Shown: positions 1 through 64,000 of the stretch, piece by piece
Layout: each line of letters opens with the position of its first letter
Numbering within the stretch: the stretch's first letter is position 1
Source: a virus
Length of the DNA: 64,000 bases
Virus record (IMG/VR): IMGVR_UViG_3300032297_000199
Coordinates: 1 to 64,000 of that record
Direction: 5' to 3' (one strand)
The notes under the pieces: model-generated
Seen by the model: the letters and a program-made list of their open reading frames with translations, nothing else
What the model was told of the DNA's origin: nothing
The model's database searches: none
Program-made: the position numbers and the translations under genes

Positions 1-138
1 CCTGAGAACTTGACCTGCGATGGGGAACTTCCTCGCGCAGAGGTCAATCGGAGATATAAGGAGTTGATGACCGCGGCCAAGCAACTCAAGAAGTTGGACC
101 CTGCTGTTAAGTTCTACGAATACGAAACGGAGATCTAA
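1..138 (+). CDS. C-terminal part of a hypothetical protein (5' end outside window)
   Basis: The first 45 codons of the window are open in frame 1 and end at TAA 136-138. The start lies upstream of the window. The visible tail is charged and probably helical (ends VKFYEYETEI), with no motif I recognise. The next gene begins two bases later, so the two are probably co-transcribed. Confidence 0.6.
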   Translation, partial: PENLTCDGELPRAEVNRRYKELMTAAKQLKKLDPAVKFYEYETEI

Positions 139-139
139 G

Positions 140-289
140 ATGATGTCAGAACGCGAATTGCTCTTGGACTGGGTTCTCGAGCAGATCCAACAGGATGTAA
201 AAAACGCAGACTTCACAGCGATCTACGAAATGCTGTTGGAACTGCCAGACGAGACACTGATGGCCTACTTGCCCGACGAAAAGCGATAA
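140..289 (+). CDS. Small acidic hypothetical protein (49 aa)
   Basis: An ATG right after the preceding stop opens 49 codons (MMSERELLLDWVLEQIQQ...). Either of the two adjacent ATG codons could be used. The product is acidic and predicted to be mostly helical. It closes the first operon; an early promoter starts 9 bases after its stop. No known function. It is kept because of its tight packing with the gene before it. Confidence 0.6.
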   Translation: MMSERELLLDWVLEQIQQDVKNADFTAIYEMLLELPDETLMAYLPDEKR

Positions 290-298
290 CCCTAGAGG

Positions 299-327
299 TT
301 GACAGGGCTTTGATTTGGTGCTATAAT
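299..327 (+). promoter_or_regulatory. Early sigma70-type promoter P1
   Basis: TTGACA at 299-304, 17-base spacer, TATAAT at 322-327: a perfect consensus. The leader carries AAGGAGC just before the ATG at 355. It is one of the near-identical promoter-leader units of the early region. Confidence 0.9.
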
Positions 328-354
328 ACACACATACACTAACAAGGAGCAGAG

Positions 355-693
355 ATGTACAAAGTAAATGTAACACTAAACACAGGCGGTGGTGGCTACT
401 GGAGCAACACTAAAACGGCAGTAGAGATTACACGACTGCAACTTGCATACACAAACGACGAACTGGACTTTGGCGAGTTGCGTGTGTATTTTAAAACAAA
501 CACTTGGGATGTCAATAAGCTGGGTCTTATATACACAGACAAACAGTTTATGCAAGAGCTCAAAGAACTGTTGACCGCTAAGGGCTTTGACGCTAGCGAT
601 GTAAGCTATAGCGAGCAAGGGATGCAAGGGGACAACTATGTGTCCTGCGATGTAGGTGAGTGCTTTATTAACACATTTATGGAGAACGCATGA
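355..693 (+). CDS. Conserved phage hypothetical protein (112 aa)
   Basis: First gene behind P1, with AAGGAGC ten bases upstream of the ATG. The N-terminus is beta-rich with a glycine run (GGGG at 12-15). The middle (DFGELRVYF, then NTWDVNKLGLIYTD) and the end (YSEQGMQGDNYVSCDVG) look like a family I associate with early regions of large aquatic phages; its function is unknown to me. The stop overlaps the next start (ATGA), so translation of the pair is probably coupled. Confidence 0.8.
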   Translation: MYKVNVTLNTGGGGYWSNTKTAVEITRLQLAYTNDELDFGELRVYFKTNTWDVNKLGLIYTDKQFMQELKELLTAKGFDASDVSYSEQGMQGDNYVSCDVGECFINTFMENA

Positions 694-941
694 TCACAGC
701 AGACACACTCGAAGTCCTTGCGACCTACAGCCCACAGTACCTAACCAAAGCCGCGCAGAACGCAGGCTACAAGGGTCCCGTGTTTAGCTCATGCAAGTTC
801 CTGGGCATTACTAACGGCGGTCAGTTTGCTTATCTTGCAGTCTACCCTGTCAAGGACGGTACAGATAGTACTAAAGTATTCCTCACATATGACCACACAG
901 AGGATAGGGTCTTTGCAGACTATCAGTTGACAGAATGGTAA
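690..941 (+). CDS. Conserved phage hypothetical protein (83 aa)
   Basis: ATG overlaps the preceding stop by four bases (ATGA). The second half (FLGITNGGQFAYLAVYPVKD, then VFLTYDHTEDRVFADY) reads as a small beta-rich domain of a type common in early regions of aquatic phages. No catalytic motif. The last codons contain the -35 of the next promoter, so early promoters are embedded in coding ends. Confidence 0.75.
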   Translation: MITADTLEVLATYSPQYLTKAAQNAGYKGPVFSSCKFLGITNGGQFAYLAVYPVKDGTDSTKVFLTYDHTEDRVFADYQLTEW

Positions 942-955
942 AACCATGTTATAAT
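927..955 (+). promoter_or_regulatory. Early sigma70-type promoter P2
   Basis: TTGACA 927-932, 17-base spacer, TATAAT 950-955. The -35 lies inside the 3' end of the upstream gene. The leader has CATACACACTAAGGAGC before the ATG at 985. Confidence 0.9.
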
Positions 956-984
956 TAACACATACACACTAAGGAGCATTTGAA

Positions 985-1398
985 ATGGGAACACGAAGCA
1001 CTATCGCACTTGAGTTTGCAGACGGCACAGTTCAGCAAGTCTACTGTCACTGGGACGGCTACCTCGAGCACAACGGACAGATCCTGCAGAATTACTACAT
1101 GGATCCTTTCAAAGTGCGCGACTTGATCGACCTGGGTGGCTTCTCTAGCTTGGACAAAACTGTTGAGGCAACTGCCGCTACTGCCTACACACAACGCGGT
1201 GAGACTAAGCGAGTTGAGAAGTTTATCGACTACGAGGACTACATTGAGAACCACCAGTATGAGGAATACGAGTACATCCTGCGCCAAGTAGAGGGCAAGG
1301 CTGTTTGGTTCGTTAAGTGCCACGACGATGACTATGTAACATTGGCGGAGGCTATTATGGATGAAAAAGATCGCATTGCACAAGAGGAGACTGAATAA
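985..1398 (+). CDS. Conserved phage hypothetical protein (137 aa)
   Basis: Starts MGTRSTIALEFADGTVQQVY followed by CHWDGYLEHNGQIL, the typical opening of a family widespread in large phages whose function is unknown to me. The N-terminal half looks like a compact beta domain and the C-terminal third is helical and acidic. AAGGAGC precedes the start. Its TAA overlaps the next ATG (TAATG), so translation is probably coupled. Confidence 0.8.
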   Translation: MGTRSTIALEFADGTVQQVYCHWDGYLEHNGQILQNYYMDPFKVRDLIDLGGFSSLDKTVEATAATAYTQRGETKRVEKFIDYEDYIENHQYEEYEYILRQVEGKAVWFVKCHDDDYVTLAEAIMDEKDRIAQEETE

Positions 1399-1580
1399 TG
1401 AGCGTGATGAAAGATTTGAGCTACGACATTCAAGAACTGTACATTGAGGGCTTCAATAGCCGTGCAATCGCAGAAGAACTAGGGTGCCCCATTGAGATTG
1501 TTCTGGGCGCATTGGAAGCTATGAGTGTGGCAGATACGCCACAGGAGGATGAGATCTATAGTCCATACTTTGGCGCTTAA
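1398..1580 (+). CDS. Small helix-turn-helix-like protein (60 aa)
   Basis: Coupled to the previous gene by TAATG. Residues 10-45 (IQELYIEGFNSRAIAEELGC then a second helix) have the spacing of a homeodomain/Trp-repressor-like HTH, and the acidic end ADTPQEDEIYSPY is typical of a small phage HTH family. Probably a DNA-binding regulator. The HTH reading is by eye. Confidence 0.7.
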   Translation: MSVMKDLSYDIQELYIEGFNSRAIAEELGCPIEIVLGALEAMSVADTPQEDEIYSPYFGA

Positions 1581-1593
1581 TTTCAAAAAACGG

Positions 1594-1622
1594 TTGACAC
1601 CACCGTCCAAAGGTGTTATAAT
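1594..1622 (+). promoter_or_regulatory. Early sigma70-type promoter P3
   Basis: TTGACA 1594-1599, 17-base spacer, TATAAT 1617-1622. It drives the gene at 1679 through an unusually long leader of about 50 bases with a hairpin. Confidence 0.9.
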
Positions 1623-1631
1623 TTAATTAAT

Positions 1632-1645
1632 GCGAAATAGTTCGC
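1632..1645 (+). promoter_or_regulatory. Leader hairpin near the 5' end of the P3 transcript
   Basis: GCGAA-ATAG-TTCGC forms a five-pair stem with a four-base loop within a few bases of the expected P3 transcription start. Hairpins at mRNA 5' ends often protect against decay. None of the other early leaders has one. Confidence 0.5.
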
Positions 1646-1678
1646 AGAAGACATACACACATACACAAGGAGTCTATT

Positions 1679-2068
1679 ATGTCACAATTTTCACATGCTG
1701 GTGTTTCTCGTTTGAACGGTGAGTTCAAAGTTCGTTTCTGTAACGATGCTCTGCGTCAAAAGGTCTTGATCAAGAACGGTCACAAAGACATTGACATCAT
1801 CGAGTTGAAGAACCCAATGACCAAAGAGGAAGCTGTTGCATTCCTGTTGTCTATCAACTTTGATAACGGCAACAAAGAAGTTCGTGCTGCTCTTGAAGCT
1901 GCACAGACTAAGCGAGCACCTAAGACAACTACAGCTCCCAAGGCCAAAGCTAAGAGCAAGCCTACAATGGAAGCTATCAAAGCCAAGGCTGAGGTCAAAG
2001 CCAAAGCTGATAAGAAGGCCGCAGTGCCTAAGGTTGATATTTCTGCGTTGGAAGACGCACCTTACTGA
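1679..2068 (+). CDS. Conserved phage protein with Lys/Ala-rich, histone-H1-like tail (129 aa)
   Basis: AAGGAG precedes the start. Residues 1-75 are a compact domain (FSHAGVSRLNGEFKVRFCND, then IDIIELKNPMTKEEAV). Residues 76-118 are a Lys/Ala/Pro-rich tail with repeated KAKAK/KAEVKAKA units, like bacterial H1-type tails, and the end is acidic (DISALEDAPY). The tail could bind nucleic acid or be flexible. The strong promoter and structured leader suggest high early expression. Function unknown. Confidence 0.8.
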   Translation: MSQFSHAGVSRLNGEFKVRFCNDALRQKVLIKNGHKDIDIIELKNPMTKEEAVAFLLSINFDNGNKEVRAALEAAQTKRAPKTTTAPKAKAKSKPTMEAIKAKAEVKAKADKKAAVPKVDISALEDAPY

Positions 2069-2136
2069 TCCCCTGCAGTGTGAGGGCAGGCAATGTCAAT
2101 AAGTCCTGTTTCTATCTGTAACACTAGGAGCAACTA

Positions 2137-2316
2137 ATGCAACTGTTTCTTTTTACTGTCTTGATGATCCTATTGGTCATCTTTGGTCCGATCTTTACCA
2201 TTTGGTCAATCAACACATTGTTTCCCGTTGCAGATATTCCTTACACTATTGAAACTTGGGCGGCTGCTATCATTCTAGCAGGCGTCTTTAGGACTACAAT
2301 TAATAAGAAGGATTAA
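2137..2316 (+). CDS. Small two-helix membrane protein (59 aa)
   Basis: ATG at 2137 follows CTAGGAGCAACTA. The 59-residue product has a strongly hydrophobic N-terminal helix (about residues 3-22, FLFTVLMILLVIFGPIF) and a second hydrophobic stretch (about 38-50, ETWAAAIILAGV), ending in basic NKKD. Predicted inner-membrane protein. The next gene starts two bases after its stop. Confidence 0.7.
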   Translation: MQLFLFTVLMILLVIFGPIFTIWSINTLFPVADIPYTIETWAAAIILAGVFRTTINKKD

Positions 2317-2317
2317 G

Positions 2318-2536
2318 ATGAGCCGATTACAACTACATGGTAGACAATGGGTTGTCTTTGATGCAAAGAATCGAGAACACCGCAAGTGGTTTGCCAATTT
2401 CAATAAGACTGGTGCTTGGGGTCGTTGTCCTGTTCGATTCGTAGTCAATGATGATCACGGTGATCTCATTACCCAAATTCAACGCGAACTCATCGCACAC
2501 TATGTGGGCAAAGAGTTTGGTAAAATTGACGCTTGA
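2318..2536 (+). CDS. Conserved phage hypothetical protein (72 aa)
   Basis: Contains HRKWFANFNKTGAWGRCPVR and DDHGDLITQIQRELIAHYVG, features I associate with a small family of T4-like phages of unknown function. It follows the membrane-protein gene at once and its 3' end overlaps the next promoter's -35. Confidence 0.75.
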   Translation: MSRLQLHGRQWVVFDAKNREHRKWFANFNKTGAWGRCPVRFVVNDDHGDLITQIQRELIAHYVGKEFGKIDA

Positions 2537-2561
2537 CCTTGTCCATTGATGTCTGTATACT
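2533..2561 (+). promoter_or_regulatory. Early promoter P4, weaker variant
   Basis: TTGACC 2533-2538, 17-base spacer, TATACT 2556-2561. It has the exact spacing of the other early promoters with one mismatch in each box, and lacks the shared ACACATACAC leader. It serves the gene at 2602. Confidence 0.7.
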
Positions 2562-2601
2562 TGTTGTTAACTGCACAGCAGTATAAAACAAGGAAAACAA
2601 A

Positions 2602-2871
2602 ATGAAACATTTCAATCCAGAAACAAAGACTTTCAAGTTATTCAACGCAATGTACAACGGTGAAGCCGTTACAGCTAGTGCCGCTCAAAAGCGTTTTGGC
2701 ATCAAGAACATCAGCGCAGAAGTATCACGCATTCGCCAGAATGGTTATGCTGTCTACGCTAACACTCGTATCGCTGGCAACAACGCCAAGGTCACTGAGT
2801 ATGTTATCGGTAAGCCAAGCCGTGCAATCGTTGCCGCTGGCTACAAGGCATTGGCCGCTGGTCTAGTCTAA
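2602..2871 (+). CDS. Winged-helix-like DNA-binding protein (89 aa)
   Basis: AAGGAAAACAAA precedes the ATG. Residues 10-50 read as helix-turn-helix (KLFNAMYNGEAVTASAAQKR then NISAEVSRIRQNGYAVYA), and residues 50-72 could form the beta wing (TRIAGNNAKVTEYVIG). This arrangement is common in small phage DNA-binding proteins. It is monocistronic and followed by a strongly structured intergenic region, so it may be a separately controlled regulator. Confidence 0.75.
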   Translation: MKHFNPETKTFKLFNAMYNGEAVTASAAQKRFGIKNISAEVSRIRQNGYAVYANTRIAGNNAKVTEYVIGKPSRAIVAAGYKALAAGLV

Positions 2872-2887
2872 GAGATCGCTCCGAAGT

Positions 2888-2950
2888 CCCGGGGGTAGTG
2901 TCCCGGGCAAACCCCCGAACCCCGCCACGCTGTGAAGCCGTTGCGGGGTT
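2888..2950 (+). terminator. GC-rich double-hairpin region, probable terminator
   Basis: CGGGGGT (2890-2896) pairs with ACCCCCG (2911-2917), and AACCCCGC (2918-2925) with GCGGGGTT (2943-2950). CCCGGG also occurs at 2888 and 2902 as an alternative pairing. A short TTTT follows at about 2954. It lies after the HTH gene and before P5. A structured small RNA or attenuator is possible. Confidence 0.5.
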
Positions 2951-2984
2951 CACCTTTTGTGGCAAAAATACAACATCATTTCGG

Positions 2985-3013
2985 TTGACAAAGTGGTAAA
3001 ACCTTGTTATAAT
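2985..3013 (+). promoter_or_regulatory. Early sigma70-type promoter P5
   Basis: TTGACA 2985-2990, 17-base spacer, TATAAT 3008-3013. The leader ACATACATCGCAACAAGGAG precedes the ATG at 3040. Confidence 0.9.
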
Positions 3014-3039
3014 ACATACATCGCAACAAGGAGTTGATC

Positions 3040-3153
3040 ATGATAAAGTTGATAGGTTGGTTTACTGTTATTTGGGCCATGTTCTACTTTGGTATTGCCC
3101 AACTGATTGCAATCTACACTATGGTCGCCCTTTCTTTCATCGCAGGAGTTTAA
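3040..3153 (+). CDS. Tiny membrane protein (37 aa)
   Basis: ATG 3040 has AAGGAG upstream and opens 37 codons ending TAA 3151. Almost the whole product is hydrophobic (LIGWFTVIWAMFYFGIAQLI then MVALSFIAGV), giving one long or two short membrane segments. It is the first gene after P5 and sits two bases from the next start, with the next gene's GCAGGAG inside its end. Function unknown. Confidence 0.65.
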   Translation: MIKLIGWFTVIWAMFYFGIAQLIAIYTMVALSFIAGV

Positions 3154-3154
3154 C

Positions 3155-3367
3155 ATGGGATATCGCGTAATGGACACCACAGACATGATGCGTACCAAGT
3201 ATGGCCCACGCCCAGGCCTAGAAGGTCCGTTCAACTTCTCGGGCAGAGTGTTGTATTATGACAACAAAGAAGGTCTGTACTACGATCCTACTACAGACTT
3301 CTATGTGTTCAAAGAAGAGATGGACATCATCAACAATCAATTTATGGAGAAGTTCAAAAGTGTCTAA
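3155..3367 (+). CDS. Conserved phage hypothetical protein (70 aa)
   Basis: I place the start at ATG 3155 because GCAGGAG lies about eight bases upstream and it abuts the previous gene; the frame is open further upstream. The core GPFNFSGRVLYYDNKEGLYY followed by DPTTDFYVFKEEMD recurs in large phages and is beta-rich. Function unknown. Confidence 0.75.
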   Translation: MGYRVMDTTDMMRTKYGPRPGLEGPFNFSGRVLYYDNKEGLYYDPTTDFYVFKEEMDIINNQFMEKFKSV

Positions 3368-3557
3368 CATTACAATCCGTCCTGAACTCAACCCGTTGGA
3401 AGTTATCCTAGTCGAAGAGTACATGACCAAACACTCGCCCAATGTCACACACTATACAATGACCAAGGGCAACGAGTGCATCTGGGTGTACTACGGAAGT
3501 ATTAACAAATATTTCATCTTTAAGGGTGGCAAATTGGTTGACATCCAGATAGATTGA
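3360..3557 (+). CDS. Hypothetical protein with GTG start (65 aa)
   Basis: The frame is open well upstream, but the translation becomes protein-like only from the GTG at 3360 (VSNITIRPELNPLEVI...), which overlaps the preceding gene by eight bases and has GGAG at 3346-3349. The end is beta-rich and aromatic (CIWVYYGSINKYFIFKGG). P6 overlaps its 3' end. Confidence 0.6.
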   Translation: MSNITIRPELNPLEVILVEEYMTKHSPNVTHYTMTKGNECIWVYYGSINKYFIFKGGKLVDIQID

Positions 3558-3566
3558 TGTTATAAT
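3538..3566 (+). promoter_or_regulatory. Early sigma70-type promoter P6
   Basis: TTGACA 3538-3543, 17-base spacer, TATAAT 3561-3566, followed by the shared ACATACACTAACAAGGAGC leader. The -35 lies in the end of the upstream coding region. Confidence 0.9.
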
Positions 3567-3594
3567 ACATACATACACTAACAAGGAGCACACA

Positions 3595-3888
3595 ATGGCT
3601 AAACTGTTAATCCAAACCCAAACATACGAGAACTACGGCGACATCGCCCAGCCCTACTGGAAGCCCAAGGGTGGTTCGGATTATGTGGTCAAGAAGTTCA
3701 AGGACTTCAACAAGGTCACTGAGACCGTAATGGCCCTGCGTGGCCAGATTGAGTGCGACAACGAGTTCTATCGCGAGTACATTATCAGCTTCGAAGTTGT
3801 GGCTGATGAATACCTCACAGACTTTGAGCGCGATCAATGGGAGTACGAAGGCTCCATCCGCTTCCCTGCTAAAGAGTTGGTTTGGTAA
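3595..3888 (+). CDS. Conserved phage hypothetical protein (97 aa)
   Basis: Starts MAKLLIQTQTYENYG and continues PYWKPKGGSDYVV, then LTDFERDQWEYEGSIRFPAK. This layout belongs to a family of small proteins common in T4-like and other large phages, mixed alpha/beta, function unknown. AAGGAGC sits six bases before the ATG. Single gene between P6 and P7. Confidence 0.8.
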   Translation: MAKLLIQTQTYENYGDIAQPYWKPKGGSDYVVKKFKDFNKVTETVMALRGQIECDNEFYREYIISFEVVADEYLTDFERDQWEYEGSIRFPAKELVW

Positions 3889-3900
3889 AGACCCTAGTGG

Positions 3901-3929
3901 TTGACAGGGCTTTGAAATCCTGTTATAAT
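3901..3929 (+). promoter_or_regulatory. Early sigma70-type promoter P7
   Basis: TTGACA 3901-3906, 17-base spacer, TATAAT 3924-3929. It shares the upstream CCCTAGTGG and the downstream ACACATACACTAAACAGGAGC with other units. Confidence 0.9.
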
Positions 3930-3953
3930 ACACACATACACTAAACAGGAGCA

Positions 3954-4187
3954 ATGATGTTAGCAGAACTTACACAACACGGTTTCTATGATGAGCGTCA
4001 CGGTGGTCCATATGATCGTGGTACCGCAGACAGCTACTACATGAGAGAGTTCAATCCTCACTATTATGTAGGCGATACCTACAAGAGCCCTAAGATTGAG
4101 ATGGCGCAGATGACAGCCGCAGAGATTGTGGCCTACACCGCAGGCTATACCAACAACGAAGCCAACGGCGATCACAAGGAGTATTGA
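3954..4187 (+). CDS. Conserved phage hypothetical protein (77 aa)
   Basis: CAGGAGCA precedes two adjacent ATG codons (3954 and 3957). Contains HGGPYDRGTADSYYMREFNP and PHYY, then MTAAEIVAYTAGYTNNE. The His/Gly/Tyr-rich opening and the final helix form a small conserved phage family of unknown function. Confidence 0.75.
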   Translation: MMLAELTQHGFYDERHGGPYDRGTADSYYMREFNPHYYVGDTYKSPKIEMAQMTAAEIVAYTAGYTNNEANGDHKEY

Positions 4188-4188
4188 T

Positions 4189-4272
4189 ATGCAAGCATAC
4201 ATCAACCTAGCTATTGTAATGATGCCCGTGATTGTCATGGGCTTGGCAATGATCATCGCAGGAGAGTTCTAA
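4189..4272 (+). CDS. Tiny single-pass membrane peptide (27 aa)
   Basis: ATG 4189 lies just after the previous stop, with AAGGAG at its 3' end. Residues 4-24 (YINLAIVMMPVIVMGLAMII) form one transmembrane helix. The TAA overlaps the next ATG (TAATG). Context and ribosome site support it despite its length. Confidence 0.55.
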   Translation: MQAYINLAIVMMPVIVMGLAMIIAGEF

Positions 4273-4484
4273 TGGAAATCCAATTCCGCACAGCCGAGCA
4301 GAGGCGCATTGCAGACCTTATGTGGGCCTGCCAGACCAATGAAGAAGTTAATGTGCTACTCCGTGCCTTTGGCCTAGAAGCCTACATTGTGCGGGAGATG
4401 CTGATTGCCGCTACCTACGATGAAGTAGAAGATGTGGCTTTTGCACAACAAGTCCTAAAACCCTTTAGGTTGACAGGTCTTTGA
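4272..4484 (+). CDS. Hypothetical helical protein (70 aa)
   Basis: Coupled to the membrane peptide by TAATG with GCAGGAG upstream. Largely helical and acidic (FRTAEQRRIADLMWACQTNE...). Its last five codons contain the P8 -35 box, so gene and promoter sequence are shared. No family recognised. Confidence 0.7.
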   Translation: MEIQFRTAEQRRIADLMWACQTNEEVNVLLRAFGLEAYIVREMLIAATYDEVEDVAFAQQVLKPFRLTGL

Positions 4485-4498
4485 AAAGACATTATAAT
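4470..4498 (+). promoter_or_regulatory. Early sigma70-type promoter P8
   Basis: TTGACA 4470-4475, 17-base spacer, TATAAT 4493-4498, shared leader with GGGAGC before the ATG at 4531. Confidence 0.9.
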
Positions 4499-4530
4499 AC
4501 ACACATACACTAACAAACAGGGAGCGCACA

Positions 4531-4917
4531 ATGTCTAAAGTAAATTATGATAACTTCTCCAGCTTCGACCTTAACGAATGCTGTGACCACTTCGACAGCG
4601 AGAAGTCTAGCAACTGGAAGAAGATTAACAAGTTCATCGTTGCAGATGGTCAAGAGTACCAGCACATTATGGAGACAGAGTTCGACTTCGAAGAAACAGG
4701 TGACGGCGAGTATGCGGCCTTCGAAGCAGGCGTCAAGTATGCCCTAACTAAGATGAACTTGGCACTAGAGGCCGCAGGCGTAGACATTCAGGTCTGCGAG
4801 GTGGACTTGGTAGAGAGCATGGGCTTCATCATGGTCCGTTGTGATGACGAGCCCGAGGACTTCGTTAAACGAGCATTGAAGAAGCCCGTGTTGATGGTAG
4901 AGAGCTGGGTAGATTAA
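4531..4917 (+). CDS. Acidic hypothetical protein (128 aa)
   Basis: Starts MSKVNYDNFSSFDLNECCDH. Very acidic, with a long central helix region (AFEAGVKYALTKMNLALEAA) and a beta-rich end. No recognised motif. Single gene in its cassette, with near-consensus GGGAGC and a strong promoter. Confidence 0.75.
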   Translation: MSKVNYDNFSSFDLNECCDHFDSEKSSNWKKINKFIVADGQEYQHIMETEFDFEETGDGEYAAFEAGVKYALTKMNLALEAAGVDIQVCEVDLVESMGFIMVRCDDEPEDFVKRALKKPVLMVESWVD

Positions 4918-4929
4918 TAACCCTACTGG

Positions 4930-4958
4930 TTGACAGGTTATCAAATCGGTGCTATAAT
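4930..4958 (+). promoter_or_regulatory. Early sigma70-type promoter P9
   Basis: TTGACA 4930-4935, 17-base spacer, TATAAT 4953-4958. It shares the upstream CCCTACTGG with P10. Confidence 0.9.
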
Positions 4959-4989
4959 ACACACATACACAAACAAACAAGGAAACACT

Positions 4990-5124
4990 ATGCAAAACAA
5001 AACAGTTCCATCAAGCACCGGCGGTGTTATCACTTACACCAAGACCGGACTGATCCACACCGCAGGCAAGGCCTACTCCGGCAAGATTGCCGCTCAAGAA
5101 GCTAAACAAACCAAAGGAAAATGA
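4990..5124 (+). CDS. Small basic hypothetical protein (44 aa)
   Basis: ATG 4990 follows ACAAGGAAACACT and is preferred over the longer open frame, which would start inside the promoter. The product is basic and rich in Gly, Thr and Lys (GGVITYTKTGLIHTAGKAYS, ending KQTKGK). Its stop overlaps the next start (ATGA). Confidence 0.65.
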   Translation: MQNKTVPSSTGGVITYTKTGLIHTAGKAYSGKIAAQEAKQTKGK

Positions 5125-5360
5125 AAATGAACAAGTATCAGAAACAAGCCCTCGTAGACATGGGCAAGGTCGTAATCGCAGTCGTGGCACTCATCGCCCT
5201 AGTCAACACCATCATCTTCCTGGGCATGTCAGCAGGTGATATTGTCGGTGCTGTGAGCCTTGTGCTCATGGGCTATGCTATCTATCAACTGTTCCTTATC
5301 CGTGTAGGACAATTGGAAAGCCAAGACCGTTTGGACGAGATGGAACGCAAATACAAATAA
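5121..5360 (+). CDS. Two-helix membrane protein (79 aa)
   Basis: ATG 5121 overlaps the previous stop; a second in-frame ATG at 5127 is possible. Two membrane helices are clear (about 16-36, VVIAVVALIALVNTIIFLGM; about 40-60, VGAVSLVLMGYAIYQLFLI), followed by a charged helix (SQDRLDEMERKYK). A holin-like layout is possible, but the early promoter argues for a membrane role early in infection. Confidence 0.7.
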   Translation: MKMNKYQKQALVDMGKVVIAVVALIALVNTIIFLGMSAGDIVGAVSLVLMGYAIYQLFLIRVGQLESQDRLDEMERKYK

Positions 5361-5369
5361 CCCTACTGG

Positions 5370-5398
5370 TTGACAGGTTATTGAAAAGGCGTTATAAT
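5370..5398 (+). promoter_or_regulatory. Early sigma70-type promoter P10
   Basis: TTGACA 5370-5375, 17-base spacer, TATAAT 5393-5398. It begins nine bases after the preceding stop and has the shared leader with AAAGGAGC. Confidence 0.9.
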
Positions 5399-5426
5399 AC
5401 ATACACACTAACACAAAGGAGCTGAC

Positions 5427-5786
5427 ATGTTTGCAATCGCAGAAAAAGAGACTTTTAACGCAGAAGCTGTTCAAGACGCCCTCAACGAAGCTGGTATGGC
5501 TGCTCGTACTGCCGCTAAGGCATTCTACGACAAGCATGGCGATCGTGACGCTTGTGGCTTTGCGTGGGTCAACATCTACGGTGTCCGTTCAAACAGCCGT
5601 TTGGGCAAGACACTTCAGAGCTATGGCTTCCGCAAGGACTACACCGGTAGTCTCCAACTGTGGAACCCATCCAAAGCAGGCTCACAGAGCATCTCAATCC
5701 TGGAAGCAGGTGCAGAAGCCTACGCTCAAGTCTTGCGTGACAAGCTGGGCTTGGACAAGGTCTACGCAGGATCGCGTTTGGACTAA
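5427..5786 (+). CDS. Conserved phage hypothetical protein (119 aa)
   Basis: Contains ACGFAWVNIYGVRSNSRLGK, then GFRKDYTGSLQLWNPS and LEAGAEAYAQVLRDKLG, a pattern I associate with large phages. Mixed alpha/beta, about 120 residues, no assigned function. A second frame on the same strand is open across the gene, but codon use and motif conservation favour this one. Confidence 0.8.
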   Translation: MFAIAEKETFNAEAVQDALNEAGMAARTAAKAFYDKHGDRDACGFAWVNIYGVRSNSRLGKTLQSYGFRKDYTGSLQLWNPSKAGSQSISILEAGAEAYAQVLRDKLGLDKVYAGSRLD

Positions 5787-5802
5787 TAAGACTGTAGGGC
5801 AC

Positions 5803-5831
5803 TTGACAAAAGTGCCTTATGGTGTTATAAT
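5803..5831 (+). promoter_or_regulatory. Early sigma70-type promoter P11
   Basis: TTGACA 5803-5808, 17-base spacer, TATAAT 5826-5831. The flanks differ from P7-P10 (no CCCTA block, no ACACATACAC leader). It serves the ATPase gene. Confidence 0.9.
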
Positions 5832-5859
5832 ACAATTTTAACGCAACAAAGGAAACAAA

Positions 5860-6732
5860 ATGGCTACAGCAAAAAGACAAGCTCCCAGCAAAGGTTCTAC
5901 TGTTTTGGAGTTCGACACTGATGCTATCAAGCGTCGTGAAAAGGAAGTGGCTCGTGAGACTGATGCTGAGATCTACGAGCGCCTTGCAGAACGATTTGAG
6001 ATTCTGGACGAGATGACCAAGGCTGTTAAGAGTGGCGATGTGCGAGCGATGATCGTATCGGGACCACCCGGTGTTGGTAAATCCTTTGGTGTAGAGAAAG
6101 TCCTGCAAAAGGCTGACTTGTTTAACACCTTGGCAGAGAAGAAGCCCAAGTTCGAAGTTGTCAAGGGTGCCATGTCCAGCATTGGACTCTATGCTAAGTT
6201 GTACGAGTTTGCCGAGAAAGGCAATGTGGTTGTGTTTGATGACTGCGACAGTATCCTTATGGAAGACTTGAGCTTGAACATCCTCAAGGGTGCTTTGGAT
6301 AGCAGTGAGCGCCGTTTCATTAGCTGGAACACAGACAGCCGCATCTTGCGTAGTGAAGGTATCCCAGATCGTTTCGAGTTCAAGGGTGCCGCTATCTTCA
6401 TTACCAACATCAAGTTCGAGCATGTCAAGTCTAAGCGTCTGCGTGATCACTTGGATGCATTGGAAAGCCGTTGCCACTACATTGACTTGGCTATTGATAC
6501 TAACCGTGAGAAGATCTTGCGTATCAAGCAGGTAGTCAACGACAACGACATGTTGGCTCGCTACGACTTTGAGCAGTGCATCAAGGACGAGATCGTTGAG
6601 TTTGTGGAAGCTAACCAAGAGCGCCTCCGTGAGCTGAGCCTGCGTATGGTACTCAAGCTAGCAGACCTGCGTAAGAGCTTCCCAGCAAGTTGGAAGGCAA
6701 TGGCCAAGACCACTTGCATGAAGCGAGTCTAA
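5860..6732 (+). CDS. AAA+ family ATPase (290 aa)
   Basis: P-loop ATPase with Walker A GPPGVGKS at residues 68-75, Walker B VVVFDDCD at 123-130 and a sensor-1-like IFITN at 179-183. An arginine-rich stretch (SKRLRDHLDALESRC) could hold the arginine finger. The size and single AAA+ module fit small remodelling ATPases of large phages; the substrate is unknown. AAGGAAACAAA precedes the start. The stop overlaps the next ATG (TAATG), making a three-gene operon with 6732 and 6956. Confidence 0.88.
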   Translation: MATAKRQAPSKGSTVLEFDTDAIKRREKEVARETDAEIYERLAERFEILDEMTKAVKSGDVRAMIVSGPPGVGKSFGVEKVLQKADLFNTLAEKKPKFEVVKGAMSSIGLYAKLYEFAEKGNVVVFDDCDSILMEDLSLNILKGALDSSERRFISWNTDSRILRSEGIPDRFEFKGAAIFITNIKFEHVKSKRLRDHLDALESRCHYIDLAIDTNREKILRIKQVVNDNDMLARYDFEQCIKDEIVEFVEANQERLRELSLRMVLKLADLRKSFPASWKAMAKTTCMKRV

Positions 6733-6959
6733 TGCAACGGCTAGCCATATACGCTACCCTAGGGCTACTACTGAGTGCCCTAGGGCACAATTGGGACAGC
6801 TGGCAGTTCTGGTGTGTGCTGGCGCTGTTCATATGCAGTGATCACCTAGCCCGTAGAGAAGGATACGAACTGGGCATGGTGTTCGTGGCCACATTACCCG
6901 ATGCACAACTAAGCAAGATACGAGCAGAAGTAGACAAGATACTAAAGGACAAGCAATGA
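6732..6959 (+). CDS. Small membrane-anchored protein (75 aa)
   Basis: I choose ATG 6732 because it overlaps the ATPase stop; the frame is open a little upstream. Residues 4-38 (LAIYATLGLLLSALG, then WQFWCVLALFICS) give two close membrane segments, followed by a soluble charged helix. It may anchor or partner the ATPase. Overlaps the next gene by ATGA. Confidence 0.65.
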   Translation: MQRLAIYATLGLLLSALGHNWDSWQFWCVLALFICSDHLARREGYELGMVFVATLPDAQLSKIRAEVDKILKDKQ

Positions 6960-7237
6960 TTGATACATGTACATACATAGGCAGCACAGACGACAGTGTG
7001 TACGCACGCCTACAGCCTACATGCTGCCAGCCTACAGTAGCAGGGCGCTCGTACTGTGCAGAGCACTTGTTCGTAGTCTACAAAGAGGGCAGTGCCAAGC
7101 CTCGTCGCAAGAAGGATGAACGAACTGCTGCCGCTGTGTGGGACTTGGAGTCAGAGTTCAATGCCGCTGTGCAAGAACTGGCTGAAGAAGGCTACAACTT
7201 CGATGAACCAATCTGGGAGGTGGAGGAGGAGGCCTGA
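6956..7237 (+). CDS. Zinc-binding protein with a GcrA C-terminus-like motif (93 aa)
   Basis: Residues 5-40 contain C5, C23-C24 and then GRSYCAEH. The CxxP...YCAEH pattern recalls the zinc-binding C-terminus of GcrA, the alphaproteobacterial cell-cycle regulator, and GcrA-like phage proteins. The DNA-binding N-terminus of GcrA is absent and the rest is acidic and helical. It may modulate host transcription early, but that is inference from the motif. Last gene of the ATPase operon, ending before two hairpins. Confidence 0.6.
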   Translation: MIDTCTYIGSTDDSVYARLQPTCCQPTVAGRSYCAEHLFVVYKEGSAKPRRKKDERTAAAVWDLESEFNAAVQELAEEGYNFDEPIWEVEEEA

Positions 7238-7247
7238 GGTGGTGGGG

Positions 7248-7266
7248 GTGGGGAGGTAGTCCCCAC
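7248..7266 (+). terminator. Hairpin after the ATPase operon
   Basis: GTGGGGA (7248-7254), loop GGTAG, TCCCCAC (7260-7266): a perfect seven-pair GC-rich stem starting 11 bases after the stop. No T-run follows, so it may be a pause or 3'-protecting structure rather than a classic intrinsic terminator. Confidence 0.45.
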
Positions 7267-7267
7267 A

Positions 7268-7293
7268 GCACTGTTGCGCTACAGCAACAGCGC
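7268..7293 (+). terminator. Second hairpin in tandem
   Basis: GCACTGTTG (7268-7276) pairs with CAACAGCGC (7285-7293) apart from one A-C mismatch, around the loop CGCTACAG. It follows the first hairpin by one base. The remaining DNA to 7451 has C-rich and T-rich tracts but no gene I can support. Confidence 0.4.
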
Positions 7294-7451
7294 ATGCCAA
7301 ATCTTCTCCCATTATTCCCCAAAATCCCCACCCCAGTTAGATGTAATCACCAGGGGTACAGATCTCACTCTCTATCGTTATTTGCGCGGCAATTTTTTGC
7401 CCGCACTATAGAAATTCTGGTAAAACCTTTCCGTCCACAGTAAATATCACT

Positions 7452-7649
7452 ATGGAAACCATAGTATTAGATATCAGCACCAACAAGTGGGCAGAAGCAC
7501 AGATGTATCTGTCACACAACTATGCCAGCAAGGGCATAGACTATACATTCTCCCATAACGGACCGTGGACACAAGTACAGTTCATGGACACATTGTTAGG
7601 CGGCCGCTTCCTACAATACTTTCACCCATTTATAAAATCGGGTCATTGA
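7452..7649 (+). CDS. Hypothetical protein (65 aa)
   Basis: Open frame from ATG 7452 (METIVLDISTNKWAEAQMYL...) with plausible composition but no clear ribosome site and no recognised promoter. The end is aromatic (FLQYFHPFIKSGH). It stands alone between the early operon and the non-coding junction. Confidence 0.5.
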   Translation: METIVLDISTNKWAEAQMYLSHNYASKGIDYTFSHNGPWTQVQFMDTLLGGRFLQYFHPFIKSGH

Positions 7650-7692
7650 AAATTTTTTTACAAATTTTTTACTGTGTGCTATAGACCGGGGC

Positions 7693-7741
7693 ACAGTTAT
7701 ATATACAGTAGCGTCACAGTGAGTATACAGTGATCCACAGT
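7693..7741 (+). repeat. Five phased ACAGT repeats in the early/late junction
   Basis: ACAGT occurs at 7693, 7705, 7716, 7727 and 7737, steps of 12, 11, 11 and 10 bases, so all copies face about the same side of the helix. Single copies also lie at 7436 and 7868, with the reverse complement near 7670. The 261-base gap 7650-7910 also holds A/T tracts and a GC-rich patch, but no gene. Confidence 0.6.
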
Positions 7742-7881
7742 GCGCCAGGGTTCAGGAGTCATTATCTAGGGTTTTAATGCCAATCCAAAAAACCTTTTTT
7801 ACCGCTTTGGCGCTTCGCGCTGGGGGCAGGGCTCTAAGCGGAGGCGCCCAGTTTGCTCAAACGGTTCACAGTCATAGCCGA

Positions 7882-7887
7882 TAAATA
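7882..7887 (+). promoter_or_regulatory. Late promoter motif for the Calx-beta gene
   Basis: CGATAAATA ends 23 bases before the ATG at 7911. T4-type late promoters need only this -10-like octamer (consensus TATAAATA). First late motif of the rightward block. Confidence 0.6.
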
Positions 7888-7910
7888 ATCCATCAACGGG
7901 ATGTTATTAA

Positions 7911-10226
7911 ATGGCTGATTCAGGAGTCTTTCCAAAAACGGGTGGTAGTACAGATCTTATCTATAAAGGTGACTACAACACTCTTCAAACGGCTGTGGCC
8001 GCAGTTAAAACTACCTATTACGGTGTGGCCTGTACTAGCAGTCAGCTAGGGAGTGGATTGCTTACTCCGTCTATTGCAGAATGGAACAATCTCAAATCGG
8101 ATATTGATAACTGTTATACACACATTACTGGTTCTGACAGTGCTGTAACTACTAAATTCAACGGTACTTTAGTTTCTGCTGTGGGCACAAATGCCTATAA
8201 GACTGCCGCAGATTATATCAATACCAACAAGGCCACAGTGTTTGCCAGCAGTCAATTGACCTTGGTCAGTGCAGCGGGCAGCTCTCGTACCAGCGGGTGG
8301 AACACTGCTATTGTACATCAAGTTAGGGTTACATTTGCCAGCAGTTCAGATGCTACTTATTTCTTCAATTGTGGGGGATATTTCCGCATACAGACTGCGG
8401 CTTCAGGTGGCAGTGGCGGAACAAAGAATACCAATTGGGCTTCTGCTATTAACAGTGTGGGCAACTGGGTTTATACCAGTGCTAATTATGGTGCTAATAA
8501 GAGCAATAGTTATGCAGTCAGTGCCTATTCTTCCAGTAGTCTTACCGTAAGCTGTACCTACGAATCAGCAACTTCTTTATTGTTTATGATGTATTTCGTT
8601 GATGATACAGGCGGAAATCCCGATGAAGTCATTGATCTCAGCATCAGCACTGATCTCAGCTACTACAAGAGTACGGGTGGTATTACCAGTCCGTTTCCAA
8701 ATGCTGTGACCAATCTAGCAACACTCGACGGCAGTGGTGGTATTGCTACACCTAGCTACTCTGTGGCGGGTGCAGGATCCACTGTTAACGAAGGTAGTAG
8801 CCTAACATTCAATGTTACCACAAGTAATGTGTCTAACGGAACTACTCTATACTGGACGGTTACCAACGCAGGGGATTTCGGTACTTCAAGTGGATCGTTC
8901 ACCATTAACAGCAATGCTGGATCATTCTCAGTTACACCAACTGCTGATTCAACTACAGAAGGCAGCGAAACATTCAGTGTCAACATTAGAACGGGCAGTA
9001 CCAGCGGAACTGTCGTGGCCAGCAGCAGTAATATTACCATTAGCGATACCAGCACAACTCCCGTGGTTGCAACCTACGGATTTGGAACTATACCCACAAG
9101 TATCAATGAGGGCAGTACAGGCGCATTCAATGTCATCACAACCAATGTTGCCAACGGAACTACCCTGTATTGGACTGCGGAAAGCAATGCAGGCGACTTT
9201 GGTACTTCAAGTGGATCGTTTACCATTACTGGCAACGCAGGCATCTTTTACCTTACACCAACTGCTGATGCTACCACAGAGGGCAGTGAAACATTCACTG
9301 TGGCCATCAGGACAGGCAGCACGGGCGGTACCATTGTGGCCACAAGCAATTCAGTTACCATTAACGATACCAGCTTGACTCCAACCTACTCGTTGTATCT
9401 ACCCTACACTTCAGTTAACGAAGGCAACAGTATTCCAGTTGTAGCCCAAACAACCAATGTGGCCAACGGTACAGTATTGTACTGGACCATCAGCAACGGT
9501 ACTACCAGCAATGCAGACTTCAGTGCTACCAGCGGTTCAGTGACAATCAACAGTGGCAGTGGTCAAATTGACATTACAGCAGTCGCGGACAGCACCACAG
9601 AAGGCAGTCAGACATTTACAGTACAACTTAGAACTGGCAGCACCAGCGGCAGTGTTGTGGCTACCAGCGGCACAATTACCATTAACGATACCAGTGTATC
9701 AGCCACGGCCGCAATAACAACCGATTTGATAGAGTCTAATTACATTGGCGGCTTGGGTGATACAACATTCCAGGCATGGACACAGCTTGCATTCTTAACA
9801 ACTGGAACCTCTCGTGCAACCATAGGTGACAATGGCGCACCTGAAACTAGATCTATTCTTTCAGGTGAATGGCTAACTACTAGCCCCACAGCAGTAAGCA
9901 CTACCACTGCTGGCTTGTTTGACATTGAATTAACTCCGTCGGCAGCAACCTTGACCATTGACGGCGATAAAACAACCTCGGGGCCCATTGGCACAACTAG
10001 AAGAACTTACAGTACAGGTACTAGTTGGAATACCAGAATACAGCTGGGCAACGATGAGATATTCAGATATTTGCTAGTTGAATTGAACGATGGTTCACCG
10101 GGTGGTACTGTTAATCACAATGCAACCGCATATTTTACAGCCACAATTTATCTACACGGAACCAATACTGTTCAAACCAGCACTGCCATAACAATGGTTT
10201 CCAGCGCAGGCTCAATTGGGGTATAA
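7911..10226 (+). CDS. Virion adhesin-like protein with three Calx-beta-like repeats (771 aa)
   Basis: The N-terminal 270 residues are a Ser/Thr/Ala-rich structural domain. Three tandem repeats of about 100 residues follow (about 283-377, 385-480, 488-590), each with SVNEGS / GTTLYWT / GDFGTSSGSFTI / ADSTTEGSETF / TGSTSGTVVA / ITINDTS-type blocks: the Calx-beta pattern, a calcium-binding Ig-like fold used in phage surface proteins. The last 180 residues form a separate beta-rich domain. Probably a tail or capsid decoration or adhesin exposed on the virion. Repeats 1 and 2 are very similar, suggesting recent duplication. Confidence 0.8.
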   Translation: MADSGVFPKTGGSTDLIYKGDYNTLQTAVAAVKTTYYGVACTSSQLGSGLLTPSIAEWNNLKSDIDNCYTHITGSDSAVTTKFNGTLVSAVGTNAYKTAADYINTNKATVFASSQLTLVSAAGSSRTSGWNTAIVHQVRVTFASSSDATYFFNCGGYFRIQTAASGGSGGTKNTNWASAINSVGNWVYTSANYGANKSNSYAVSAYSSSSLTVSCTYESATSLLFMMYFVDDTGGNPDEVIDLSISTDLSYYKSTGGITSPFPNAVTNLATLDGSGGIATPSYSVAGAGSTVNEGSSLTFNVTTSNVSNGTTLYWTVTNAGDFGTSSGSFTINSNAGSFSVTPTADSTTEGSETFSVNIRTGSTSGTVVASSSNITISDTSTTPVVATYGFGTIPTSINEGSTGAFNVITTNVANGTTLYWTAESNAGDFGTSSGSFTITGNAGIFYLTPTADATTEGSETFTVAIRTGSTGGTIVATSNSVTINDTSLTPTYSLYLPYTSVNEGNSIPVVAQTTNVANGTVLYWTISNGTTSNADFSATSGSVTINSGSGQIDITAVADSTTEGSQTFTVQLRTGSTSGSVVATSGTITINDTSVSATAAITTDLIESNYIGGLGDTTFQAWTQLAFLTTGTSRATIGDNGAPETRSILSGEWLTTSPTAVSTTTAGLFDIELTPSAATLTIDGDKTTSGPIGTTRRTYSTGTSWNTRIQLGNDEIFRYLLVELNDGSPGGTVNHNATAYFTATIYLHGTNTVQTSTAITMVSSAGSIGV

Positions 10227-10234
10227 TCTAAACT

Positions 10235-10714
10235 ATGAACATTGACATAGTTCGTCAAGATATTGAACAGTGGATAATGTCTTTCCTTGCGGTCAACAGT
10301 GCCGAGTTTGGGAACATGCCTCCATGCCCGTTTGCTCGCAGTGCTTGGCTCAACGGGCAAGTTTCAGTACGATTGGGCACCGCACCCTTTGATGATTTGG
10401 CCAATCTAACCTGGGATGATTCATTGAGTGTAGTTGTCCTGGCCTATGAAGCTGATTACATGCATCACGAAGATTTTGCCCAAATGGTCAGCAGTGCCAA
10501 TGAGGCGTTGATTCTTAAGGATTTATGGGCACTAGAAGACCACCCAAAAGCTCAAGAAACGGTGGGCAGTGTGACCTTGAATCAAGGAACCTATTCCTTG
10601 ATATTTGTACAAAAACGAAGTGCATTGACGCTGGCTCGTGCCAGTCTAAACAAGACCGACTACTACAAAAACTGGGACTCTGAATACTATCAAGCAGTAA
10701 TAGGCACAATATGA
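10235..10714 (+). CDS. Hypothetical protein with PPCPFAR motif (159 aa)
   Basis: Begins MNIDIVRQDIEQWIMSFLAV and has MPPCPFARSAWLNGQV at about residues 28-43. A cysteine in a CPFA context near the N-terminus also occurs in DUF1415-like proteins, but the rest does not clearly match. TATAAT lies seven bases before the ATG with no good -35. The stop overlaps the next start (ATGA), so it is coupled to the next gene. Function unknown. Confidence 0.65.
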   Translation: MNIDIVRQDIEQWIMSFLAVNSAEFGNMPPCPFARSAWLNGQVSVRLGTAPFDDLANLTWDDSLSVVVLAYEADYMHHEDFAQMVSSANEALILKDLWALEDHPKAQETVGSVTLNQGTYSLIFVQKRSALTLARASLNKTDYYKNWDSEYYQAVIGTI

Positions 10715-11151
10715 CATATCAGTATGCTCGTATAGATCTAGACCGTACACACTACGGAGCAAGTGTTAATTGGCGCTACGAACGAAGTCCCGATATCGAT
10801 CAGTTGAATCTAATATACAATCAATACTGTACCTATAAAAAGTTTCAGTCTGTCATGCCCATATTTGATTCACAGTACACTGATCCCAAGACAGATGTAA
10901 TTGGCTACTATGATCAAGGAAAAATGGTAGCATTCAGTCTCATGCATCGCTTCGATCATAAGAACGCTCTTTGTGCTCAGTTTGCTTGGACTTATCATAA
11001 TCCTGAATTGAGATTGGGCATTGAAAGTCTTAAAACAGAATGTGCCATCTACAAGGCACGAGGATTTGAGTATCTCTACTTGGATCAAGCTGACGCATAC
11101 AAGCAAGCTCTAGATGGGTTTGAGCTACTGGGACCTGCAATTAAATACTAG
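10711..11151 (+). CDS. Possible GNAT-fold acyltransferase-like protein (146 aa)
   Basis: Translationally coupled to the CPFAR protein. Residues 62-82 (VIGYYDQGKMVAFSLMHRF) and 105-128 (KTECAIYKARGFEYLYLDQ) resemble the core strands and the acyl-CoA helix region of GNAT enzymes, but the usual Q/RxxGxG/A loop is not evident. It may be a degenerate member. It precedes the amidinotransferase gene by 17 bases, so a joint pathway is possible. Confidence 0.5.
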   Translation: MTYQYARIDLDRTHYGASVNWRYERSPDIDQLNLIYNQYCTYKKFQSVMPIFDSQYTDPKTDVIGYYDQGKMVAFSLMHRFDHKNALCAQFAWTYHNPELRLGIESLKTECAIYKARGFEYLYLDQADAYKQALDGFELLGPAIKY

Positions 11152-11168
11152 CTTTAAAAGGAACCAGT

Positions 11169-12716
11169 ATGCCTCAAGTACAAGCATACAACGGTTGGGA
11201 TCAATTAGAAGAAGTATGGCTGGGCGATGTATGGCCCAAGAGTTTTTACGATGACCTAGAACCCACTGTTAGAGACAGTTTTTATCAAATAACCGACATG
11301 ACTCGGGAAGATTTAGACAATATTCAACGAGTATTAGAAGGGCTAGGCGTCAAGGTATGTAGACCTGTAATAGATGAATCTCGCAAAGATCTGTATATAA
11401 ATCCGCAAACTGGCAAACTATACAAGCCCCCTATTGCTGTTAGAGATTTAAATTGTGTGATCGGTAACACTCTTTACTTTGGCGAAACAGCATTGGAAAG
11501 ATGCTGGCGCCCGCACTTGGATCGATATGATCAAGATCCGTCAGTGTCTATTGTTAAGAATTTACCTGTAAGCGGTGCCAATGTAGTTCGATTGGGCAGA
11601 GATATAATCTTTGATCGATTCTTAGAACCAGGATATCATTTTGGTGGTATGACTGATCAAGCAGACAGAAATCGATTACTGGTAAAAGATTTTTCTGTAT
11701 TTAAAAATCAAATTATCAAACAATTTGGATCAGACCATCGAGTACATTATACTGCTAATGGTGGTCACAGTGACGGTTGTTTTATGCCTATCAAGCCCGG
11801 TGTTGTTTTGACAACTCGTTACTTTGAGGATCACGATACTTTCTTTCCTGGATGGACCAAAGTAAGATTAGATGATCCTACTTACCACGAACACAATACC
11901 TGGCCCACTGGAAGACCACCTAGATGGTTTTTACCAGGAATTAACGGGCCTGTGTTCAATGAATATGTAGAACAGTATTGTCCAGAATGGATAGGCAATT
12001 ATCAGGAAACCTTTTTTGAAGTAAATGTTCTAGTGGTTAATCCTACAACTGTACTTTGTATAGGCACACACGAAAGTTTGTTTAACAGCCTAAAAGAAAT
12101 GGGCATTAATTGTATAGTGGCTCCGTTTAGAACTAGAACATTTTGGGATGGCGGAATACACTGTAACACTCTAGACATTCGACGAAACGGCACCAAAGAA
12201 GATTTGTTTCCTAGAAGGGGCGATAACGGTCTTGGCATTGTTCTAACAGAACTAGCTGACAATTTTAATAAGGTGTATGCCGGACAATTACCAATCAGTA
12301 CTGCTGCTAAGACAAAAGTGTTTAACTTCAATGATGAAAATTGGAGAGAGCATAAAACTCCTGAAAATAACAAAGTTAATAACAGTATGAACATATATCA
12401 CATATGGTGTGATAAAGCTGAAGGAATTACAGATGCCGCCTGGGTAGAAAAAATGAATCAGTTTTTTAACAAGCTGGTAAACGATAAGAAAATGGTCTCT
12501 TATCGTATTACAAGATGCAAGTTAGGATTCCGCAGTATAGCCGATTTACCAGAGTGGCATATCATGTGCGAGTTCCTTAGCTTACAACAGTTAGATGATT
12601 GTTTCGGGACTGTGGCGTTGAAGCAAGGTCAGTTAGAAGAACAACATCAGGGCTTCAATCAGTTTGTAGGACCAAACATACACCACGCTCTGTATAGAGA
12701 CTGGCCTGATAAGTGA
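11169..12716 (+). CDS. Amidinotransferase-superfamily protein fused to a C-terminal DUF6614-like domain (515 aa)
   Basis: Residues 1-400 match glycine amidinotransferase (guanidino-group-modifying superfamily) by eye: NGWDQLEEVWLGD near the start, GANVVRLGRDIIF at 136-148, GGHSDGCF with H200 and D202, and the nucleophile site GGIHCNTLDIRR with C332. In human AGAT the equivalents are Asp254, His303, Asp305 and Cys407; the first position here appears to be Asn138. Residues 405-515 (MNIYHIWCDKA..., ITRCKLGFRSI, EWHIMCEF, HALYRDWPD) look like a dimeric alpha/beta-barrel domain of the DUF6614 type. AAAGGAACC precedes the start. The substrate is not predictable. Confidence 0.75.
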   Translation: MPQVQAYNGWDQLEEVWLGDVWPKSFYDDLEPTVRDSFYQITDMTREDLDNIQRVLEGLGVKVCRPVIDESRKDLYINPQTGKLYKPPIAVRDLNCVIGNTLYFGETALERCWRPHLDRYDQDPSVSIVKNLPVSGANVVRLGRDIIFDRFLEPGYHFGGMTDQADRNRLLVKDFSVFKNQIIKQFGSDHRVHYTANGGHSDGCFMPIKPGVVLTTRYFEDHDTFFPGWTKVRLDDPTYHEHNTWPTGRPPRWFLPGINGPVFNEYVEQYCPEWIGNYQETFFEVNVLVVNPTTVLCIGTHESLFNSLKEMGINCIVAPFRTRTFWDGGIHCNTLDIRRNGTKEDLFPRRGDNGLGIVLTELADNFNKVYAGQLPISTAAKTKVFNFNDENWREHKTPENNKVNNSMNIYHIWCDKAEGITDAAWVEKMNQFFNKLVNDKKMVSYRITRCKLGFRSIADLPEWHIMCEFLSLQQLDDCFGTVALKQGQLEEQHQGFNQFVGPNIHHALYRDWPDK

Positions 12717-12721
12717 CCTAG

Positions 12722-12727
12722 TAAATA
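12722..12727 (+). promoter_or_regulatory. Late promoter motif for the DUF2061 gene
   Basis: GTAAATA ends four bases before the ATG at 12732. If transcription starts about six bases after the motif, as in T4, the mRNA begins at the start codon. Confidence 0.6.
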
Positions 12728-12731
12728 TCTC

Positions 12732-12935
12732 ATGGAAACTAAAACAAGAACTATAGTTAGAATGTTAACCTATCGGTTAACTGCGTGGTCGTTTACTATT
12801 CTGTGGACTTACATGTTCACGGGCAATATTGCCAATGCTACAGGATTTGCCACAGCTTTGCATATCTTATTAAGTATAGATTATTACATCCACGAACGAA
12901 TTTGGTTAAAGATCAAATGGGGTAAAACTCAATAA
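12732..12935 (+). CDS. DUF2061 family membrane protein (67 aa)
   Basis: The whole protein fits DUF2061: opening RTIVRMLTYRLTAWSFTILW, a TG turn, a second hydrophobic helix (FATALHILLSIDYYI) and the hallmark HERIWLKIKWG. Length is normal for the family. Two membrane helices; the role is unknown in bacteria and phages. The short gap to the next gene suggests co-transcription. Confidence 0.8.
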   Translation: METKTRTIVRMLTYRLTAWSFTILWTYMFTGNIANATGFATALHILLSIDYYIHERIWLKIKWGKTQ

Positions 12936-12937
12936 CC

Positions 12938-13708
12938 ATGATAGATATTGAATCTTATAAAATATTAGGTAATCTACCTAAACATATTAAATGGGAATGG
13001 TCGGAAACAATTGTTAAAATTTTCTTTAATGTGTTTTCTAAAAATATCCCTTACGGCGATGCTATTGACCTTGGTGCAAATTATGGCATACATTCGTGGA
13101 ATCTAGGAAATATTGTTAAAAAGACAGGCAATACTCTAGTTGCTGTGGAGCCTGATCCAAGATGTTATGAATTTTTAAATGATGTGCTCGACACAGGTAA
13201 TTTTAAAAGTATATTAATTAAGAATCCAATATCCTATGCAGGAAATATATCAAAATTTCGATTGCATCCGCAAGTACAGCTTAGTAAACTAATCGAAGAT
13301 AAACTAGAGCATAAAGAAAGTGACATAGAAGTACAAACTTTATCTCTTGATACTATTGCCGCACCTTACATACCGAAATATATTAAAATTGATGTTGAAG
13401 GGCAAGACATTAACGCAGTTAAAGGCGGTCAAAATACTATCATAACTCATAGACCAATCATTTCAACTGAATGGAGCACATCTTATTCTACAGGTGATCA
13501 AATTTGGTATTACCATTTTTTTAAGAATTTAAATTATAAAATGATAGACTTTTTAGGGAATGAATATGATGCAGAGCATTGGATGAGCGACTGGCATCCT
13601 TATTGGAATAGATTTTTAGTACCTGCAGAACACTGTAGGCTTTTTGAATTTAAGAAACAACTTGACTATATGTTCCAGCATCATGGAATGGAAAATATAC
13701 TTAAATAA
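12938..13708 (+). CDS. FkbM-family SAM-dependent methyltransferase (256 aa)
   Basis: SAM-binding motif AIDLGANYGIHSWNLG at about residues 46-61, the acidic end of strand 2 (VAVEPDP), and the FkbM signature IKIDVEGQDINAVKGGQNTI at about 150-169. FkbM enzymes methylate sugars or polyketides. In phages they often lie with glycosyltransferases, as here. The gene is visibly more AT-rich than its neighbours, suggesting separate acquisition. It starts two bases after the DUF2061 stop without an obvious ribosome site. Confidence 0.85.
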   Translation: MIDIESYKILGNLPKHIKWEWSETIVKIFFNVFSKNIPYGDAIDLGANYGIHSWNLGNIVKKTGNTLVAVEPDPRCYEFLNDVLDTGNFKSILIKNPISYAGNISKFRLHPQVQLSKLIEDKLEHKESDIEVQTLSLDTIAAPYIPKYIKIDVEGQDINAVKGGQNTIITHRPIISTEWSTSYSTGDQIWYYHFFKNLNYKMIDFLGNEYDAEHWMSDWHPYWNRFLVPAEHCRLFEFKKQLDYMFQHHGMENILK

Positions 13709-13711
13709 ATA
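13702..13711 (+). promoter_or_regulatory. Late promoter motif, two overlapping TAAATA
   Basis: TAAATA occurs at 13702-13707 and 13706-13711. A leader with TTAGGAG precedes the ATG at 13729. Confidence 0.65.
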
Positions 13712-13728
13712 TGTGATTAGGAGATATT

Positions 13729-14133
13729 ATGGCTGTTACTGTACCTACGGGTTATACACTTACTTGGATTATCAGAAATGCGGAATTAATTCGTAGCATC
13801 ACCGTCGGTGGTGTGGAATTTACGGATGTAGTTTGCAACCTCACTTATAGATTGCGAGCTATGAATCAATATGGGCGCGGTATTGCTATAGACAGTCAAG
13901 TTGAAATACCTATTGATGCAGTTGATCCAGAAACATTCATCGAATTTACATCGATGACTCAAGAACAGGCAGCTACATGGTTAAAAACACAGCTAGGCGA
14001 AACTATTGTTGAACAGCTAGAAACTCGTGCTCTTGCACAGTTACAAAATCCAGATCATGTTTATCTACCGGAAAAAGGCATGCCTTGGTATCATCAAGAT
14101 CCCTACGATAGCATGCCCCGTCAATATCCGTAA
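13729..14133 (+). CDS. Small fibre-associated protein, paralogue family A (134 aa)
   Basis: One of four related proteins in the window (others at 53599, 53931 and 54586). Shared layout: N-terminal beta region (TLTWIIRNAELI...VVCNLTYRLRAM), then a P/DxxxFxxFxxMTQEQAATWLKTQLG helix pair. It resembles a domain found beside phage fibre genes (DUF7936-like, by eye). It directly precedes the collagen-like fibre gene, so a fibre chaperone, cap or minor virion role is likely. AGGAG precedes the start. Confidence 0.65.
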   Translation: MAVTVPTGYTLTWIIRNAELIRSITVGGVEFTDVVCNLTYRLRAMNQYGRGIAIDSQVEIPIDAVDPETFIEFTSMTQEQAATWLKTQLGETIVEQLETRALAQLQNPDHVYLPEKGMPWYHQDPYDSMPRQYP

Positions 14134-14145
14134 ACCCCTAACCGG

Positions 14146-14181
14146 GTAAACTCGCTAAATAAAGCAATAAAGTGAGTTTAC
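14146..14181 (+). promoter_or_regulatory. Inverted repeat enclosing the fibre-gene late promoter
   Basis: GTAAACTCGCT (14146-14156) pairs with AGTGAGTTTAC (14171-14181): eleven pairs with one G-U, loop of 14. The late motif CTAAATA (14155-14161) spans the left arm and loop. Read-through RNA would fold the hairpin five bases before the ATG; RNA started at the late promoter lacks the left arm. Confidence 0.6.
14156..14161 (+). promoter_or_regulatory. Late promoter motif for the collagen-like fibre gene
   Basis: GCTAAATA ends 24 bases before the ATG at 14186, at the arm/loop border of the inverted repeat 14146-14181. Confidence 0.65.
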
Positions 14182-14185
14182 TGGA

Positions 14186-17100
14186 ATGACTGTCAATACG
14201 AATACACTTACCGCCTACATTAACAACATTGATGCAGCCTTTCCCAGAAAGGGACAGGACAACCCTAGTTCGGGATTTAGGGATAACTTTACTGCGATTA
14301 AAAACTCGCTAGTTACTAGCGGAGAAATACTAGTAAATTTAGAAGCAAATAAGATTAACAAAGGTACAACAAGTACCAGTCGTGAATCAAATGCTAACGA
14401 TTACAGTAATAATTTAATTGGCGCTGAGATTAAAAATGTACAATTAAGCGATTGGACTCAACGAACTAAAGTACACGGTATTATCAGCGGTACTCAATAT
14501 CTTAAGTGGTCAGACGGACCTATACATACATTACAGCCCTGGAATACAGGTACAGTAACAGTTAGAATTGGTGGCACAACTAGCACTGATTTTATGCCGG
14601 CAGATCAATATGCTGCTATGCGTGTTTATATTACTGTGGCTAATACTGCTAGTTCGGTTACCTGGGGTGATTTTGCAGACATTACAAATGCCAGCAGATT
14701 AGTTAAATTTGCTAACGGTGTAATGAAATTTGATGCTACAGGAACATACGGAGTTGAAGTAGTTAGTCTAACAGGCGACAAATTTGAATTATTTGATCTA
14801 GGAGTAAGACAAGTAACTTCTTCTACTGGTGTAACATTACACCCGGTAGCTTCTTCTGGCGATTATAATGCGTTATCAAATAGGCCTGGTTTAGCTACAA
14901 CTGCAACTACTGGACTTGTTCAAATTGGCTACGGTCTAACAGCTACTAACGGCATTGCTAGTATTGACACTGCTACTATTGCACAAATTTCTAACATTGT
15001 CACTGCTACCTACAGCACCGCTGGTGTTGTTAAAATTGGCAGAGGATTGTTTATTTCCTCTACAGGATCTTTAGCAGTTAATGATGCAACTCTTGCTCCT
15101 GCTACTACAAATACATTAGGTAGAATTATTGTAGGCAGTGGCCTAGCTATTACTACTGGCGGAACTTTATCTATAGTCGGCGGAGTAGTTGGTGCTACTG
15201 GTTTAACTGGAGCAACAGGTCCTGCAGGGGCAACAGGAGTAACTGGTGCTACTGGAGAAGGTGCCACTGGAGTAACTGGTGCCACTGGACCACAGGGTGC
15301 AACTGGCGCAGGTAGTACAGGTGCTACTGGACCAACTGGTGCCAGTGGAGTACAAGGTGTTAGAGGATTCCAAGGAGCGTCAGGACCTAAAGGTGATACT
15401 GGTGCTACTGGTGCAAGCGGCCTAGAAGGATTGCCAGGTCCAACGGGTGCTACTGGTGACAAAGGTGACAAAGGAGCTACTGGATCAGGAGCAACAGGAT
15501 CAACAGGAGCAACTGGTATTCAAGGTGCTACTGGTTTACAAGGAGCAACCGGACCCCAAGGTATTGCTGGTGTATTTGCAGGTCAAGGCGGAACAGGTGC
15601 TACTGGTCTTATAGGAACTACAGGTGCAACAGGCTTACAAGGAGCCACAGGTGCAGGAGCCACAGGTGCTACAGGAAATATTGGTGCAACAGGTGCTGTA
15701 GGATCTACAGGATTAACAGGCTCTACTGGTAGTGGAGCAACAGGTGCTGATGGAGCCACTGGCGCTACTGGAGCAACAGGACCAGAAGGAGCAACAGGAC
15801 CAGAAGGAGCAACCGGCGCTGATGGAGCAACAGGTGCTACTGGAGCACAGGGTGCTACAGGTGAAACTGGTGTTCGAGGTTTTCAAGGTTATAATGGATC
15901 AACTGGTGCCACTGGTTTAGACGGAGCAACAGGTCCCGACGGGTCAACTGGTGCTACTGGAAATGTTGGCGCAACTGGCGCTCAAGGTGAAATTGGTGCT
16001 ACAGGTGCAACCGGCGCTACTGGACCACAGGGTGCTACAGGTAGCGGGGCAACAGGTGCCGATGGTGCAACTGGCGCAACCGGCGCAACTGGACCACAAG
16101 GTGCAACCGGCGCAGGCGCTACAGGTGCAACCGGAGAAGGTGCTACAGGTGCAACTGGACCACAGGGTGCAACTGGTAGTGGGTCAACTGGTGCAACAGG
16201 TATAGGTAGTACTGGTGCTACTGGACCACAAGGACAAGTTGGTACTACTGGTGCAACTGGTCCACAAGGACAAGTTGGATCAACGGGTGCGCTTGGTGCA
16301 ACTGGACCTGAAGGAGCTACAGGTGCAACTGGTGCAGGAAGTACAGGTGCTACAGGACCACAAGGTAATCAAGGTAATCCTGGTGCAACTGGTGCTACTG
16401 GATCAGGTTCAACTGGTGCCACTGGCGCAATTGGATCAACGGGTGCCACTGGCGCAACTGGTAATATTGGATCAACGGGTGCAACTGGCCCGGTAGGTGC
16501 TACTGGAGTAAGCAATGTACCAGGTGCAACTGGTCCTAGTGGTGCAACGGGTGCAACAGGATTTAGTATTCCTGGAAGTACAGGGGCAACTGGTGCCACA
16601 GGTGCCACTGGCGGTCCTGGAAGTACAGGAGCAACTGGGCAATCAGGTAATGTAGGCGCAAGTGGTGCAACTGGTGCTACAGGAAGCCCTGGAGAACCTG
16701 GTGCAACTGGTGCTGGATCTACTGGTGCTACAGGCGCAATCGGAGCAACTGGTGCCACAGGTGCCACTGGCCCAGCTGGTGCTACTGGTCCGTTTGGTCC
16801 GGCTGGAACTATAACAATTAATACTGTTACTGCAATTAGCTGGACTGGTACTGCTAGTGTTGTTAACATTGGATCTACTGGAAGTGCTATATTAAACTTC
16901 TTTATTCCATCAGGTGCACCAGGTGCTACTGGATCAGCAGGTCCTACAGGAGATACAGGTGCTAGTGGTGCAACAGGTGCATTTGGATCAACAGGTGCAA
17001 CTGGGCCACAAGGTAATCCAGGTGCTACAGGCGCTGCCGGACTAGACGGTCTAGCTGCTGCCCAAGGTGCAACTGGTGCTACAGGACCATTAGGAGCTAC

Positions 17101-18790
17101 TGGATTCCCAGGAACAACTGGTGCTACTGGACTTCAAGGCGATACAGGCGATACAGGCGCTACCGGCGCAATTGGATCAACTGGTGCTACAGGTGCAGGT
17201 GCTACTGGAGCCACTGGTCTAAAAGGTCTAGGCGGATTAGAATATCTAGTCAATAGCACCGTTTCCGGACCTACCGGTAACTTTGCAGACGGAACATTGA
17301 GATTTAACTCAGTAAGCACTAGTTCATTAAACACAATGTACATAATTGCCTCTGATGTTAATAATATTAACCAAGGCCCGTATATTACTTCTTGGGATGA
17401 TAGATCTCCTACTTACGGTACAATCACAGTCACTGGACAAACAACTGGTACAACCTTGTTGTTAAACATGGCTGACGCTATTACAGTTACTACCGGTGCA
17501 AGAACTGAGTACTCAATACCAGTAACATGGATTTCTGGTACAATACCTAGTACTGCAACTCAAGTTGCGATTACATTTACTAGAGATGGTCAATACGGTG
17601 CTACTGGTGCATCAGGTGCTACTGGACTTGGTTTTAGAATGGATAGTGTGACCACAGTGTCATTAACAACTGGTACTAAGACATTTACCGTTAACCAACT
17701 TGGTGCTTATGCCGCAAATATGCGTGTCAGAGCAAGTGTTAACAACGGAGTAAATCCTGACTTCATGGAAGGTCGTGTTACTACAGTTAACACCACAACT
17801 CCGTCACTTACAATGAGTGTTGATTTTACTACTGGTACTACCGGTGCTAGCTACAGTAATTGGGCATTTAGTCCTACTGGAGAAATTGGTGCCACCGGAT
17901 TCCAAGGTATTCAAGGTAATGCAGGCGCAACAGGTCTTGGATACTTGATTAACAGTACTTCAGCAGTAGCAATGGCAACAACTGGTACTAAAACATTTGT
18001 GGTTGATCAGTTAGGTGCTTACATCCCTAATATGCGTGTCAGAGCAGGTGTTAACAACGGAGTAAATTCCGACTTCATGGAAGGTCGTGTTACTACAGTT
18101 AACACCACAACTCCGTCACTTACAATGAGTGTTGATACCGCTACAGGCTCGATCGGAGTTACTTACAGTGTTTGGTCTTTTAGCGCAGCAGGAGAAATAG
18201 GTGCACCTGGACTTATGGGAGCAACTGGTGCAGTAGGAGCAACTGGAGTAGGTTATGATGGTGTAACTTCTAATAGTACAGTTTACCTTGATGTTACTCA
18301 AGACGCTAGGTTTACAGTTAACCAACAGGGTGCATTCAAGAATGGATCGCAAGTAAGGGCAGTTGCACTTGATTCACTCAGTACAGGGTCGTTCATTGAG
18401 GGATATTTGATTCCGACCGGAACTAACTGGACAATTATTCCTAATAATGTATTCCCTGCAAATAGTCCTACCCTAAATTACAGTAATTGGCATTTTACTA
18501 TTGGTGGAACATTTACTACCTCAACAGTATTTCCTATTAGAAGTTTTAGCACATCAATGTCTACAAGTACATCAACTGGTGCTATCCAATTAACTGGCGG
18601 TATTGGTATGGGTGGTAGTTTGTTTGTCGGACAATGGGTTGTTCCTCAGAATGTTAGTTCTGCAACCATTAAAAACTATATTGGTACTCCAACAGGTGCC
18701 ACGGTATTCTTAACAGGTGCCGGATATAACAAACCTGCATATTGGGATGGTACTAAATGGTACACTATGAACGGTAACGCTCTATATTAA
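14186..18790 (+). CDS. Collagen-like tail fibre protein (1,534 aa)
   Basis: N-terminal residues 1-210 are a non-repetitive attachment-type domain ([20 protein letters not shown]). Residues about 333-875 and 908-1017 are Gly-X-Y triplets dominated by GAT and GPQ, a collagen-like triple-helical stalk, with a short non-collagen break. From about residue 1150 there are three related beta domains (LGAY...[21 protein letters not shown]) separated by short collagen linkers; the first two share a 108-base repeat. The end ([20 protein letters not shown]) is a small tip. No S74 chaperone domain is present, unlike the fibre at 55011. Likely a host-recognition fibre. Confidence 0.88.
15181..16810 (+). 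repeat. Collagen-type Gly-Ala-Thr codon repeat tract
   Basis: About 540 codons of GGT/GGA-GCN-ACN triplets encode the stalk. Degenerate third positions vary among copies, so the tract is repetitive at protein level but not a simple satellite. A second, shorter tract covers about 16905-17235. Confidence 0.8.
17717..17824 (+). repeat. 108-base direct repeat, copy 1
   Basis: Near-identical to 18029-18136, differing at only a few bases (for example AGCAAGTG versus AGCAGGTG). It encodes the MRVRA...[11 protein letters not shown]...SLTMSVD core of a fibre domain. Confidence 0.8.
18029..18136 (+). repeat. 108-base direct repeat, copy 2
   Basis: Second copy of the fibre-domain core, 312 bases after copy 1. 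High DNA identity over the core, with divergent flanks, suggests recent duplication or gene conversion between fibre modules. Confidence 0.8.
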
Positions 18791-18805
18791 CGCCTAGGTT
18801 GCATT

Positions 18806-18842
18806 GTGTACCGTAAATATGTTAAACTATTTTACGGTACAC
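18806..18842 (+). promoter_or_regulatory. Perfect 12-bp inverted repeat enclosing a late promoter
   Basis: GTGTACCGTAAA (18806-18817) and TTTACGGTACAC (18831-18842) are exact reverse complements around a 13-base loop. The late motif CGTAAATA covers the end of the left arm and the loop. It lies between the fibre stop and the methyltransferase ATG at 18847. Confidence 0.7.
18814..18819 (+). promoter_or_regulatory. Late promoter motif for the methyltransferase/glycosyltransferase operon
   Basis: CGTAAATA ends 27 bases before ATG 18847. The expected start site is in the hairpin loop, so late mRNA would carry only the right arm. Confidence 0.65.
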
Positions 18843-18846
18843 AAAT

Positions 18847-19524
18847 ATGGCAACAATCACAAAAGAAAAATATCAAGAACACGAGTTAATTCCAAACATT
18901 GAATATTGTTTAGAACAAGCTCTTTTAGACAATTCTGAAATTCCAGAATACAGTCTACAGATTCCTGGAATGAGCGGAATCAAGTATAGACACTTTATTA
19001 ATAATCTACTTCGCAGTTTAGAAAATCCAAAGTACTTAGAAATTGGTACATGGAAAGGATCTACTCTATGTGCTGCCATTGGCGGAATCGAAGGCGTAAC
19101 AGCCTTAGCAGTTGATAACTACGGTTATGGTGGCGCAACAGAAGATGAAGTAAATGATAATGTTAATCAAGTAAAAAGCAACTCATCAAACATTACAATC
19201 TTAAATCAAGACTTTGTAGATTTTGATTTTGCAGCTCACGGTAAATTCGATGTATATCTTTATGACGGAGGTCATACACAAGAAGAACATTATGATGCTA
19301 TTGTTAGAGCAGTCCCTGCATTAGAAGATATTTCCATTATTATTATTGATGATTGGAATAATCACGATAACACTGTGTCGCATATTAAAACAGGAACTTA
19401 CGACGGTTTTAAAGATGCAGGCTTAGAAATTCTTTATAAGTTTGAAGTTGAGACCGGAGTTAACCCTCCATTCCCAAGCGAGTGGCACAACGGCTACGGC
19501 GTATTTTTAGTTAAGAAATCATAA
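18847..19524 (+). CDS. Class I SAM-dependent methyltransferase, Methyltransf_24-like (225 aa)
   Basis: The SAM-binding loop KYLEIGTWKGSTLCAAIGG sits at about residues 57-75, with AVDNYGYGG as strand 2, and YLYDGGHTQEEHYDAI then IIIIDDWN as strands 4-5. The DGGHTxExxxxD pattern is typical of Methyltransf_24 enzymes, which act on sugars or small molecules. The final A of its stop codon is the first base of the next ATG, so it heads a three-gene glycan-modification operon. Confidence 0.8.
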   Translation: MATITKEKYQEHELIPNIEYCLEQALLDNSEIPEYSLQIPGMSGIKYRHFINNLLRSLENPKYLEIGTWKGSTLCAAIGGIEGVTALAVDNYGYGGATEDEVNDNVNQVKSNSSNITILNQDFVDFDFAAHGKFDVYLYDGGHTQEEHYDAIVRAVPALEDISIIIIDDWNNHDNTVSHIKTGTYDGFKDAGLEILYKFEVETGVNPPFPSEWHNGYGVFLVKKS

Positions 19525-20294
19525 TGACAACTTTTTCACATTCAGGCACCTATGGTGATCTAATTTACTCATTGAGTATTACAAAACATCTCGGAGGTGG
19601 GGATTTTTATCTTCGTCTAAACAACATGGACGAAATGGCTCGACGCACTTTTGGTCCACAAGCAACAGCTGGAGATCATGCTGGCGAGATGACAGAAGCT
19701 CAATTCCACGGACTAACAGAATTTATGAAAAGCCAACCGTACATTAACAGTTGGAACATTTATAATGGTGAACACATTGACTATGCGCTAGAAGATAGCG
19801 GCAAAGAAATTGTTAAGCAACAAGGAAATTATACATTTGCTTATGCTCGGTCTGTCGGAGTCGATCCGGCTCAGTACTACAAGGAATTTATGTTAGAACC
19901 TTGGCTAACTGTAAAGAATCCTATTAAGGTACCCGGAAAACCTATTGTAGTTAATCGAGTCAATAGACACTTGTACGGGTGCGATCCTACTGCTAAGAAC
20001 TGGCAAAATTTCTTTAATCGTGGGCTTGCAGAGTACGGAGTGTATGTAGGTAAACCTGAAGAACACGCATGGTTTGAAGACTTCTTTAAAGTTAAGATTC
20101 AACATTACAGAACATATGACATTTTAGAATGTGCTCGTGTTATTGCAGGTGCTGAACAATTTGTCGGAAGTCAAAGTATGTGTCTAAGTCTAGCAATTGG
20201 TCTAGGTAAAACATATTTTTGTGAGTGCCGAAAAGACTTGCCCTTACAAAACAATGAATGTTATTTTGTGAGGCCAAATGGACACTACATGTAA
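19524..20294 (+). CDS. GT-B-like glycosyltransferase-related protein, copy 1 (256 aa)
   Basis: Opens TFSHSGTYGDLIYSLSITKH followed by LGGGDFYLRLNN, resembling the G(S/T)xGDxxxxLP loop of heptosyltransferase-type GT-B enzymes. The C-terminal half has VYVGKPEEHAWFED and GAEQFVGSQSMCLSLAIGLG, like the donor-binding region (vGxSGxxhxAaaxG) of that group. Shorter than bacterial heptosyltransferases (about 320-350 residues). It may glycosylate virion proteins or act on host surface sugars. Tandem paralogue follows. Confidence 0.65.
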   Translation: MTTFSHSGTYGDLIYSLSITKHLGGGDFYLRLNNMDEMARRTFGPQATAGDHAGEMTEAQFHGLTEFMKSQPYINSWNIYNGEHIDYALEDSGKEIVKQQGNYTFAYARSVGVDPAQYYKEFMLEPWLTVKNPIKVPGKPIVVNRVNRHLYGCDPTAKNWQNFFNRGLAEYGVYVGKPEEHAWFEDFFKVKIQHYRTYDILECARVIAGAEQFVGSQSMCLSLAIGLGKTYFCECRKDLPLQNNECYFVRPNGHYM

Positions 20295-21072
20295 ATCTTT
20301 TAGCCATAGCGGTACGCTTGGCGATGTATTAACTAGTCTGTGTATTGTAAAGATCCTCGGTGGCGGGGATTTTTACTTGAAGCTAAACAATATGGACAAA
20401 ATGATTCAAGAAAAGTTAGGCTGGCCTAATGCTGGTGTTCATAGCGGTCGTATGACTCAGAAAGACTTTGATATGTTAGAGCCTCTAATGAAAAGTCAAA
20501 GTTTCATCAAGAGCTTCCAAGTATGGAACGGCGAACAAGTTACAAACGAGTTTGAAGAAGTATGTAGACATCACCAAGCAAGCGGTTGGTGGCCTAGGAA
20601 TTTTAGTAATCAATATGCATCTAGTCAAGACATAAATCCAGAAGAAAATTTTGAACAGCTACAGCAACAACCTTGGTTAGAGTGCAAAGATCCTATTAAG
20701 ATTCCAGGTAGGCCAGTTGTTATTAGTCGTAATGAAAAATATCTAGACGGTGCTCCAGTGTATAATCCAATCTGGAAAGAGTGGATTGATTACGGATTAG
20801 CTGATAGATGTGTATTTGTTGGACATCCTAGCGAACACGCATGGTTTGAAGATCTATACAAATGTGAAGTTGATTATTATCCCACTGAAGATATGTTACA
20901 CCTAAGTCGAGTGTTAGCAGGATGTGAATTGTTTATAGGCAATCAAAGCATGCCGGGAACAATGGCTTCGATTGCCTTAGGTAAGACAAGTAGGATTGAG
21001 TTAAGGAAGAATGAAACCCAAACTAATAATGAGTTCTTCTATCCTTATCGTCTTAATGTTAGCTATTTTTAA
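20278..21072 (+). CDS. GT-B-like glycosyltransferase-related protein, copy 2 (264 aa)
   Basis: Paralogue of the preceding gene: shared FSHSGTLGD, KILGGGDFYLKLNNMDKM, MKSQSFI, a WNGE motif, FVGHPSEHAWFEDLYKCEVD and GCELFIGNQSMPGTMASIALG. It overlaps the upstream gene by 17 bases. Tandem duplication followed by strong divergence suggests two acceptors or two subunits. Its end overlaps the convergent nucleotidase gene by 14 bases. Confidence 0.65.
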   Translation: MDTTCKSFSHSGTLGDVLTSLCIVKILGGGDFYLKLNNMDKMIQEKLGWPNAGVHSGRMTQKDFDMLEPLMKSQSFIKSFQVWNGEQVTNEFEEVCRHHQASGWWPRNFSNQYASSQDINPEENFEQLQQQPWLECKDPIKIPGRPVVISRNEKYLDGAPVYNPIWKEWIDYGLADRCVFVGHPSEHAWFEDLYKCEVDYYPTEDMLHLSRVLAGCELFIGNQSMPGTMASIALGKTSRIELRKNETQTNNEFFYPYRLNVSYF

Positions 21073-21571
21073 GTGACTCTAAAATAGCAATTACTTCGTC
21101 GAGAGCAGGTTGAGGATTTTTATATACAACACGAATAGAATGACCGCCTGCGTCTTTCCATTGCTGACAATTATCTAATCTATCGTCTACTAATATATCG
21201 CCTGCTGTACAGTGACTTTGTTTATCAGTGCTATATGGTCCAAACATTACAGGAATATCTGGATATCTATTTTGCACCCATAGCATCTTGTCATAGAATG
21301 CCCATGGAAAGTCATTTCCCTTAGGAATCGCAGTTAAAAACTTTAGTTGCCATCCATGATTATCTCTAAATTTTCTTGCATTGCCTACTAGTGAATCTGC
21401 CCAAGGTGTTTTCGGTAAGTCTTTAAACCAGCGTTTATTTTCTCGAATTTTAACCCAGTCGTCAAATGCCCAACGATGTGAATCTGGATCCTTCTCGAAA
21501 CCAATAAACTCTTTTGCGGCCTGGTCGAAGTCTGCGACTACGCCATCCATATCTAAATAAAATGTTTTCAT
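21059..21571 (-). CDS. 5'(3')-deoxyribonucleotidase-like HAD phosphatase (170 aa)
   Basis: Starts MKTFYLDMDGVVADFDQAAK: HAD motif I with D7 and D9. KFLTAIP is motif II, and DILVDDRLDNCQQWKDAGG is motif IV. The size and HRWAFDDWVK/KTPWADSLV segments fit the 5'-nucleotidase type common in T4-like phages, which dephosphorylates deoxynucleotides during pool remodelling. I chose the ATG at 21571 because the motif begins there; the frame is open upstream. Confidence 0.8.
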   Translation of the reverse strand: MKTFYLDMDGVVADFDQAAKEFIGFEKDPDSHRWAFDDWVKIRENKRWFKDLPKTPWADSLVGNARKFRDNHGWQLKFLTAIPKGNDFPWAFYDKMLWVQNRYPDIPVMFGPYSTDKQSHCTAGDILVDDRLDNCQQWKDAGGHSIRVVYKNPQPALDEVIAILESLKNS

Positions 21572-21602
21572 AATGATATTATACATTCTTTTTTGAAAAA
21601 GA

Positions 21603-21626
21603 AAAAGTGGGACTATGCCCACTTTT
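21603..21626 (-). terminator. Intrinsic terminator, minus strand
   Basis: AAAAGTGGG (21603-21611) and CCCACTTTT (21618-21626) form a nine-pair stem around a six-base loop. Read on the minus strand it is followed by TTCTTTTTC. It sits exactly at the stop of the 21613 frame, supporting expression of that frame. Confidence 0.75.
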
Positions 21627-21798
21627 CTCTGTACTTTGCTAATGCAAGCTGCCTTGCAAGAAACAATCTCCAACGAATATGTTCTGGTAATTCTTCATCG
21701 TCATTGACAATTTTGATATCCCGAACTAATTCTGGACGGCGATAAGCAACATGCAGATCTAATTCACCTGCAATATCGTCATCGCTGTCATCGAGATC
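21613..21798 (-). CDS. Start-less acidic open frame, possibly reached by +1 frameshift (61 aa visible)
   Basis: Just after the stop of the 21797 gene, in the +1 frame, is a convincing protein tail: DLDDSDDDIAGELDLHVAYR, then DEELPEHIRWRLFLARQLAL and AKYREKWA, ending at a terminator. No ATG, GTG or TTG lies in this frame near the border. In-frame ATGs at 22008 and 21954 would translate the other gene out of frame. It needs a frameshift from the upstream gene, an unusual start (CTG or ATT), or an undetected indel. Confidence 0.5.
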   Translation of the reverse strand, partial: DLDDSDDDIAGELDLHVAYRRPELVRDIKIVNDDEELPEHIRWRLFLARQLALAKYREKWA

Positions 21799-22042
21799 AC
21801 TTCTTAGCTGGAGTTGGCTCAGCAGCCTTTTTGTCGTCCTTTTTAGCAGGAGCGGCTTTTGCGTCACTGCTTTTAGTGTCGGCTTTTGCAGCCGGTGCGC
21901 TGGGTGCAGGAGTACTAGCGGCAGGTGCTGGTGCTGTAACAGCAGGTTTGGCATCGGCCTTCTTTTCTTCTTTCTTAGCAGGTTCTGCGGCGAAAGCTGT
22001 AGCGGCAAACATAGTTGCGATTAAAGTTGCAATCAATTTCAT
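21797..22042 (-). CDS. Exported Ala/Lys/Pro-rich protein (81 aa)
   Basis: Residues 1-18 (MKLIATLIATMFAATAFA) are a classic Sec signal peptide with AFA-A cleavage. The mature part is a low-complexity Ala/Lys/Pro chain (AEPAKKEEKKADAK...), probably disordered and periplasmic. AAAAGGAAAC precedes the start. The +1 frame continues directly after its stop (see 21613). Function unknown. Confidence 0.7.
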   Translation of the reverse strand: MKLIATLIATMFAATAFAAEPAKKEEKKADAKPAVTAPAPAASTPAPSAPAAKADTKSSDAKAAPAKKDDKKAAEPTPAKK

Positions 22043-22122
22043 GATAAAGTTTCCTTTTGGTTAATGTAAGAAGAATTATTCCCCTACATATATATAACGC
22101 GATAGCCCGGAAACTAGTTGAC

Positions 22123-22809
22123 TTAGATACTTAATTTTTTATCAAAAAGATCGCCAATTGTGTCCATTAAATCTCCGAGCTTGCCGGAGTTTCTAAGACT
22201 CTTATATGTCAAATTTTGAATACTAAATTCCCCACCGGATGCTAGTCCTACTTTACGATAGTCGGCTAACATTTCTCTTACTTTTCTACAAACTTCTAAG
22301 TTACGGCTTTTAATAGCGTGATTGATAACTTCATCCCACTTTTTAACTTCTGCTTGTACAGCACTTTTATTATAACCAGTATTATCGGATTTTGGAGGCT
22401 TTGTCCATTTTCTACTTAGGATAGAGTATGCAGAACTAACAGCGGGTTCTGCTAAATCTTCTACATAGAGTTCAACTGGTATTCCGTGTACTTTAATGTC
22501 TCGCTGTTCTTTCCAATACTTTCTTTTAGTATCGAACAATTCGCTTACAGTCATTTCACATTCGACTTCACTGTAATCTACAATTAGATGTAGATCTAAA
22601 TCAGAATATGGAGAATAGTTATAGTTTGCCTGACTTCCAGAAATTATTAAGTCTTTAACATCAACAGGAACTTCTAAAAAATCGTAAAACTCCCTGGCAA
22701 TATTCAATAATGCAACTGTAACATCAGGCCGTAGATCTTTGCCAGCCCACAGTTTAGGATTAAGATCTTGGTGTATTTCTACAGGAGGAACGAATTCAAA
22801 AATATTCAT
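22123..22809 (-). CDS. Nucleotidyltransferase-fold protein (228 aa)
   Basis: Residues 58-74 GSQANYNYSPYSDLDLH match the pol-beta-type nucleotidyltransferase signature GSxxxG...SDxDxx, with D70 and D72 as metal ligands; the second Gly of the usual GS-x-xxG is absent. VPVELYVED at about 108-116 may carry the third acidic residue. T4-like aquatic phages often carry such a protein; the target is unknown. A late motif lies five bases upstream of the start. Confidence 0.75.
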   Translation of the reverse strand: MNIFEFVPPVEIHQDLNPKLWAGKDLRPDVTVALLNIAREFYDFLEVPVDVKDLIISGSQANYNYSPYSDLDLHLIVDYSEVECEMTVSELFDTKRKYWKEQRDIKVHGIPVELYVEDLAEPAVSSAYSILSRKWTKPPKSDNTGYNKSAVQAEVKKWDEVINHAIKSRNLEVCRKVREMLADYRKVGLASGGEFSIQNLTYKSLRNSGKLGDLMDTIGDLFDKKLSI

Positions 22810-22814
22810 ATCTA

Positions 22815-22820
22815 TATTTA
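22815..22820 (-). promoter_or_regulatory. Late promoter motif for the nucleotidyltransferase gene
   Basis: AATAAATA on the minus strand, with five bases (TAGAT) between the motif and ATG. Predicts a leaderless mRNA. Confidence 0.65.
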
Positions 22821-23348
22821 TTTTAACAAGTGATCAGGTGTCTGAGTAAAATAGCATGTCATACTAATACGAATATCTTTGTTAGCAGTAAACACACAAT
22901 GTGGCAACTCTGTGCGCCACACTACCGGTTGTTTAAGTTCAAATTGATCTATCTCTTCATACCTTGTATACATTAAATCCCAATATACAACCTTACCGCT
23001 TTTTCTAAGAATAGGTTTTCCTTTTGTAAATTCGTAAAGTTTAGTAACTGATCCTATACAATTAAGTATTGGCCATTGTATCCTAGCAGTAGGTGCTAGA
23101 TAGTCTAAATGCACCGTTGAAGTATCCGTGTCTTTTAATATAATAAAGGCAAACTGAGTAGGGACTAGTTCCAGCGATGCAAAGTAATCTTTTAGTTCAG
23201 GAACATAAGTTAATACTTTATTAGCGTCAAATTCGTGATTCCAAAATTCACACTTCTCTAAAAAAGTAGTCTCGTTTTTAATATAAGAATATAACTTTTC
23301 TGTTATTAGTTCCCAATTATTACATTCTAAATACCTGAAATTTGTCAT
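22818..23348 (-). CDS. Possible 2OG-Fe(II) oxygenase-like protein (176 aa)
   Basis: Residues about 78-82 VHLDY give an HxD pair. ARIQWPILNCIGS follows and the end has PHCVF...RISMTCYF, which could supply the distal His and the 2-oxoglutarate-binding Arg. This layout suits double-stranded beta-helix dioxygenases, and I recall similar proteins in cyanophage-like genomes, but overall similarity is weak by eye. It ends at 22818, just beyond the 22809 start. Confidence 0.5.
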   Translation of the reverse strand: MTNFRYLECNNWELITEKLYSYIKNETTFLEKCEFWNHEFDANKVLTYVPELKDYFASLELVPTQFAFIILKDTDTSTVHLDYLAPTARIQWPILNCIGSVTKLYEFTKGKPILRKSGKVVYWDLMYTRYEEIDQFELKQPVVWRTELPHCVFTANKDIRISMTCYFTQTPDHLLK

Positions 23349-23354
23349 ACCAAA

Positions 23355-23360
23355 TATTTA
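23355..23360 (-). promoter_or_regulatory. Leftward late promoter motif of a divergent dyad
   Basis: GTAAATA on the minus strand, with six bases to the ATG at 23348. Four bases from the rightward motif at 23365. Confidence 0.7.
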
Positions 23361-23364
23361 CTGG

Positions 23365-23370
23365 TAAATA
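23365..23370 (+). promoter_or_regulatory. Rightward late promoter motif of a divergent dyad
   Basis: GGTAAATA ends six bases before the ATG at 23377. With 23355-23360 it forms TATTTA-CTGG-TAAATA, a symmetric back-to-back pair. Confidence 0.7.
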
Positions 23371-23376
23371 TCCCGT

Positions 23377-23937
23377 ATGATAGGTTCTTTGAATTTAACA
23401 GGCCATATTTTAGCATCTCAGCCCAAGGGTCCTGACTCGTTATTTACGAGGGGTATTATAGTTGTAGCCAAGCACAATGACGAAGGTGCTTGGGGTCTCA
23501 TGGTCAACAAACCGACCACAAGGATTTCTCTTAGCCAAGTAATGGCCTCTACTGGAATCGCATATTCTGGACAAGAATCAATATATGTCGGTGGCCCTGT
23601 TGACACGCATCGAGTGCATGTTATTCATTCTTTAGATTGGCAAAGTGCTGGGACAGTGCCAGTTACTTCTGAGATAGGAATTACCAGTGAAATGTCTGTA
23701 ATGTTAGCAATTGCTGGCGGAGAAGGACCTAATTTGTTTAGGACTTGTCTAGGAGTTACTGGTTGGGCAGCCGGTCAACTAGACGGAGAGTATAAAGGAT
23801 TACCTCCGTGGAAGCCGGAACAACGATGGCTCGATGCTCCGGCTACAATTGATGCTGTGTTTAATCTAAACAATGACGAACAATGGGAAAAGTGTATCGA
23901 CATTGTAGCATCTAGTAAAGTATCAGCTTGGTTTTAA
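23377..23937 (+). CDS. yqgE: YqgE/AlgH family protein (186 aa)
   Basis: Whole-length match to the YqgE/AlgH (DUF179) family: GHILASQPKGPDSLFTRGII, HNDEGAWGLMVNKPT, then YVGGPVDTHRVHVIHS and a late GGEGPNLFRTCLGVTGWAAG. Length is normal (about 185-190). The bacterial protein has been linked to transcriptional control of alginate genes, but its biochemistry is unsettled. It is a lone plus-strand gene in a minus-strand block with its own late motif. Confidence 0.85.
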   Translation: MIGSLNLTGHILASQPKGPDSLFTRGIIVVAKHNDEGAWGLMVNKPTTRISLSQVMASTGIAYSGQESIYVGGPVDTHRVHVIHSLDWQSAGTVPVTSEIGITSEMSVMLAIAGGEGPNLFRTCLGVTGWAAGQLDGEYKGLPPWKPEQRWLDAPATIDAVFNLNNDEQWEKCIDIVASSKVSAWF

Positions 23938-25394
23938 TCCTTTTCTGAATTAATACTTTTTAATAAATCTCTAATTTTTGAAGTATTAACAGTTCCTCGA
24001 ACTTTTCCAATTCCTGTTCCCTGCGATGGATCGTCATCTCTTCCAGCATTAGGTGCTGGATTAAACGGATCAAATCCTTCTTTGGGTTGCGCTCTTTCAA
24101 CTGTACTTGTTTTTTTCAACCCATCTAATATCATTGCACCGGGCTTACTTGCTTGTGTTGGACCTTCTTCTTCATCTAAATCTTTAATACGAAGACTTTC
24201 AACATCAAATTCTAAGTCAACTTTTTGTCCAACGCCACTACTAGAACGAGTTTTCATAAACTGGATTTGATACCGTCCTCGTTCACGCATTGCTCTACTG
24301 GTAAAAATACCAATAACATTATCAGCAGTTTGAATCTTTGATAAACCGCCCGAGATATGGCTGTGATCGAATTCAATTTCTTCAACAGCACTACGATTTA
24401 ACTGTGCGGCAGTTACTACAACAGCTTGAGTTTCCATAGCAAAGTTACGAAGCTCTTCTGAAACATATTTGTCTTTAACAAACAAGTCACTTGGGCTAAC
24501 TTTAACAGAAAGCGGCATCATTAGGTCTAAGTAGTCCACTAAAATAACATCAGGTTTTTTGCCTGTTTTTACTTGATATTCTTTAAGATATGCTCTTAAA
24601 TCATTACAATTCTTCCCGGACGGCATGTATTTTATCTGCATTCCGCCTGCTCTCTTGCCAGTGAGCTTAACCTTCATTTCAACATCATCTAAACTTTTAA
24701 AAATGTCTTTAGATGCCACACCTGTGATCATACTGTCCACACGCATACTAACCAATTCTTCACTAAGTTCGAATGTAAAATAAATTACATTCAAGCCTGC
24801 AAGCGCAAAGTTAACTCCTAAATTTGCCAAGAACAAACTCTTACCACCGCCTGATCCTGCACACCAAATATTCAACTCGCCTCGTTTGAATCCGCCATAT
24901 AGCTTACGATCAATGCTAGGATATCCTGTACTAATCTGTCCGTTGTTATCTTTTAATTTTAATAATCGAGCTCTAGGATCTTCAAAGTAGTCTGTACCCA
25001 TATCACGACTAAGACTAATCTGAATAGCATCTTTAATTAATTTTTCTACAGGTCCGTATTCTGCTTTTTCTAATAGATCTGCAGATTTAAGAATAGCCCG
25101 TTCTAATCCTTTATGCCTACTAAAGCTCTCAAACTCATTCATTAACCAATCGTAGTTTTCTTTAGGAACTTCAATTGCTGATTTAAAGTCTGTGTTACAC
25201 GAAGAATTCACAATACTAAGTTCTGGCATGACCTTGTACTTGTCCACATACTCTGTGATAAACTTTGCAGATTCTTGTAAGCCCTTATCAAAGTTTTCTG
25301 GATCAAAAATATTTTGACAGCGGACAAATGTTTCTGCGTCTGCAAGAAACATCTCAAGGTAAAGTTTTTGTATTTCTTTATTATAGTTGGACAT
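23934..25394 (-). CDS. gp41: Replicative DNA helicase, T4 gp41-like (486 aa)
   Basis: DnaB-type hexameric helicase: Walker A AGSGGGKSLF (about 179-188), Walker B PDVILVDYLDLM (about 279-290), and the arginine-rich C-terminal core (FTSRAMRERGRYQIQFMKTR). The N-terminal 150 residues are the helical primase-interaction domain. Length is close to T4 gp41 (475). It unwinds the fork and partners gp61, whose gene lies upstream and overlaps by 14 bases. Confidence 0.9.
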   Translation of the reverse strand: MSNYNKEIQKLYLEMFLADAETFVRCQNIFDPENFDKGLQESAKFITEYVDKYKVMPELSIVNSSCNTDFKSAIEVPKENYDWLMNEFESFSRHKGLERAILKSADLLEKAEYGPVEKLIKDAIQISLSRDMGTDYFEDPRARLLKLKDNNGQISTGYPSIDRKLYGGFKRGELNIWCAGSGGGKSLFLANLGVNFALAGLNVIYFTFELSEELVSMRVDSMITGVASKDIFKSLDDVEMKVKLTGKRAGGMQIKYMPSGKNCNDLRAYLKEYQVKTGKKPDVILVDYLDLMMPLSVKVSPSDLFVKDKYVSEELRNFAMETQAVVVTAAQLNRSAVEEIEFDHSHISGGLSKIQTADNVIGIFTSRAMRERGRYQIQFMKTRSSSGVGQKVDLEFDVESLRIKDLDEEEGPTQASKPGAMILDGLKKTSTVERAQPKEGFDPFNPAPNAGRDDDPSQGTGIGKVRGTVNTSKIRDLLKSINSEKD

Positions 25395-26376
25395 TCTCTA
25401 ATTTCTTCTTTAATAGTTGTTGTTTAATTTCGCTCTTTTCTCGATAGTGAAGTATCGAGAACAATGTGTAGAATTTTCCGTATTTCTTTACAGCGTCTGC
25501 TACATCTTTAATGTCTTCACTCCAGTCAGGCAAGCTAACTGTCCACCCATGTTCTAACGCTACAGCAATCATTTTAGCACCTGGTTTGTCTCTATCCGGT
25601 ACAACAATTACTTCTTTACCTAGCGCATTGATTCTAGCACATTGAGTTTCGTTCGGTTCGTTGTGCATTACTGCAACACCATCAATTGCAATGGCATCGA
25701 ATTGACCTTCTACGACAATTACATATTGTTTATCACTAGTTTGTTTGTCTATGTTAAAAACATATCCAGGTTGTGTGTGCGTAAGGTACTTAGGTTTCCC
25801 GTCTACAATTTTTCGTCCAGTCCAGCCTACAATTCTACCATCTTGATAGAAAGGAATAATGACTCTATCTTTATACCCGTTTGCAGAACTCCAATGCCAA
25901 TTATAATCTTCTAATGTCAGTTTTCGTTTATTAATTATATAGTCTATGACTGCTACGAATTCCTGATCTTCTAGACCGGCATTGATCCATTCTGCAACGG
26001 GTAAACAATCCTCAGGAAGTGGCCTATCCTCGAGTACAAAGCTAAGTTCTTTACTGGGCTTTGGTTGATCTTCTTTTTCTTTTAGGGCGTGGAGGCTAAG
26101 TTTTTGTATGTCTGTTTCTGGCATACCAAACCACTTGAACAATGATTTAGTATTATTTGAAAACAACTTACCAGGAGTCCAACCTGCTTTGAAATTACAA
26201 TTAAAACAATGATATTGAAATCCCTCGCCGCTCATTAATATGCCGCCGCGAAGTCGTGTATCTTGTTTCTCTCCTTTGTGTACACAGCAGGGAGCATTGA
26301 AACTAATCCAGCCACTAGGTGTCTGTTTTCGTTTAGGTGGTAATACTGCTTGAACTGCTGCCTGTATGAGATTCAT
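25381..26376 (-). CDS. gp61: DNA primase, T4 gp61-like (331 aa)
   Basis: N-terminal zinc site with C30, C31, H33, C57 and C60 (NAPCCVHKG...YHCFNCNF), then a TOPRIM-type core (VIVVEGQFDAIAI, later VVPDRDKPG). Length matches T4 gp61 (342). It makes RNA primers and forms the primosome with gp41. A sigma70 promoter lies just upstream with the predicted start at the ATG. Confidence 0.9.
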   Translation of the reverse strand: MNLIQAAVQAVLPPKRKQTPSGWISFNAPCCVHKGEKQDTRLRGGILMSGEGFQYHCFNCNFKAGWTPGKLFSNNTKSLFKWFGMPETDIQKLSLHALKEKEDQPKPSKELSFVLEDRPLPEDCLPVAEWINAGLEDQEFVAVIDYIINKRKLTLEDYNWHWSSANGYKDRVIIPFYQDGRIVGWTGRKIVDGKPKYLTHTQPGYVFNIDKQTSDKQYVIVVEGQFDAIAIDGVAVMHNEPNETQCARINALGKEVIVVPDRDKPGAKMIAVALEHGWTVSLPDWSEDIKDVADAVKKYGKFYTLFSILHYREKSEIKQQLLKKKLENVQL

Positions 26377-26382
26377 ACAGTT

Positions 26383-26411
26383 ATTTTAGCTTCTATATTG
26401 AACCTTGTCAA
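26383..26411 (-). promoter_or_regulatory. Sigma70-type promoter for the gp61-gp41 operon
   Basis: On the minus strand TTGACA (26411-26406), 17-base spacer, TAAAAT (26388-26383). The ATG of gp61 begins seven bases after the -10 box, so the transcript is likely leaderless. The -35 lies just upstream of the previous gene's stop, in its coding end. Confidence 0.7.
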
Positions 26412-27513
26412 TTTTTCCGAGCGGAAAATACTCCGTGCCAGGAGTGGGGTTACCGGGCATTGCTGGGCTATAATAATTAGAAACTCCGTCCGAATCCGGA
26501 ATCCAAAGAACACGAACATCACTCCAGTTTCCTACAGCATTTTGGTAAACAATTTTTGTAGTAGGTGTAGAATAAGTTAGTTCTGCAAGAGTAGTATAAT
26601 TAGCAAATGTCCCCGGGTTGTTTTCCAAAGTTGCTTGAATTTTAATAGTACCCTTAAACGCATTTAGATGCATAGCTATAGTTGTCAACTGATTAAGCTC
26701 AGGATACCCTCTTAAATTTCCTGTGTAGAAATTATATTTTAACTGATTTTGATTGTAGTATTTTTGCCAGCTAGTAATTTCTAATGTTGGCTTAGGAGTT
26801 GGAAATACATCGTGTGTTAATCGTAATTGACCATTAATTCCGTAGTACACATTACTATAAGTAGGGAGGTCTGCTCCGTCTGCATCTGTACTAGTAACGC
26901 TAAAATTATAGTAAGTGGATTCTAAATTTCTAGTGTCATTTTCAGTCAGTGTTAATAGTGCTAATCCTCTAGAACTAGTTGTTATACCGTCATCTGTAAC
27001 TTCGACATTTTTTCGAACAATTAAAGTATTGTTAGTGCTGTCAAACATATTAAACACATAATTCTGCCCAAATACAATACTAGTACCGCTTGATATAGGT
27101 TTAAGAATAGGACTTAAGAAACTATCAGTGTCTGGATTGTATGCAGGATTTTGATTATAAACAGTCACTTGTGTTCCGTTTATTTCAGATACATAAGTGC
27201 CAGGTTGGAATGTGGGGTCATCAGCGTTGTCTGCAGAAATAGTAGGAAACATTCCCACTTTAATATTAGTTGTAGTTGTTAGATTAAGGACAAAAGTTCC
27301 TGTAGTAATAGGGCCAGCAGTTGGAGCAATACCCTTAATCCTTACAGGTTTCTGATCAGCATTCTTAAACTGAAGTTGAACTTTGTTTTTAAGTCCTTTT
27401 TGTATTTTTAATTCGCGCTGATACATAGTGTTATAGGCTCCCCTAATCCCTTCGTCCAAACTTAGTTGCAGTTCCAGAAGATTGGAATATAAATAGATTG
27501 GTAATTTCTGCAT
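26386..27513 (-). CDS. Putative virion structural protein (375 aa)
   Basis: I start at ATG 27513 (MQKLPIYLYSNLLELQLSLD) because a late motif lies seven bases upstream; the frame is open further. Residues 30-60 (YQRELKIQKGLKNKVQLQFK then NADQKPVRI) match the opening of T4-like virion proteins of aquatic phages. The remainder is beta-rich with Thr/Asn/Gly repeats. A baseplate or tail decoration role is likely. Confidence 0.65.
   Translation of the reverse strand: MQKLPIYLYSNLLELQLSLDEGIRGAYNTMYQRELKIQKGLKNKVQLQFKNADQKPVRIKGIAPTAGPITTGTFVLNLTTTTNIKVGMFPTISADNADDPTFQPGTYVSEINGTQVTVYNQNPAYNPDTDSFLSPILKPISSGTSIVFGQNYVFNMFDSTNNTLIVRKNVEVTDDGITTSSRGLALLTLTENDTRNLESTYYNFSVTSTDADGADLPTYSNVYYGINGQLRLTHDVFPTPKPTLEITSWQKYYNQNQLKYNFYTGNLRGYPELNQLTTIAMHLNAFKGTIKIQATLENNPGTFANYTTLAELTYSTPTTKIVYQNAVGNWSDVRVLWIPDSDGVSNYYSPAMPGNPTPGTEYFPLGKIDKVQYRS
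27490..27495 (+). promoter_or_regulatory. Late promoter motif for the gene at 27532
   Basis: TATAAATA at 27488-27495 is the full T4 late consensus. It lies inside the 5' end of the oppositely oriented structural gene. Confidence 0.65.
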
Positions 27514-27520
27514 AGGTATA

Positions 27521-27526
27521 TATTTA
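27521..27526 (-). promoter_or_regulatory. Late promoter motif for the structural gene at 27513
   Basis: AATAAATA on the minus strand, seven bases before the ATG. It lies in the leader of the plus-strand gene, so the two divergent promoters are interleaved. Confidence 0.65.
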
Positions 27527-27531
27527 TTGTA

Positions 27532-27915
27532 ATGACAACTAAGGACGGCTTCGAAAAACAATTCCCTTTCATAACCTGTATTAAGACTACAGATAATGAA
27601 TATATAGGAATCTTAATAAATCTAGATGACAATGTCACGAGTATCTACGATCTAAGTACAATCAAGACTGATACAGAGCGTCAACTTTTTCTAGAAATGG
27701 GAGAAACTTGGTGGTGGGAGAGCAATAGAAAAATACCTATTAATATTTTTTTAAAGCAAGAAATGGTAGCATTCAGAGGGTACATCAAAACTTTTAATAG
27801 TAAAGATGTAGAGGTAGTATTCGGACCAATAGTAAATCTAAGCGAGATCGCAGAAAAAAGAGTTAAACGAAAAAGTATTCAACTCGTTAGAACTGTTAAG
27901 AAAATCCGTAGCTAA
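27532..27915 (+). CDS. Conserved hypothetical protein (127 aa)
   Basis: Starts MTTKDGFEKQFPFITCIKTT. A beta-rich N-terminus (YIGILINLDDNVTSIYDLS) is followed by WWWESNRKIPINIFLK and a basic C-terminal tail (KRVKRKSIQLVRTVKKIRS), which could bind nucleic acid. Its 3' end overlaps the convergent DnaE-like gene by 20 bases. No function known. Confidence 0.7.
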   Translation: MTTKDGFEKQFPFITCIKTTDNEYIGILINLDDNVTSIYDLSTIKTDTERQLFLEMGETWWWESNRKIPINIFLKQEMVAFRGYIKTFNSKDVEVVFGPIVNLSEIAEKRVKRKSIQLVRTVKKIRS

Positions 27916-28474
27916 TTCTTTCGCAAATTAGATTAAGTTGTAATACAATTAAATGGGCATAACCAACAGCATGACTTTTCTTAAAATAATAGGCGTCTTC
28001 TGTTTTAATCCAGACTTCATTGTCGAGCGCCTTGAAACCTTTTTCCTTACATACTGGGATGAGGTGCTTTTTACCAGGCCTAATCAAAGCAAGGACAATG
28101 GCTAGTTCTTCAATACTAGCAGGCTTTAATTCTTTCATCAAATTGTGATAACCGTTAATATGGAATAGTTGATCACATACTTCTTTTTCGTACATTAAAT
28201 CCCACAGCGGTTCTACACTAAGCAATTGATTAATATGTTCTTCGCTAGTCACTCCCGAATAGGCGCTAACATTTAAAAAGTCTATTTTAAAATAACCTCT
28301 TTCTTCTGCTTGTTCATACGGGATAGATGCCAAACCTGTTAACGGGTTAACTGGAATTTCGTGACAATACACTCCAGTATTGTGCTTCTTTCCGTCTGGC
28401 AAACTTGCAGGAATATGCTTAATAATTTTAAGCACTTCTGTCCTATCTCGGAAGTCAATATCGATATCAGGCAA
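27896..28474 (-). CDS. Miniature DNA polymerase III alpha (DnaE)-like protein (192 aa)
   Basis: Collinear short copy of the C-family polymerase core. MPDIDIDFRDRTEVL corresponds to the E. coli DnaE segment with D401 and D403 (here D3, D5). GYFKIDFLNV corresponds to the segment with D555 (here D65). Then LFHINGYHNLMKELKP and LALIRPGKKHLIP match the FQLESxGMxxLxxxLxP and ALxRPGP segments, and YYFKKSHAVGYAHL matches the NKSHAxAYA motif. The PHP, thumb and most fingers are missing, with about 80 residues lost between the aspartates. Its start overlaps the upstream zinc-protein gene by eight bases. Confidence 0.7.
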   Translation of the reverse strand: MPDIDIDFRDRTEVLKIIKHIPASLPDGKKHNTGVYCHEIPVNPLTGLASIPYEQAEERGYFKIDFLNVSAYSGVTSEEHINQLLSVEPLWDLMYEKEVCDQLFHINGYHNLMKELKPASIEELAIVLALIRPGKKHLIPVCKEKGFKALDNEVWIKTEDAYYFKKSHAVGYAHLIVLQLNLICERISYGFS

Positions 28475-29162
28475 TTCCGGCCTCCTTACATATTTCTTTT
28501 ACTAAAGCAGTGTCACCTGGATTATCTTTAAACTTCTTCAGCCAGAATGCAACATCAAATGCAGGTGTAATCAATTCTAATTGATCGTCGTTAAACTTAT
28601 TCACCATTTCTTTTCCGCTCTTACAGTTAAGTACGATCCAGGGAGATACAAGACCGTTTCTAATATCCTGTACTGCTCTGTTTAAATTGACATACAAGAA
28701 GTAATGTTCAAATGCCGCTCCACTTGTATCAGCCCAATCCATCATATGTTGTATGCTTCGTTGAACAGCAGACTCTACTGGCTCAACTTTTAGTAAGTCA
28801 TACAAATACTTTTCGTAAAGTTCATCCCTGCACCAATGATCTAATTTAACTCCACTCTTAATTACATATACAACAAATCGTTCAGGATATAGCGGATTTA
28901 CATTATTGATGAAACTTCCGAATTTTACAAACGCATTATAGAAAGAACTCTTACAAAACTCTTCATATGTTTTTTGTTTTCTAGAATTTTGTGTTAATTT
29001 ATAAAACTGATCAAATGCATAAAAACCTGTCTGTACTCTTTTCTCATCTTTTTGCAAGACGCGGCGTTTAGGCTCACACATGTGAGCAATTAAAGTTTTT
29101 TCTTTCATAAACTTTTTGCCACAATGTACACAGTCGTAAGGTTGATCAGCCAAAGTTATCAC
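28467..29162 (-). CDS. C2H2-type zinc-finger protein of the replication cluster (231 aa)
   Basis: Residues 11-28 YDCVHCGKKFMKEKTLIAHM fit a C-x2-C...H zinc finger; the second zinc ligand after H27 is probably C29. The remaining 190 residues are mixed helical with conserved-looking aromatic stretches. It is coupled to gp62 (four-base overlap) and to the DnaE-like gene, so a DNA-transaction role is likely. No T4 counterpart recognised. Confidence 0.7.
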   Translation of the reverse strand: MITLADQPYDCVHCGKKFMKEKTLIAHMCEPKRRVLQKDEKRVQTGFYAFDQFYKLTQNSRKQKTYEEFCKSSFYNAFVKFGSFINNVNPLYPERFVVYVIKSGVKLDHWCRDELYEKYLYDLLKVEPVESAVQRSIQHMMDWADTSGAAFEHYFLYVNLNRAVQDIRNGLVSPWIVLNCKSGKEMVNKFNDDQLELITPAFDVAFWLKKFKDNPGDTALVKEICKEAGIA

Positions 29163-29623
29163 TCGTATTCTTTCCGTTGTTTCTTGTCAAATCCCATCTT
29201 ATCAAACAACTCTTCTTTGTCTTTTTTATCCATCATCGATGCCAGTATTTTAATTTCTCCCATCTTCATAGTAGGATACAGTTCTACTAGCAATTTCTCA
29301 ATCTTGTTTGCTTTTTCTTTTTTGCCGGCAGCAAGATAAGGATGATAGAAGTTAGAACCGATTCCAGTAGCGGCAAATAGTTTCCATAGGAGAGCTTTAT
29401 GATTCTTACTTAATAGCCAATGATTTTTATTAACATACTCGTTAGTAGTTTCAATAAACCATTCTTGTATATCTCTGTCTGCTTGTACATTACTAGTGTA
29501 CCGCATTAAAATAAATGGACTAAATGCTTTCTTTTCTTCGTCTGTTAAGTTGTCATAAAAATTGTAGTTCTTTTGATCTACAGCATTAAGTTCTCGTTTA
29601 ATATCTAGTTTTGCTGTTGCCAT
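29159..29623 (-). CDS. gp62: Sliding-clamp loader small subunit, gp62-like (154 aa)
   Basis: Opening ATAKLDIKRELNAVDQKNYN, then DNLTDEEKKAFSPFILMRYT and the ATNExVNxxxx-type helix (ETTNEYVNKNHWLLSKN), match gp62 of T4-like phages as I know it. It would partner gp44, not in this window. I prefer ATG 29623, which overlaps the upstream stop (TAATG), over the in-frame ATG at 29638. Confidence 0.7.
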   Translation of the reverse strand: MATAKLDIKRELNAVDQKNYNFYDNLTDEEKKAFSPFILMRYTSNVQADRDIQEWFIETTNEYVNKNHWLLSKNHKALLWKLFAATGIGSNFYHPYLAAGKKEKANKIEKLLVELYPTMKMGEIKILASMMDKKDKEELFDKMGFDKKQRKEYE

Positions 29624-29916
29624 TATACTGGATGCCAATCTGGTGGTAGTGGATTATCTTTACTTAGATGATATATTATTATACACTGATCAAGTGCTTT
29701 TTGTAAAGCAGGATTATTCTTAGATGCTCGTCGAATCTCGCCCCATAATTTAGCATCCATGATGTGTTCGCGTAGAGGCCTACCGTCTTCAGTTCGAGGA
29801 TCGTAATCGTATCCAATTTCTTTCCTTGTGCTAGGATCGGACCCAATTTCGCGAGCATAAACAGTTCCTTTATCTCGCTCGTATATGTATGTTGCACCAG
29901 GTTTAAGACTGCCCAT
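29623..29916 (-). CDS. Conserved T4-like hypothetical protein (97 aa)
   Basis: LKPGATYIYERDKGTVYARE followed by RKEIGYDYDPR and ALDQCIIIYHLSKD is a layout seen in many aquatic T4-like phages. Small alpha/beta protein, function unknown. Its TAA overlaps the gp62 start, pointing to coupled synthesis. Confidence 0.7.
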   Translation of the reverse strand: MGSLKPGATYIYERDKGTVYAREIGSDPSTRKEIGYDYDPRTEDGRPLREHIMDAKLWGEIRRASKNNPALQKALDQCIIIYHLSKDNPLPPDWHPV

Positions 29917-29919
29917 AAT

Positions 29920-30423
29920 TTACCAACATTTAGTGTAATCTACAATCTCGCTTTGGCGGCTAACTTCTTTAACAAAGAACGCACAAGGAGGTGCCTCTCC
30001 TGCTCGAAGGGGAGTTGTTAATAGTTGTCCAGGTTTCATTTTGGGAAAATACCATTTAACATCTTGATACACATTAATGATATCAATCTCATGAAATTCT
30101 GGTCTAAAACTACTTAATGGATTAAAACAAAATGTCTTAAATCCTCTATCATTCAAACTTGTTAAAGGTAGCACTTCCATGTCCGGACCTTCCGGATCGC
30201 CAACAATAGTACACCAGTCTAACGGCATGTTAACTGTATATGGACCTACTTTAAGTACTGCCGCCGGTGCAGTAAATGATTCTAAAAAGATTAGAGGAAT
30301 ATAAAAATAGTCAGGATTTTGAGGATCACTGTTATCAAATACTGAGAATCGTAAGTCGTCCTCTAATTCCTCTGGGAGGTCATTGAGATAATATGTTTTG
30401 TTTTCTAATACTAGTATTTGCAT
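29920..30423 (-). CDS. Conserved hypothetical protein of the replication cluster (167 aa)
   Basis: Mostly beta (MQILVLENKTYYLNDLPEEL...VLKVGPYTVNMPLDWCTIVG), with Pro/Phe-rich loops. No motif recognised. Its start meets the UvsW stop, and the next gene begins four bases after its end, so it belongs to the same transcription unit. Confidence 0.7.
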   Translation of the reverse strand: MQILVLENKTYYLNDLPEELEDDLRFSVFDNSDPQNPDYFYIPLIFLESFTAPAAVLKVGPYTVNMPLDWCTIVGDPEGPDMEVLPLTSLNDRGFKTFCFNPLSSFRPEFHEIDIINVYQDVKWYFPKMKPGQLLTTPLRAGEAPPCAFFVKEVSRQSEIVDYTKCW

Positions 30424-31904
30424 TAATACTTTACCTTTTCTATTGTAAATGGGTATTGAGCTTCTTTGTAGAATCTCTTTCGTTCTGTTAAGTGTTTTTT
30501 AGCATATTTCGAACTTGCTGTCAAGTCCCAGATCTGGACGAAGTCCTTGTCGTCAGCTTTTCTAATGCCTCGCCCAATACTTTGTATAACCCGTGTAAAG
30601 CTCTTTCCGGACTCCAAAAGAACCAGATTAAAAATCCTAGGAATATTAATGCCCACAGCGGCCACACCGTAAGTCGCCACAATAATCTTGTTAGTGCTTG
30701 TTTTAATTTCGTCATATTCTTCTTTTCGATCTTTAGTTTTTACAGACCCAGAAATAAACGCAACATCCGGTTCTTCTTTTTGTATGCTGAATAACTCACT
30801 TAAATTTGTTTGTAAAAAATTACCACTTTCAATTCTATCTACTAGAACTAGGGTGTTTCCTGAGTTAGAAATTTGTTTAATTAGTTTAGAAATCCATGTC
30901 ATTCTATCAGTATCAGTGACTAGGAATTTTAATTCAGAAGCGTAACTCTCAAATTCTTTCCACTCTGCTGTTTGAATAATGTTTACATGACATTGACTCA
31001 ATACACCTTTTTCTTGTAACTCATGTGCGGCAACTCTATGAACTACTTCACCTAAGCTAACTTTGATATTTTGGAAGTCAATATCGTCTTTAGGAATGGT
31101 ACCAGTTAATCCCCAACGAATAGGCGCATTAGCAATGTTTTGTGTAAGTAATCTTTTTAAGACATCTGCCTTTGCCATGTGAACTTCGTCAACCATAACT
31201 GTAGACACGCCATCTAAGAATTCTGCTAGGCTTAACAAGTCATCATTATCCTTGGATTTTTTGTCTAAAATATTGAGACTCTGCCAAGTACAAATAGTGT
31301 GTGTTCTTCCTAGTTCTTTTCTATCACCGTAGTACACACCTACATCTAATTTACAGTTAATAAAGTCTTCTTCTGTTTGTTCAACTAAACTCTTGTTAGG
31401 GACAATGGTTATTGTTCGACCATATTTTTCACAGATTTTACTCAAAGTTGCAGTGGTAATTGTCTTACCAAAGCCTGTGGCAATTTCTTGAATACACTGA
31501 GGATTCTCAAGAAACTTATTTACTACTTCGACCTGATCATCACGAAGTCTAATCTTCTCTCCGGCAAATCTATGTCCTTCCGGCCATGTTTGATCACCCC
31601 AAAAATCTTCGGAAATTTTGGTGAAATTTAGTGGTACTGAAACACGGTGATCTTCGACGATTGGATCGTAGCCAGCACTAACCAGTTCTTCTACCACCTC
31701 AGGTAATAGACTCATGTATGTTGCGCCGCCTAGACCGAAGAAGCTGGTGCATCCATCCCACCTACCTAGTTTGTAAGCAGGAAGATATCGAGCTTTTTGG
31801 TCAAAATATTTGAATTTTTTGACCAGATTTTTCCTGGTATCTAAATCCAGGTTTTCAATTTTAACATTGACCTCGTCTTTTATGACAATTCTACATGTGG
31901 CCAC
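30423..31904 (-). CDS. uvsW: UvsW-like RNA-DNA / DNA helicase (493 aa)
   Basis: SF2 helicase: KLGRWDGCTSFFGLGG in the N-terminal DNA-binding domain, motif I ATGFGKT at 142-148, motif II VDEVH, motif III GLTGTIP, motif VI QSIGRGIRK. Length matches T4 UvsW (503), which unwinds R-loops and branched DNA in recombination-dependent replication. The start is a GTG with GGGAG upstream; it overlaps the previous gene by 25 bases. Confidence 0.9.
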   Translation of the reverse strand: MATCRIVIKDEVNVKIENLDLDTRKNLVKKFKYFDQKARYLPAYKLGRWDGCTSFFGLGGATYMSLLPEVVEELVSAGYDPIVEDHRVSVPLNFTKISEDFWGDQTWPEGHRFAGEKIRLRDDQVEVVNKFLENPQCIQEIATGFGKTITTATLSKICEKYGRTITIVPNKSLVEQTEEDFINCKLDVGVYYGDRKELGRTHTICTWQSLNILDKKSKDNDDLLSLAEFLDGVSTVMVDEVHMAKADVLKRLLTQNIANAPIRWGLTGTIPKDDIDFQNIKVSLGEVVHRVAAHELQEKGVLSQCHVNIIQTAEWKEFESYASELKFLVTDTDRMTWISKLIKQISNSGNTLVLVDRIESGNFLQTNLSELFSIQKEEPDVAFISGSVKTKDRKEEYDEIKTSTNKIIVATYGVAAVGINIPRIFNLVLLESGKSFTRVIQSIGRGIRKADDKDFVQIWDLTASSKYAKKHLTERKRFYKEAQYPFTIEKVKY

Positions 31905-33100
31905 TTAGTAACTCCCTTTGTTGCTTTGCTATTATACACAATTATATCAGGGAAGTCTTGTAAAAAGGATGTCAGCGTGTAATGAGCGGTGTTCATTGAA
32001 CCTAAATTGATAACACTATTAAACTGTATTCCGCTCTTGATCACAGGCTTAGGTAATTTTTGACTCACAAACACAAATTTAGTGTCTTCGCTTATTGGAC
32101 TGTTAAGTCCATAATCTTTCACTAATTCGTTAAACATCCTATCATTACCGTTCTCAGTCCTAAACATCACAGAAACCTGATTTTTCTGGAAATTTTGTGA
32201 ATTTAAGAAACTCCACCATTTTTTTAGGTTAGCAATTTCTGTGCCTGCTGGTATGATAACCAAGCAAGGACTAGCATATCTAACTATGTCTGAAAAATGT
32301 TCAATTTCATACTTTTCCGAATCAACCTCTAATCTTATCTTCCCAGTAGTAGACAAGAATTTTCTGGTTAATTTGGGAATTTCCAGGTTTTTTATGGTAT
32401 CATTGATATCTTCGTCCCATACACTAATACCGTACCGTTTAGCATGGAAAAGAGTTTCTAATAAACCTAAACCTCTCGGTTGGGGAATCGAAGGGTGTGT
32501 ATTAACATATGAAAATTCTTCACCGTTTGATGTCAAACGAGGCACATATCGGTCAAAATCTGCCGAAATTTCTTCAAGTTGAGACCATATTTCGTCAAAT
32601 TTTTCACAGGTAGCAAAACCAGTAGGAACTAGTACATTCTTTATGTAATCCACACTTCCTTCGGTTAAAGAAAACATCCAAGCCTTAGCTTCACTGTCCC
32701 AAGTAGCATTGTCCGGAGCTGACCTACTGTTCCATGCCCGTAGCTCAGATAGCAATTTTTCATCGTATGGGAAGGAAACTTTGATAGATTTCAGTCTATC
32801 TTGTTCAACCACTTCGACCTTTTTAGACTGTATGGCAATTTTTCGGATAGGTAGCCTAAAAGTTGGATTGTCAGTAAAAACAGTGATATCCTTCCCGAGG
32901 ACTACTGATAGCTGGACTCTATATTTTTTACAAAATTTAACTGCTAGTGAGGATTGCTTCTCACTTAGTCCGTAACCTCGAAGAATTTGGTCAGAAAAAC
33001 TGGAGAGGAGAGGTTGATCTCTGGTCTCTATGTCCAGAGGTGGTAGAAAAAGATATTGACCGCTACTTGAAAGACGATCAATTAGGTCTTCAATGTACAT
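31880..33100 (-). CDS. Helicase-like protein without Walker motifs, HARP-like N-terminus (406 aa)
   Basis: Residues about 105-165 (SIKVSFPYDEKLLSELRAW then ATWDSEAKAWMFSLTEGSVD) resemble the HARP domain of SMARCAL1-type annealing helicases. The C-terminal 150 residues (PCLVIIPAGTEIANLKKWW, later FVFVSQKLPK) have strand/helix spacing like a RecA-type domain but no GKT or DExH. Its end overlaps the UvsW start by 25 bases. It may be a non-catalytic accessory to UvsW. Confidence 0.55.
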   Translation of the reverse strand: MYIEDLIDRLSSSGQYLFLPPLDIETRDQPLLSSFSDQILRGYGLSEKQSSLAVKFCKKYRVQLSVVLGKDITVFTDNPTFRLPIRKIAIQSKKVEVVEQDRLKSIKVSFPYDEKLLSELRAWNSRSAPDNATWDSEAKAWMFSLTEGSVDYIKNVLVPTGFATCEKFDEIWSQLEEISADFDRYVPRLTSNGEEFSYVNTHPSIPQPRGLGLLETLFHAKRYGISVWDEDINDTIKNLEIPKLTRKFLSTTGKIRLEVDSEKYEIEHFSDIVRYASPCLVIIPAGTEIANLKKWWSFLNSQNFQKNQVSVMFRTENGNDRMFNELVKDYGLNSPISEDTKFVFVSQKLPKPVIKSGIQFNSVINLGSMNTAHYTLTSFLQDFPDIIVYNSKATKGVTKWPHVELS

Positions 33101-33108
33101 AGCGCACC

Positions 33109-33564
33109 TTAAATTGAGATATCTTCCATACCTGCTGTACGGAGTTTGATAATGTTACTCAACTGCCACTGTTTTATGTCTAAACCTTTGATAATACCTA
33201 ACCATTGGTTCCTTAACAGGGCAAACTCGTTAATAATTTTTTCCATATCAACTACATCGGCTTCACCTTCGACATATTTTTCAACATCTCGGCTACTTAA
33301 TGCTCGTTGATAGTTTTCTAGATATTTTTTGAATGTCTTTGAACGAAGCCTGCGGAGCTCAATGTTCAAATATTCTAAAATTCCTTCAATTTCTTGAAGT
33401 TGATTGAATCGTTGTTCAACAATTCCTGGAAGATTGGCGGAAGCCTTTTCTATGTTACCATATACTTTGACTTCTCGCCTTGCTTCTTCAATTTGAGTAT
33501 AGTAATAATCAATACAGGCTGGAAGATGAGCAATATCCTTGCTCACCTTTGAGTACCAATTCAT
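33109..33564 (-). CDS. uvsY: UvsY-like recombination mediator, putative (151 aa)
   Basis: Helical, charged protein of UvsY size (T4: 137). The C-terminal third (MEKIINEFALLRNQWLGIIK then GLDIKQWQLSNIIKLRTAGM) resembles UvsY's final helices and ending. The middle has the basic RRLRSKTFKKYLENYQR. Context is strong: between UvsW and UvsX. UvsY loads UvsX onto gp32-coated ssDNA. N-terminal similarity is weak. Confidence 0.6.
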   Translation of the reverse strand: MNWYSKVSKDIAHLPACIDYYYTQIEEARREVKVYGNIEKASANLPGIVEQRFNQLQEIEGILEYLNIELRRLRSKTFKKYLENYQRALSSRDVEKYVEGEADVVDMEKIINEFALLRNQWLGIIKGLDIKQWQLSNIIKLRTAGMEDISI

Positions 33565-33812
33565 TAATAGTCCTCGTCTTCCTCATAGTATCCGTCGTCT
33601 TCCTCAGAATCGAACTCTGCCTCTTCGTCAACAACCAATTTGATTGCTTCGTCTAGGTGAGGATCGTATCCCATGAAACCTTCGAGTACCGATGTTTCGA
33701 CATCTTTGCTCAATAAGAAATTAACATACTGATTAGCTGCCATTTCTTTATTTTTGTCAGGGATATATTCACGGAATGTATCCCATAATTCCATAATTAA
33801 ACTATCATCCAT
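33564..33812 (-). CDS. Acidic conserved protein between UvsY-like and UvsX genes (82 aa)
   Basis: MDDSLIMELWDTFREYIPDK begins a helical protein that ends in a strongly acidic tail (EEAEFDSEEDDGYYEEDEDY). Similar small acidic proteins lie beside uvsX in aquatic T4-like phages. It shares single-base junctions with both neighbours. DNA-mimic or recombination accessory roles are possible, not shown. Confidence 0.7.
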   Translation of the reverse strand: MDDSLIMELWDTFREYIPDKNKEMAANQYVNFLLSKDVETSVLEGFMGYDPHLDEAIKLVVDEEAEFDSEEDDGYYEEDEDY

Positions 33813-34864
33813 TATGCTTCCTCGGTTTCTTCTACAATTGTGATATCAACAGTTGGCTCAACCCACTCATCCATGATGAGTTTTAGTTTGTCTTCAGTCC
33901 ATTGCTTGCGGAAATGTGACTGAACTTCTCCTGTCGTCTTACTTATATATTGTAGCTTATTTCCTGATTTTGTCAAGACACCTTTAGCTTCAAATAAGTC
34001 CACTAAACCGCTTGTCGGAGCCATGCCAGTTGTATATGGGATTTCAACTTGAACTGATTCAAACGGTTTTGCATAACGAGTTTTCATAATCTTACAAGCG
34101 GAACGGATACCGTTAACTGTTGTAGTCTTATTACCATCTGCGTCTGTCTTCAACTTCAACTTACGCATAGCAACTACAATAGATGATGCATAAATGAAAC
34201 CTTGACCACCTGAGATCTTATCATCTGGATCAAACATATCCTGACTAGCGTAGGTGTGGTTAGTACAAACTAAACCAACATTGTAGCTACCAAACATGTT
34301 AACACAATTACGAACAAGTGAAGTAAGTGCTTTAGGTTTACGGCCCATATCACCTTTCATTTCACCTGCTTCGAACTGATTTACATCAGTAGGAGTAAGC
34401 AACATGCCTAAAGAATCAATAACAAATAAGACCTTTGTGCGATCTTCAACCGCCATTGCTTTATATTCTTTCATGAACTCGGAAATGGTTTTAGCCACAT
34501 CGTCAATCATTGCCATGTTAAGTTTTAGAAGTTTATCTTCTGTAGTTTGAACACCTAACGCATGTAACCATGCTTCGTCAAGTGCGTTTTCGCTGTCAAC
34601 TAAGATAACAAAAATACCTTGTTCCTGTGCTGCCTTGATAATGTTACCAGAACAGATATAACTCTTTCCGGCGCCACTTTCTCCGGCAAACACAGTCACC
34701 TTACCCAGAGGAACTCCTTTGTTGAAGTCCCCTGAGATAAGATAGTTAAGGGCATAGTTACCAGTTGAAATCCAGTCAGTTGGATCGTTAAATCCAATAC
34801 CTAAGCCGTCGATAGACTTAGTGATAGATTTACGAAACTTAGAGATATCAAATGCTTTTGCCAT
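33812..34864 (-). CDS. uvsX: UvsX, RecA-like recombinase (350 aa)
   Basis: RecA fold with Walker A GESGAGKS at 61-68, the VLFVIDSLGML strand of Walker B, and the L2-like segment with SGGQGFIYASSIVVAMRKL. Size near T4 UvsX (391). Forms filaments on ssDNA for strand exchange. It lies between gp32 (12 bases upstream) and the acidic gene, giving a compact gp32-uvsX-x-uvsY order. Confidence 0.9.
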   Translation of the reverse strand: MAKAFDISKFRKSITKSIDGLGIGFNDPTDWISTGNYALNYLISGDFNKGVPLGKVTVFAGESGAGKSYICSGNIIKAAQEQGIFVILVDSENALDEAWLHALGVQTTEDKLLKLNMAMIDDVAKTISEFMKEYKAMAVEDRTKVLFVIDSLGMLLTPTDVNQFEAGEMKGDMGRKPKALTSLVRNCVNMFGSYNVGLVCTNHTYASQDMFDPDDKISGGQGFIYASSIVVAMRKLKLKTDADGNKTTTVNGIRSACKIMKTRYAKPFESVQVEIPYTTGMAPTSGLVDLFEAKGVLTKSGNKLQYISKTTGEVQSHFRKQWTEDKLKLIMDEWVEPTVDITIVEETEEA

Positions 34865-34875
34865 TATCTATCTCC

Positions 34876-35871
34876 TTATTCAGACTTGTTGCGGTTACGA
34901 ATCATTGCCAAGATATCTTGAGCACGACTACCAGCTTCTGACTTTTCTGCTACAGGAGCAGCCTCAGCAACTTTAGCGGGTGCTGATGCCGCTTGTTCAA
35001 AAGGGGGATCTTCGTCGTCCAAGTTAACAGGAGCAGGTGCTGCCTTAGAAGCAGAAGCTGCCGGTGTAGCATCGCCGCCTTTAGAGCTGTAGCCTGCTGG
35101 TTTGAAGTATTGACCCCAACGATCCATGTCAAATGCTTCACCGTCAACTGACGCTTCGAACATTTCCTTGATAACTTTGAGTTCAACATCTCCGGGCTTC
35201 TTGGGCAAGAAGTCTTTCAAGTTAAAGACACCGTGTGTCTTAATTGCTTCATTTTCTTCATCACTCAATGCTCGTTCACGACGGGCCCAGTTTGAAGTAG
35301 AGTAGTCAGCATAACCGCCCTTGCTAGTTTTTGTGATACGGAAATCTGTACCACGCAAGTAGTCTGTTGGCAATTCTTCCATATCTGGATCAAGTAATGC
35401 TGCCTTGATAATATTGAAGATCTGACTGCCGATGATGAATCGACGAATTGGGTTTTCAGGAGTTTTATCTTCCTGCAATTTACTTTCAACAACAAAACCT
35501 TGGAACAAGTAACTACGCTTTTTCCAGTACTTACGACCCATTTCTTCTAATGCCTTGTCCTTGAACCAAGGACGAACCTCAGTAAGAATTGGGCAAGTCT
35601 CATTCCACATTTCCATACAAGGAACTTGTACTGTAACTGGTTTTGAGTTTGCTTCACCTTTAACACCGGCGAAAGGCAATTTGATCATTGCTCGTTCAAT
35701 CCAGAAGAATGTGTTATTAGGATCTGCGTCAGGGAGGAATCGGACTGTTGCGGATGAACCTTCTTGAATATTCCAGTGTGGAAATATTGCATTGTCACCA
35801 CCACCGGATTGCCCGGTTTGTCCTGCTTGCGAAGCTTGAAGTTTTGCGCGAATTTCTGCTAAAGTTGCCAT
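34876..35871 (-). CDS. gp32: gp32-like single-stranded DNA-binding protein (331 aa)
   Basis: N-terminal LAST-like basic opening, then the OB-fold core with HWNIQEGSSATVRFLPDADP, the zinc-type region QVPCMEMW...CPILTEVR, and KKRSYLFQGFVV. An Ala/Pro-rich linker and acidic tail ending SRAQDILAMIRNRNKSE fit the protein-interaction tail of gp32. T4 gp32 represses its own translation; I see no provable operator here. AAGGAAAAACATT precedes the start. Confidence 0.88.
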   Translation of the reverse strand: MATLAEIRAKLQASQAGQTGQSGGGDNAIFPHWNIQEGSSATVRFLPDADPNNTFFWIERAMIKLPFAGVKGEANSKPVTVQVPCMEMWNETCPILTEVRPWFKDKALEEMGRKYWKKRSYLFQGFVVESKLQEDKTPENPIRRFIIGSQIFNIIKAALLDPDMEELPTDYLRGTDFRITKTSKGGYADYSTSNWARRERALSDEENEAIKTHGVFNLKDFLPKKPGDVELKVIKEMFEASVDGEAFDMDRWGQYFKPAGYSSKGGDATPAASASKAAPAPVNLDDEDPPFEQAASAPAKVAEAAPVAEKSEAGSRAQDILAMIRNRNKSE

Positions 35872-35935
35872 AATGTTTTTCCTTAATGTTTAATTTTATG
35901 TGCCATTTCTTTAAAGCCCACTGACTAAAAAGAAA

Positions 35936-35963
35936 AAGTGCATATAGTTAACTATACGCACTT
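35936..35963 (-). terminator. Intrinsic terminator upstream of gp32, minus strand
   Basis: AAGTGCATATAGTT (35936-35949) and AACTATACGCACTT (35950-35963) pair over 14 positions with one wobble, and on the minus strand run into TTTTTCTTTTT. It ends the 36017 gene's transcript. A TAAATA motif at 35965-35970 on the same strand abuts it and could start gp32 RNA inside the hairpin. Confidence 0.65.
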
Positions 35964-35964
35964 C

Positions 35965-35970
35965 TATTTA
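35965..35970 (-). promoter_or_regulatory. Possible late promoter motif upstream of gp32
   Basis: GATAAATA on the minus strand directly before the terminator hairpin. About 93 bases from the gp32 start, so a chance match is possible. Confidence 0.35.
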
Positions 35971-36016
35971 TCTTTGCAACCTATATGGTTACTAAAATTG
36001 GTTTATTTTTGCCAAT

Positions 36017-37996
36017 TTATTTTTTCAATCGTCCGTCTTTCTCTGCACTCTGTAACATGTCAATACGATCACGGTATCCTGCAATTCCGGGTTTAATATC
36101 TTTGGCAGCTTTCTTTTCACCTGCTGTTGGATTTTTAACATGCTTCATTGTAGTTTTGGATTGATGACTTTCTTCACTCATTCCTAGTTCTTTCTTTTTA
36201 CGAGCTAGGCCTGCAGAGCTAGTTGGGCTCTTTGTTTTCTCGTCATCGAGATCTTTAGTAGACATTTTCCAGTCGCCGCCTTTTTCCTTACGCTTGAATG
36301 CAGGAATTTGACTCTTGTCTGGACCGCTTTCTTTTAGCCCGGCAAGTTTTAAAATACTTTCAAATGCTTGTTGAGTTTGACTTTGTTGTGTCAAATGTGA
36401 TACTAATCGCTCTGCTAATGCACCAGCTTTGTCTCCAAATTGTTTCTTGATATGTGTAACTACACCTGTCTCACCTTTTGGAAACTTGCCAGTAGTTGAA
36501 TCATAAAAACTCTTAACAACTTCAGCAATCTCTTTAGAACTAACGCCTGGCTCTCGACGAGGCTCTTCGTTTTCCATATCCATTTGTTGAGCTGGTTCAC
36601 CTGCAGGGGCTGCTGGAGCAGGAGCCGCTGGTGCAGCCGCTGCTGGAGGAGCTTCTGGAGCTGGCGCAGAACCTGCTCCGATTTCTTGCGCTGCCTGCGG
36701 GTCATTCTTTTCTAACCAAGCAAGGATAGTTTCAGTTGGTTCAGCATCTGGATTTACTTTTGATAATTCTCGTAAAGCATTTGCTAAATCTTTATCAGTA
36801 ATACCTATATCAGCTAGTGCTGAAATAGCACTAGTACCATCGATGCCTAATGTCAAACCGTCGTCTAATAACTGTTTTAAATCTGCAGGTTCAAATGTAC
36901 CTTCGGCAATATGGTCAGCCCATGATTCAAACGCATCAAAAGCTTCAGCAGTGTGATCATCGCATGTGCAAGGATCTTCTTTGCACTCGGGGCAAATATC
37001 GCTACCTTCTGCAACTAAATCTTCTAGGTCTACTTCTCCACCTTCTTGCATGATAGAATATAATAGAGGAAAAATACCAGTCAAATCTTCTTCAAATTGT
37101 TTGATTGTAAATCTATCTTTATAATCTGCAATTGTAACTTCGTCTAATGCAATATCACCTACAGGTTTAAAATTTTCAACCCATTGCTGATAATAACCTT
37201 GCTTGCTTAGGTTTGTACATTCAACTCTTAATTGTTCTAATTTTTGTAAACTTTTTTCAACAATATCTTTTGTGCTTTCATTTACAAATCCTGCTCTAGC
37301 AATATGTCGTCTAAAGCTAGCTAATTGTAAAATGTTCTCGCTCATGTTAACAATAGCACTACCGATATCATCGTACGGACGACCACCGTTTGCTACATGT
37401 CGTTGCATTGCCTTTGCACCAGCTAAATGGCTAACTGGATACTTGAATCTTTCTCCGTCACTGTTTTCGATAAACATAGCGTCAATGTGGCGGCTTCTTG
37501 CACCTGGCGATTCGTTAACCGCCTTCGAATGACGGATAATTAATTTTGTATTTTCTAAAGTACGATAACTTGTTTTGCTGCTACCGAAGTATTGTGATTC
37601 GTTCATATTATTTTCCTTGGTTCCATTAGTGGCGAGGTATTGGAAATCGTTCTTGTTTAAATTTCCCTTCATAATGTCTCTTGTATCAAATCGCATCATT
37701 CTGCGTTTGGCAAAGAAACGCATTTCCTTTAGGAAATCGTACCACATGCCTTTAGTGATAGAGTCACTATCTTCGGTAATTCCTTGACCGTAGTAAACTT
37801 TGAGTGTACCTACATCGTTGATGCTGATACTTACTCTGCCCAGATTGTTACCTTCTATGGCAAAGTCAAAGTCAAAAAATCTTGCGTCTTTAGGACTGTT
37901 CGTGACATTCCCGTCCTGATCACCCATTTCTAAATTAGTAAAACGGCTGCGAACTTTGTCAAATACATCCTGAGCTATAATTTCAATGATATTCAT
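36017..37996 (-). CDS. Large conserved protein of the head-gene block (659 aa)
   Basis: N-terminal 110 residues form an alpha/beta domain (FDFDFAIEGNNLGRVSISIN). The middle is helical with a Cys cluster CPECKEDPCTCDDH (about 335-350), a likely metal site. An Ala/Pro linker (about 440-475) leads to a basic, Lys-rich C-terminus. The late motif five bases from the ATG and the position beside gp17 suggest a virion or head-assembly role. No T4 homologue recognised. Confidence 0.6.
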   Translation of the reverse strand: MNIIEIIAQDVFDKVRSRFTNLEMGDQDGNVTNSPKDARFFDFDFAIEGNNLGRVSISINDVGTLKVYYGQGITEDSDSITKGMWYDFLKEMRFFAKRRMMRFDTRDIMKGNLNKNDFQYLATNGTKENNMNESQYFGSSKTSYRTLENTKLIIRHSKAVNESPGARSRHIDAMFIENSDGERFKYPVSHLAGAKAMQRHVANGGRPYDDIGSAIVNMSENILQLASFRRHIARAGFVNESTKDIVEKSLQKLEQLRVECTNLSKQGYYQQWVENFKPVGDIALDEVTIADYKDRFTIKQFEEDLTGIFPLLYSIMQEGGEVDLEDLVAEGSDICPECKEDPCTCDDHTAEAFDAFESWADHIAEGTFEPADLKQLLDDGLTLGIDGTSAISALADIGITDKDLANALRELSKVNPDAEPTETILAWLEKNDPQAAQEIGAGSAPAPEAPPAAAAPAAPAPAAPAGEPAQQMDMENEEPRREPGVSSKEIAEVVKSFYDSTTGKFPKGETGVVTHIKKQFGDKAGALAERLVSHLTQQSQTQQAFESILKLAGLKESGPDKSQIPAFKRKEKGGDWKMSTKDLDDEKTKSPTSSAGLARKKKELGMSEESHQSKTTMKHVKNPTAGEKKAAKDIKPGIAGYRDRIDMLQSAEKDGRLKK

Positions 37997-38001
37997 ATGC
38001 G

Positions 38002-38007
38002 TATTTA
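38002..38007 (-). promoter_or_regulatory. Late promoter motif for the 659-residue protein
   Basis: TATAAATA on the minus strand, five bases (CGCAT) before the ATG at 37996. Full T4 late consensus in a leaderless arrangement. Confidence 0.7.
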
Positions 38008-39600
38008 TATGAAGTTGTTTATAAAGATTGGCATGGGCATGTCAGCTTCGTCAATTTGGCCACGATCTTCTACCATTTGTTCGTAGATACTTTCGTCCCA
38101 ATCTCCTAACATTCCGAACATTCTAACGGCTAAAAGTAGGCTAGCAACCAAATCGTCGTGCTCTAAGCTCTTTGCCTTAAATGTAATGCCGTGTGCAATA
38201 TAAGTTTTAAGCTCAGAAATTAGACTAGCACTATGAATTTTTAGGCGTTTTTGTTCAATAAGCTGTTTAACTTTGGCACAGGCTGCAATCTTACTAATGT
38301 TAGTAGTATTGAATCCCCTGCGGAATCGTCGTACATGCCCTTTCTTAATAGGCTCGCTTAGAAACAATCCAGGAATTGTCTCCTCACCCATTTCATTAAT
38401 AGCAACTAGAGCTGCTTCTCCTACTGTATTGTTTTCTACACTATAATAAATTTGAGACATTACATCTTCGCTGTCTAATTGAGATTGTAGATACTTACAG
38501 ATTTCTCTTAATATTCTAACCTGGCTTTGAATAGGTGTTGTATTATGATGCCACTCACCTACTTGTTCAAATGTAGGTAACTCAAGAATTTGCATGGCTG
38601 CAAAATCTCCACCTGTACCTAGGCTAGGATCTAGCGCAACAATATAGATATTCTTAGGGTCAATTTTCTTATACCAACGAACTTGCCCCATTTTCATAAT
38701 AGGATTAGATGCTTCGAGACCTGCCAGCGTAACAGAGTTAATTAGCGTTTCATCAAAGATTAAGAATTCGCAATCGTGTTCTCGTTTAAATCGTTCTTCG
38801 CCAATACGGCTTCTTTCTTCGTTGGCCCATTCTTCGTCACGGTCTGGATGTTCGTTCCAGTATGCTCTAAAAGGAAAGAAACCGTTACGACCTAGTGGTG
38901 TTTCGTTACCGTGTTCATCTGTTCGTTTATTAGCTTCTAACCAAATTTGTGCAAATTGATCTTCGTCGCTGTTCGGTGTTGATGTAATAATGGCCTTACC
39001 ACCAGTTGCTAGTGTAGGCGAAATAGAAGTCCAGAATTCACTGGCAATGTTTGGTTCAACGAACGCAAATTCGTCTGCGTATAATAGTGATAGTGACAAT
39101 CCTCGACCAGTAGTCTCAGTTGTAGTCTGTGCAATAATACGACTGCCGTTATCAAATTCAATACTTTGTTTATTGTAACTTGTGACGCCGCCTCGAATAC
39201 TGTTAGGACATAATTCGTATGCGTAACGGATACGACTCATAATTTCTTGAGCACCTGTATATTTGTGCGCGGCAACTAGAATAGTCGAGTCCGGAATAAA
39301 CATTGCATACCATAACAAATATCCAGCAGCAGTTGTTGTTTTACCTGTTTGTCGAGGTAGTAAGTTTACATTAAATCTATGTTGATGATAACTGTCAATT
39401 AATCTTCGTTGATAATCAAATGGACTGTATAATAACTTGCCCTTAACTGGGTGTTGAATATAGAAAAAATGTTCAAGGAAGTAATGCGGTCCGTTGATAG
39501 GATCTGAACACTTCATAATGTGATCAATATCTTCTTCGGTCCACTTTTGTTGTTGGTGGGCTCTTTTAATTAAATTTCCGTCGAGTGATTTGCTTACCAT
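38005..39600 (-). CDS. gp17: Terminase large subunit, gp17-like (531 aa)
   Basis: Packaging ATPase-nuclease. Adenine-binding/Q-like region PFDYQRRLID, Walker A LPRQTGKTT at 81-89, Walker B LLYADEFAF at 172-180, coupling STPNS, and RNase H-type nuclease start YIVALDPSLGTGGDFA near 320. Length is slightly below T4 gp17 (610). It pumps DNA into the prohead through the portal. A late motif lies five bases from the ATG. Confidence 0.93.
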   Translation of the reverse strand: MVSKSLDGNLIKRAHQQQKWTEEDIDHIMKCSDPINGPHYFLEHFFYIQHPVKGKLLYSPFDYQRRLIDSYHQHRFNVNLLPRQTGKTTTAAGYLLWYAMFIPDSTILVAAHKYTGAQEIMSRIRYAYELCPNSIRGGVTSYNKQSIEFDNGSRIIAQTTTETTGRGLSLSLLYADEFAFVEPNIASEFWTSISPTLATGGKAIITSTPNSDEDQFAQIWLEANKRTDEHGNETPLGRNGFFPFRAYWNEHPDRDEEWANEERSRIGEERFKREHDCEFLIFDETLINSVTLAGLEASNPIMKMGQVRWYKKIDPKNIYIVALDPSLGTGGDFAAMQILELPTFEQVGEWHHNTTPIQSQVRILREICKYLQSQLDSEDVMSQIYYSVENNTVGEAALVAINEMGEETIPGLFLSEPIKKGHVRRFRRGFNTTNISKIAACAKVKQLIEQKRLKIHSASLISELKTYIAHGITFKAKSLEHDDLVASLLLAVRMFGMLGDWDESIYEQMVEDRGQIDEADMPMPIFINNFI

Positions 39601-39605
39601 ATTTT

Positions 39606-39611
39606 TATTTA
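39606..39611 (-). promoter_or_regulatory. Late promoter motif for gp17
   Basis: CAGTAAATA on the minus strand, five bases before the ATG at 39600, and immediately downstream of a terminator, so gp17 is transcribed separately from the gene before it. Confidence 0.7.
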
Positions 39612-39619
39612 CTGAAAAA

Positions 39620-39641
39620 AATAGGCTCCGGAGAGCCTATT
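39620..39641 (-). terminator. Intrinsic terminator between 39658 and gp17
   Basis: AATAGGCTC (39620-39628) pairs perfectly with GAGCCTATT (39633-39641) around CGGA. On the minus strand it is followed by TTTTTTC. Classic intrinsic terminator. Confidence 0.85.
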
Positions 39642-39657
39642 TGGATTGACTTAGAGA

Positions 39658-40839
39658 TTAGTCATACTTATTATATTTGTCTCGAACCTTGTCTAAACTT
39701 TTGCCTTCTTTGCCTGCCTTGGCAAGTGCTTGCATACCATCTTTGCCGTATTTCATTACGCCTTTAGCGGCACGACTCATTGTTTTTTCGCCTGCTTCTT
39801 TAACAGAATATTCTTTTCCACCAACTTTAACTTTTTCGCCTTTTTGGACGCCGTCGGCTTTGGCATCACGAACTGCTTTACCAAATGCGTTGCCTTCTTT
39901 AGTTTTTGATTCGTTTACAAAAGAATTGTATTCAGAGAATAGCTTGCTAATTGCAGAAGATAGTGAGTCTTCTTCTTCAACTGGAGCTTCTACGCTTTCA
40001 TTTCTTGGAATTGGGTTACTACCACTGCCGTAAGGAGTTTGATCTAAATCTTTAATCTTGTTAAACATTTGTGCAAAATCATTAGGGTTGTAATCTCTAT
40101 TAGATTCTTTAGGGCTGTTAGTATATAAACGAGCACTTTCATCTGTTTTCTTTTCTTCGCCTTCGTCATCCTCTGGCTCATCATCACCACCGGCGTCAAC
40201 TGCACCAGGCGCACTTCCGGCAGCACCAGGTTTAACTGGGTTAGTAGTTTTTACTTTGACTGGCATGTCTGTGCTAATCTTAACAGGCTGACCAGTGCGT
40301 AGTTTGTTCATCATATCGGCAAGTTCATCACCACCTTCTTCACCGGCGTCATCGCCAAATGTAGGACCACTGACAGGCATCTCTCCGCCCATAGCAGGAA
40401 CATCATGTGCCATATCGTGCTCTGGTTCTGCAAACATCGGCTCTTTGCTTCCGCCCATTGATGGCATTGCTGGCATAGGAGCACCCATTGCTTGCATACC
40501 TGAGCTTGCTCCGCCACCGGATGCGATGTCAGCAAGGCCGCGCATCATTGCAACAATCTCACTAGCGTTACCAGCACTCATGTTAAGACTGGCAGGCATC
40601 GATGGCATAGGAGCACCCATACCTGGCATACCACATTCTGCAAGTGTGTTGCTATATTCTCTACTTTCCATTAAACCAGATAATTGCTTTAATTGCTGCA
40701 TATCTGGTTCTGGCATATTAATGTTTAATTGTTTAATACCTTCGCCTAACATAGGTACTTCAGAAATCATAGGTTTTTCAACTCTAGGATTTTTAGAATC
40801 TAATTCATTAAGGCGCTGTAATACATTGATCATGTTCAT
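39658..40839 (-). CDS. Met/Pro/Gly-rich virion-associated protein (393 aa)
   Basis: MNMINVLQRLNELDSKNPRV opens a long low-complexity region rich in Met, Pro, Gly and Ala (GMGAPMPSMPASLN), an acidic linker (GGDDEPEDDEGEEKKTDES), and a Lys-rich helical end (AGEKTMSRAAKGVMKYGKDG). Similar openings occur in head-region proteins of aquatic T4-like phages. AAGGAAATAATT precedes the ATG. Probably a minor head or scaffold-associated protein. Confidence 0.6.
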   Translation of the reverse strand: MNMINVLQRLNELDSKNPRVEKPMISEVPMLGEGIKQLNINMPEPDMQQLKQLSGLMESREYSNTLAECGMPGMGAPMPSMPASLNMSAGNASEIVAMMRGLADIASGGGASSGMQAMGAPMPAMPSMGGSKEPMFAEPEHDMAHDVPAMGGEMPVSGPTFGDDAGEEGGDELADMMNKLRTGQPVKISTDMPVKVKTTNPVKPGAAGSAPGAVDAGGDDEPEDDEGEEKKTDESARLYTNSPKESNRDYNPNDFAQMFNKIKDLDQTPYGSGSNPIPRNESVEAPVEEEDSLSSAISKLFSEYNSFVNESKTKEGNAFGKAVRDAKADGVQKGEKVKVGGKEYSVKEAGEKTMSRAAKGVMKYGKDGMQALAKAGKEGKSLDKVRDKYNKYD

Positions 40840-40841
40840 AA

Positions 40842-41432
40842 TTATTTCCTTGGATCTTTAGCCTGTACTACAGGACTCGTTGTGTTTAGAGGAAGGGTAT
40901 TTGTTGTAATGCCTTGCTCATCCCCTGGGATCTGTTCGCCACGGGCTTTTCGTTGTTCTTTCATAGTGGCATTTAATTCTTTAAGTAAACTTGAATTAAA
41001 TTTGTCACCATAGTAATCTTCAAATTTTGCATTAGGAGATTCTTTGTAATCTGGGTCATCTAATAAAGCACCTGTTCTAGGCTCGCCTTGTGGCTGCTGA
41101 TATTGTTCTGTTGGTTCGCCCGGAGCTCTAACTACTAATTCTTCATTAGTAACACCAAGACCAAAACTTAGATACTCTGTTAGTTCAAACGGAGTTGTTG
41201 GATATTCTAGAGTTACTTCATAGATAGAAACATCTCTATTTTTTAATTTTGGAAAGTCTAGCGGAAAAGATTGAATAGGAGTTTTTCCAGCTTTGTTAAA
41301 TCCAGCTACGCTGAAACGGTCTAGTAGGCCTCGCATACGAGACTCGTCTTCTGTGGTAAGGTCGCGGGCAACCTTCACTTTAAAGGTGTATGTTTTGGCT
41401 GATTCGGTTAGGTATTCTTTGAATGTTCTCAT
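40842..41432 (-). CDS. Conserved hypothetical protein of the packaging block (196 aa)
   Basis: Starts MRTFKEYLTESAKTYTFKVK; the FKEYLTE opening is shared by several virion proteins of aquatic T4-like phages. An alpha/beta N-terminal domain (1-110) is followed by a hydrophilic tail rich in Pro, Gln and Gly. Three bases from the next gene. Late motif 17 bases before the start. Confidence 0.6.
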   Translation of the reverse strand: MRTFKEYLTESAKTYTFKVKVARDLTTEDESRMRGLLDRFSVAGFNKAGKTPIQSFPLDFPKLKNRDVSIYEVTLEYPTTPFELTEYLSFGLGVTNEELVVRAPGEPTEQYQQPQGEPRTGALLDDPDYKESPNAKFEDYYGDKFNSSLLKELNATMKEQRKARGEQIPGDEQGITTNTLPLNTTSPVVQAKDPRK

Positions 41433-41448
41433 AGTGGTTCTCTATGCT

Positions 41449-41928
41449 TTATTTATTCATATTTTTAAGTTTTTCTAGTAGACTGTTACGATCTGTTACT
41501 AGATAGCCCTCGGCCTGAATAGTTTCGCCGGTTGCATCGCCAGTTTTTTTATCAATTGCATATTTTTTAATCTGCAATTCAATCATTTTTAACTTTTTGT
41601 CAATTTTATTACTTTTTGCTTGTATAGCTGCGTTCATCATATTAGCCGCCACTTCAAACATTCTAGATCCGTACCTAGCTTCTACATTCATACCTAAATC
41701 CATTAGATCATCATAGGCTTTTTCTGCTTTGCTTGCCAGTGCATCTAGCTCTGCATCGCTAATATCACCCAATCCTTTTACCCTAGGTAATGCCGCGCTA
41801 ATTTTATCGAATTCTTCTAGTTTTTCTTGTAAGTCAATTGAGGTAGATACTTCAACAGTTGATTCTTCAATCACTGGATCTTCAGAAGATGTTGGCAGGT
41901 CAAAAAGTTCTTCAAGTTTCTTAGTCAT
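41449..41928 (-). CDS. gp16: Terminase small subunit, gp16-like (159 aa)
   Basis: Acidic N-terminus, then two long antiparallel helices (LSDAELDALASKAEKAYDDL-type region and MMNAAIQAKSNKIDKKLKMI), the ring-forming coiled coil of gp16 proteins. Length matches T4 gp16 (164). It regulates gp17 and helps select DNA for packaging. Confidence 0.8.
   Translation of the reverse strand: MTKKLEELFDLPTSSEDPVIEESTVEVSTSIDLQEKLEEFDKISAALPRVKGLGDISDAELDALASKAEKAYDDLMDLGMNVEARYGSRMFEVAANMMNAAIQAKSNKIDKKLKMIELQIKKYAIDKKTGDATGETIQAEGYLVTDRNSLLEKLKNMNK
41450..41455 (-). promoter_or_regulatory. Late promoter motif for the 40842 gene
   Basis: GAATAAATA on the minus strand, 17 bases before the ATG. CATAG-AGAACCA-CTATG immediately around the start could hide the start codon in a five-pair stem. 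Confidence 0.55.
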
Positions 41929-41936
41929 ATTTTTAC

Positions 41937-42377
41937 TTATCGTTTTTTGGATCCAGTATGGAAAATATCATCCTCGCTTACCACCCTAAATTGAAGTCCA
42001 AATCGTTTACACCAAGATTGTGCGGCTTGCCACTTGGCCATGTTTTTTATATATTGCGCCTGATTGAGTTTATTTTTACCTACAGATTCTAAGACAGCTT
42101 GATTTTTAGGTTTAATTTCTATTAGTTCTGCGTGTTTCTTTTGATGTTTATCAATATACACAATTAAGAAATCTGGGACATATACAGTATTTTGTCCAGT
42201 TAACGGATCTCTATAAGGTATCTTTACACTTTCGCTTGCCCATTGCTCTACAGCAGGATTGTTATCACAAAACATCATAAAGGTCATTTCCCAACTTGAC
42301 CTATATGTAGGTTCACCTGCTCCTACATATTTTTCTGGATTTTTTGGGCTAAATTTTCCCCTAGAGGTGTTTCTCAT
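41937..42377 (-). CDS. gp4: Head completion nuclease-like protein, gp4-like (146 aa)
   Basis: RGKFSPKNPEKYVG, then YRSSWEMTFMMFCDNNPAVE, WASESVKIPYRDP and YVPDFLIVYIDKHQKKHAEL followed by IEIKPK. The PDF...(E)xK pattern is the nuclease core of gp4-type proteins; length equals T4 gp4 (150). Completes filled heads before tail joining. Overlaps the upstream gene by ATGA. Confidence 0.85.
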   Translation of the reverse strand: MRNTSRGKFSPKNPEKYVGAGEPTYRSSWEMTFMMFCDNNPAVEQWASESVKIPYRDPLTGQNTVYVPDFLIVYIDKHQKKHAELIEIKPKNQAVLESVGKNKLNQAQYIKNMAKWQAAQSWCKRFGLQFRVVSEDDIFHTGSKKR

Positions 42378-42742
42378 GCCACTATATTTCTTTTTACAAA
42401 ATTAACTGGCTCTACTATTGAGACTACACCTAGGCTACTAGTTTTGAATCTATTATAGTTTAAAATTTCTGCAACAATACCACTAAGTTCTGTTTGACCA
42501 ATACCTTTAATAGTTTCTAAAATTTGCATTGGATTATATCCGTCTTGTTTTGCTTGTTTTAAAATTGCTATTGAAATTATTTCAGCAGTTTCTTGACTAA
42601 AATTTCTAGACTCTAAAAATCCAGTCATCATAGTTAATACTGCCGGATCGAGTTGTGTTACAAATGACGATTGTTGATTGAAAGTTTTAAGTGTTTTATC
42701 ACTCGATGAAGATGATCTATCTGATGGTATATTAGTATACAT
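42374..42742 (-). CDS. Small virion-region protein (122 aa)
   Basis: Ser-rich start (SDRSSSSSDK), then a helical centre (ETAEIISIAILKQAKQDGYN) and GIGQTELSGIVAEILNYNRF. Coupled to gp4 (ATGA), with AAGGATTTTGT before its ATG. Not recognised; likely a minor tail/baseplate or head-completion factor by position. Confidence 0.6.
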   Translation of the reverse strand: MYTNIPSDRSSSSSDKTLKTFNQQSSFVTQLDPAVLTMMTGFLESRNFSQETAEIISIAILKQAKQDGYNPMQILETIKGIGQTELSGIVAEILNYNRFKTSSLGVVSIVEPVNFVKRNIVA

Positions 42743-42751
42743 ACAAAATCC

Positions 42752-44380
42752 TTATACAAAGTATCCGTTTGTACTTATATCATCTTGAGAGTCGTTACTT
42801 GCCCAAATGGTACTATTGTAATCTTGACCGTCTAATGTAGTATTTGCATAATTGCTAGGTAATGCCTCTTCATTACTGTTTAGTGTAGGAGCGGCAGTTT
42901 CTGAACCTTTGGCATTTTCTATTTCGTTTTGTAAACTATCAATGTTTGATCTTACAACATATAATGTATCATTTAATTTTTCAGGGTCAGTATATCCTAG
43001 AGTTTGTAGGTCAGTATATAGAGATTCTAATCCAGCATCATCACCGATTGCCTGCGCTGCACTTATTTTTGGTGCAAATGATGCATAGATATTTTTATTT
43101 TTAGATATTTGTGCATCTAACTCTAATGCTAACTGTTGTTGATTTTGTTGTATCTCTTCCAAACTTGCAGAATCAGTCGGTAACGGACTAGGTAGGTCTG
43201 AACTAACTGACACATCCCCAGAAGCACTGGCTAAAAACTGAGGTACTTGACTAACTTGAGGATTTGCAACTTTAGCAGATTTTGCACTAATTATTCCATT
43301 AGTAGTTGAATTAGACCCTTTGAATAAATTAAGCCCGATACCAAGACCCCCAACTCCTGCAGCAATACCGCCAAGGCCAGCTGATACTCCACCTTGTATA
43401 CTGCCTGTTCTTCCAATGTTACCTACTACTCCGCCTAATATACTATACGCTTCTGCACCTATACTAGCGCCTGAAACATTCTTACCGTTTCGAATAACAT
43501 TACTAATTCCTCTTGCGCTTCTTAATAATCCTAGTGGGCTAGTATCACCTGCACCTGCAAATATTTCTCCAATACCTGGTATAATGCCGCCAGGTCCAAA
43601 TAAACTATTATTGCCACCGCCAAAAATACTCAACGGGCTAGGACTATTATCGTAATGAAATTTTGCAAATCCGGCAGGACTGTCTGCTTTTACTTTGCCA
43701 GTTCCGTACAACACTGTTTCATAACCCACTGTCATTTTATTCTCTAACAATCTAGTTTCGCCTTGTTCCATCCTATCATGGGCCCAATCTGTAATTATCG
43801 GATTGATTAAAATAAACGAAGTAAACTGTTTTCTATTCAGTTGATATATTTCAATACTGCTAAAAAACGGACCTGTTTGACCATTGTTTAATCCGTATGC
43901 TGTATTATCTGCTCGGCTTGTTGCTTGTTGATATTTGTTGTTTCCAAAATTAGGAGGTATGCCTCCTGTTGCATCGGCTTTGCCGTCTGCAATGTAATAG
44001 TTGTAATACACTTGCCATAAACGAGTTGTTGTATTGTTATGATCATCGTGAAATGATACGCCAACTGGTTGATATTCTATTTTGCTTTGTACAATTGTTT
44101 TTCTATTGTATTGATTTAGAGTTTCCGTTTGCATTTTATACTTAGGAAGATCAACACCTTTAACTAATAGCCCAACTTCCGAGCCGTTCTGTTGAATAAA
44201 ACTTTGTATTAGCGGATTATTATTTCTATTGATGTTGAATACAACATAATATAAAAATCCTACTTTAGGGGCTAATCTATAAAAGTCGTTAACATACAAT
44301 CGACTTGCATGTTCGTAATCTTTAAGGTTATAGGGAGAGTTAAAAACTTGTCCTATAAAGTTAGTAAATTTATTAGCCAT
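42752..44380 (-). CDS. Tail-tube-fold baseplate protein, gp54-like (542 aa)
   Basis: Residues 1-240 look like a tail-tube fold: FLYYVVFNINRN, VGLLVKGVDLPKYKMQTETL, IEYQPVGVSFHDDHNNTTTR and LINPIITDWAHDRMEQGET. This spacing matches the tube initiator gp54 better than the short tube protein. A Gly-rich region (240-370) and a helical Gln/Asn-rich C-terminus follow. Located after gp19. The exact T4 equivalent is uncertain. Late motif five bases upstream. Confidence 0.6.
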   Translation of the reverse strand: MANKFTNFIGQVFNSPYNLKDYEHASRLYVNDFYRLAPKVGFLYYVVFNINRNNNPLIQSFIQQNGSEVGLLVKGVDLPKYKMQTETLNQYNRKTIVQSKIEYQPVGVSFHDDHNNTTTRLWQVYYNYYIADGKADATGGIPPNFGNNKYQQATSRADNTAYGLNNGQTGPFFSSIEIYQLNRKQFTSFILINPIITDWAHDRMEQGETRLLENKMTVGYETVLYGTGKVKADSPAGFAKFHYDNSPSPLSIFGGGNNSLFGPGGIIPGIGEIFAGAGDTSPLGLLRSARGISNVIRNGKNVSGASIGAEAYSILGGVVGNIGRTGSIQGGVSAGLGGIAAGVGGLGIGLNLFKGSNSTTNGIISAKSAKVANPQVSQVPQFLASASGDVSVSSDLPSPLPTDSASLEEIQQNQQQLALELDAQISKNKNIYASFAPKISAAQAIGDDAGLESLYTDLQTLGYTDPEKLNDTLYVVRSNIDSLQNEIENAKGSETAAPTLNSNEEALPSNYANTTLDGQDYNSTIWASNDSQDDISTNGYFV

Positions 44381-44385
44381 GTTAT

Positions 44386-44391
44386 TATTTA
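44386..44391 (-). promoter_or_regulatory. Late promoter motif for the gp54-like gene
   Basis: ACTAAATA on the minus strand, five bases before ATG 44380. It follows the gp19 terminator directly. Confidence 0.7.
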
Positions 44392-44397
44392 GTCGTA

Positions 44398-44428
44398 AAA
44401 AAAGGTCTGTTTTTACCAGACCTTTTTT
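44398..44428 (-). terminator. Intrinsic terminator after the gp19 gene
   Basis: AAAAAAGGTCTG (44398-44409) pairs perfectly with CAGACCTTTTTT (44417-44428), loop of seven. T-runs on both strands make it potentially bidirectional; here it ends the gp19 message. Confidence 0.85.
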
Positions 44429-44442
44429 AGTTAAGTTATCAA

Positions 44443-45069
44443 TTAACCTGTAGCCATAGAACCTAATGTACGGCCAACTGCTGCTCCTAGTCCTAGCGGT
44501 GTGCCAGTAGCATCTGTCTGAATAGCGTTATCATAGGTAATTGTTAAAGCAATTTCCATTGGTGTGCTTTCTGCGTATGCTAATTCGTTATAGTTAACTT
44601 GTTGTAAATAGCAACCTGAGATTTGCCAAGTTTCTAAAACTGTTGGTTCGTAGTTGCCATTACCACCATCTAACATTTCAATGCGTGTCTGGAATTTGTA
44701 ATCCATACCAGATGCTGCACTAGCTTGTTCAAAAAAGTCAAACTGTTTCTGTAACTGCTCGCCAACTCTCTTGGTCACTTCGCCGCCTACATCATCACGC
44801 AAAGTAAGAGTCATGTCTTGCCATGTGTGCTTACCGGCATACTTGATTGAACTGTTGTATACATGGATAGTTTGATTTTCAAACTGAACCTGTGGTCTAG
44901 CAGCACTTACTACCTGCTTAGTTAACTCTGTAGTTGGCTTAGAGATGCCAAAGTTTTCTAGTTGTACTCTGAAACGGTACTTTAGTTTGGGCATCAGCAA
45001 GCCTTGTACGCTTGCTGACTGGCCTGCACCTAATGGTACTGTAAATCTGCTTAAACTTGAGATTGCCAT
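44443..45069 (-). CDS. gp19: Tail tube protein, gp19-like (208 aa)
   Basis: KYRFRVQLENFG, RPQVQFENQTIHVYNSSIKY, YAGKHTWQDMTLTLRDDVGG and the QQVNYNELAYAESTPMEIAL strand near the end are gp19 hallmarks. Length is slightly above T4's 163. It polymerises into the inner tail tube. CAGGAG precedes the start, with a late motif further upstream. Confidence 0.9.
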   Translation of the reverse strand: MAISSLSRFTVPLGAGQSASVQGLLMPKLKYRFRVQLENFGISKPTTELTKQVVSAARPQVQFENQTIHVYNSSIKYAGKHTWQDMTLTLRDDVGGEVTKRVGEQLQKQFDFFEQASAASGMDYKFQTRIEMLDGGNGNYEPTVLETWQISGCYLQQVNYNELAYAESTPMEIALTITYDNAIQTDATGTPLGLGAAVGRTLGSMATG

Positions 45070-45091
45070 ATTATTTGCTCCTGTCTTTCTA

Positions 45092-45097
45092 TATTTA
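45092..45097 (-). promoter_or_regulatory. Late promoter motif for gp19
   Basis: GGTAAATA on the minus strand, 22 bases before the ATG, leaving a leader with CAGGAG. Gives the major tube protein its own promoter. Confidence 0.7.
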
Positions 45098-45101
45098 CCA
45101 A

Positions 45102-48100
45102 TTATAATCCAGCTTTAATATCGCCAGTGTTCTTCAAGCGTAGTGGAATATAAATGAATTCCACTGCCTTGACAGGTTCAACAGCAATGTCTAGCCACAA
45201 CTCAGAGCGATCAACTCTAGTCGGTGTATTGTTGCTTTCGTCACAAACTACTAGGTAGTCGTATAAAGCTCTCTTGCCTACTAATTCTAATAAGAAACTA
45301 TCAGCTGCTGCTTTAATTTCGTTACGAGTAATCTTGTCATTAGGTTCAAATAGGAACGGCTTAACTAGTAAACTCAATTGTCTGCGTAAGTAGCACACTA
45401 AACGAGCAACATTAATACGATCTAATGCACTAGCGTTTCTAGCACGAGTGTACTGACCAAAGTTAACAATGCCTGCACCAGGTAGTGTAGCAATAGGATT
45501 AATCTTAGCAACTGCCATTACATCACGAATACTTTGTGGTAATGCAGCTCGCTTAAACTCACCGTCTTGAATATAACCAACTGCTGTGGCATTATCAACA
45601 CCACCTCGGCGTGTACCAGCTGGTGCAAACCATTCGTAGCTTTGTTGATCACTAATAGCAATTGTTCTTAGCATCATATGGCTAGGAGGAACAACAATAT
45701 AGTTTCCTGTATTGTCATTTGTGTAACCACTAGGGTAGAACATAGCCATATATTCGTCGTAACTTACAGAACCAGTGTCATTGTTATCTAGTGCGCCATT
45801 TGTATTGTCGCCCCACTCTTTCAATGCTGTGCCGGTTGCTGGCAATCTAAACGGAGTGTCGCCAACTACGAACGCAGTTTGACCACGGTCCACATTGAAT
45901 GCAACCATATTTTGAATTGCTTCTGGATAACCAGGTGCTGCAATCAAATTAAAGATAACAGTATCTGTGTCACGAATAGATTGATTTGTATCAATTGTAG
46001 ACTTTAGTCCAGCAACAATAAATCCTCGCTGTGCATGGCGACCAAATGATCCAGAGCCATCAGCAGCATTAGGACTTACACTAATCCAACGATCTGCAAC
46101 ATAGGCAGTTGTATTATTAGAACCATCCATTTGCTCGTCATTATAACGACTGTTTTGACCGTTATTTGCATTAATGTTAATATGATTTTTTACATATTTT
46201 TTAACATTGAATCCAGAACGGCGTAGATTCCATAGCTTCATACCACGAGGATATAATGCTGGATCCGGTGCGTCAGGATCGACATAGTCACTTAACAATA
46301 GATCAGCAATGTCGCTTGCCGCTGTTGTAGTTCCTGCGGTTGCCCAACGAGCATCAGCAAACAACCAACCATTTGGAGTTGTTTGATCAGTAACATCTTG
46401 TACTACCCACTTGCCGCCTGTGCGAACATAAATTACTTGTCCGTATAGTTCAACATCAGCGGTGCTGATCCATAGATCATTATCTACTAAAGGATCGCCT
46501 GTGCTTTGTACTGTAGGTTCTGTTGCAGATACTAGAGGACCTGCTGGATCTGTACTTGGATAAAGTTTTCTATAACCTTTCCATGTAGTTCCATTATGTA
46601 CCATAATATCAATTTCGTCAGCAACTGAATTATACCATAATTGACCGTCTTCTGGATCTGTTGAAGGGCTGTTTGCTTTAGCTTCAAATACTAAAGGTTT
46701 CCAGTTACTAGCAACAAAATCTGCGGCGTCTGTGTCGTATTGACCTTTATCGTATAGGTTTTTAGTACCAGTCTCTGTGCCGTCTTGTGCTCTTTCCCAT
46801 GCATCAAATCCTAGTAAACTTGCTAAAGGAGTAGCAGTACCGTCATTGAAACGAATCTCTCCACCACGAGCGTGGCTGATTGTTAGAGAAGTAGCATTGC
46901 CGTTTGTATCATAAGTAGTTGCCGCGGCAGTTACATAAGTTAAACCAGCATTATTAATCTCTGTAATAATTGTGTCAAGAGTATCAGCGGCTGCTAGACT
47001 AATTGTAGCATAAGAACTATAGTCAGCAATACCGTTAGTACTAGTTTCTAGACCTTCCTTAATTTGGAAAGTTGAAGTTGTAGTAATTGTTGCTGTAGTA
47101 GTAATTGATTTAACTTTAGTTGCACCGGTAGCAGTTCTACGGAATAATTTGAAATTAGCCAATTGCGGACTAGTTTCGTTTTCACCTGTACCGTGATCAT
47201 AATTCTGTTCTACATATACGCTACCAACAGGAATGTCGCCTGTGGCATTAATACTGTTAATAGCAGTTTGATGATCAGCGTAAATTGGAGCTCTTACAGA
47301 ATTCCAAACTTGTGAGCCTGCGCTGTATACTTTAACTGCCCAGTTTGCACCAAAGTTAGGATTTGTTGTTTTAATGTATGCAGATCCTGTAGGAGCATCA
47401 GTGAAATCAGGATACTTAGTGTGTGGTCCTTGAGACAAAGAAACACCAGTATAAGTACCGGCTGTTAAACCAAGTGTAGTTAGCATTCCTGCGCCGCCAG
47501 AGTCAGCAGCAATTTTAATCTTGCCGTCTTTTGTAGTGCTGCCCCCGTTAGATCTAGCAGAAGCATCTGCATAAATTTCTAAGTAGCCGCTTGCGTTAAC
47601 TTTAGCACCGAAACCTTTTGTACGGCCTGCTGTATTAATAGCAGTTGCCATAGCTGTAATACTTGTACCACTAATAGTACATGTTTCGCCGTTAACAGCA
47701 ATAGCTTGACCAGTAGTTAATACTGGGTTAGCTCTTGTAGATGTTACTACAGGGAAACTTGTCTGCCATGAGCTAGACTTAAATGTAGCAGTAGCATTAA
47801 AGTTAGTTTCTGAATTAGATCCTACTTCAACCCAGTTACCATCTTTATTTTTATACCAGACTCCAATCATGTTGTCGCTGGTTGCAAGAACTGCATAAGT
47901 GCCGTTAGCTCCAAAACTGGATCTAGGCAGGCCGCCTGATATTACAACATTTACATTATCGTTATCAATAATTGCCGGAATCTTGTTAGTAAATGCGCCT
48001 GTGGTCTTATTCCACTCAAAAATACCAAATTTAGTATTAGATGTGTCTAACCAATATGTACCGTCAACTGCTTGGCCTTCTGGCTCACTAGCTTGTGGTA

Positions 48101-48458
48101 GTAATGATCCTAGGTCTAAGTCTGCACGAACAATATAGGCCTTACTGCTAACACCTAGTAAGCTGTAAGCTGCTTGTAAACCATATTCATTTAACTCGCC
48201 GCCGTTGACAGGATTGCCACTTGCGTCTGTATAGAATATTGGTGTGCCAAATGTATCGGTAAGATCTCGTTGGCTTGTAATCAGCCATACTTTACCTGCG
48301 TTTGCAGGAGCTGTTCCTGCTGCTGTAGCTGTGCCACTAGCATTTGATTTGTTTGATGCGCTTGCAACAACGATTAACGGTACAGTGGACGGTGCCGCTG
48401 GTAAGTAAAAACTCTCGTCAACTACGGTTACTTGTACGCCTGGTGAATTTAAAGCCAT
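45102..48458 (-). CDS. gp18: Tail sheath protein, gp18-like, with large insertion (1,118 aa)
   Basis: Start at ATG 48458, with GGGGAG upstream and a late motif 35 bases away. Conserved N-terminus (SPGVQVTVVDESFYLPAAPS) and C-terminal sheath core (VRARNASxLDRINVARLVCY-type region, then KRALYDYLVVCDESNN and the IYIPLRLKNTGDI end). T4 gp18 has 659 residues; here about 450 extra residues in the middle hold repeated D/NGxxW-type segments (QLWYNS...VHNGTTW, DLWIST...RTGGKW). Contractile sheath with an added surface domain. Confidence 0.9.
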   Translation of the reverse strand: MALNSPGVQVTVVDESFYLPAAPSTVPLIVVASASNKSNASGTATAAGTAPANAGKVWLITSQRDLTDTFGTPIFYTDASGNPVNGGELNEYGLQAAYSLLGVSSKAYIVRADLDLGSLLPQASEPEGQAVDGTYWLDTSNTKFGIFEWNKTTGAFTNKIPAIIDNDNVNVVISGGLPRSSFGANGTYAVLATSDNMIGVWYKNKDGNWVEVGSNSETNFNATATFKSSSWQTSFPVVTSTRANPVLTTGQAIAVNGETCTISGTSITAMATAINTAGRTKGFGAKVNASGYLEIYADASARSNGGSTTKDGKIKIAADSGGAGMLTTLGLTAGTYTGVSLSQGPHTKYPDFTDAPTGSAYIKTTNPNFGANWAVKVYSAGSQVWNSVRAPIYADHQTAINSINATGDIPVGSVYVEQNYDHGTGENETSPQLANFKLFRRTATGATKVKSITTTATITTTSTFQIKEGLETSTNGIADYSSYATISLAAADTLDTIITEINNAGLTYVTAAATTYDTNGNATSLTISHARGGEIRFNDGTATPLASLLGFDAWERAQDGTETGTKNLYDKGQYDTDAADFVASNWKPLVFEAKANSPSTDPEDGQLWYNSVADEIDIMVHNGTTWKGYRKLYPSTDPAGPLVSATEPTVQSTGDPLVDNDLWISTADVELYGQVIYVRTGGKWVVQDVTDQTTPNGWLFADARWATAGTTTAASDIADLLLSDYVDPDAPDPALYPRGMKLWNLRRSGFNVKKYVKNHININANNGQNSRYNDEQMDGSNNTTAYVADRWISVSPNAADGSGSFGRHAQRGFIVAGLKSTIDTNQSIRDTDTVIFNLIAAPGYPEAIQNMVAFNVDRGQTAFVVGDTPFRLPATGTALKEWGDNTNGALDNNDTGSVSYDEYMAMFYPSGYTNDNTGNYIVVPPSHMMLRTIAISDQQSYEWFAPAGTRRGGVDNATAVGYIQDGEFKRAALPQSIRDVMAVAKINPIATLPGAGIVNFGQYTRARNASALDRINVARLVCYLRRQLSLLVKPFLFEPNDKITRNEIKAAADSFLLELVGKRALYDYLVVCDESNNTPTRVDRSELWLDIAVEPVKAVEFIYIPLRLKNTGDIKAGL

Positions 48459-48493
48459 TTTGCAATTCTCCCCATTAAATGGATTATTACAAC

Positions 48494-48499
48494 TATTTA
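48494..48499 (-). promoter_or_regulatory. Late promoter motif for gp18
   Basis: CACTAAATA on the minus strand, 35 bases before the ATG. The leader includes CCATTTAATGG just ahead of the GGGGAG ribosome site, a possible small hairpin. Confidence 0.65.
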
Positions 48500-48525
48500 G
48501 TGCCAATGGTAAAAAATAGCGGTGT

Positions 48526-48531
48526 TAAATA
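48526..48531 (+). promoter_or_regulatory. Late promoter motif for the zinc/HNH-like gene
   Basis: GTTAAATA ends three bases before an in-frame TTG (48535) and 30 before the preferred ATG (48562). Confidence 0.5.
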
Positions 48532-48561
48532 CCATTGAAAAGGGCAACAAAAAGGGCGGTT

Positions 48562-48897
48562 ATGAGAGATATTTGTAAAAAATGCAATTCTAAGCCAGTA
48601 GCAATTAATTATCGTAAAGGTGATCGTGTATTTTATAGGTCAATGTGTGATCATTGTGCTAGAGGGTACAAAGAAACAAGGCCTCTATGGGCCTTGTCAG
48701 GGTATAAGAAAAAGACTGAATGTGACAAGTGCGGATTTACAAGCAAATTTCAAGAACAGTTTGATGTCTACTGTGTAGACGGAGATTTAACTAATAATAG
48801 ATATGCTAATCTCAAAACTGTATGTGCTAACTGTCAACGAGTTCTTTATAAAGATAAAGTTAAGTGGAAACAGGGAGGTCTTCGACCAGATTTCTAA
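48562..48897 (+). CDS. Zinc-ribbon protein with degenerate HNH-like core (111 aa)
   Basis: Residues 4-32 hold CKKC...CDHC, and 53-87 hold CDKCGF...DGDLTNNRYANLKTVCANC. The latter resembles the C-terminal part of HNH nucleases (NRxxNLxxxCxxCH), but the catalytic His is missing (VYCVDGD) and the final His is Gln, so nuclease activity is doubtful. Probably a zinc-stabilised nucleic-acid-binding protein. GGGCGGTT precedes ATG 48562; a TTG at 48535 is an alternative. Overlaps the kinase gene 3' end by 38 bases. Confidence 0.7.
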   Translation: MRDICKKCNSKPVAINYRKGDRVFYRSMCDHCARGYKETRPLWALSGYKKKTECDKCGFTSKFQEQFDVYCVDGDLTNNRYANLKTVCANCQRVLYKDKVKWKQGGLRPDF

Positions 48898-49507
48898 TCT
48901 GTGCAAACAGATCATCTATAGTTGTATTATTGTTTACAATGTGATCAATGTCGCCACCTACCCATGCTGTTTCACTAGCGTGAATACCTAACTGCTCTAG
49001 TCGCCTGCGACCGATACTCCATCCAATTGTTTGAGGTCCTGAATTAGCATTTACTGCGTCTTGGTACCATTCAGGATCTTCGCCTCTCTTTACACGAACT
49101 ACAATACCGCCTGCGTTATGAATTGCTTTAATTTCATTAGGAAAACGAACATCGCTAATGACAATATTATCAGCAGTTTTACGCATTTTATTTTCTACTG
49201 AAGCAATCCATATGTCGTCATGAAATCCTTTACGACAGACTTCAGTTCCCCATCGCTGTAAAACCCATCGAGGAGTTAGCTCTGGAATGCCCAATCGTGT
49301 CGCCCACCACTGATCTACTTGTTCTCGCCACTTACGGGCTTCGGCTGTACGACCCTCTAACATGATTCTATCCCAACCGAATACTGCGGCAACAGCATCT
49401 TTAAGGGTATTTGCAAATGAGTCTCGACGGAATTCGTGAAAGTTAACCAAATAATCTGCGGCAGTGTCTTTGCCAGAGCCAATAAAACCAACGAATCCAA
49501 TAATCAT
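48860..49507 (-). CDS. gp1: Deoxynucleoside monophosphate kinase, T4 gene 1-like (215 aa)
   Basis: Walker A GFIGSGKD at 7-14, FANTLKDAVAAVFGWDR, VLQRWGTEVCR and NIVISDVRFPNEIKAI match phage dNMP kinases (T4 gp1, 241 residues), which phosphorylate dNMPs for DNA synthesis. CAGGAGATGCT precedes the start. A sigma70-type promoter upstream keeps it apart from the late genes around it. Confidence 0.88.
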   Translation of the reverse strand: MIIGFVGFIGSGKDTAADYLVNFHEFRRDSFANTLKDAVAAVFGWDRIMLEGRTAEARKWREQVDQWWATRLGIPELTPRWVLQRWGTEVCRKGFHDDIWIASVENKMRKTADNIVISDVRFPNEIKAIHNAGGIVVRVKRGEDPEWYQDAVNANSGPQTIGWSIGRRRLEQLGIHASETAWVGGDIDHIVNNNTTIDDLFAQIRNLVEDLPVST

Positions 49508-49527
49508 AGCATCTCCTGGGATACTAT

Positions 49528-49556
49528 AATTTACTATAATTCTGTATAATTGTCAA
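49528..49556 (-). promoter_or_regulatory. Sigma70-type promoter for dNMP kinase
   Basis: Minus strand TTGACA (49556-49551), 17-base spacer, TAAATT (49533-49528); the -10 is weak but the -35 is perfect. Several overlapping TATA-like words nearby make the exact -10 uncertain. Confidence 0.5.
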
Positions 49557-49564
49557 TATTTTTA

Positions 49565-50323
49565 TTAGCCAATTACAAAAGTTAGTGGTTGTGCGCCATC
49601 TTTGTAATTGATTAGGTCTTGCTCTAGCATTTCCATTTCGGCTTTGCCTTCTGCTTTTAGAGCAGTACCATTTAAGCTAGTTCCACCTTGTGGACTAGCA
49701 ATAGTATTAAACTTTTCACGAGCTTCACCTAGCATTAGTTTGCTAGTTGCAAGTGCGTAATCTCTAAGCCACTGACCGGCATAGTTGTCTTGAAACAGGA
49801 TATAATCAGGTTTATGATTGTACATCCATAATAGCACATTTTCTTCACCTCTGGGGCGTTGTGTAATTCTTAACTTTTTAGTTGTTGGATTAAAATCAAA
49901 GTTAATAAAAGATCCGAACATTTTACCGACTTCTTTTTGGTAGCTAGCAAACATCATATATGTTGCTAGACCGCCCATGTTTGTAGAACTTAGCAAATAT
50001 GTATTAGAGTATGCCAAGTTGAACGGCTCAAACAGTGTGCCGCCATCGCCGCCGCCAGATCTACTACCAATACTTCGTCTAAAAACTTGTCTAACTTGCA
50101 TAACTTCAGGAGCAAGAGTGTACTCGTTAACATCAGTTTGCAATGTTAAGAAGCCGAAGCTTTCTTCTACACTGTTTTGACTGCGCTGACGATACTTTCG
50201 TAGTGCTCGGTCAATAGCTGTATTATAGTGTGCAGGGTCTAGTTCGACATCGACCATACCATCGCCCAGCATGGTTCTTACATACTCGACTACTTTTTGC
50301 TTTTCGGTTTCAAGTTCGTTCAT
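49565..50323 (-). CDS. gp13: Neck protein, gp13-like (252 aa)
   Basis: VDVELDPAHYNTAIDRALRK, RQRSQNSVEESFGFLTLQTD, EVMQVRQVFRRSIGS, and the end LMLGEAREKFNTIASPQGGT then TLNGTALKAEG match the neck protein of aquatic T4-like phages, usually named gp13. It seals the filled head with gp14. Start at ATG 50323, with a late motif five bases upstream. Confidence 0.85.
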   Translation of the reverse strand: MNELETEKQKVVEYVRTMLGDGMVDVELDPAHYNTAIDRALRKYRQRSQNSVEESFGFLTLQTDVNEYTLAPEVMQVRQVFRRSIGSRSGGGDGGTLFEPFNLAYSNTYLLSSTNMGGLATYMMFASYQKEVGKMFGSFINFDFNPTTKKLRITQRPRGEENVLLWMYNHKPDYILFQDNYAGQWLRDYALATSKLMLGEAREKFNTIASPQGGTSLNGTALKAEGKAEMEMLEQDLINYKDGAQPLTFVIG

Positions 50324-50328
50324 ACAAT

Positions 50329-50334
50329 TATTTA
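50329..50334 (-). promoter_or_regulatory. Leftward late promoter motif of the neck-gene dyad
   Basis: GGTAAATA on the minus strand, five bases before the gp13 ATG and three bases from the divergent motif for gp14. Confidence 0.72.
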
Positions 50335-50337
50335 CCA

Positions 50338-50343
50338 TAAATA
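50338..50343 (+). promoter_or_regulatory. Rightward late promoter motif of the neck-gene dyad
   Basis: CATAAATA seven bases before the gp14 ATG. TATTTA-CCA-TAAATA is the symmetric core of the two divergent neck genes. Confidence 0.72.
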
Positions 50344-50350
50344 TAAGACT

Positions 50351-51553
50351 ATGCCAAGACTCTCTTTATACCGTCCCGAAAAGGGAAACGATTTCCGCTT
50401 CTTAGATCGTTCTATTAACGAGCAATTTCAAGTGGGCGGAACCGACATTTTTGTCCACAAATACCTAGGACCAGTAGATCCTGCAGAAGGAGAAGCTACT
50501 CCCTCAACTCCAATTAATGGATCAGAAGTAGGAGAATTAGGTATTCAAGACATACTGTTTATGGAAAACAGAGACCGTAAGTATGCTCCGGACATATACA
50601 GTGTTAGAGGCATTTATACAATGCAAGACTTAGACTTTAATCTAAGTCAATTTGGATTCTTTTTGGCCAACGATAATGTCATGATCACATTTCATCTAAG
50701 AAATTGCGTTGATACACTGGGCCGCAAGTTAATGGCGGGCGATGTATTAGAGCTTCCTCATTTAAAAGATGAATATGCGCTCGGCGATAGTATGCTGGCT
50801 CTTAAACGATTTTATGTAGTAACTGATGTTGCAAGAGCCGCAACCGGATATAGTCAGACTTGGTATCCGCACTTAATTCGTGCCAAGTGTGAACCACTAA
50901 TTGACAGTCAAGAATTTAAACAGATTCTTGACGGTGATGCAGGTGATGGCGAAAACAGTCTTAGAGATGTGCTGTCAATGTATCAAATGAATTTAAAAAT
51001 TAACGATCAAATCCTTGCTCAGGCAGAAGCTGATGCTCCTACTAGCGGATATGATACTGCTCATTTCTATGTAATGCCGTTAAAAGAAGATGGTACATTA
51101 GACATTCAAGATACTAGTGACGAAACTAGAGATGCTAGCGAAGACGACCATACGGTAGACGCTAGTTCTATCCTTGCTACACCTGATAAAAATGTCTATG
51201 TAGGATACTTAACAGGAGATGCAATACCTCCAAACGGTGCTCCTTACTCAGTTGGCGTAGAATTTCCAGCTCTTCCTACAAAAAATGCATATCATTTAAG
51301 AACAGACTACATGCCTAATAGGTTATTCAAATTTGATGGTAAGCGTTGGGTATTCATTGAAAAGAATATTAAGATGAATATGACTAACTTGCCTACAGAT
51401 GGGGCGCCTGTTCCTAATAGTCAGTCTCAGCAATCATATGTTACTAGCTTTGTTAATAATAGTACCACAGCAACAATTGCTGGCAAGGTCGTTGAAGAAA
51501 GACAGGCATTATCTAAAGTATTAAAGAAGAATAAAATTCAAGCTGATAATTAA
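50351..51553 (+). CDS. gp14: Neck protein, gp14-like (400 aa)
   Basis: Starts MPRLSLYRPEKGNDFRFLDR, the gp14 opening. FVHKYLGP, IQDILFMENRDRKYAPDIY, LSQFGFFLANDNVMITFHL and LKRFYVVTDVARAATGYSQT-type segments follow. Longer than T4 gp14 (256), with a C-terminal addition holding RLFKFDGKRWVFIEK. The frame is open upstream, but ATG 50351 opens the conserved protein, with the late motif seven bases ahead. Confidence 0.85.
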   Translation: MPRLSLYRPEKGNDFRFLDRSINEQFQVGGTDIFVHKYLGPVDPAEGEATPSTPINGSEVGELGIQDILFMENRDRKYAPDIYSVRGIYTMQDLDFNLSQFGFFLANDNVMITFHLRNCVDTLGRKLMAGDVLELPHLKDEYALGDSMLALKRFYVVTDVARAATGYSQTWYPHLIRAKCEPLIDSQEFKQILDGDAGDGENSLRDVLSMYQMNLKINDQILAQAEADAPTSGYDTAHFYVMPLKEDGTLDIQDTSDETRDASEDDHTVDASSILATPDKNVYVGYLTGDAIPPNGAPYSVGVEFPALPTKNAYHLRTDYMPNRLFKFDGKRWVFIEKNIKMNMTNLPTDGAPVPNSQSQQSYVTSFVNNSTTATIAGKVVEERQALSKVLKKNKIQADN

Positions 51554-51566
51554 AATGGAGGCTTAT

Positions 51567-51719
51567 ATGGACGATTTTGAAAACTATAAAAGATTCACAT
51601 CTAAATGTAAATGCGGTTGCCCTGCACATTGTGAGCACGGTTGTAACAAATGCGAGTATTGCCCAGACTGCGAATGTTTGGAATGCCAGGAACTAGATAA
51701 AAGCAGAGGCTATAATTAA
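51567..51719 (+). CDS. Cysteine-rich small protein with ten Cys (50 aa)
   Basis: ATG 51567 has GGAGG six bases upstream; an in-frame ATG at 51555 would add four residues. The 50-residue product has Cys at 14, 16, 18, 22, 26, 29, 32, 35, 37 and 40, with two His (CKCGCPAHCEHGCNKCEYCP then DCECLECQ). The density and CxC/CxxC spacing suggest a metallothionein-like or multi-zinc knuckle protein. Its TAA overlaps the gp15-like start (TAATG), so it is co-translated with neck/tail genes. Confidence 0.75.
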   Translation: MDDFENYKRFTSKCKCGCPAHCEHGCNKCEYCPDCECLECQELDKSRGYN

Positions 51720-53173
51720 TGGAACATTTTTATGATGGGCAGATACGAAGATATCTAAACCAGTTCATGCGACTAATGAGTAACTTTACTGTTAAAGACG
51801 GTAGAGGAAATCTAACAAGAATCCCTGTTAGATACGGAGATATGAATCGACAAGTCGCTAGCGTAATGAAAAAGAACAGTGAAAACATTCTTAACTCTGC
51901 TCCTTTCATTGCTTGTTATATCAAGGGTTTAGATTTAGCCCGTGATAGATTACAAGACCCTAGTTTTGTAAGCAAAATGAACATTAGAGAGCGACAGTGG
52001 GAGTATGTAGATGAGAATCCTGATAGTCCAACCTACGGCGAAACTATTCAAGACTACGGAAATACTCAAGGAGAGAACTATACCGTTGAAAGACTAATGC
52101 CTACTCCGTTTAATTTGCAATTTACAGCAGATATATGGACAACAAACACTGATCAAAAGTTACAAATTTTAGAACAAATTCTAGTGTTGTTTAGACCAGC
52201 ATTGGAAATTCAAACAACTAGCAACTATATTGACTGGACAAGTTTAAGCTATGTAGAGTTAGCCAGCATTAACTGGTCTAGTAGAAACATTCCGCAAGGC
52301 ACAGAAAACGATATTGACATTGCTAACTTATCTTTTACATGTCCTATTTGGATTAGCACTCCTGCTAAAGTTAAAAAGCTAGGAATTATTACTAAAATTA
52401 TTGCCAACATTTTTACAGAACCAGAAGGTACTGTAGGCAACGGTGAGTTAATATTCGGTAATCCTAACAGCCAGGTAATTGTAACACCAGGTAATTTTTC
52501 ATTATTAATAACTGATAACATAGCAAGGCTAGTTAAAAGCACAAATATCATTAAAGGCGATGGTTTCACTGAAGTTATCACCAAGGCAGGTGTTAGAGCA
52601 AGCTGGCAAACTTTGATAGATCTGTATCCTGGACAATTTAGAACAGGATTAAGTTATATTGAAATCACAAAACCCGACGGCGAAGTAGTCATTGGTTATC
52701 TAAATTTAAGTCCCATTGACGAAGATCAAATGGAGTTTATGAATATTTCCTTTGACGGTGAAACATTATTAAACACTGATATTGCAGATTTAGACAACAC
52801 ATACACTAGAGGAACTGTTAATGCAGTAATTGATCCTACTACTTTTAATCCAGGTATTCCGTCAGTGGATACAAGATATTTGATATTAGAGGATATTAAT
52901 ACAGACACTACTATCGACGAAGAAGATATGCCAGTTGCATGGAAAAAGTTTGGAGCAGGTGATGCAACTACTACGCGATTTGTAGCACATACTAACGATA
53001 TCATTCAATGGGATGGGGTGCAGTGGAATGTTATCTTCGATTCTCAGACATCTACAGAAGTCATTTATATAACTAATGCTTATACAGGAACACAATACAA
53101 ATGGGACGGAACAGAATGGTCCAAGAGTGTTGATGGTGAATATACCCCTGGTCAATGGCGTTTAGTTTTATGA
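51719..53173 (+). CDS. gp15: Tail sheath stabilizer, gp15-like, with C-terminal extension (484 aa)
   Basis: Opening FYDGQIRRYLNQFMRLMSNF, then RIPVRYGDMNRQ, NSAPFIACYIKGL and PTPFNLQFTADIWTTNTDQK followed by ILEQILVLFRPALEI follow T4 gp15 block by block. T4 gp15 has 272 residues; here the C-terminal 200 are extra and end in a DGVQWNVIFDS / WDGTEWSKSVD repeat like that in gp14, gp18 and the fibre tip. Caps the tail and joins it to the head. Coupled to the genes on both sides. Confidence 0.8.
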   Translation: MEHFYDGQIRRYLNQFMRLMSNFTVKDGRGNLTRIPVRYGDMNRQVASVMKKNSENILNSAPFIACYIKGLDLARDRLQDPSFVSKMNIRERQWEYVDENPDSPTYGETIQDYGNTQGENYTVERLMPTPFNLQFTADIWTTNTDQKLQILEQILVLFRPALEIQTTSNYIDWTSLSYVELASINWSSRNIPQGTENDIDIANLSFTCPIWISTPAKVKKLGIITKIIANIFTEPEGTVGNGELIFGNPNSQVIVTPGNFSLLITDNIARLVKSTNIIKGDGFTEVITKAGVRASWQTLIDLYPGQFRTGLSYIEITKPDGEVVIGYLNLSPIDEDQMEFMNISFDGETLLNTDIADLDNTYTRGTVNAVIDPTTFNPGIPSVDTRYLILEDINTDTTIDEEDMPVAWKKFGAGDATTTRFVAHTNDIIQWDGVQWNVIFDSQTSTEVIYITNAYTGTQYKWDGTEWSKSVDGEYTPGQWRLVL

Positions 53174-53598
53174 CATCAAAAAGAGATATTGTTTGCAGCG
53201 GTGGATTTTTCTTAGCTAAAGATACAAAAAGATTTCTTTTCTTATTAAGGAATCAAGGGAAGACTGCTGGTACTTGGGGATTAGTAGGCGGAAAAGTTGA
53301 GAATAAAGAAACACCTGCAGAAGCTCTTATTCGTGAAATACAGGAAGAAGTTGGCGCTGTTGATTATAAAAAAATAATTCCACTAGAATTATTCACAAGT
53401 GAAGACCAACACTTCTTTTTTAATACCTATGTAATTTTAGTAGAGAATGAATTCATTCCTACGCTAAATGACGAACATGTAGGCTATGCATGGTGCAGTT
53501 ACAATCAATGGCCTAAGCCGCTACACCAAGGCGTGAAAAGAAGTTTGTCAAACAAGACAAACAAAACAAAATTGGAATTGATTTTAGATCTTATCTAA
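53170..53598 (+). CDS. Nudix hydrolase (142 aa)
   Basis: Nudix box intact at residues 41-63: G41, E47, R55-E56, E59-E60, G62. The strand before it (FLFLLRNQGKTAGTWGLVGG) and TYVILVENEF fit the MutT fold. The substrate cannot be told; it may cleanse nucleotides or remove RNA caps/NAD. Start ATG 53170 overlaps the gp15 stop (ATGA), tying a metabolic enzyme to a late tail transcript. Confidence 0.88.
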   Translation: MTSKRDIVCSGGFFLAKDTKRFLFLLRNQGKTAGTWGLVGGKVENKETPAEALIREIQEEVGAVDYKKIIPLELFTSEDQHFFFNTYVILVENEFIPTLNDEHVGYAWCSYNQWPKPLHQGVKRSLSNKTNKTKLELILDLI

Positions 53599-53928
53599 TT
53601 ACCAAGGGCGTGCTAGTTGCGCCACTGATGGTTCGATCTGTTGAAGGACTTGAGTTTCTAAGTTCTGCTTAAATGTAGAAATAGTCTCTTCGCCTAGAGC
53701 TTGAAATACCATTTGTTCAACAGCCGGTTGTGTTAGTTGATTAAACGGCACAAATGTCAATGGATCTGGCTCACTTAGCCCAACATTTCCAAAATATTGG
53801 GCGCCGTGACCATCTTCATCAGTTGCCGATAATATAAATTCTATATTATAAACAACATTGCTTAACTCATTTAATACAGGATGAGCTAAAAATCTACCAA
53901 ATTCCCAAGTATAGGTTATTACTGGCAT
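53599..53928 (-). CDS. Small fibre-associated protein, paralogue family B (109 aa)
   Basis: ITYTWEFGRFLAHPVLNELS, VVYNIEFILSATDEDGHG and LTFVPFNQLTQPAVEQMVFQ show the same plan as 53931, 54586 and 13729: a short beta sandwich with a D(E/A)DG turn, then FxPFxxLT and a helix. It lies two bases after its paralogue, so this pair is a tandem duplication. Probably associated with the fibres encoded next to it. Confidence 0.65.
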   Translation of the reverse strand: MPVITYTWEFGRFLAHPVLNELSNVVYNIEFILSATDEDGHGAQYFGNVGLSEPDPLTFVPFNQLTQPAVEQMVFQALGEETISTFKQNLETQVLQQIEPSVAQLARPW

Positions 53929-53930
53929 TA

Positions 53931-54308
53931 TTATAATCCTGGATCACCTGCCACAAAATCGCCGGGCATTTCTGGAATCACTGAACTAGAAGTTGTATTA
54001 GTCTGAGGGGTTGCGTCAGGTAAGAAGCTTCGTGTGTAAGTGTTAGGTAAAATGCTTGCTTCAATAGCAGGAACATTTAACCAAACTTTAACCCATTCTA
54101 AAATTTGCTCTTTAGTAACTTCTTCGTACGGAACAAAATCTGGTCCTATATTACTAACTGGAAGTTCTTGAACGCCGATCATATCTTTGGTTCTTGCACC
54201 ATCTGTTGCTGTACATTTCCAGACAACACGATATACAACATGTTCTTGATCTCCATGTTCTGCAATAACATCGATGCTTTGCACATCCCATTCATAAGTA
54301 ACGGCCAT
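53931..54308 (-). CDS. Small fibre-associated protein, paralogue family C (125 aa)
   Basis: TYEWDVQSIDVIAEHGDQEH, VVYRVVWKCTATDGA, DFVPYEEVTKEQILEWVKVW and LNVPAIEASI give the clearest form of the family pattern. TTAGGAGAT precedes the start and a late motif sits in an inverted repeat upstream. The family resembles DUF7936-type phage proteins (by eye); function unknown. Confidence 0.7.
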   Translation of the reverse strand: MAVTYEWDVQSIDVIAEHGDQEHVVYRVVWKCTATDGARTKDMIGVQELPVSNIGPDFVPYEEVTKEQILEWVKVWLNVPAIEASILPNTYTRSFLPDATPQTNTTSSSVIPEMPGDFVAGDPGL

Positions 54309-54323
54309 AAACTAATCTCCTAA

Positions 54324-54341
54324 TGTACTATTTATTGTACA
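54324..54341 (-). promoter_or_regulatory. Inverted repeat around the late promoter of the 53931 gene
   Basis: TGTAC-TATTTATT-GTACA: five-pair arms with the late motif AATAAATA (minus) filling the loop. The motif core is 54334-54329, 20 bases from the ATG. Confidence 0.5.
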
Positions 54342-54550
54342 GAGTTAACATTTACACCGTCTAAATTACCATTTGGCGGTGTAGATTTTTGCATTTCTTG
54401 AATTTGTGCAGATGCTTGGATTCTAACTGTATCAACTAATTGAGCTGATGTTTCGTATGGTAACTTTACCAAACCCATCATAATTACATTGATTTCGTCA
54501 ATGGTAAATTCAAGATTAATTTTTTGTTGTTGTGGTTGCTGATTTTGCAT
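54332..54550 (-). CDS. Small hypothetical protein with Gln-rich start (72 aa)
   Basis: MQNQQPQQQKINLEFTIDEI then NVIMMGLVKLPYETSAQLVD: a Gln-rich lead, a TIDEINxIxxGLxxLPYE helix pair, and a Pro/Asn tail. The helical part occurs in small phage structural/regulatory proteins. AGGAG lies nine bases before the ATG. Unlike its neighbours it is not one of the beta-type paralogues. Confidence 0.65.
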   Translation of the reverse strand: MQNQQPQQQKINLEFTIDEINVIMMGLVKLPYETSAQLVDTVRIQASAQIQEMQKSTPPNGNLDGVNVNSVQ

Positions 54551-54559
54551 AATAAATCT

Positions 54560-54581
54560 CCTATGATATTATTTATATAGG
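54560..54581 (-). promoter_or_regulatory. Inverted repeat that pairs the ribosome site and holds the late promoter
   Basis: CCTAT (54560-54564) and ATAGG (54577-54581) pair across a 12-base loop that contains the late motif TATAAATA (core 54575-54570, minus). On the minus strand the distal arm ATAGG is part of the ATAGGAG ribosome site of the 54550 gene, so only RNA started at the late promoter has it free. Confidence 0.55.
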
Positions 54582-54585
54582 TATA

Positions 54586-55011
54586 TTATAGGGAAGGTCC
54601 TGGATTGGAATTAGTTGCCCACGGAACTTCAGTTGTTGGTGCCACATGAATTTTAGCCAGTCTTTCGGCTAACGCTTGCATGGCCTGCGGAATAAGCAAG
54701 TCATCATCGATCCATTCTAATACCATTTCTTCAGTTAGTTCCTCGTAAGGAGTATAATTATTTGGATCAAAGTCGGCGGGTGCCGCTAGTACAGTAGCTC
54801 TGAGTGCTTTATCGTAATAATGAATATCTTTAGGTGTATAGGGTTTAGTACCATTTGTATTAACACTATGGCCGTCGGCATCAACTGCTTGTAATTTCCA
54901 GTGTACATGCGTTACTACATTTTCAATTTGATCAACTAAGGTTGTATTCAATTGGCTAATTGATAGCGTGTAAGTTATATTTGTTGAAGTATCAACAATA
55001 ATTTTTGGCAT
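54586..55011 (-). CDS. Small fibre-associated protein, paralogue family D (141 aa)
   Basis: TLSISQLNTTLVDQIENVVT, HVHWKLQAVDADGHSV, NNYTPYEELTEEMVLEWIDD: same plan as 53931 with an extra mid-loop (about residues 52-78) and a Pro/Asn tail. One-base junction with the giant fibre gene, so made right after it. Fibre chaperone or minor tail component is the best guess. Confidence 0.7.
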   Translation of the reverse strand: MPKIIVDTSTNITYTLSISQLNTTLVDQIENVVTHVHWKLQAVDADGHSVNTNGTKPYTPKDIHYYDKALRATVLAAPADFDPNNYTPYEELTEEMVLEWIDDDLLIPQAMQALAERLAKIHVAPTTEVPWATNSNPGPSL

Positions 55012-58000
55012 TATGCTTCACCTTTTAAAAGTTTAATTTCTTCTTTAAGGGCGTCTAATTCGGCTTTCATATCTTTAAATGCTTCAATAAACAATCCTGC
55101 AAAGTTACCATAACTAACACCATATTCATCGTGTTCTTTATTATATGTAACAACTTCTGGGACAATTGGATCAACTTCTTGTGCAATAACACCTAAGTGC
55201 TGTTGATTTGGATTCCAATTATCGTTGTTCATTACAGGATTGTCTGTTCGTTTATAGTAAACGCCCCTTAATTGTAAAACTTTATTTAAAGCGTTATCAA
55301 CTGTGACAATATCTTTTTTCTTTCTTACATCAGAGTAAGCATAAACTTCACTGGTAGCATAGACAATACCGTCAACATAGTGGCTTCCGTTTGTTCTGGC
55401 TCTATATCCGCCTACAGTGCTCGAACCGCCAATGCCCATACAGGAATTGCCTCTTAACCAGTAAAAATGCCAACCAGTTGATGGATCCCAAGCACCTCCG
55501 TTACCGCCTGTGTCATACATACCTAATACATTGGCAGCACCATGTGTTAGCACAATACCAGTGTATCCGTTACGATATCCATTCATTACCATTGCGCCAT
55601 AACTGCCGTCACCTGCGTTTGCGTACCAATGCGGAGCAGCACTTTGTCCAGACACACTAGGGAAATATAGTCCGTGAGCACCGTTACTTTGTAACCATGT
55701 ATCTACTTGATAGTAACTATTACCTCGTTGACTTAATACACGACTGCCAACATCATATAACGCTCCAGCATATAGTCCTTGGTTACCGTTACCGCCCTGA
55801 CCAATTCTAATTACAGAGCTGTTAGAGTAATATACTAATTCTAAAGGATCACCGTTACTACCAGAGTTAACTGTGTCAAAATAACCGTTAGTACCAATTA
55901 CTCCGTAAGCTGTATTGGTATTGTAGAAATTGCTTGCAAATATACTAGAAGCAATTAAGTTTTCGTAGCCTGTACCTGGATTGTTAACAATACTAATACG
56001 ACCACTAGATTCGATAGCAATAGAACTAGCTACAACACCTCCCCAGTGGAGACCTAGCCTAGGAGGAGTATAACTACTATTCCCACCAAAGTTAGCTTCT
56101 CGTAATTCTAAGGACGCATGATAGTATGCAGTACCGCCGTTGGTACTATTAGCAATTTGATAGTCGCCTGCACTATTATTAGGAATGTAACCACTACCGT
56201 TACTTAACTGGTTGTTGTTAGTCAAATTACCTGTAGTCCATACCTGATTACCGCCGGCCCAAATATTGGTATTGAAGTAGAAGTTGTAACTACTGTAAAT
56301 ATGAGCCCACGATGAGTTTGCAGGTCCAAACTGTATATAACCTTGGTTACCAGTAAGTCTTACGCCCCAGTCGTTGTTGCCATGAAAGTAAGATCCAGTA
56401 GATGAGTTATCAAAATAGATACCTGCATCGGCCGGGTTACTTGTGCCACCGGCACCTACATGTAATTTGTTGTCGCCGCGACTTGTGTATGCTTGTGTTC
56501 CAGCACCGTTACCTACGGAGAAACTATTACCGCATGTCCAACGAGTTTCTGTATAACCGCCAGGAATTGCGCCGCCACTCCAGGTAATCGATGCTGCTCT
56601 TGCATCTAGCAAACTAATAGTCCAAGTTCCACCTGATCCAATATAAGGTACATATATTTCTAGATATTGTTGATCATATGTACTAGCACTTAATACTCGA
56701 ACATATTGAACTTGTGTGCCTGCATAACTAGATCCAGTAAGCTGATGGAATGCAAAACCACTCCTGTCGTTAAATGCGCCACTGACAATAAATTCTGTAA
56801 CACCGTGTGGGCCGCTACTATTACCGTCTTGAATAATAACACGAACTGACCACTGGCTTGTACCTAAGTTAGCAATACGATACCAACCTACTCCTGGAGA
56901 CTGTTGAGTGTTTTGTACATTCTGCAAGCCAGTTGGTACAGTCATATAACTGCTGCCGTTGCTTAACTGTGTGTTGCTGGTTAAGTTACCTGCATGCCAT
57001 ACTTGGTTGCCGCGGACAAACGCATCACCGTTACCGTTTACTCGGTAAGTCCAAGTTGATCCATCATTAACCGCAATTGCATAAGTGGCACCGTTGGCAA
57101 CTTGAGTATATTGTCCGTAGTCGTAACCGGCTTTATCAACTCTAATACCCCAGTCTGCATTGCTTCTGTCACTGACTGCAAGTACAGCGTCAGTTCCTCC
57201 TAGTCCAAACGGGTTACTTGTTCTGTAGAATATTACAGAACCGTTGTCAACTCCGCCTGCAATTAATCCGCCACCGTGATTGCCGTAACCAACTGGTGTG
57301 CTAATGTGACGACCAAAAGTAGCATCATTGGTTGATAGGTTAAATTCTAAAGGCCAGTAGCCGTTGACAGTTGACCAACTTGTACTGTTAACACCACCTC
57401 TTAGAACATAGAAAATGTTGCTGTTGTTGTGCAACATTGCACTTAACTGGTCAGTGTCTTGGAAATAGAGTGTTGGACTACTATTGTTAATAACAATATT
57501 ACCAGTAAATGTCGGACTAGTACCTGAAATATATCCAGGACCGTTTGTCAGCTGATTCAAGTTGGTTAGACTGCTTGTTGTCCAATATTCAATCCAACTA
57601 CTCCAACTTCCGCTGCTCATTGTTCTATATGAGGTACGGTTCTGATAACCAGTCATACCGATAGCATGTTGGCTACCCCATGATCCGCCATCACCACTAC
57701 CGCCACGATGTCTTGTATTAACTATGTGGTACCATGCTGTTCCGTATGGTGTGTTTGCCGTAGCATAGATAGAACCTACACGACTTCTGTCAGTACCCCA
57801 GGTGTTAAAATCGTTAGCACTATCACTGATGTTAGTTTGTGTGTAGTTGTGATCACCAGTTGGGCCGCCTGTAATACCGTCTGCGTATCCAGCATAGATC
57901 TTGTTCCACGCACCCCATGATCCGCCTTCGCGGAATCTGATGTTCATGTACGGATTGCCATACCCTGTTCTATTAATGGCAGTCATCATAGCATAACTGC

Positions 58001-61000
58001 TATATGCATACTCATTACCTAGACCTTGAGTCATTACATAGTATTGATGTGCGCTACCGGGGCCGTCTGTAACACCTGTGTCTTGTCGCACATACCACAT
58101 ACCAAAATCAGGTATACCAGAGAAGCTGGTATATGTACTGTGATTCTGTCCGCTATTATTCCATAATTGACTCTTGGTCAACCCGCCTAACTGTGCTGCG
58201 CTACCACTAGAAGTAATATATCCAGGACCGTTGCTCAACTGATTTAAGTTGGTCAAGCTAGTAGTTGACCAATTTCTTGCCGCTGTTACAGGACCAGCTT
58301 CAACAGTTCCAAATGATGTATCAAAGGTAATTGCCCAGTTGGCAATCCAGTTGCTGGCAGTATATCCGCTGTAACCTAACTGAACATCAGTAACATATAC
58401 TTGCGGGTAAGACCAACCGGAGCTTGTTTCTCCAATCCATATACAGTTACGGGAGCCATCATGGCCCCAACGAATATTTAAATCGCCGCCACCATGTGTT
58501 GATTGATATGCAAAATTATTATACCAGCCACCTGGTCCATAGTTATAACCGCCTACTTCGATAGTTCTACTTGTGCCAGCATTGCCGCCTGCGTATTCGT
58601 ATATCACAATAGTCATACGCATCATGGTGCTGGTTCGGAATACAGGTAATCTAATTTTAATTGCACCTGTAATAGAACTTGTGCTAGTTACATAACTTCC
58701 GCCGCCTGGGCTAGTAATTCTTAGTCCGTTACCGGTACCGGAGTTATCTACAACAGCACCGTTAGTTGTATAAATGTTAGCAAATGTTGGACTGCTACCA
58801 GTGGTTACATAATTAGAACCGTTGGCCAATTGGTTTACATTGGTTAAGTTACCTGCATGCCATATAACATTTGATCCAACATAAGGATTGTAACCAAAAG
58901 TCATACGACCTGTGCTAGCACTGATATCAAATGCTGCATCTGATCGAGCTGCTACAGATCCAGTGAAGCCATTTTTCATTACAGTAAACGCATCACCGTA
59001 TCCACTAGTTGCTAGTTTACCTACAAACCAGGCAGTAGTCGAATCAGCAACTACTGGGAATAAAATAGCAGAATAAGTGTTAGCACTAGGGTTAACCCTA
59101 ATACCTTCACTCCAGTTACCACTTCCCGTTGTATTAATAGTCAGTGCAGGAGTACTATTTCCGCTACCGTTTAGTGTGCTACCGGCGGGCGCCCAAGTAG
59201 CAAAATTAGTTACAGTACCGCCGTTGGTACCCCAAGTATTTCCGTTACCAAAATATAATGTTCCGTTTGCAGCCTGAATAACTGAAGGGTTGTTCACGCC
59301 GGAACTATCTTGGTTACCCATTAACAGTCGTTGAGCGCCACCAGTGTTTGTAATACGGAAGTAGTCCTGTACAGCACCTGCACCAGTTACATCTAAAGCA
59401 TAGGTTGGTGCAGAGCTGCCGCCAACTCTTGTTTTTCCGCCACCACTTGCTACATATACATCACCGTTAATATAGTGATTTAAATAAACACCTTTACCGG
59501 TAGTAGATCCGTCAATGATAATTTGACCTTCGCCATAACCTTTGATGTTCGCAACACCAGTAGTTCTATCTAATTGTAGATAGTCAGTCCGTTGATCTGC
59601 CATGTCGTAAATTGCGGCAGAACAAATAAACCATGTTACCGGAGCTGCTCCTGACGGATTTGGGCTACCACTTAGAGCAAAGAAATGTGTTGAACTAAAT
59701 GTTCCTGAGTCTCCACACATTACTACATAGATATACTGCTCCCATTTGCCTGTTCCAACATTATTAGTTGCCCAGTAACTGGCGCTGTTAGTTCCAAAAC
59801 TGTTTGAATGAAAATTTAGTGTGTAACCTACTGGAATTCTTGCCTTGAACACACAGGCAATTACTGCGTTAGCTCTAGTTCCAACCGCAAAGTAGAAACC
59901 ACCAAAATTTGGACTTTGGCCAGTGCCGGTATGTTGCACTTGCATTACAAATCCACTTGTTGTAGGAGTTCCGGCAGGTGCCGCAACTCTTGTAACAGTA
60001 ACCTGGCCGCTACTTGCATTATCGTAAACAGCAATTCCGTTATTTCCACTTTGGAAATTTTCATCCGGGTAGTTTGTATTTTTTCTTCCAGTTGCTCTTA
60101 TAACACCATAAGATAATAGTTGAGCACCAGCTTGTGTAGTTTCTCGTTGATCCCAGTTTATGTCACCGTTGAATTTTAATGCACCACCGCTAGTAGTACC
60201 GCCGATGTTTAAACTAGTGCCGTCAAATGTCAAGTTAGCGGAACCGGCAAATGCATTTCCGCCATCTTTATATATAACTTGGTTAGCACTACCTGCATTA
60301 ATACCAGCTCCGCTAGCACCTGCAGATCCTTGTTCGCCTGATGGACCAAATCCTACATTGGCTATACTAGAACTAGTTTCATAAAAACTACTGTCAAAGT
60401 ATAATGCAGTTCCAATGGCTCTTGCCGTAGTTTTTACTAGAGTACTGTTTTGATAGTATCTTACATTGGCACCATCGTATACAATGCTAAAAATATCTGT
60501 GTTTGCATAGCCGCCGCCGTTGTAAACGGATGCGTTATTTTCATAAATTCGTACAACGCCAGCATCAAAATAGAATGAATAGTCAAGCGAACTGTAACTT
60601 CCATCAGCAGATGGGTCAGTATTGAGACCCCACATAACATGGGTAGTCTGTGAAGTAGGACTTGCTGTAGCAAACGCACCTCTTACATAACCTTGAACAG
60701 AATAAACTTGTCCGTCCCATGTGTTATTATTGCCTGATGACTTTGTAAAAATGCTGTAGTTGGTAGAAGACACACCACCAGTCATTACTGGAGTCCAGTG
60801 ATTTGTACCTGCAATACCAGTTGCACCTGTGGCGCCAGTTGCTCCCGTTGATCCAGTACTACCGCCTACTCCACTCTGTCCAGTGGCGCCAGTAGCACCT
60901 TGCAGACCAGTAGCACCTGTACTTCCTGTTAGACCAGTGGCTCCTGTAGAACCAGTAGAACCTCGAATTCCGGTGGCGCCTGTAGTACCAAAAGTACCTG

Positions 61001-61862
61001 TGGCACCAATTGGTCCGGTTGAACCTGTACTACCTTGATTACCTTGCTGTCCTGTAGCACCAGTAGCACCTGTACTACCAACAGTACCTTGTGTTCCTGC
61101 GGCACCTGTAGCACCTTGTGGTCCAGTAGCACCTGTAGTACCTTGTAGTCCTGCTAAACTAAATGCCCAGTTAGCATAAGGACCGGCGCCAGCTGTTCCG
61201 CCAACTAAGTCCACATTAACTGTAATATCTAGCCCGCTAACTGCGGTAATATTACCTATCATAAAGTTTGTAGGAATTGCAGGATATACAATCTGTACTC
61301 TTGTTCCTACTATATAGGCATTAGCAATATTAACTGTCCAAGTTTTAGATCCTGTATTATTGGTATTACTTGTAGATGAAGTAACTTTGTAACCTAAACC
61401 AGTAGCACCTGTACCGCCAACACTACCTGCAGAACCTGCTGCTCCGGTAGAACCTTGTGGTCCTGTAGCACCTGTTGCGCCCTGCGGGCCAGTTGATCCT
61501 GTTGCTCCGCTAGCACCTGTAAATCCCGTTGAACCTGTAGCACCAGGATTACCTGATGCGCCTATACCAGTAGCACCTGTGCCTCCTTGTAAACCGGTTG
61601 CGCCTGTAGCACCTGTTGATCCAACTGGACCTGTAGATCCTGTAGCACCTGTTGATCCAACTGGACCTGTAGCACCTGTACTACCTTGTGGACCAGTTGC
61701 TCCGCTATTAGCAGCAACGAAACTTAATACACCGGTTCCGTCAGTGGATAATACATGGCCGCTAGACCCTGGTGTTTGCGGGAGGGTAAGTGTAACAGTT
61801 CCTGTAGTAGGACTTTTTAAGGTTACATTACCTTGTTGACTGGTATCTAAATTGATTGACAT
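55011..61862 (-). CDS. Giant collagen-like tail fibre with C-terminal S74 chaperone (2,283 aa)
   Basis: N-terminus ([20 protein letters not shown] then [12 protein letters not shown]) is a phage fibre opening. Collagen-like Gly-X-Y blocks cover about 53-155 and 240-350, split by a beta domain like those of the 14186 fibre. Residues 350-2160 hold many repeats of the type GGxxxVWHAGNL / NQLxNGxGYI (about ten copies), a modular shaft. The last 110 residues are an S74 intramolecular chaperone: [12 protein letters not shown] with catalytic Ser 2177, then [16 protein letters not shown]. It would self-cleave after trimer folding, removing the chaperone tip. Confidence 0.88.
60810..61706 (-). repeat. 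Two collagen-type repeat blocks in the giant fibre
   Basis: Gly-Ala-Thr / Gly-Pro-Gln triplets run from about 61706 to 61394 and from about 61148 to 60810, separated by a folded domain of about 80 residues. Codon triplets are degenerate, as in the 15181 tract. Confidence 0.75.
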
Positions 61863-61881
61863 AGGTTAAAACTTTATCCAA

Positions 61882-61887
61882 TATTTA
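61882..61887 (-). promoter_or_regulatory. Late promoter motif for the giant fibre
   Basis: AGATAAATA on the minus strand, 19 bases before the ATG. The leader has no clear Shine-Dalgarno sequence. Confidence 0.6.
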
Positions 61888-61902
61888 TCTGTTCATAATT
61901 TG

Positions 61903-64000
61903 TTAATTTGTAACTTCTGCGGTATCCACATTTGCTACAAATCTTACTGTGTTTGATCCGTCGCCCTTGCCTGTAATTTGCAATACGCCGTTAACGGTAT
62001 CTGCAGATATGTTAACATCCCACGCTGCTACGCTAGACCATATCTTTGTCTTGTTTAATACTCTTAGAATAGTAGTCCCTGCTCCAGAATAACGACTTGC
62101 AACACCGTTAAATTCCCAAGCACCCTCATCGTTTGAAGTTGTTGATCTAGCAACAACCATAACTTTAAACGAATATGTACTGTTATCAGGAATAGCAATT
62201 TGATTTGCAGCCGATGCAACTCCGTTATTAGTAGTTAATGCAGTATACAAGTTAGAGATGTTAGAAACTCTCATTACAAATTTTCTTGTTTGTGCATCGC
62301 CTGCTGTAGAGAAACTACCATTTGCTGTAGCTCTAACGCCTGTTGTTAATCCTCGTGCAGTGGCTCCTAAGCCTTGAACTAGCGTATTTCCGCCAACATA
62401 TACATCACCTGCTATACCAACACCACCGGCTACAGTTAAAGCACCTGTTGCTGTTGAGTTTGTAGCAGTTGTGCTATTAACAAATACTTTACCGTTGGCC
62501 TTAGGAGCTAAAATAATGTCAACAATTGTTTCACTACCTTGTGCAGATAGAGTTGCACCTGTTGCTGTACTACCACCAGTTACTTGTAGGTAGTTTAATG
62601 CAGCGGCGGTATGATTAATTCTAAACTGCGGTGAACCTGAACTAGTACCTATTGTAGCATTTGTTCCAAACAATAAGCCGTTGTTACTATTGTATACAGT
62701 AGTTGTTCCGCCAGATCCTTCAAAGAACAATCTAGCACTATTAACACCAGTAACAATATCTTGTCCTAATACTAATCCAGTAGCTCCGCCAGATGCTTGT
62801 GTAATTCTTACATTACCGTTGCCCTTGCCAGTTAAGGCTAAATCACTAGTTGGATCGCTACCTTGTGCGGATAGTGTGGCAGGATTACCTGTTGCTGCTC
62901 CTGCTGCTCTTACATAGTTAATGTTAGCTGTGCCAAAGTTTCCGTTGTTAGAAACATTAACTTGGCCAGCAATGTATACATCTTTACCAAATCCTGCTCC
63001 GCCGCTTACAATTAATGCACCGCTGTTAGTACTAACTGCGTTAGTAATATTAGTGATTGTCATTGCAACATTAGTAGATCCGCCACGACTTGTAACACTT
63101 TGTAGTGTAGAAGTATTCCAAATTACAATAGCACCGAATGTAGAACTAACCGCAGTATCTGTGCCGGCATTGATAGAGCTAACACCAACACCTCCTGAAC
63201 CTAGACTAGATGTTGTTAGTACTTGCAGGCCATTACTGTACATGTCTCCTGCATATAATTTACCGTTAATACCAACACCGCCTTGAACAATTAATGCACC
63301 AGTTGCTGTACTTGTGGCTGCTGTTCCCGATGCTAGGTATAGAGATCCAAATCTTGCTGGTCCAAATGTTCCTGTATTAGTAAATGTTGGAGTATATGTT
63401 TGCGTACCACCTGGGTAAACATTTGTCTTGTAGACAAATGTTTGAGTAGCATTGTCCATACCAATGAAAGCATGGTTAGACCAAGTAGTATTTGAACTAG
63501 CTGTAGTGCTGTAGTGAAGAATCAAACCTCGATCAAAGCCGTCGTTAGTTGCAAGGCTTGTGTTTCCAACACCTGCACCTAATTCTAAAATTGGGTCAAT
63601 TATATAAGTCTGTGTGCTATTAACAAATGTCTGTGTTCCAAATACTTGTAAATTTCCGTAGACAGTAGCATTGCCGCCAATAATTGCGTTCTTAGCAACA
63701 CCAATTCCGCCTGCAACACTTAAGGCTCCGTTTGTAGAAGTGTTAGACTCGGTTGTACTAGTAATACTAATTGACTGATTAGTAGTCGCACCTCGACTAG
63801 TTACACTTTGAAGGGTGTCAGTTTCAGTTGTTAGTACTAATAATCCACCTGAGAAAATTGCTCCAGTTACAGTCAGTGTGCTAAGGATCTGTGTTAAAGT
63901 ACTATAGATCGAAGTAACGCCTAACGCACCTGGAACTGACGATCCAATATTAATATTAGCAATAGAAGTTGCTGTACCAGATGCACCAATGTTAACTGTT
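61903..64000 (-). CDS. Second long structural/fibre protein, N-terminus outside window (698 aa visible)
   Basis: The frame is open without a stop from the right edge to TAA 61903, so the gene continues past the window; internal start codons are not true starts. It contains about five repeats of the type LQSVTSRG, ITNTT.ST.SGALIV, GGAGFGKDVYI, GNLNVFG. The C-terminal 200 residues are a distinct domain (RKFVMRVSNISNLYTALTTN). This repeat layout is common in shaft proteins of aquatic T4-like phages. Neighbour of the S74 fibre on the same strand. Confidence 0.75.
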   Translation of the reverse strand, partial: TVNIGASGTATSIANINIGSSVPGALGVTSIYSTLTQILSTLTVTGAIFSGGLLVLTTETDTLQSVTSRGATTNQSISITSTTESNTSTNGALSVAGGIGVAKNAIIGGNATVYGNLQVFGTQTFVNSTQTYIIDPILELGAGVGNTSLATNDGFDRGLILHYSTTASSNTTWSNHAFIGMDNATQTFVYKTNVYPGGTQTYTPTFTNTGTFGPARFGSLYLASGTAATSTATGALIVQGGVGINGKLYAGDMYSNGLQVLTTSSLGSGGVGVSSINAGTDTAVSSTFGAIVIWNTSTLQSVTSRGGSTNVAMTITNITNAVSTNSGALIVSGGAGFGKDVYIAGQVNVSNNGNFGTANINYVRAAGAATGNPATLSAQGSDPTSDLALTGKGNGNVRITQASGGATGLVLGQDIVTGVNSARLFFEGSGGTTTVYNSNNGLLFGTNATIGTSSGSPQFRINHTAAALNYLQVTGGSTATGATLSAQGSETIVDIILAPKANGKVFVNSTTATNSTATGALTVAGGVGIAGDVYVGGNTLVQGLGATARGLTTGVRATANGSFSTAGDAQTRKFVMRVSNISNLYTALTTNNGVASAANQIAIPDNSTYSFKVMVVARSTTSNDEGAWEFNGVASRYSGAGTTILRVLNKTKIWSSVAAWDVNISADTVNGVLQITGKGDGSNTVRFVANVDTAEVTN

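Follow-up and report, generated by a model that had tools for sequence, protein, structure and literature searches.

Known forms of the polymerase III alpha subunit

The alpha subunit of DNA polymerase III (Pol III) is usually long, with about a thousand or more residues in its chain. In cyanobacteria, the subunit DnaE is encoded by two genes carrying a split intein, and the two large halves are joined by protein splicing. The C-family enzyme DnaE of Escherichia coli is a single chain of 1160 amino acids, which contains the PHP, thumb, full fingers, clamp-binding, OB and tau-binding domains.

A further form, a split Pol III alpha in the jumbo phages of group 2.2, has been reported on the basis of sequence analysis (Iyer et al., 2021, Viruses 13:63, PMC7824862). 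Here, two genes encode the N- and C-terminal parts of the catalytic core. The first of these, which we call half A, was recorded as a truncated alpha subunit in the genome paper of phage CBB (PMC5259590). In the open-licence papers searched, no report of an experimental test of the split enzyme was found. The corresponding protein families, PHROG_11127 for half A and PHROG_11778 for the second gene, half B, are both labelled 'DNA polymerase', and these labels are silent on a pairing of the two.

The gene described here lies in a stretch of 64,000 nucleotides (the window), positions 1 to 64,000 of the IMG/VR virus record IMGVR_UViG_3300032297_000199. It encodes half B, which would correspond to the C-terminal part of a split minimal Pol III alpha and bind metals and template. 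Since the split enzyme was published by Iyer et al. (2021), half B belongs to a kind already described. Its relatives show the same division of the core over two genes, Atu_ph07, classed as a group 2.2 phage in that study, has both genes found here, and no difference of kind from the pair described below was found. Added to this are the exact seam between the halves, the invariance of individual residues, a near-complete co-occurrence and the presence in phages of 141 kb, in one of which both halves are shown.

The half-B gene and its motifs

Half B is encoded on the minus strand (28474..27896) by 192 codons plus stop. It starts with TTG, and 6 nt 5' of this codon a Shine-Dalgarno sequence AAGGAGG (28481..28487, minus strand) can be read. 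The first nucleotides of the half-B frame are shared with the end of phrog_11058, which lies upstream. The sequence-only reading had described a DnaE-like open reading frame of 192 residues at this position, which is indeed present and carries the C-family motifs in the order known from DnaE, namely PDIDIDF, KHxxGV, KIDF, LALIRPG and KSHAxxYA.

The first motif, PDIDIDF (residues 2-8; 28451..28471, this and the following motifs all on the minus strand), places D3, D5 and D7 at D401, D403 and D405 of E. coli DnaE. It is followed by KHNTGV (residues 30-35; 28370..28387), which in an alignment by eye corresponds to KHAGGV of E. coli with H31 at H511, and by FKIDFLNV (residues 62-69; 28268..28291), where K63 equals K553 and D65 equals D555. 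A remnant of the fingers extends over residues 103-136 (28067..28168) and consists of LFHINGYHNLMKELKP (103-118) and, after a short interval, LALIRPGKK (128-136), with R132 at the position of R639. Finally, KSHAVGYA (residues 166-173; 27956..27979) provides H168 and Y172, the counterparts of H760 and Y764.

Thus, the three metal-binding aspartates of the C-family catalytic core, contributed by PDIDIDF and the downstream KxD, are present in half B. The earlier assignment of D3, D5 and D65 to D401, D403 and D555 of DnaE was borne out by alignment. In all 58 aligned homologues of half B, the residues D3, D5, D7, H31, K63, D65, R132, P133, K135, H168 and Y172 are invariant, and G34 is likewise unvarying. 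Of these, K135 is specific to the phages; E. coli DnaE has a proline there (642).

Large parts of DnaE are missing. Only 23 residues span D7 to H31, in comparison to 105 in E. coli, which means that the thumb is gone. About 100 residues of the fingers between RPG and KSHA (roughly 642-741 of E. coli DnaE) are deleted as well, which may have abolished or changed the polymerase activity, and a full fingers domain is not found in half B. PHP and all regions beyond the fingers are absent, and the alignment to E. coli DnaE agrees here with the sequence-only reading, in which PHP, thumb and most of the fingers had been noted as missing. Also the GxGRGS nucleotide-binding motif and the first part of the palm are not in this chain, a loss that the sequence-only reading had overlooked. 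The segment QLNLIC was considered as a clamp-binding motif and rejected, since in an alignment by eye it matches the DnaE finger helix that follows KSHSAAY/KSHAxxYA. The proposal that half B serves as a template for a host clamp or tau contact is disfavored, because none of the clamp-binding, OB and tau-binding regions has been kept.

Family membership and selection

In profile searches, half B matches PHROG_11778 over its full length (E 1.9e-60); its match to phrog_405, a DnaE family, has E 1.6e-8. The Pfam finger domain PF17657 reaches E 2e-4, slightly short of the cut-off, with only about 30 residues matched. In a search with PF07733 in nine named phages and four long contigs, the half-B gene gave weak traces only. 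If the half-B family profile is compared with the PDB, nine matches reach E 1 or better, each of them to a Pol III alpha chain. The homology of half B to DnaE exceeds what is expected by chance; its profile scores 14.9 bits on E. coli DnaE, and 50 column-shuffled profiles score -0.7 bits or less.

The half-B family evolves under purifying selection. In comparison to a relative of 96% identity (L002), dN is 0.015 and dS 0.26, giving a dN/dS of 0.059, and for 63 less saturated pairs the median dN/dS is 0.09. The gene has been kept in 63 phage records and in hundreds of viral contigs. A short gene with a TTG start could be regarded as the decaying fragment of a formerly complete DnaE gene. However, this wide conservation, the dN/dS of about 0.06-0.09 and the good ribosome-binding site all speak against decay, and this reading, to which we give next to no credence, is already contradicted by selection and conservation. 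The idea of a regulatory decoy is disfavored as well, since the catalytic residues are invariant in both halves and dN/dS is about 0.06.

Among genome contigs, the clear full-length matches to half B lie on contigs of metagenome-assembled genomes (MAGs). These are assigned to bacteria or archaea (L290-L300, one MAG contributing two contigs) and are probably jumbo-phage contigs binned with their hosts. Weak matches in Clostridia look like ordinary DnaE or PolC.

The partner gene and the seam

The search with PF07733 revealed a second small open reading frame, half A, of about 172 amino acids in nine of nine named phages and in three of the four long contigs. It lies far over the cut-off of PF07733 and matches PHROG_11127 over its full length (E 3e-46). 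The motif GxGRGS is invariant across 51 half-A proteins. For a third polymerase fragment, searches with PF17657 and PF07733 gave no convincing match.

Half A aligns with residues 210-393 of E. coli DnaE and half B begins at 399, so the palm is split immediately before PDIDIDF of half B. The C-terminus of half A, EFLK/R/N, corresponds to FLN393 of E. coli, about five residues short of PDIDIDF, and all 80 metagenomic half-A open reading frames retrieved stop at EFLK/R or within about ten residues of it. For a joint profile of both halves, the score on E. coli DnaE is 47.3 bits (E 1.2e-11), in comparison to 26.5 bits for half A and 14.9 bits for half B. This is more than the sum of the halves, and the alignment is continuous across the seam with an insertion of five residues. 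The maximum of 50 column-shuffled joint profiles on the same protein is 1.9 bits.

Taken together, palm motifs and catalytic residues follow in A plus B the same order as in E. coli DnaE. In contrast to its single long chain, the pair comprises about 364 amino acids on two chains, and in 192 plus 172 residues there is no room for the PHP, thumb, clamp-binding, OB and tau-binding domains. The cyanobacterial DnaE is likewise encoded by two genes and is split elsewhere. Half B, unlike it, starts directly at PDIDIDF, which leaves no space for an intein piece.

Two side observations concern half A. PHROG_13169 and PHROG_7513 are families of about 460 amino acids whose C-terminal part matches half A, and these are possibly larger DnaE proteins cut at the same seam. 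Contig G012 carries two copies of half A with equal scores in inverted orientation (22496-23005 on the plus and 94662-95171 on the minus strand), perhaps an assembly artefact.

The predicted fold of half A has a pLDDT of 91 and that of half B a pLDDT of 75. Within half B, residues 1-10, which include the DxD segment, have a mean of 46, the lowest of the chain. Such a low confidence would be expected if the strand partners of this segment sit on half A. In Foldseek searches, ranks 1-14 for half A and 1-12 for half B are occupied by Pol III alpha or PolC chains only; the E-values are weak (0.06 or worse), and therefore the weight of this result rests on the consistency of the matches.

The sequence-only reading had also considered an unusual small nucleotidyltransferase, which of its proposals comes closest to the present interpretation. 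What did not hold is the completeness of the protein, since half B alone is without the palm part carrying GxGRGS, encoded by a separate, co-occurring gene. That the 192 residues act on their own is very improbable: all three carboxylates are indeed located in this chain, but the nucleotide-binding motif is found on another gene that almost always accompanies it, and the DxD segment does not fold with confidence as a single chain. Half B as a complete small enzyme was rejected once half A had been found.

Co-occurrence of both halves and of a family B polymerase

Of 50,697 phage records, 60 contain half A and 63 contain half B by tblastn. Among the matches listed, which do not include RAS14, every record with half A also has half B. 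Half B without half A was seen by BLAST in W12-3 and in the Alishewanella phages Slicko01 and Slickus01. The record of W12-3 is unverified and 109 kb long for a phage type with genomes of about 350 kb, and is probably a partial genome. Slicko01 and Slickus01 are sister phages of 141 kb; in Slicko01, which is not a jumbo phage, a profile search detected half A with E 2.5e-17 in an open reading frame of 170 amino acids. Eight contigs longer than 200 kb were also tested, and both halves are present in seven of these and half A alone in one. The phages carrying both genes share ancestry, and the co-occurrence is therefore supporting but not independent evidence.

In the record from which the window is taken, a fragment of 82 kb, half A was searched for and not detected. 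In three relatives, half A lies about 150-165 kb from half B along the contig, and a fragment of this size need not include it.

A family B polymerase (PolB) is encoded in 12 of 14 records tested, and the other two, including the window's own record, are fragments. PolB was also found in Slicko01. The PolB gene is apparently split over two frames in Atu_ph07 (418 + 578 amino acids), Cassandra (825 + 379) and Slicko01 (578 + 322). A DnaQ proofreader as a fixed partner was rejected, as seven of nine named phages but just one of eight metagenomic relatives encode it.

A probable two-chain enzyme beside PolB

We propose, with a probability of roughly 0.8, that half B together with half A forms a two-chain minimal nucleotidyltransferase of the C family (Pol III alpha/DnaE-like), which acts as an accessory enzyme beside PolB. 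Here, half A would form the first part of a Pol beta-like palm and hold the incoming nucleotide with GxGRGS. Half B would provide the metal-binding residues D3, D5 and D65 as well as K63 and a reduced finger element contacting the template. Both chains would associate noncovalently and create a single active site at the seam. That they assemble and are catalytically active is probable.

Whether catalysis is directed by a template is less certain, although we lean toward template-directed DNA synthesis. An active two-chain enzyme without template, that is a terminal or primer-end nucleotidyltransferase or an RNA/DNA end modifier, comes into view since the thumb and most of the template-gripping fingers are gone, leaving a palm with a short finger remnant, and since the invariant K135 may replace lost basic residues of the fingers. 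However, the finger motifs that were kept (LxP...LALIRPG and KSHAxxYA) belong to template-directed DnaE and both genes are grouped with replication genes, so we consider such an activity unlikely.

Less likely still is a non-catalytic subunit or regulator of the replisome, a scaffold derived from DnaE, the decoy included. The big deletions in comparison to DnaE and the presence of a separate PolB replicase would fit to such a role, but the invariance of the metal-binding aspartates, of K63 and of GxGRGS in the partner over a long divergence, together with strong purifying selection, would be hard to reconcile with it.

As an active two-chain enzyme, A plus B would be expected to work distributively on short patches, because thumb, clamp-binding and tau-binding parts are absent. 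PolB is the probable replicase, and the pair would thus be an accessory enzyme. Possible tasks include gap filling, repair, work on one strand and the hand-off of primers, but any particular cellular role is doubtful. We only tentatively suggest that a whole lineage of PolB-replicating phages uses, as a working accessory polymerase, a thumbless two-chain protein of about 364 residues with its active site at the seam. If this is true, few C-family polymerases would be smaller, and the protein would model the Pol III core in its ancestral state. A natural core-only C-family enzyme cut through its active site would reveal the minimal requirements of the fold, and the pair bears on the question why phages encoding PolB retain the core of a bacterial-type polymerase. 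Since both genes are short and occur in the lab-grown phages 121Q, PBECO4, RaK2, PA5oct and Paride, the prediction of 2021 is directly testable.

Genomic neighborhood

Upstream of half B and overlapping it lies phrog_11058 (28467..29162, minus strand), which adjoins half B or lies near it in all nine named phages examined. Its N-terminal zinc finger with the invariant residues C11, C14, H27 and C29 resembles eukaryotic C2H2 fingers (best PDB match E 4e-10), and the protein is a possible partner. A gp62 neighbor, as had been suggested from the sequence, was not recovered; profile searches against Pfam, PHROG and PDB returned the zinc finger only. Next to it, the conserved neighbor phrog_11758 is located at 29159..29638 (minus strand). 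On the other side, the conserved gene phrog_11637 (27532..27915, plus strand) is convergent and overlaps the 3' end of half B.

In most of the named phages, uvsW, phrog_11758 and phrog_11058 precede half B, followed by a gp61-like primase and a gp41-like helicase. Half A is found two or three genes from a gp44-like clamp loader in RaK2, PBECO4, Cassandra, Atu_ph07, SCTP-2 and XacN1, and farther from it in Phosso. About 30-34 kb separate A from B in RaK2 and PBECO4; in XacN1 the distance is about 15 kb, and in several other phages it exceeds 100 kb.

In Slicko01 (OQ508956.1, 67.5-82 kb; L310, L316), a single replication cluster carries both A and B, separated by about 11 kb. Its order on one strand is a uvsW-like gene, a weak match to phrog_11279, A and, further along, the clamp loader, phrog_11758, a weak match to phrog_11058, a small open reading frame and B. 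XacN1 has the same gene order with about nine genes separating phrog_11058 from B. In both genomes, the two replication blocks that are separate in the other phages are thus joined.

Two further genes of the window, both on the minus strand, may be mentioned. An open reading frame of 406 amino acids at 31880-33100, without a PHROG or Pfam match, is flanked by uvsY-like and uvsW-like genes. At 22123-22809, another nucleotidyltransferase with the motif GSQANYNYSPYSDLDLHLI is encoded, for which PF01909 (NTP_transf_2) lies marginally over the cut-off.
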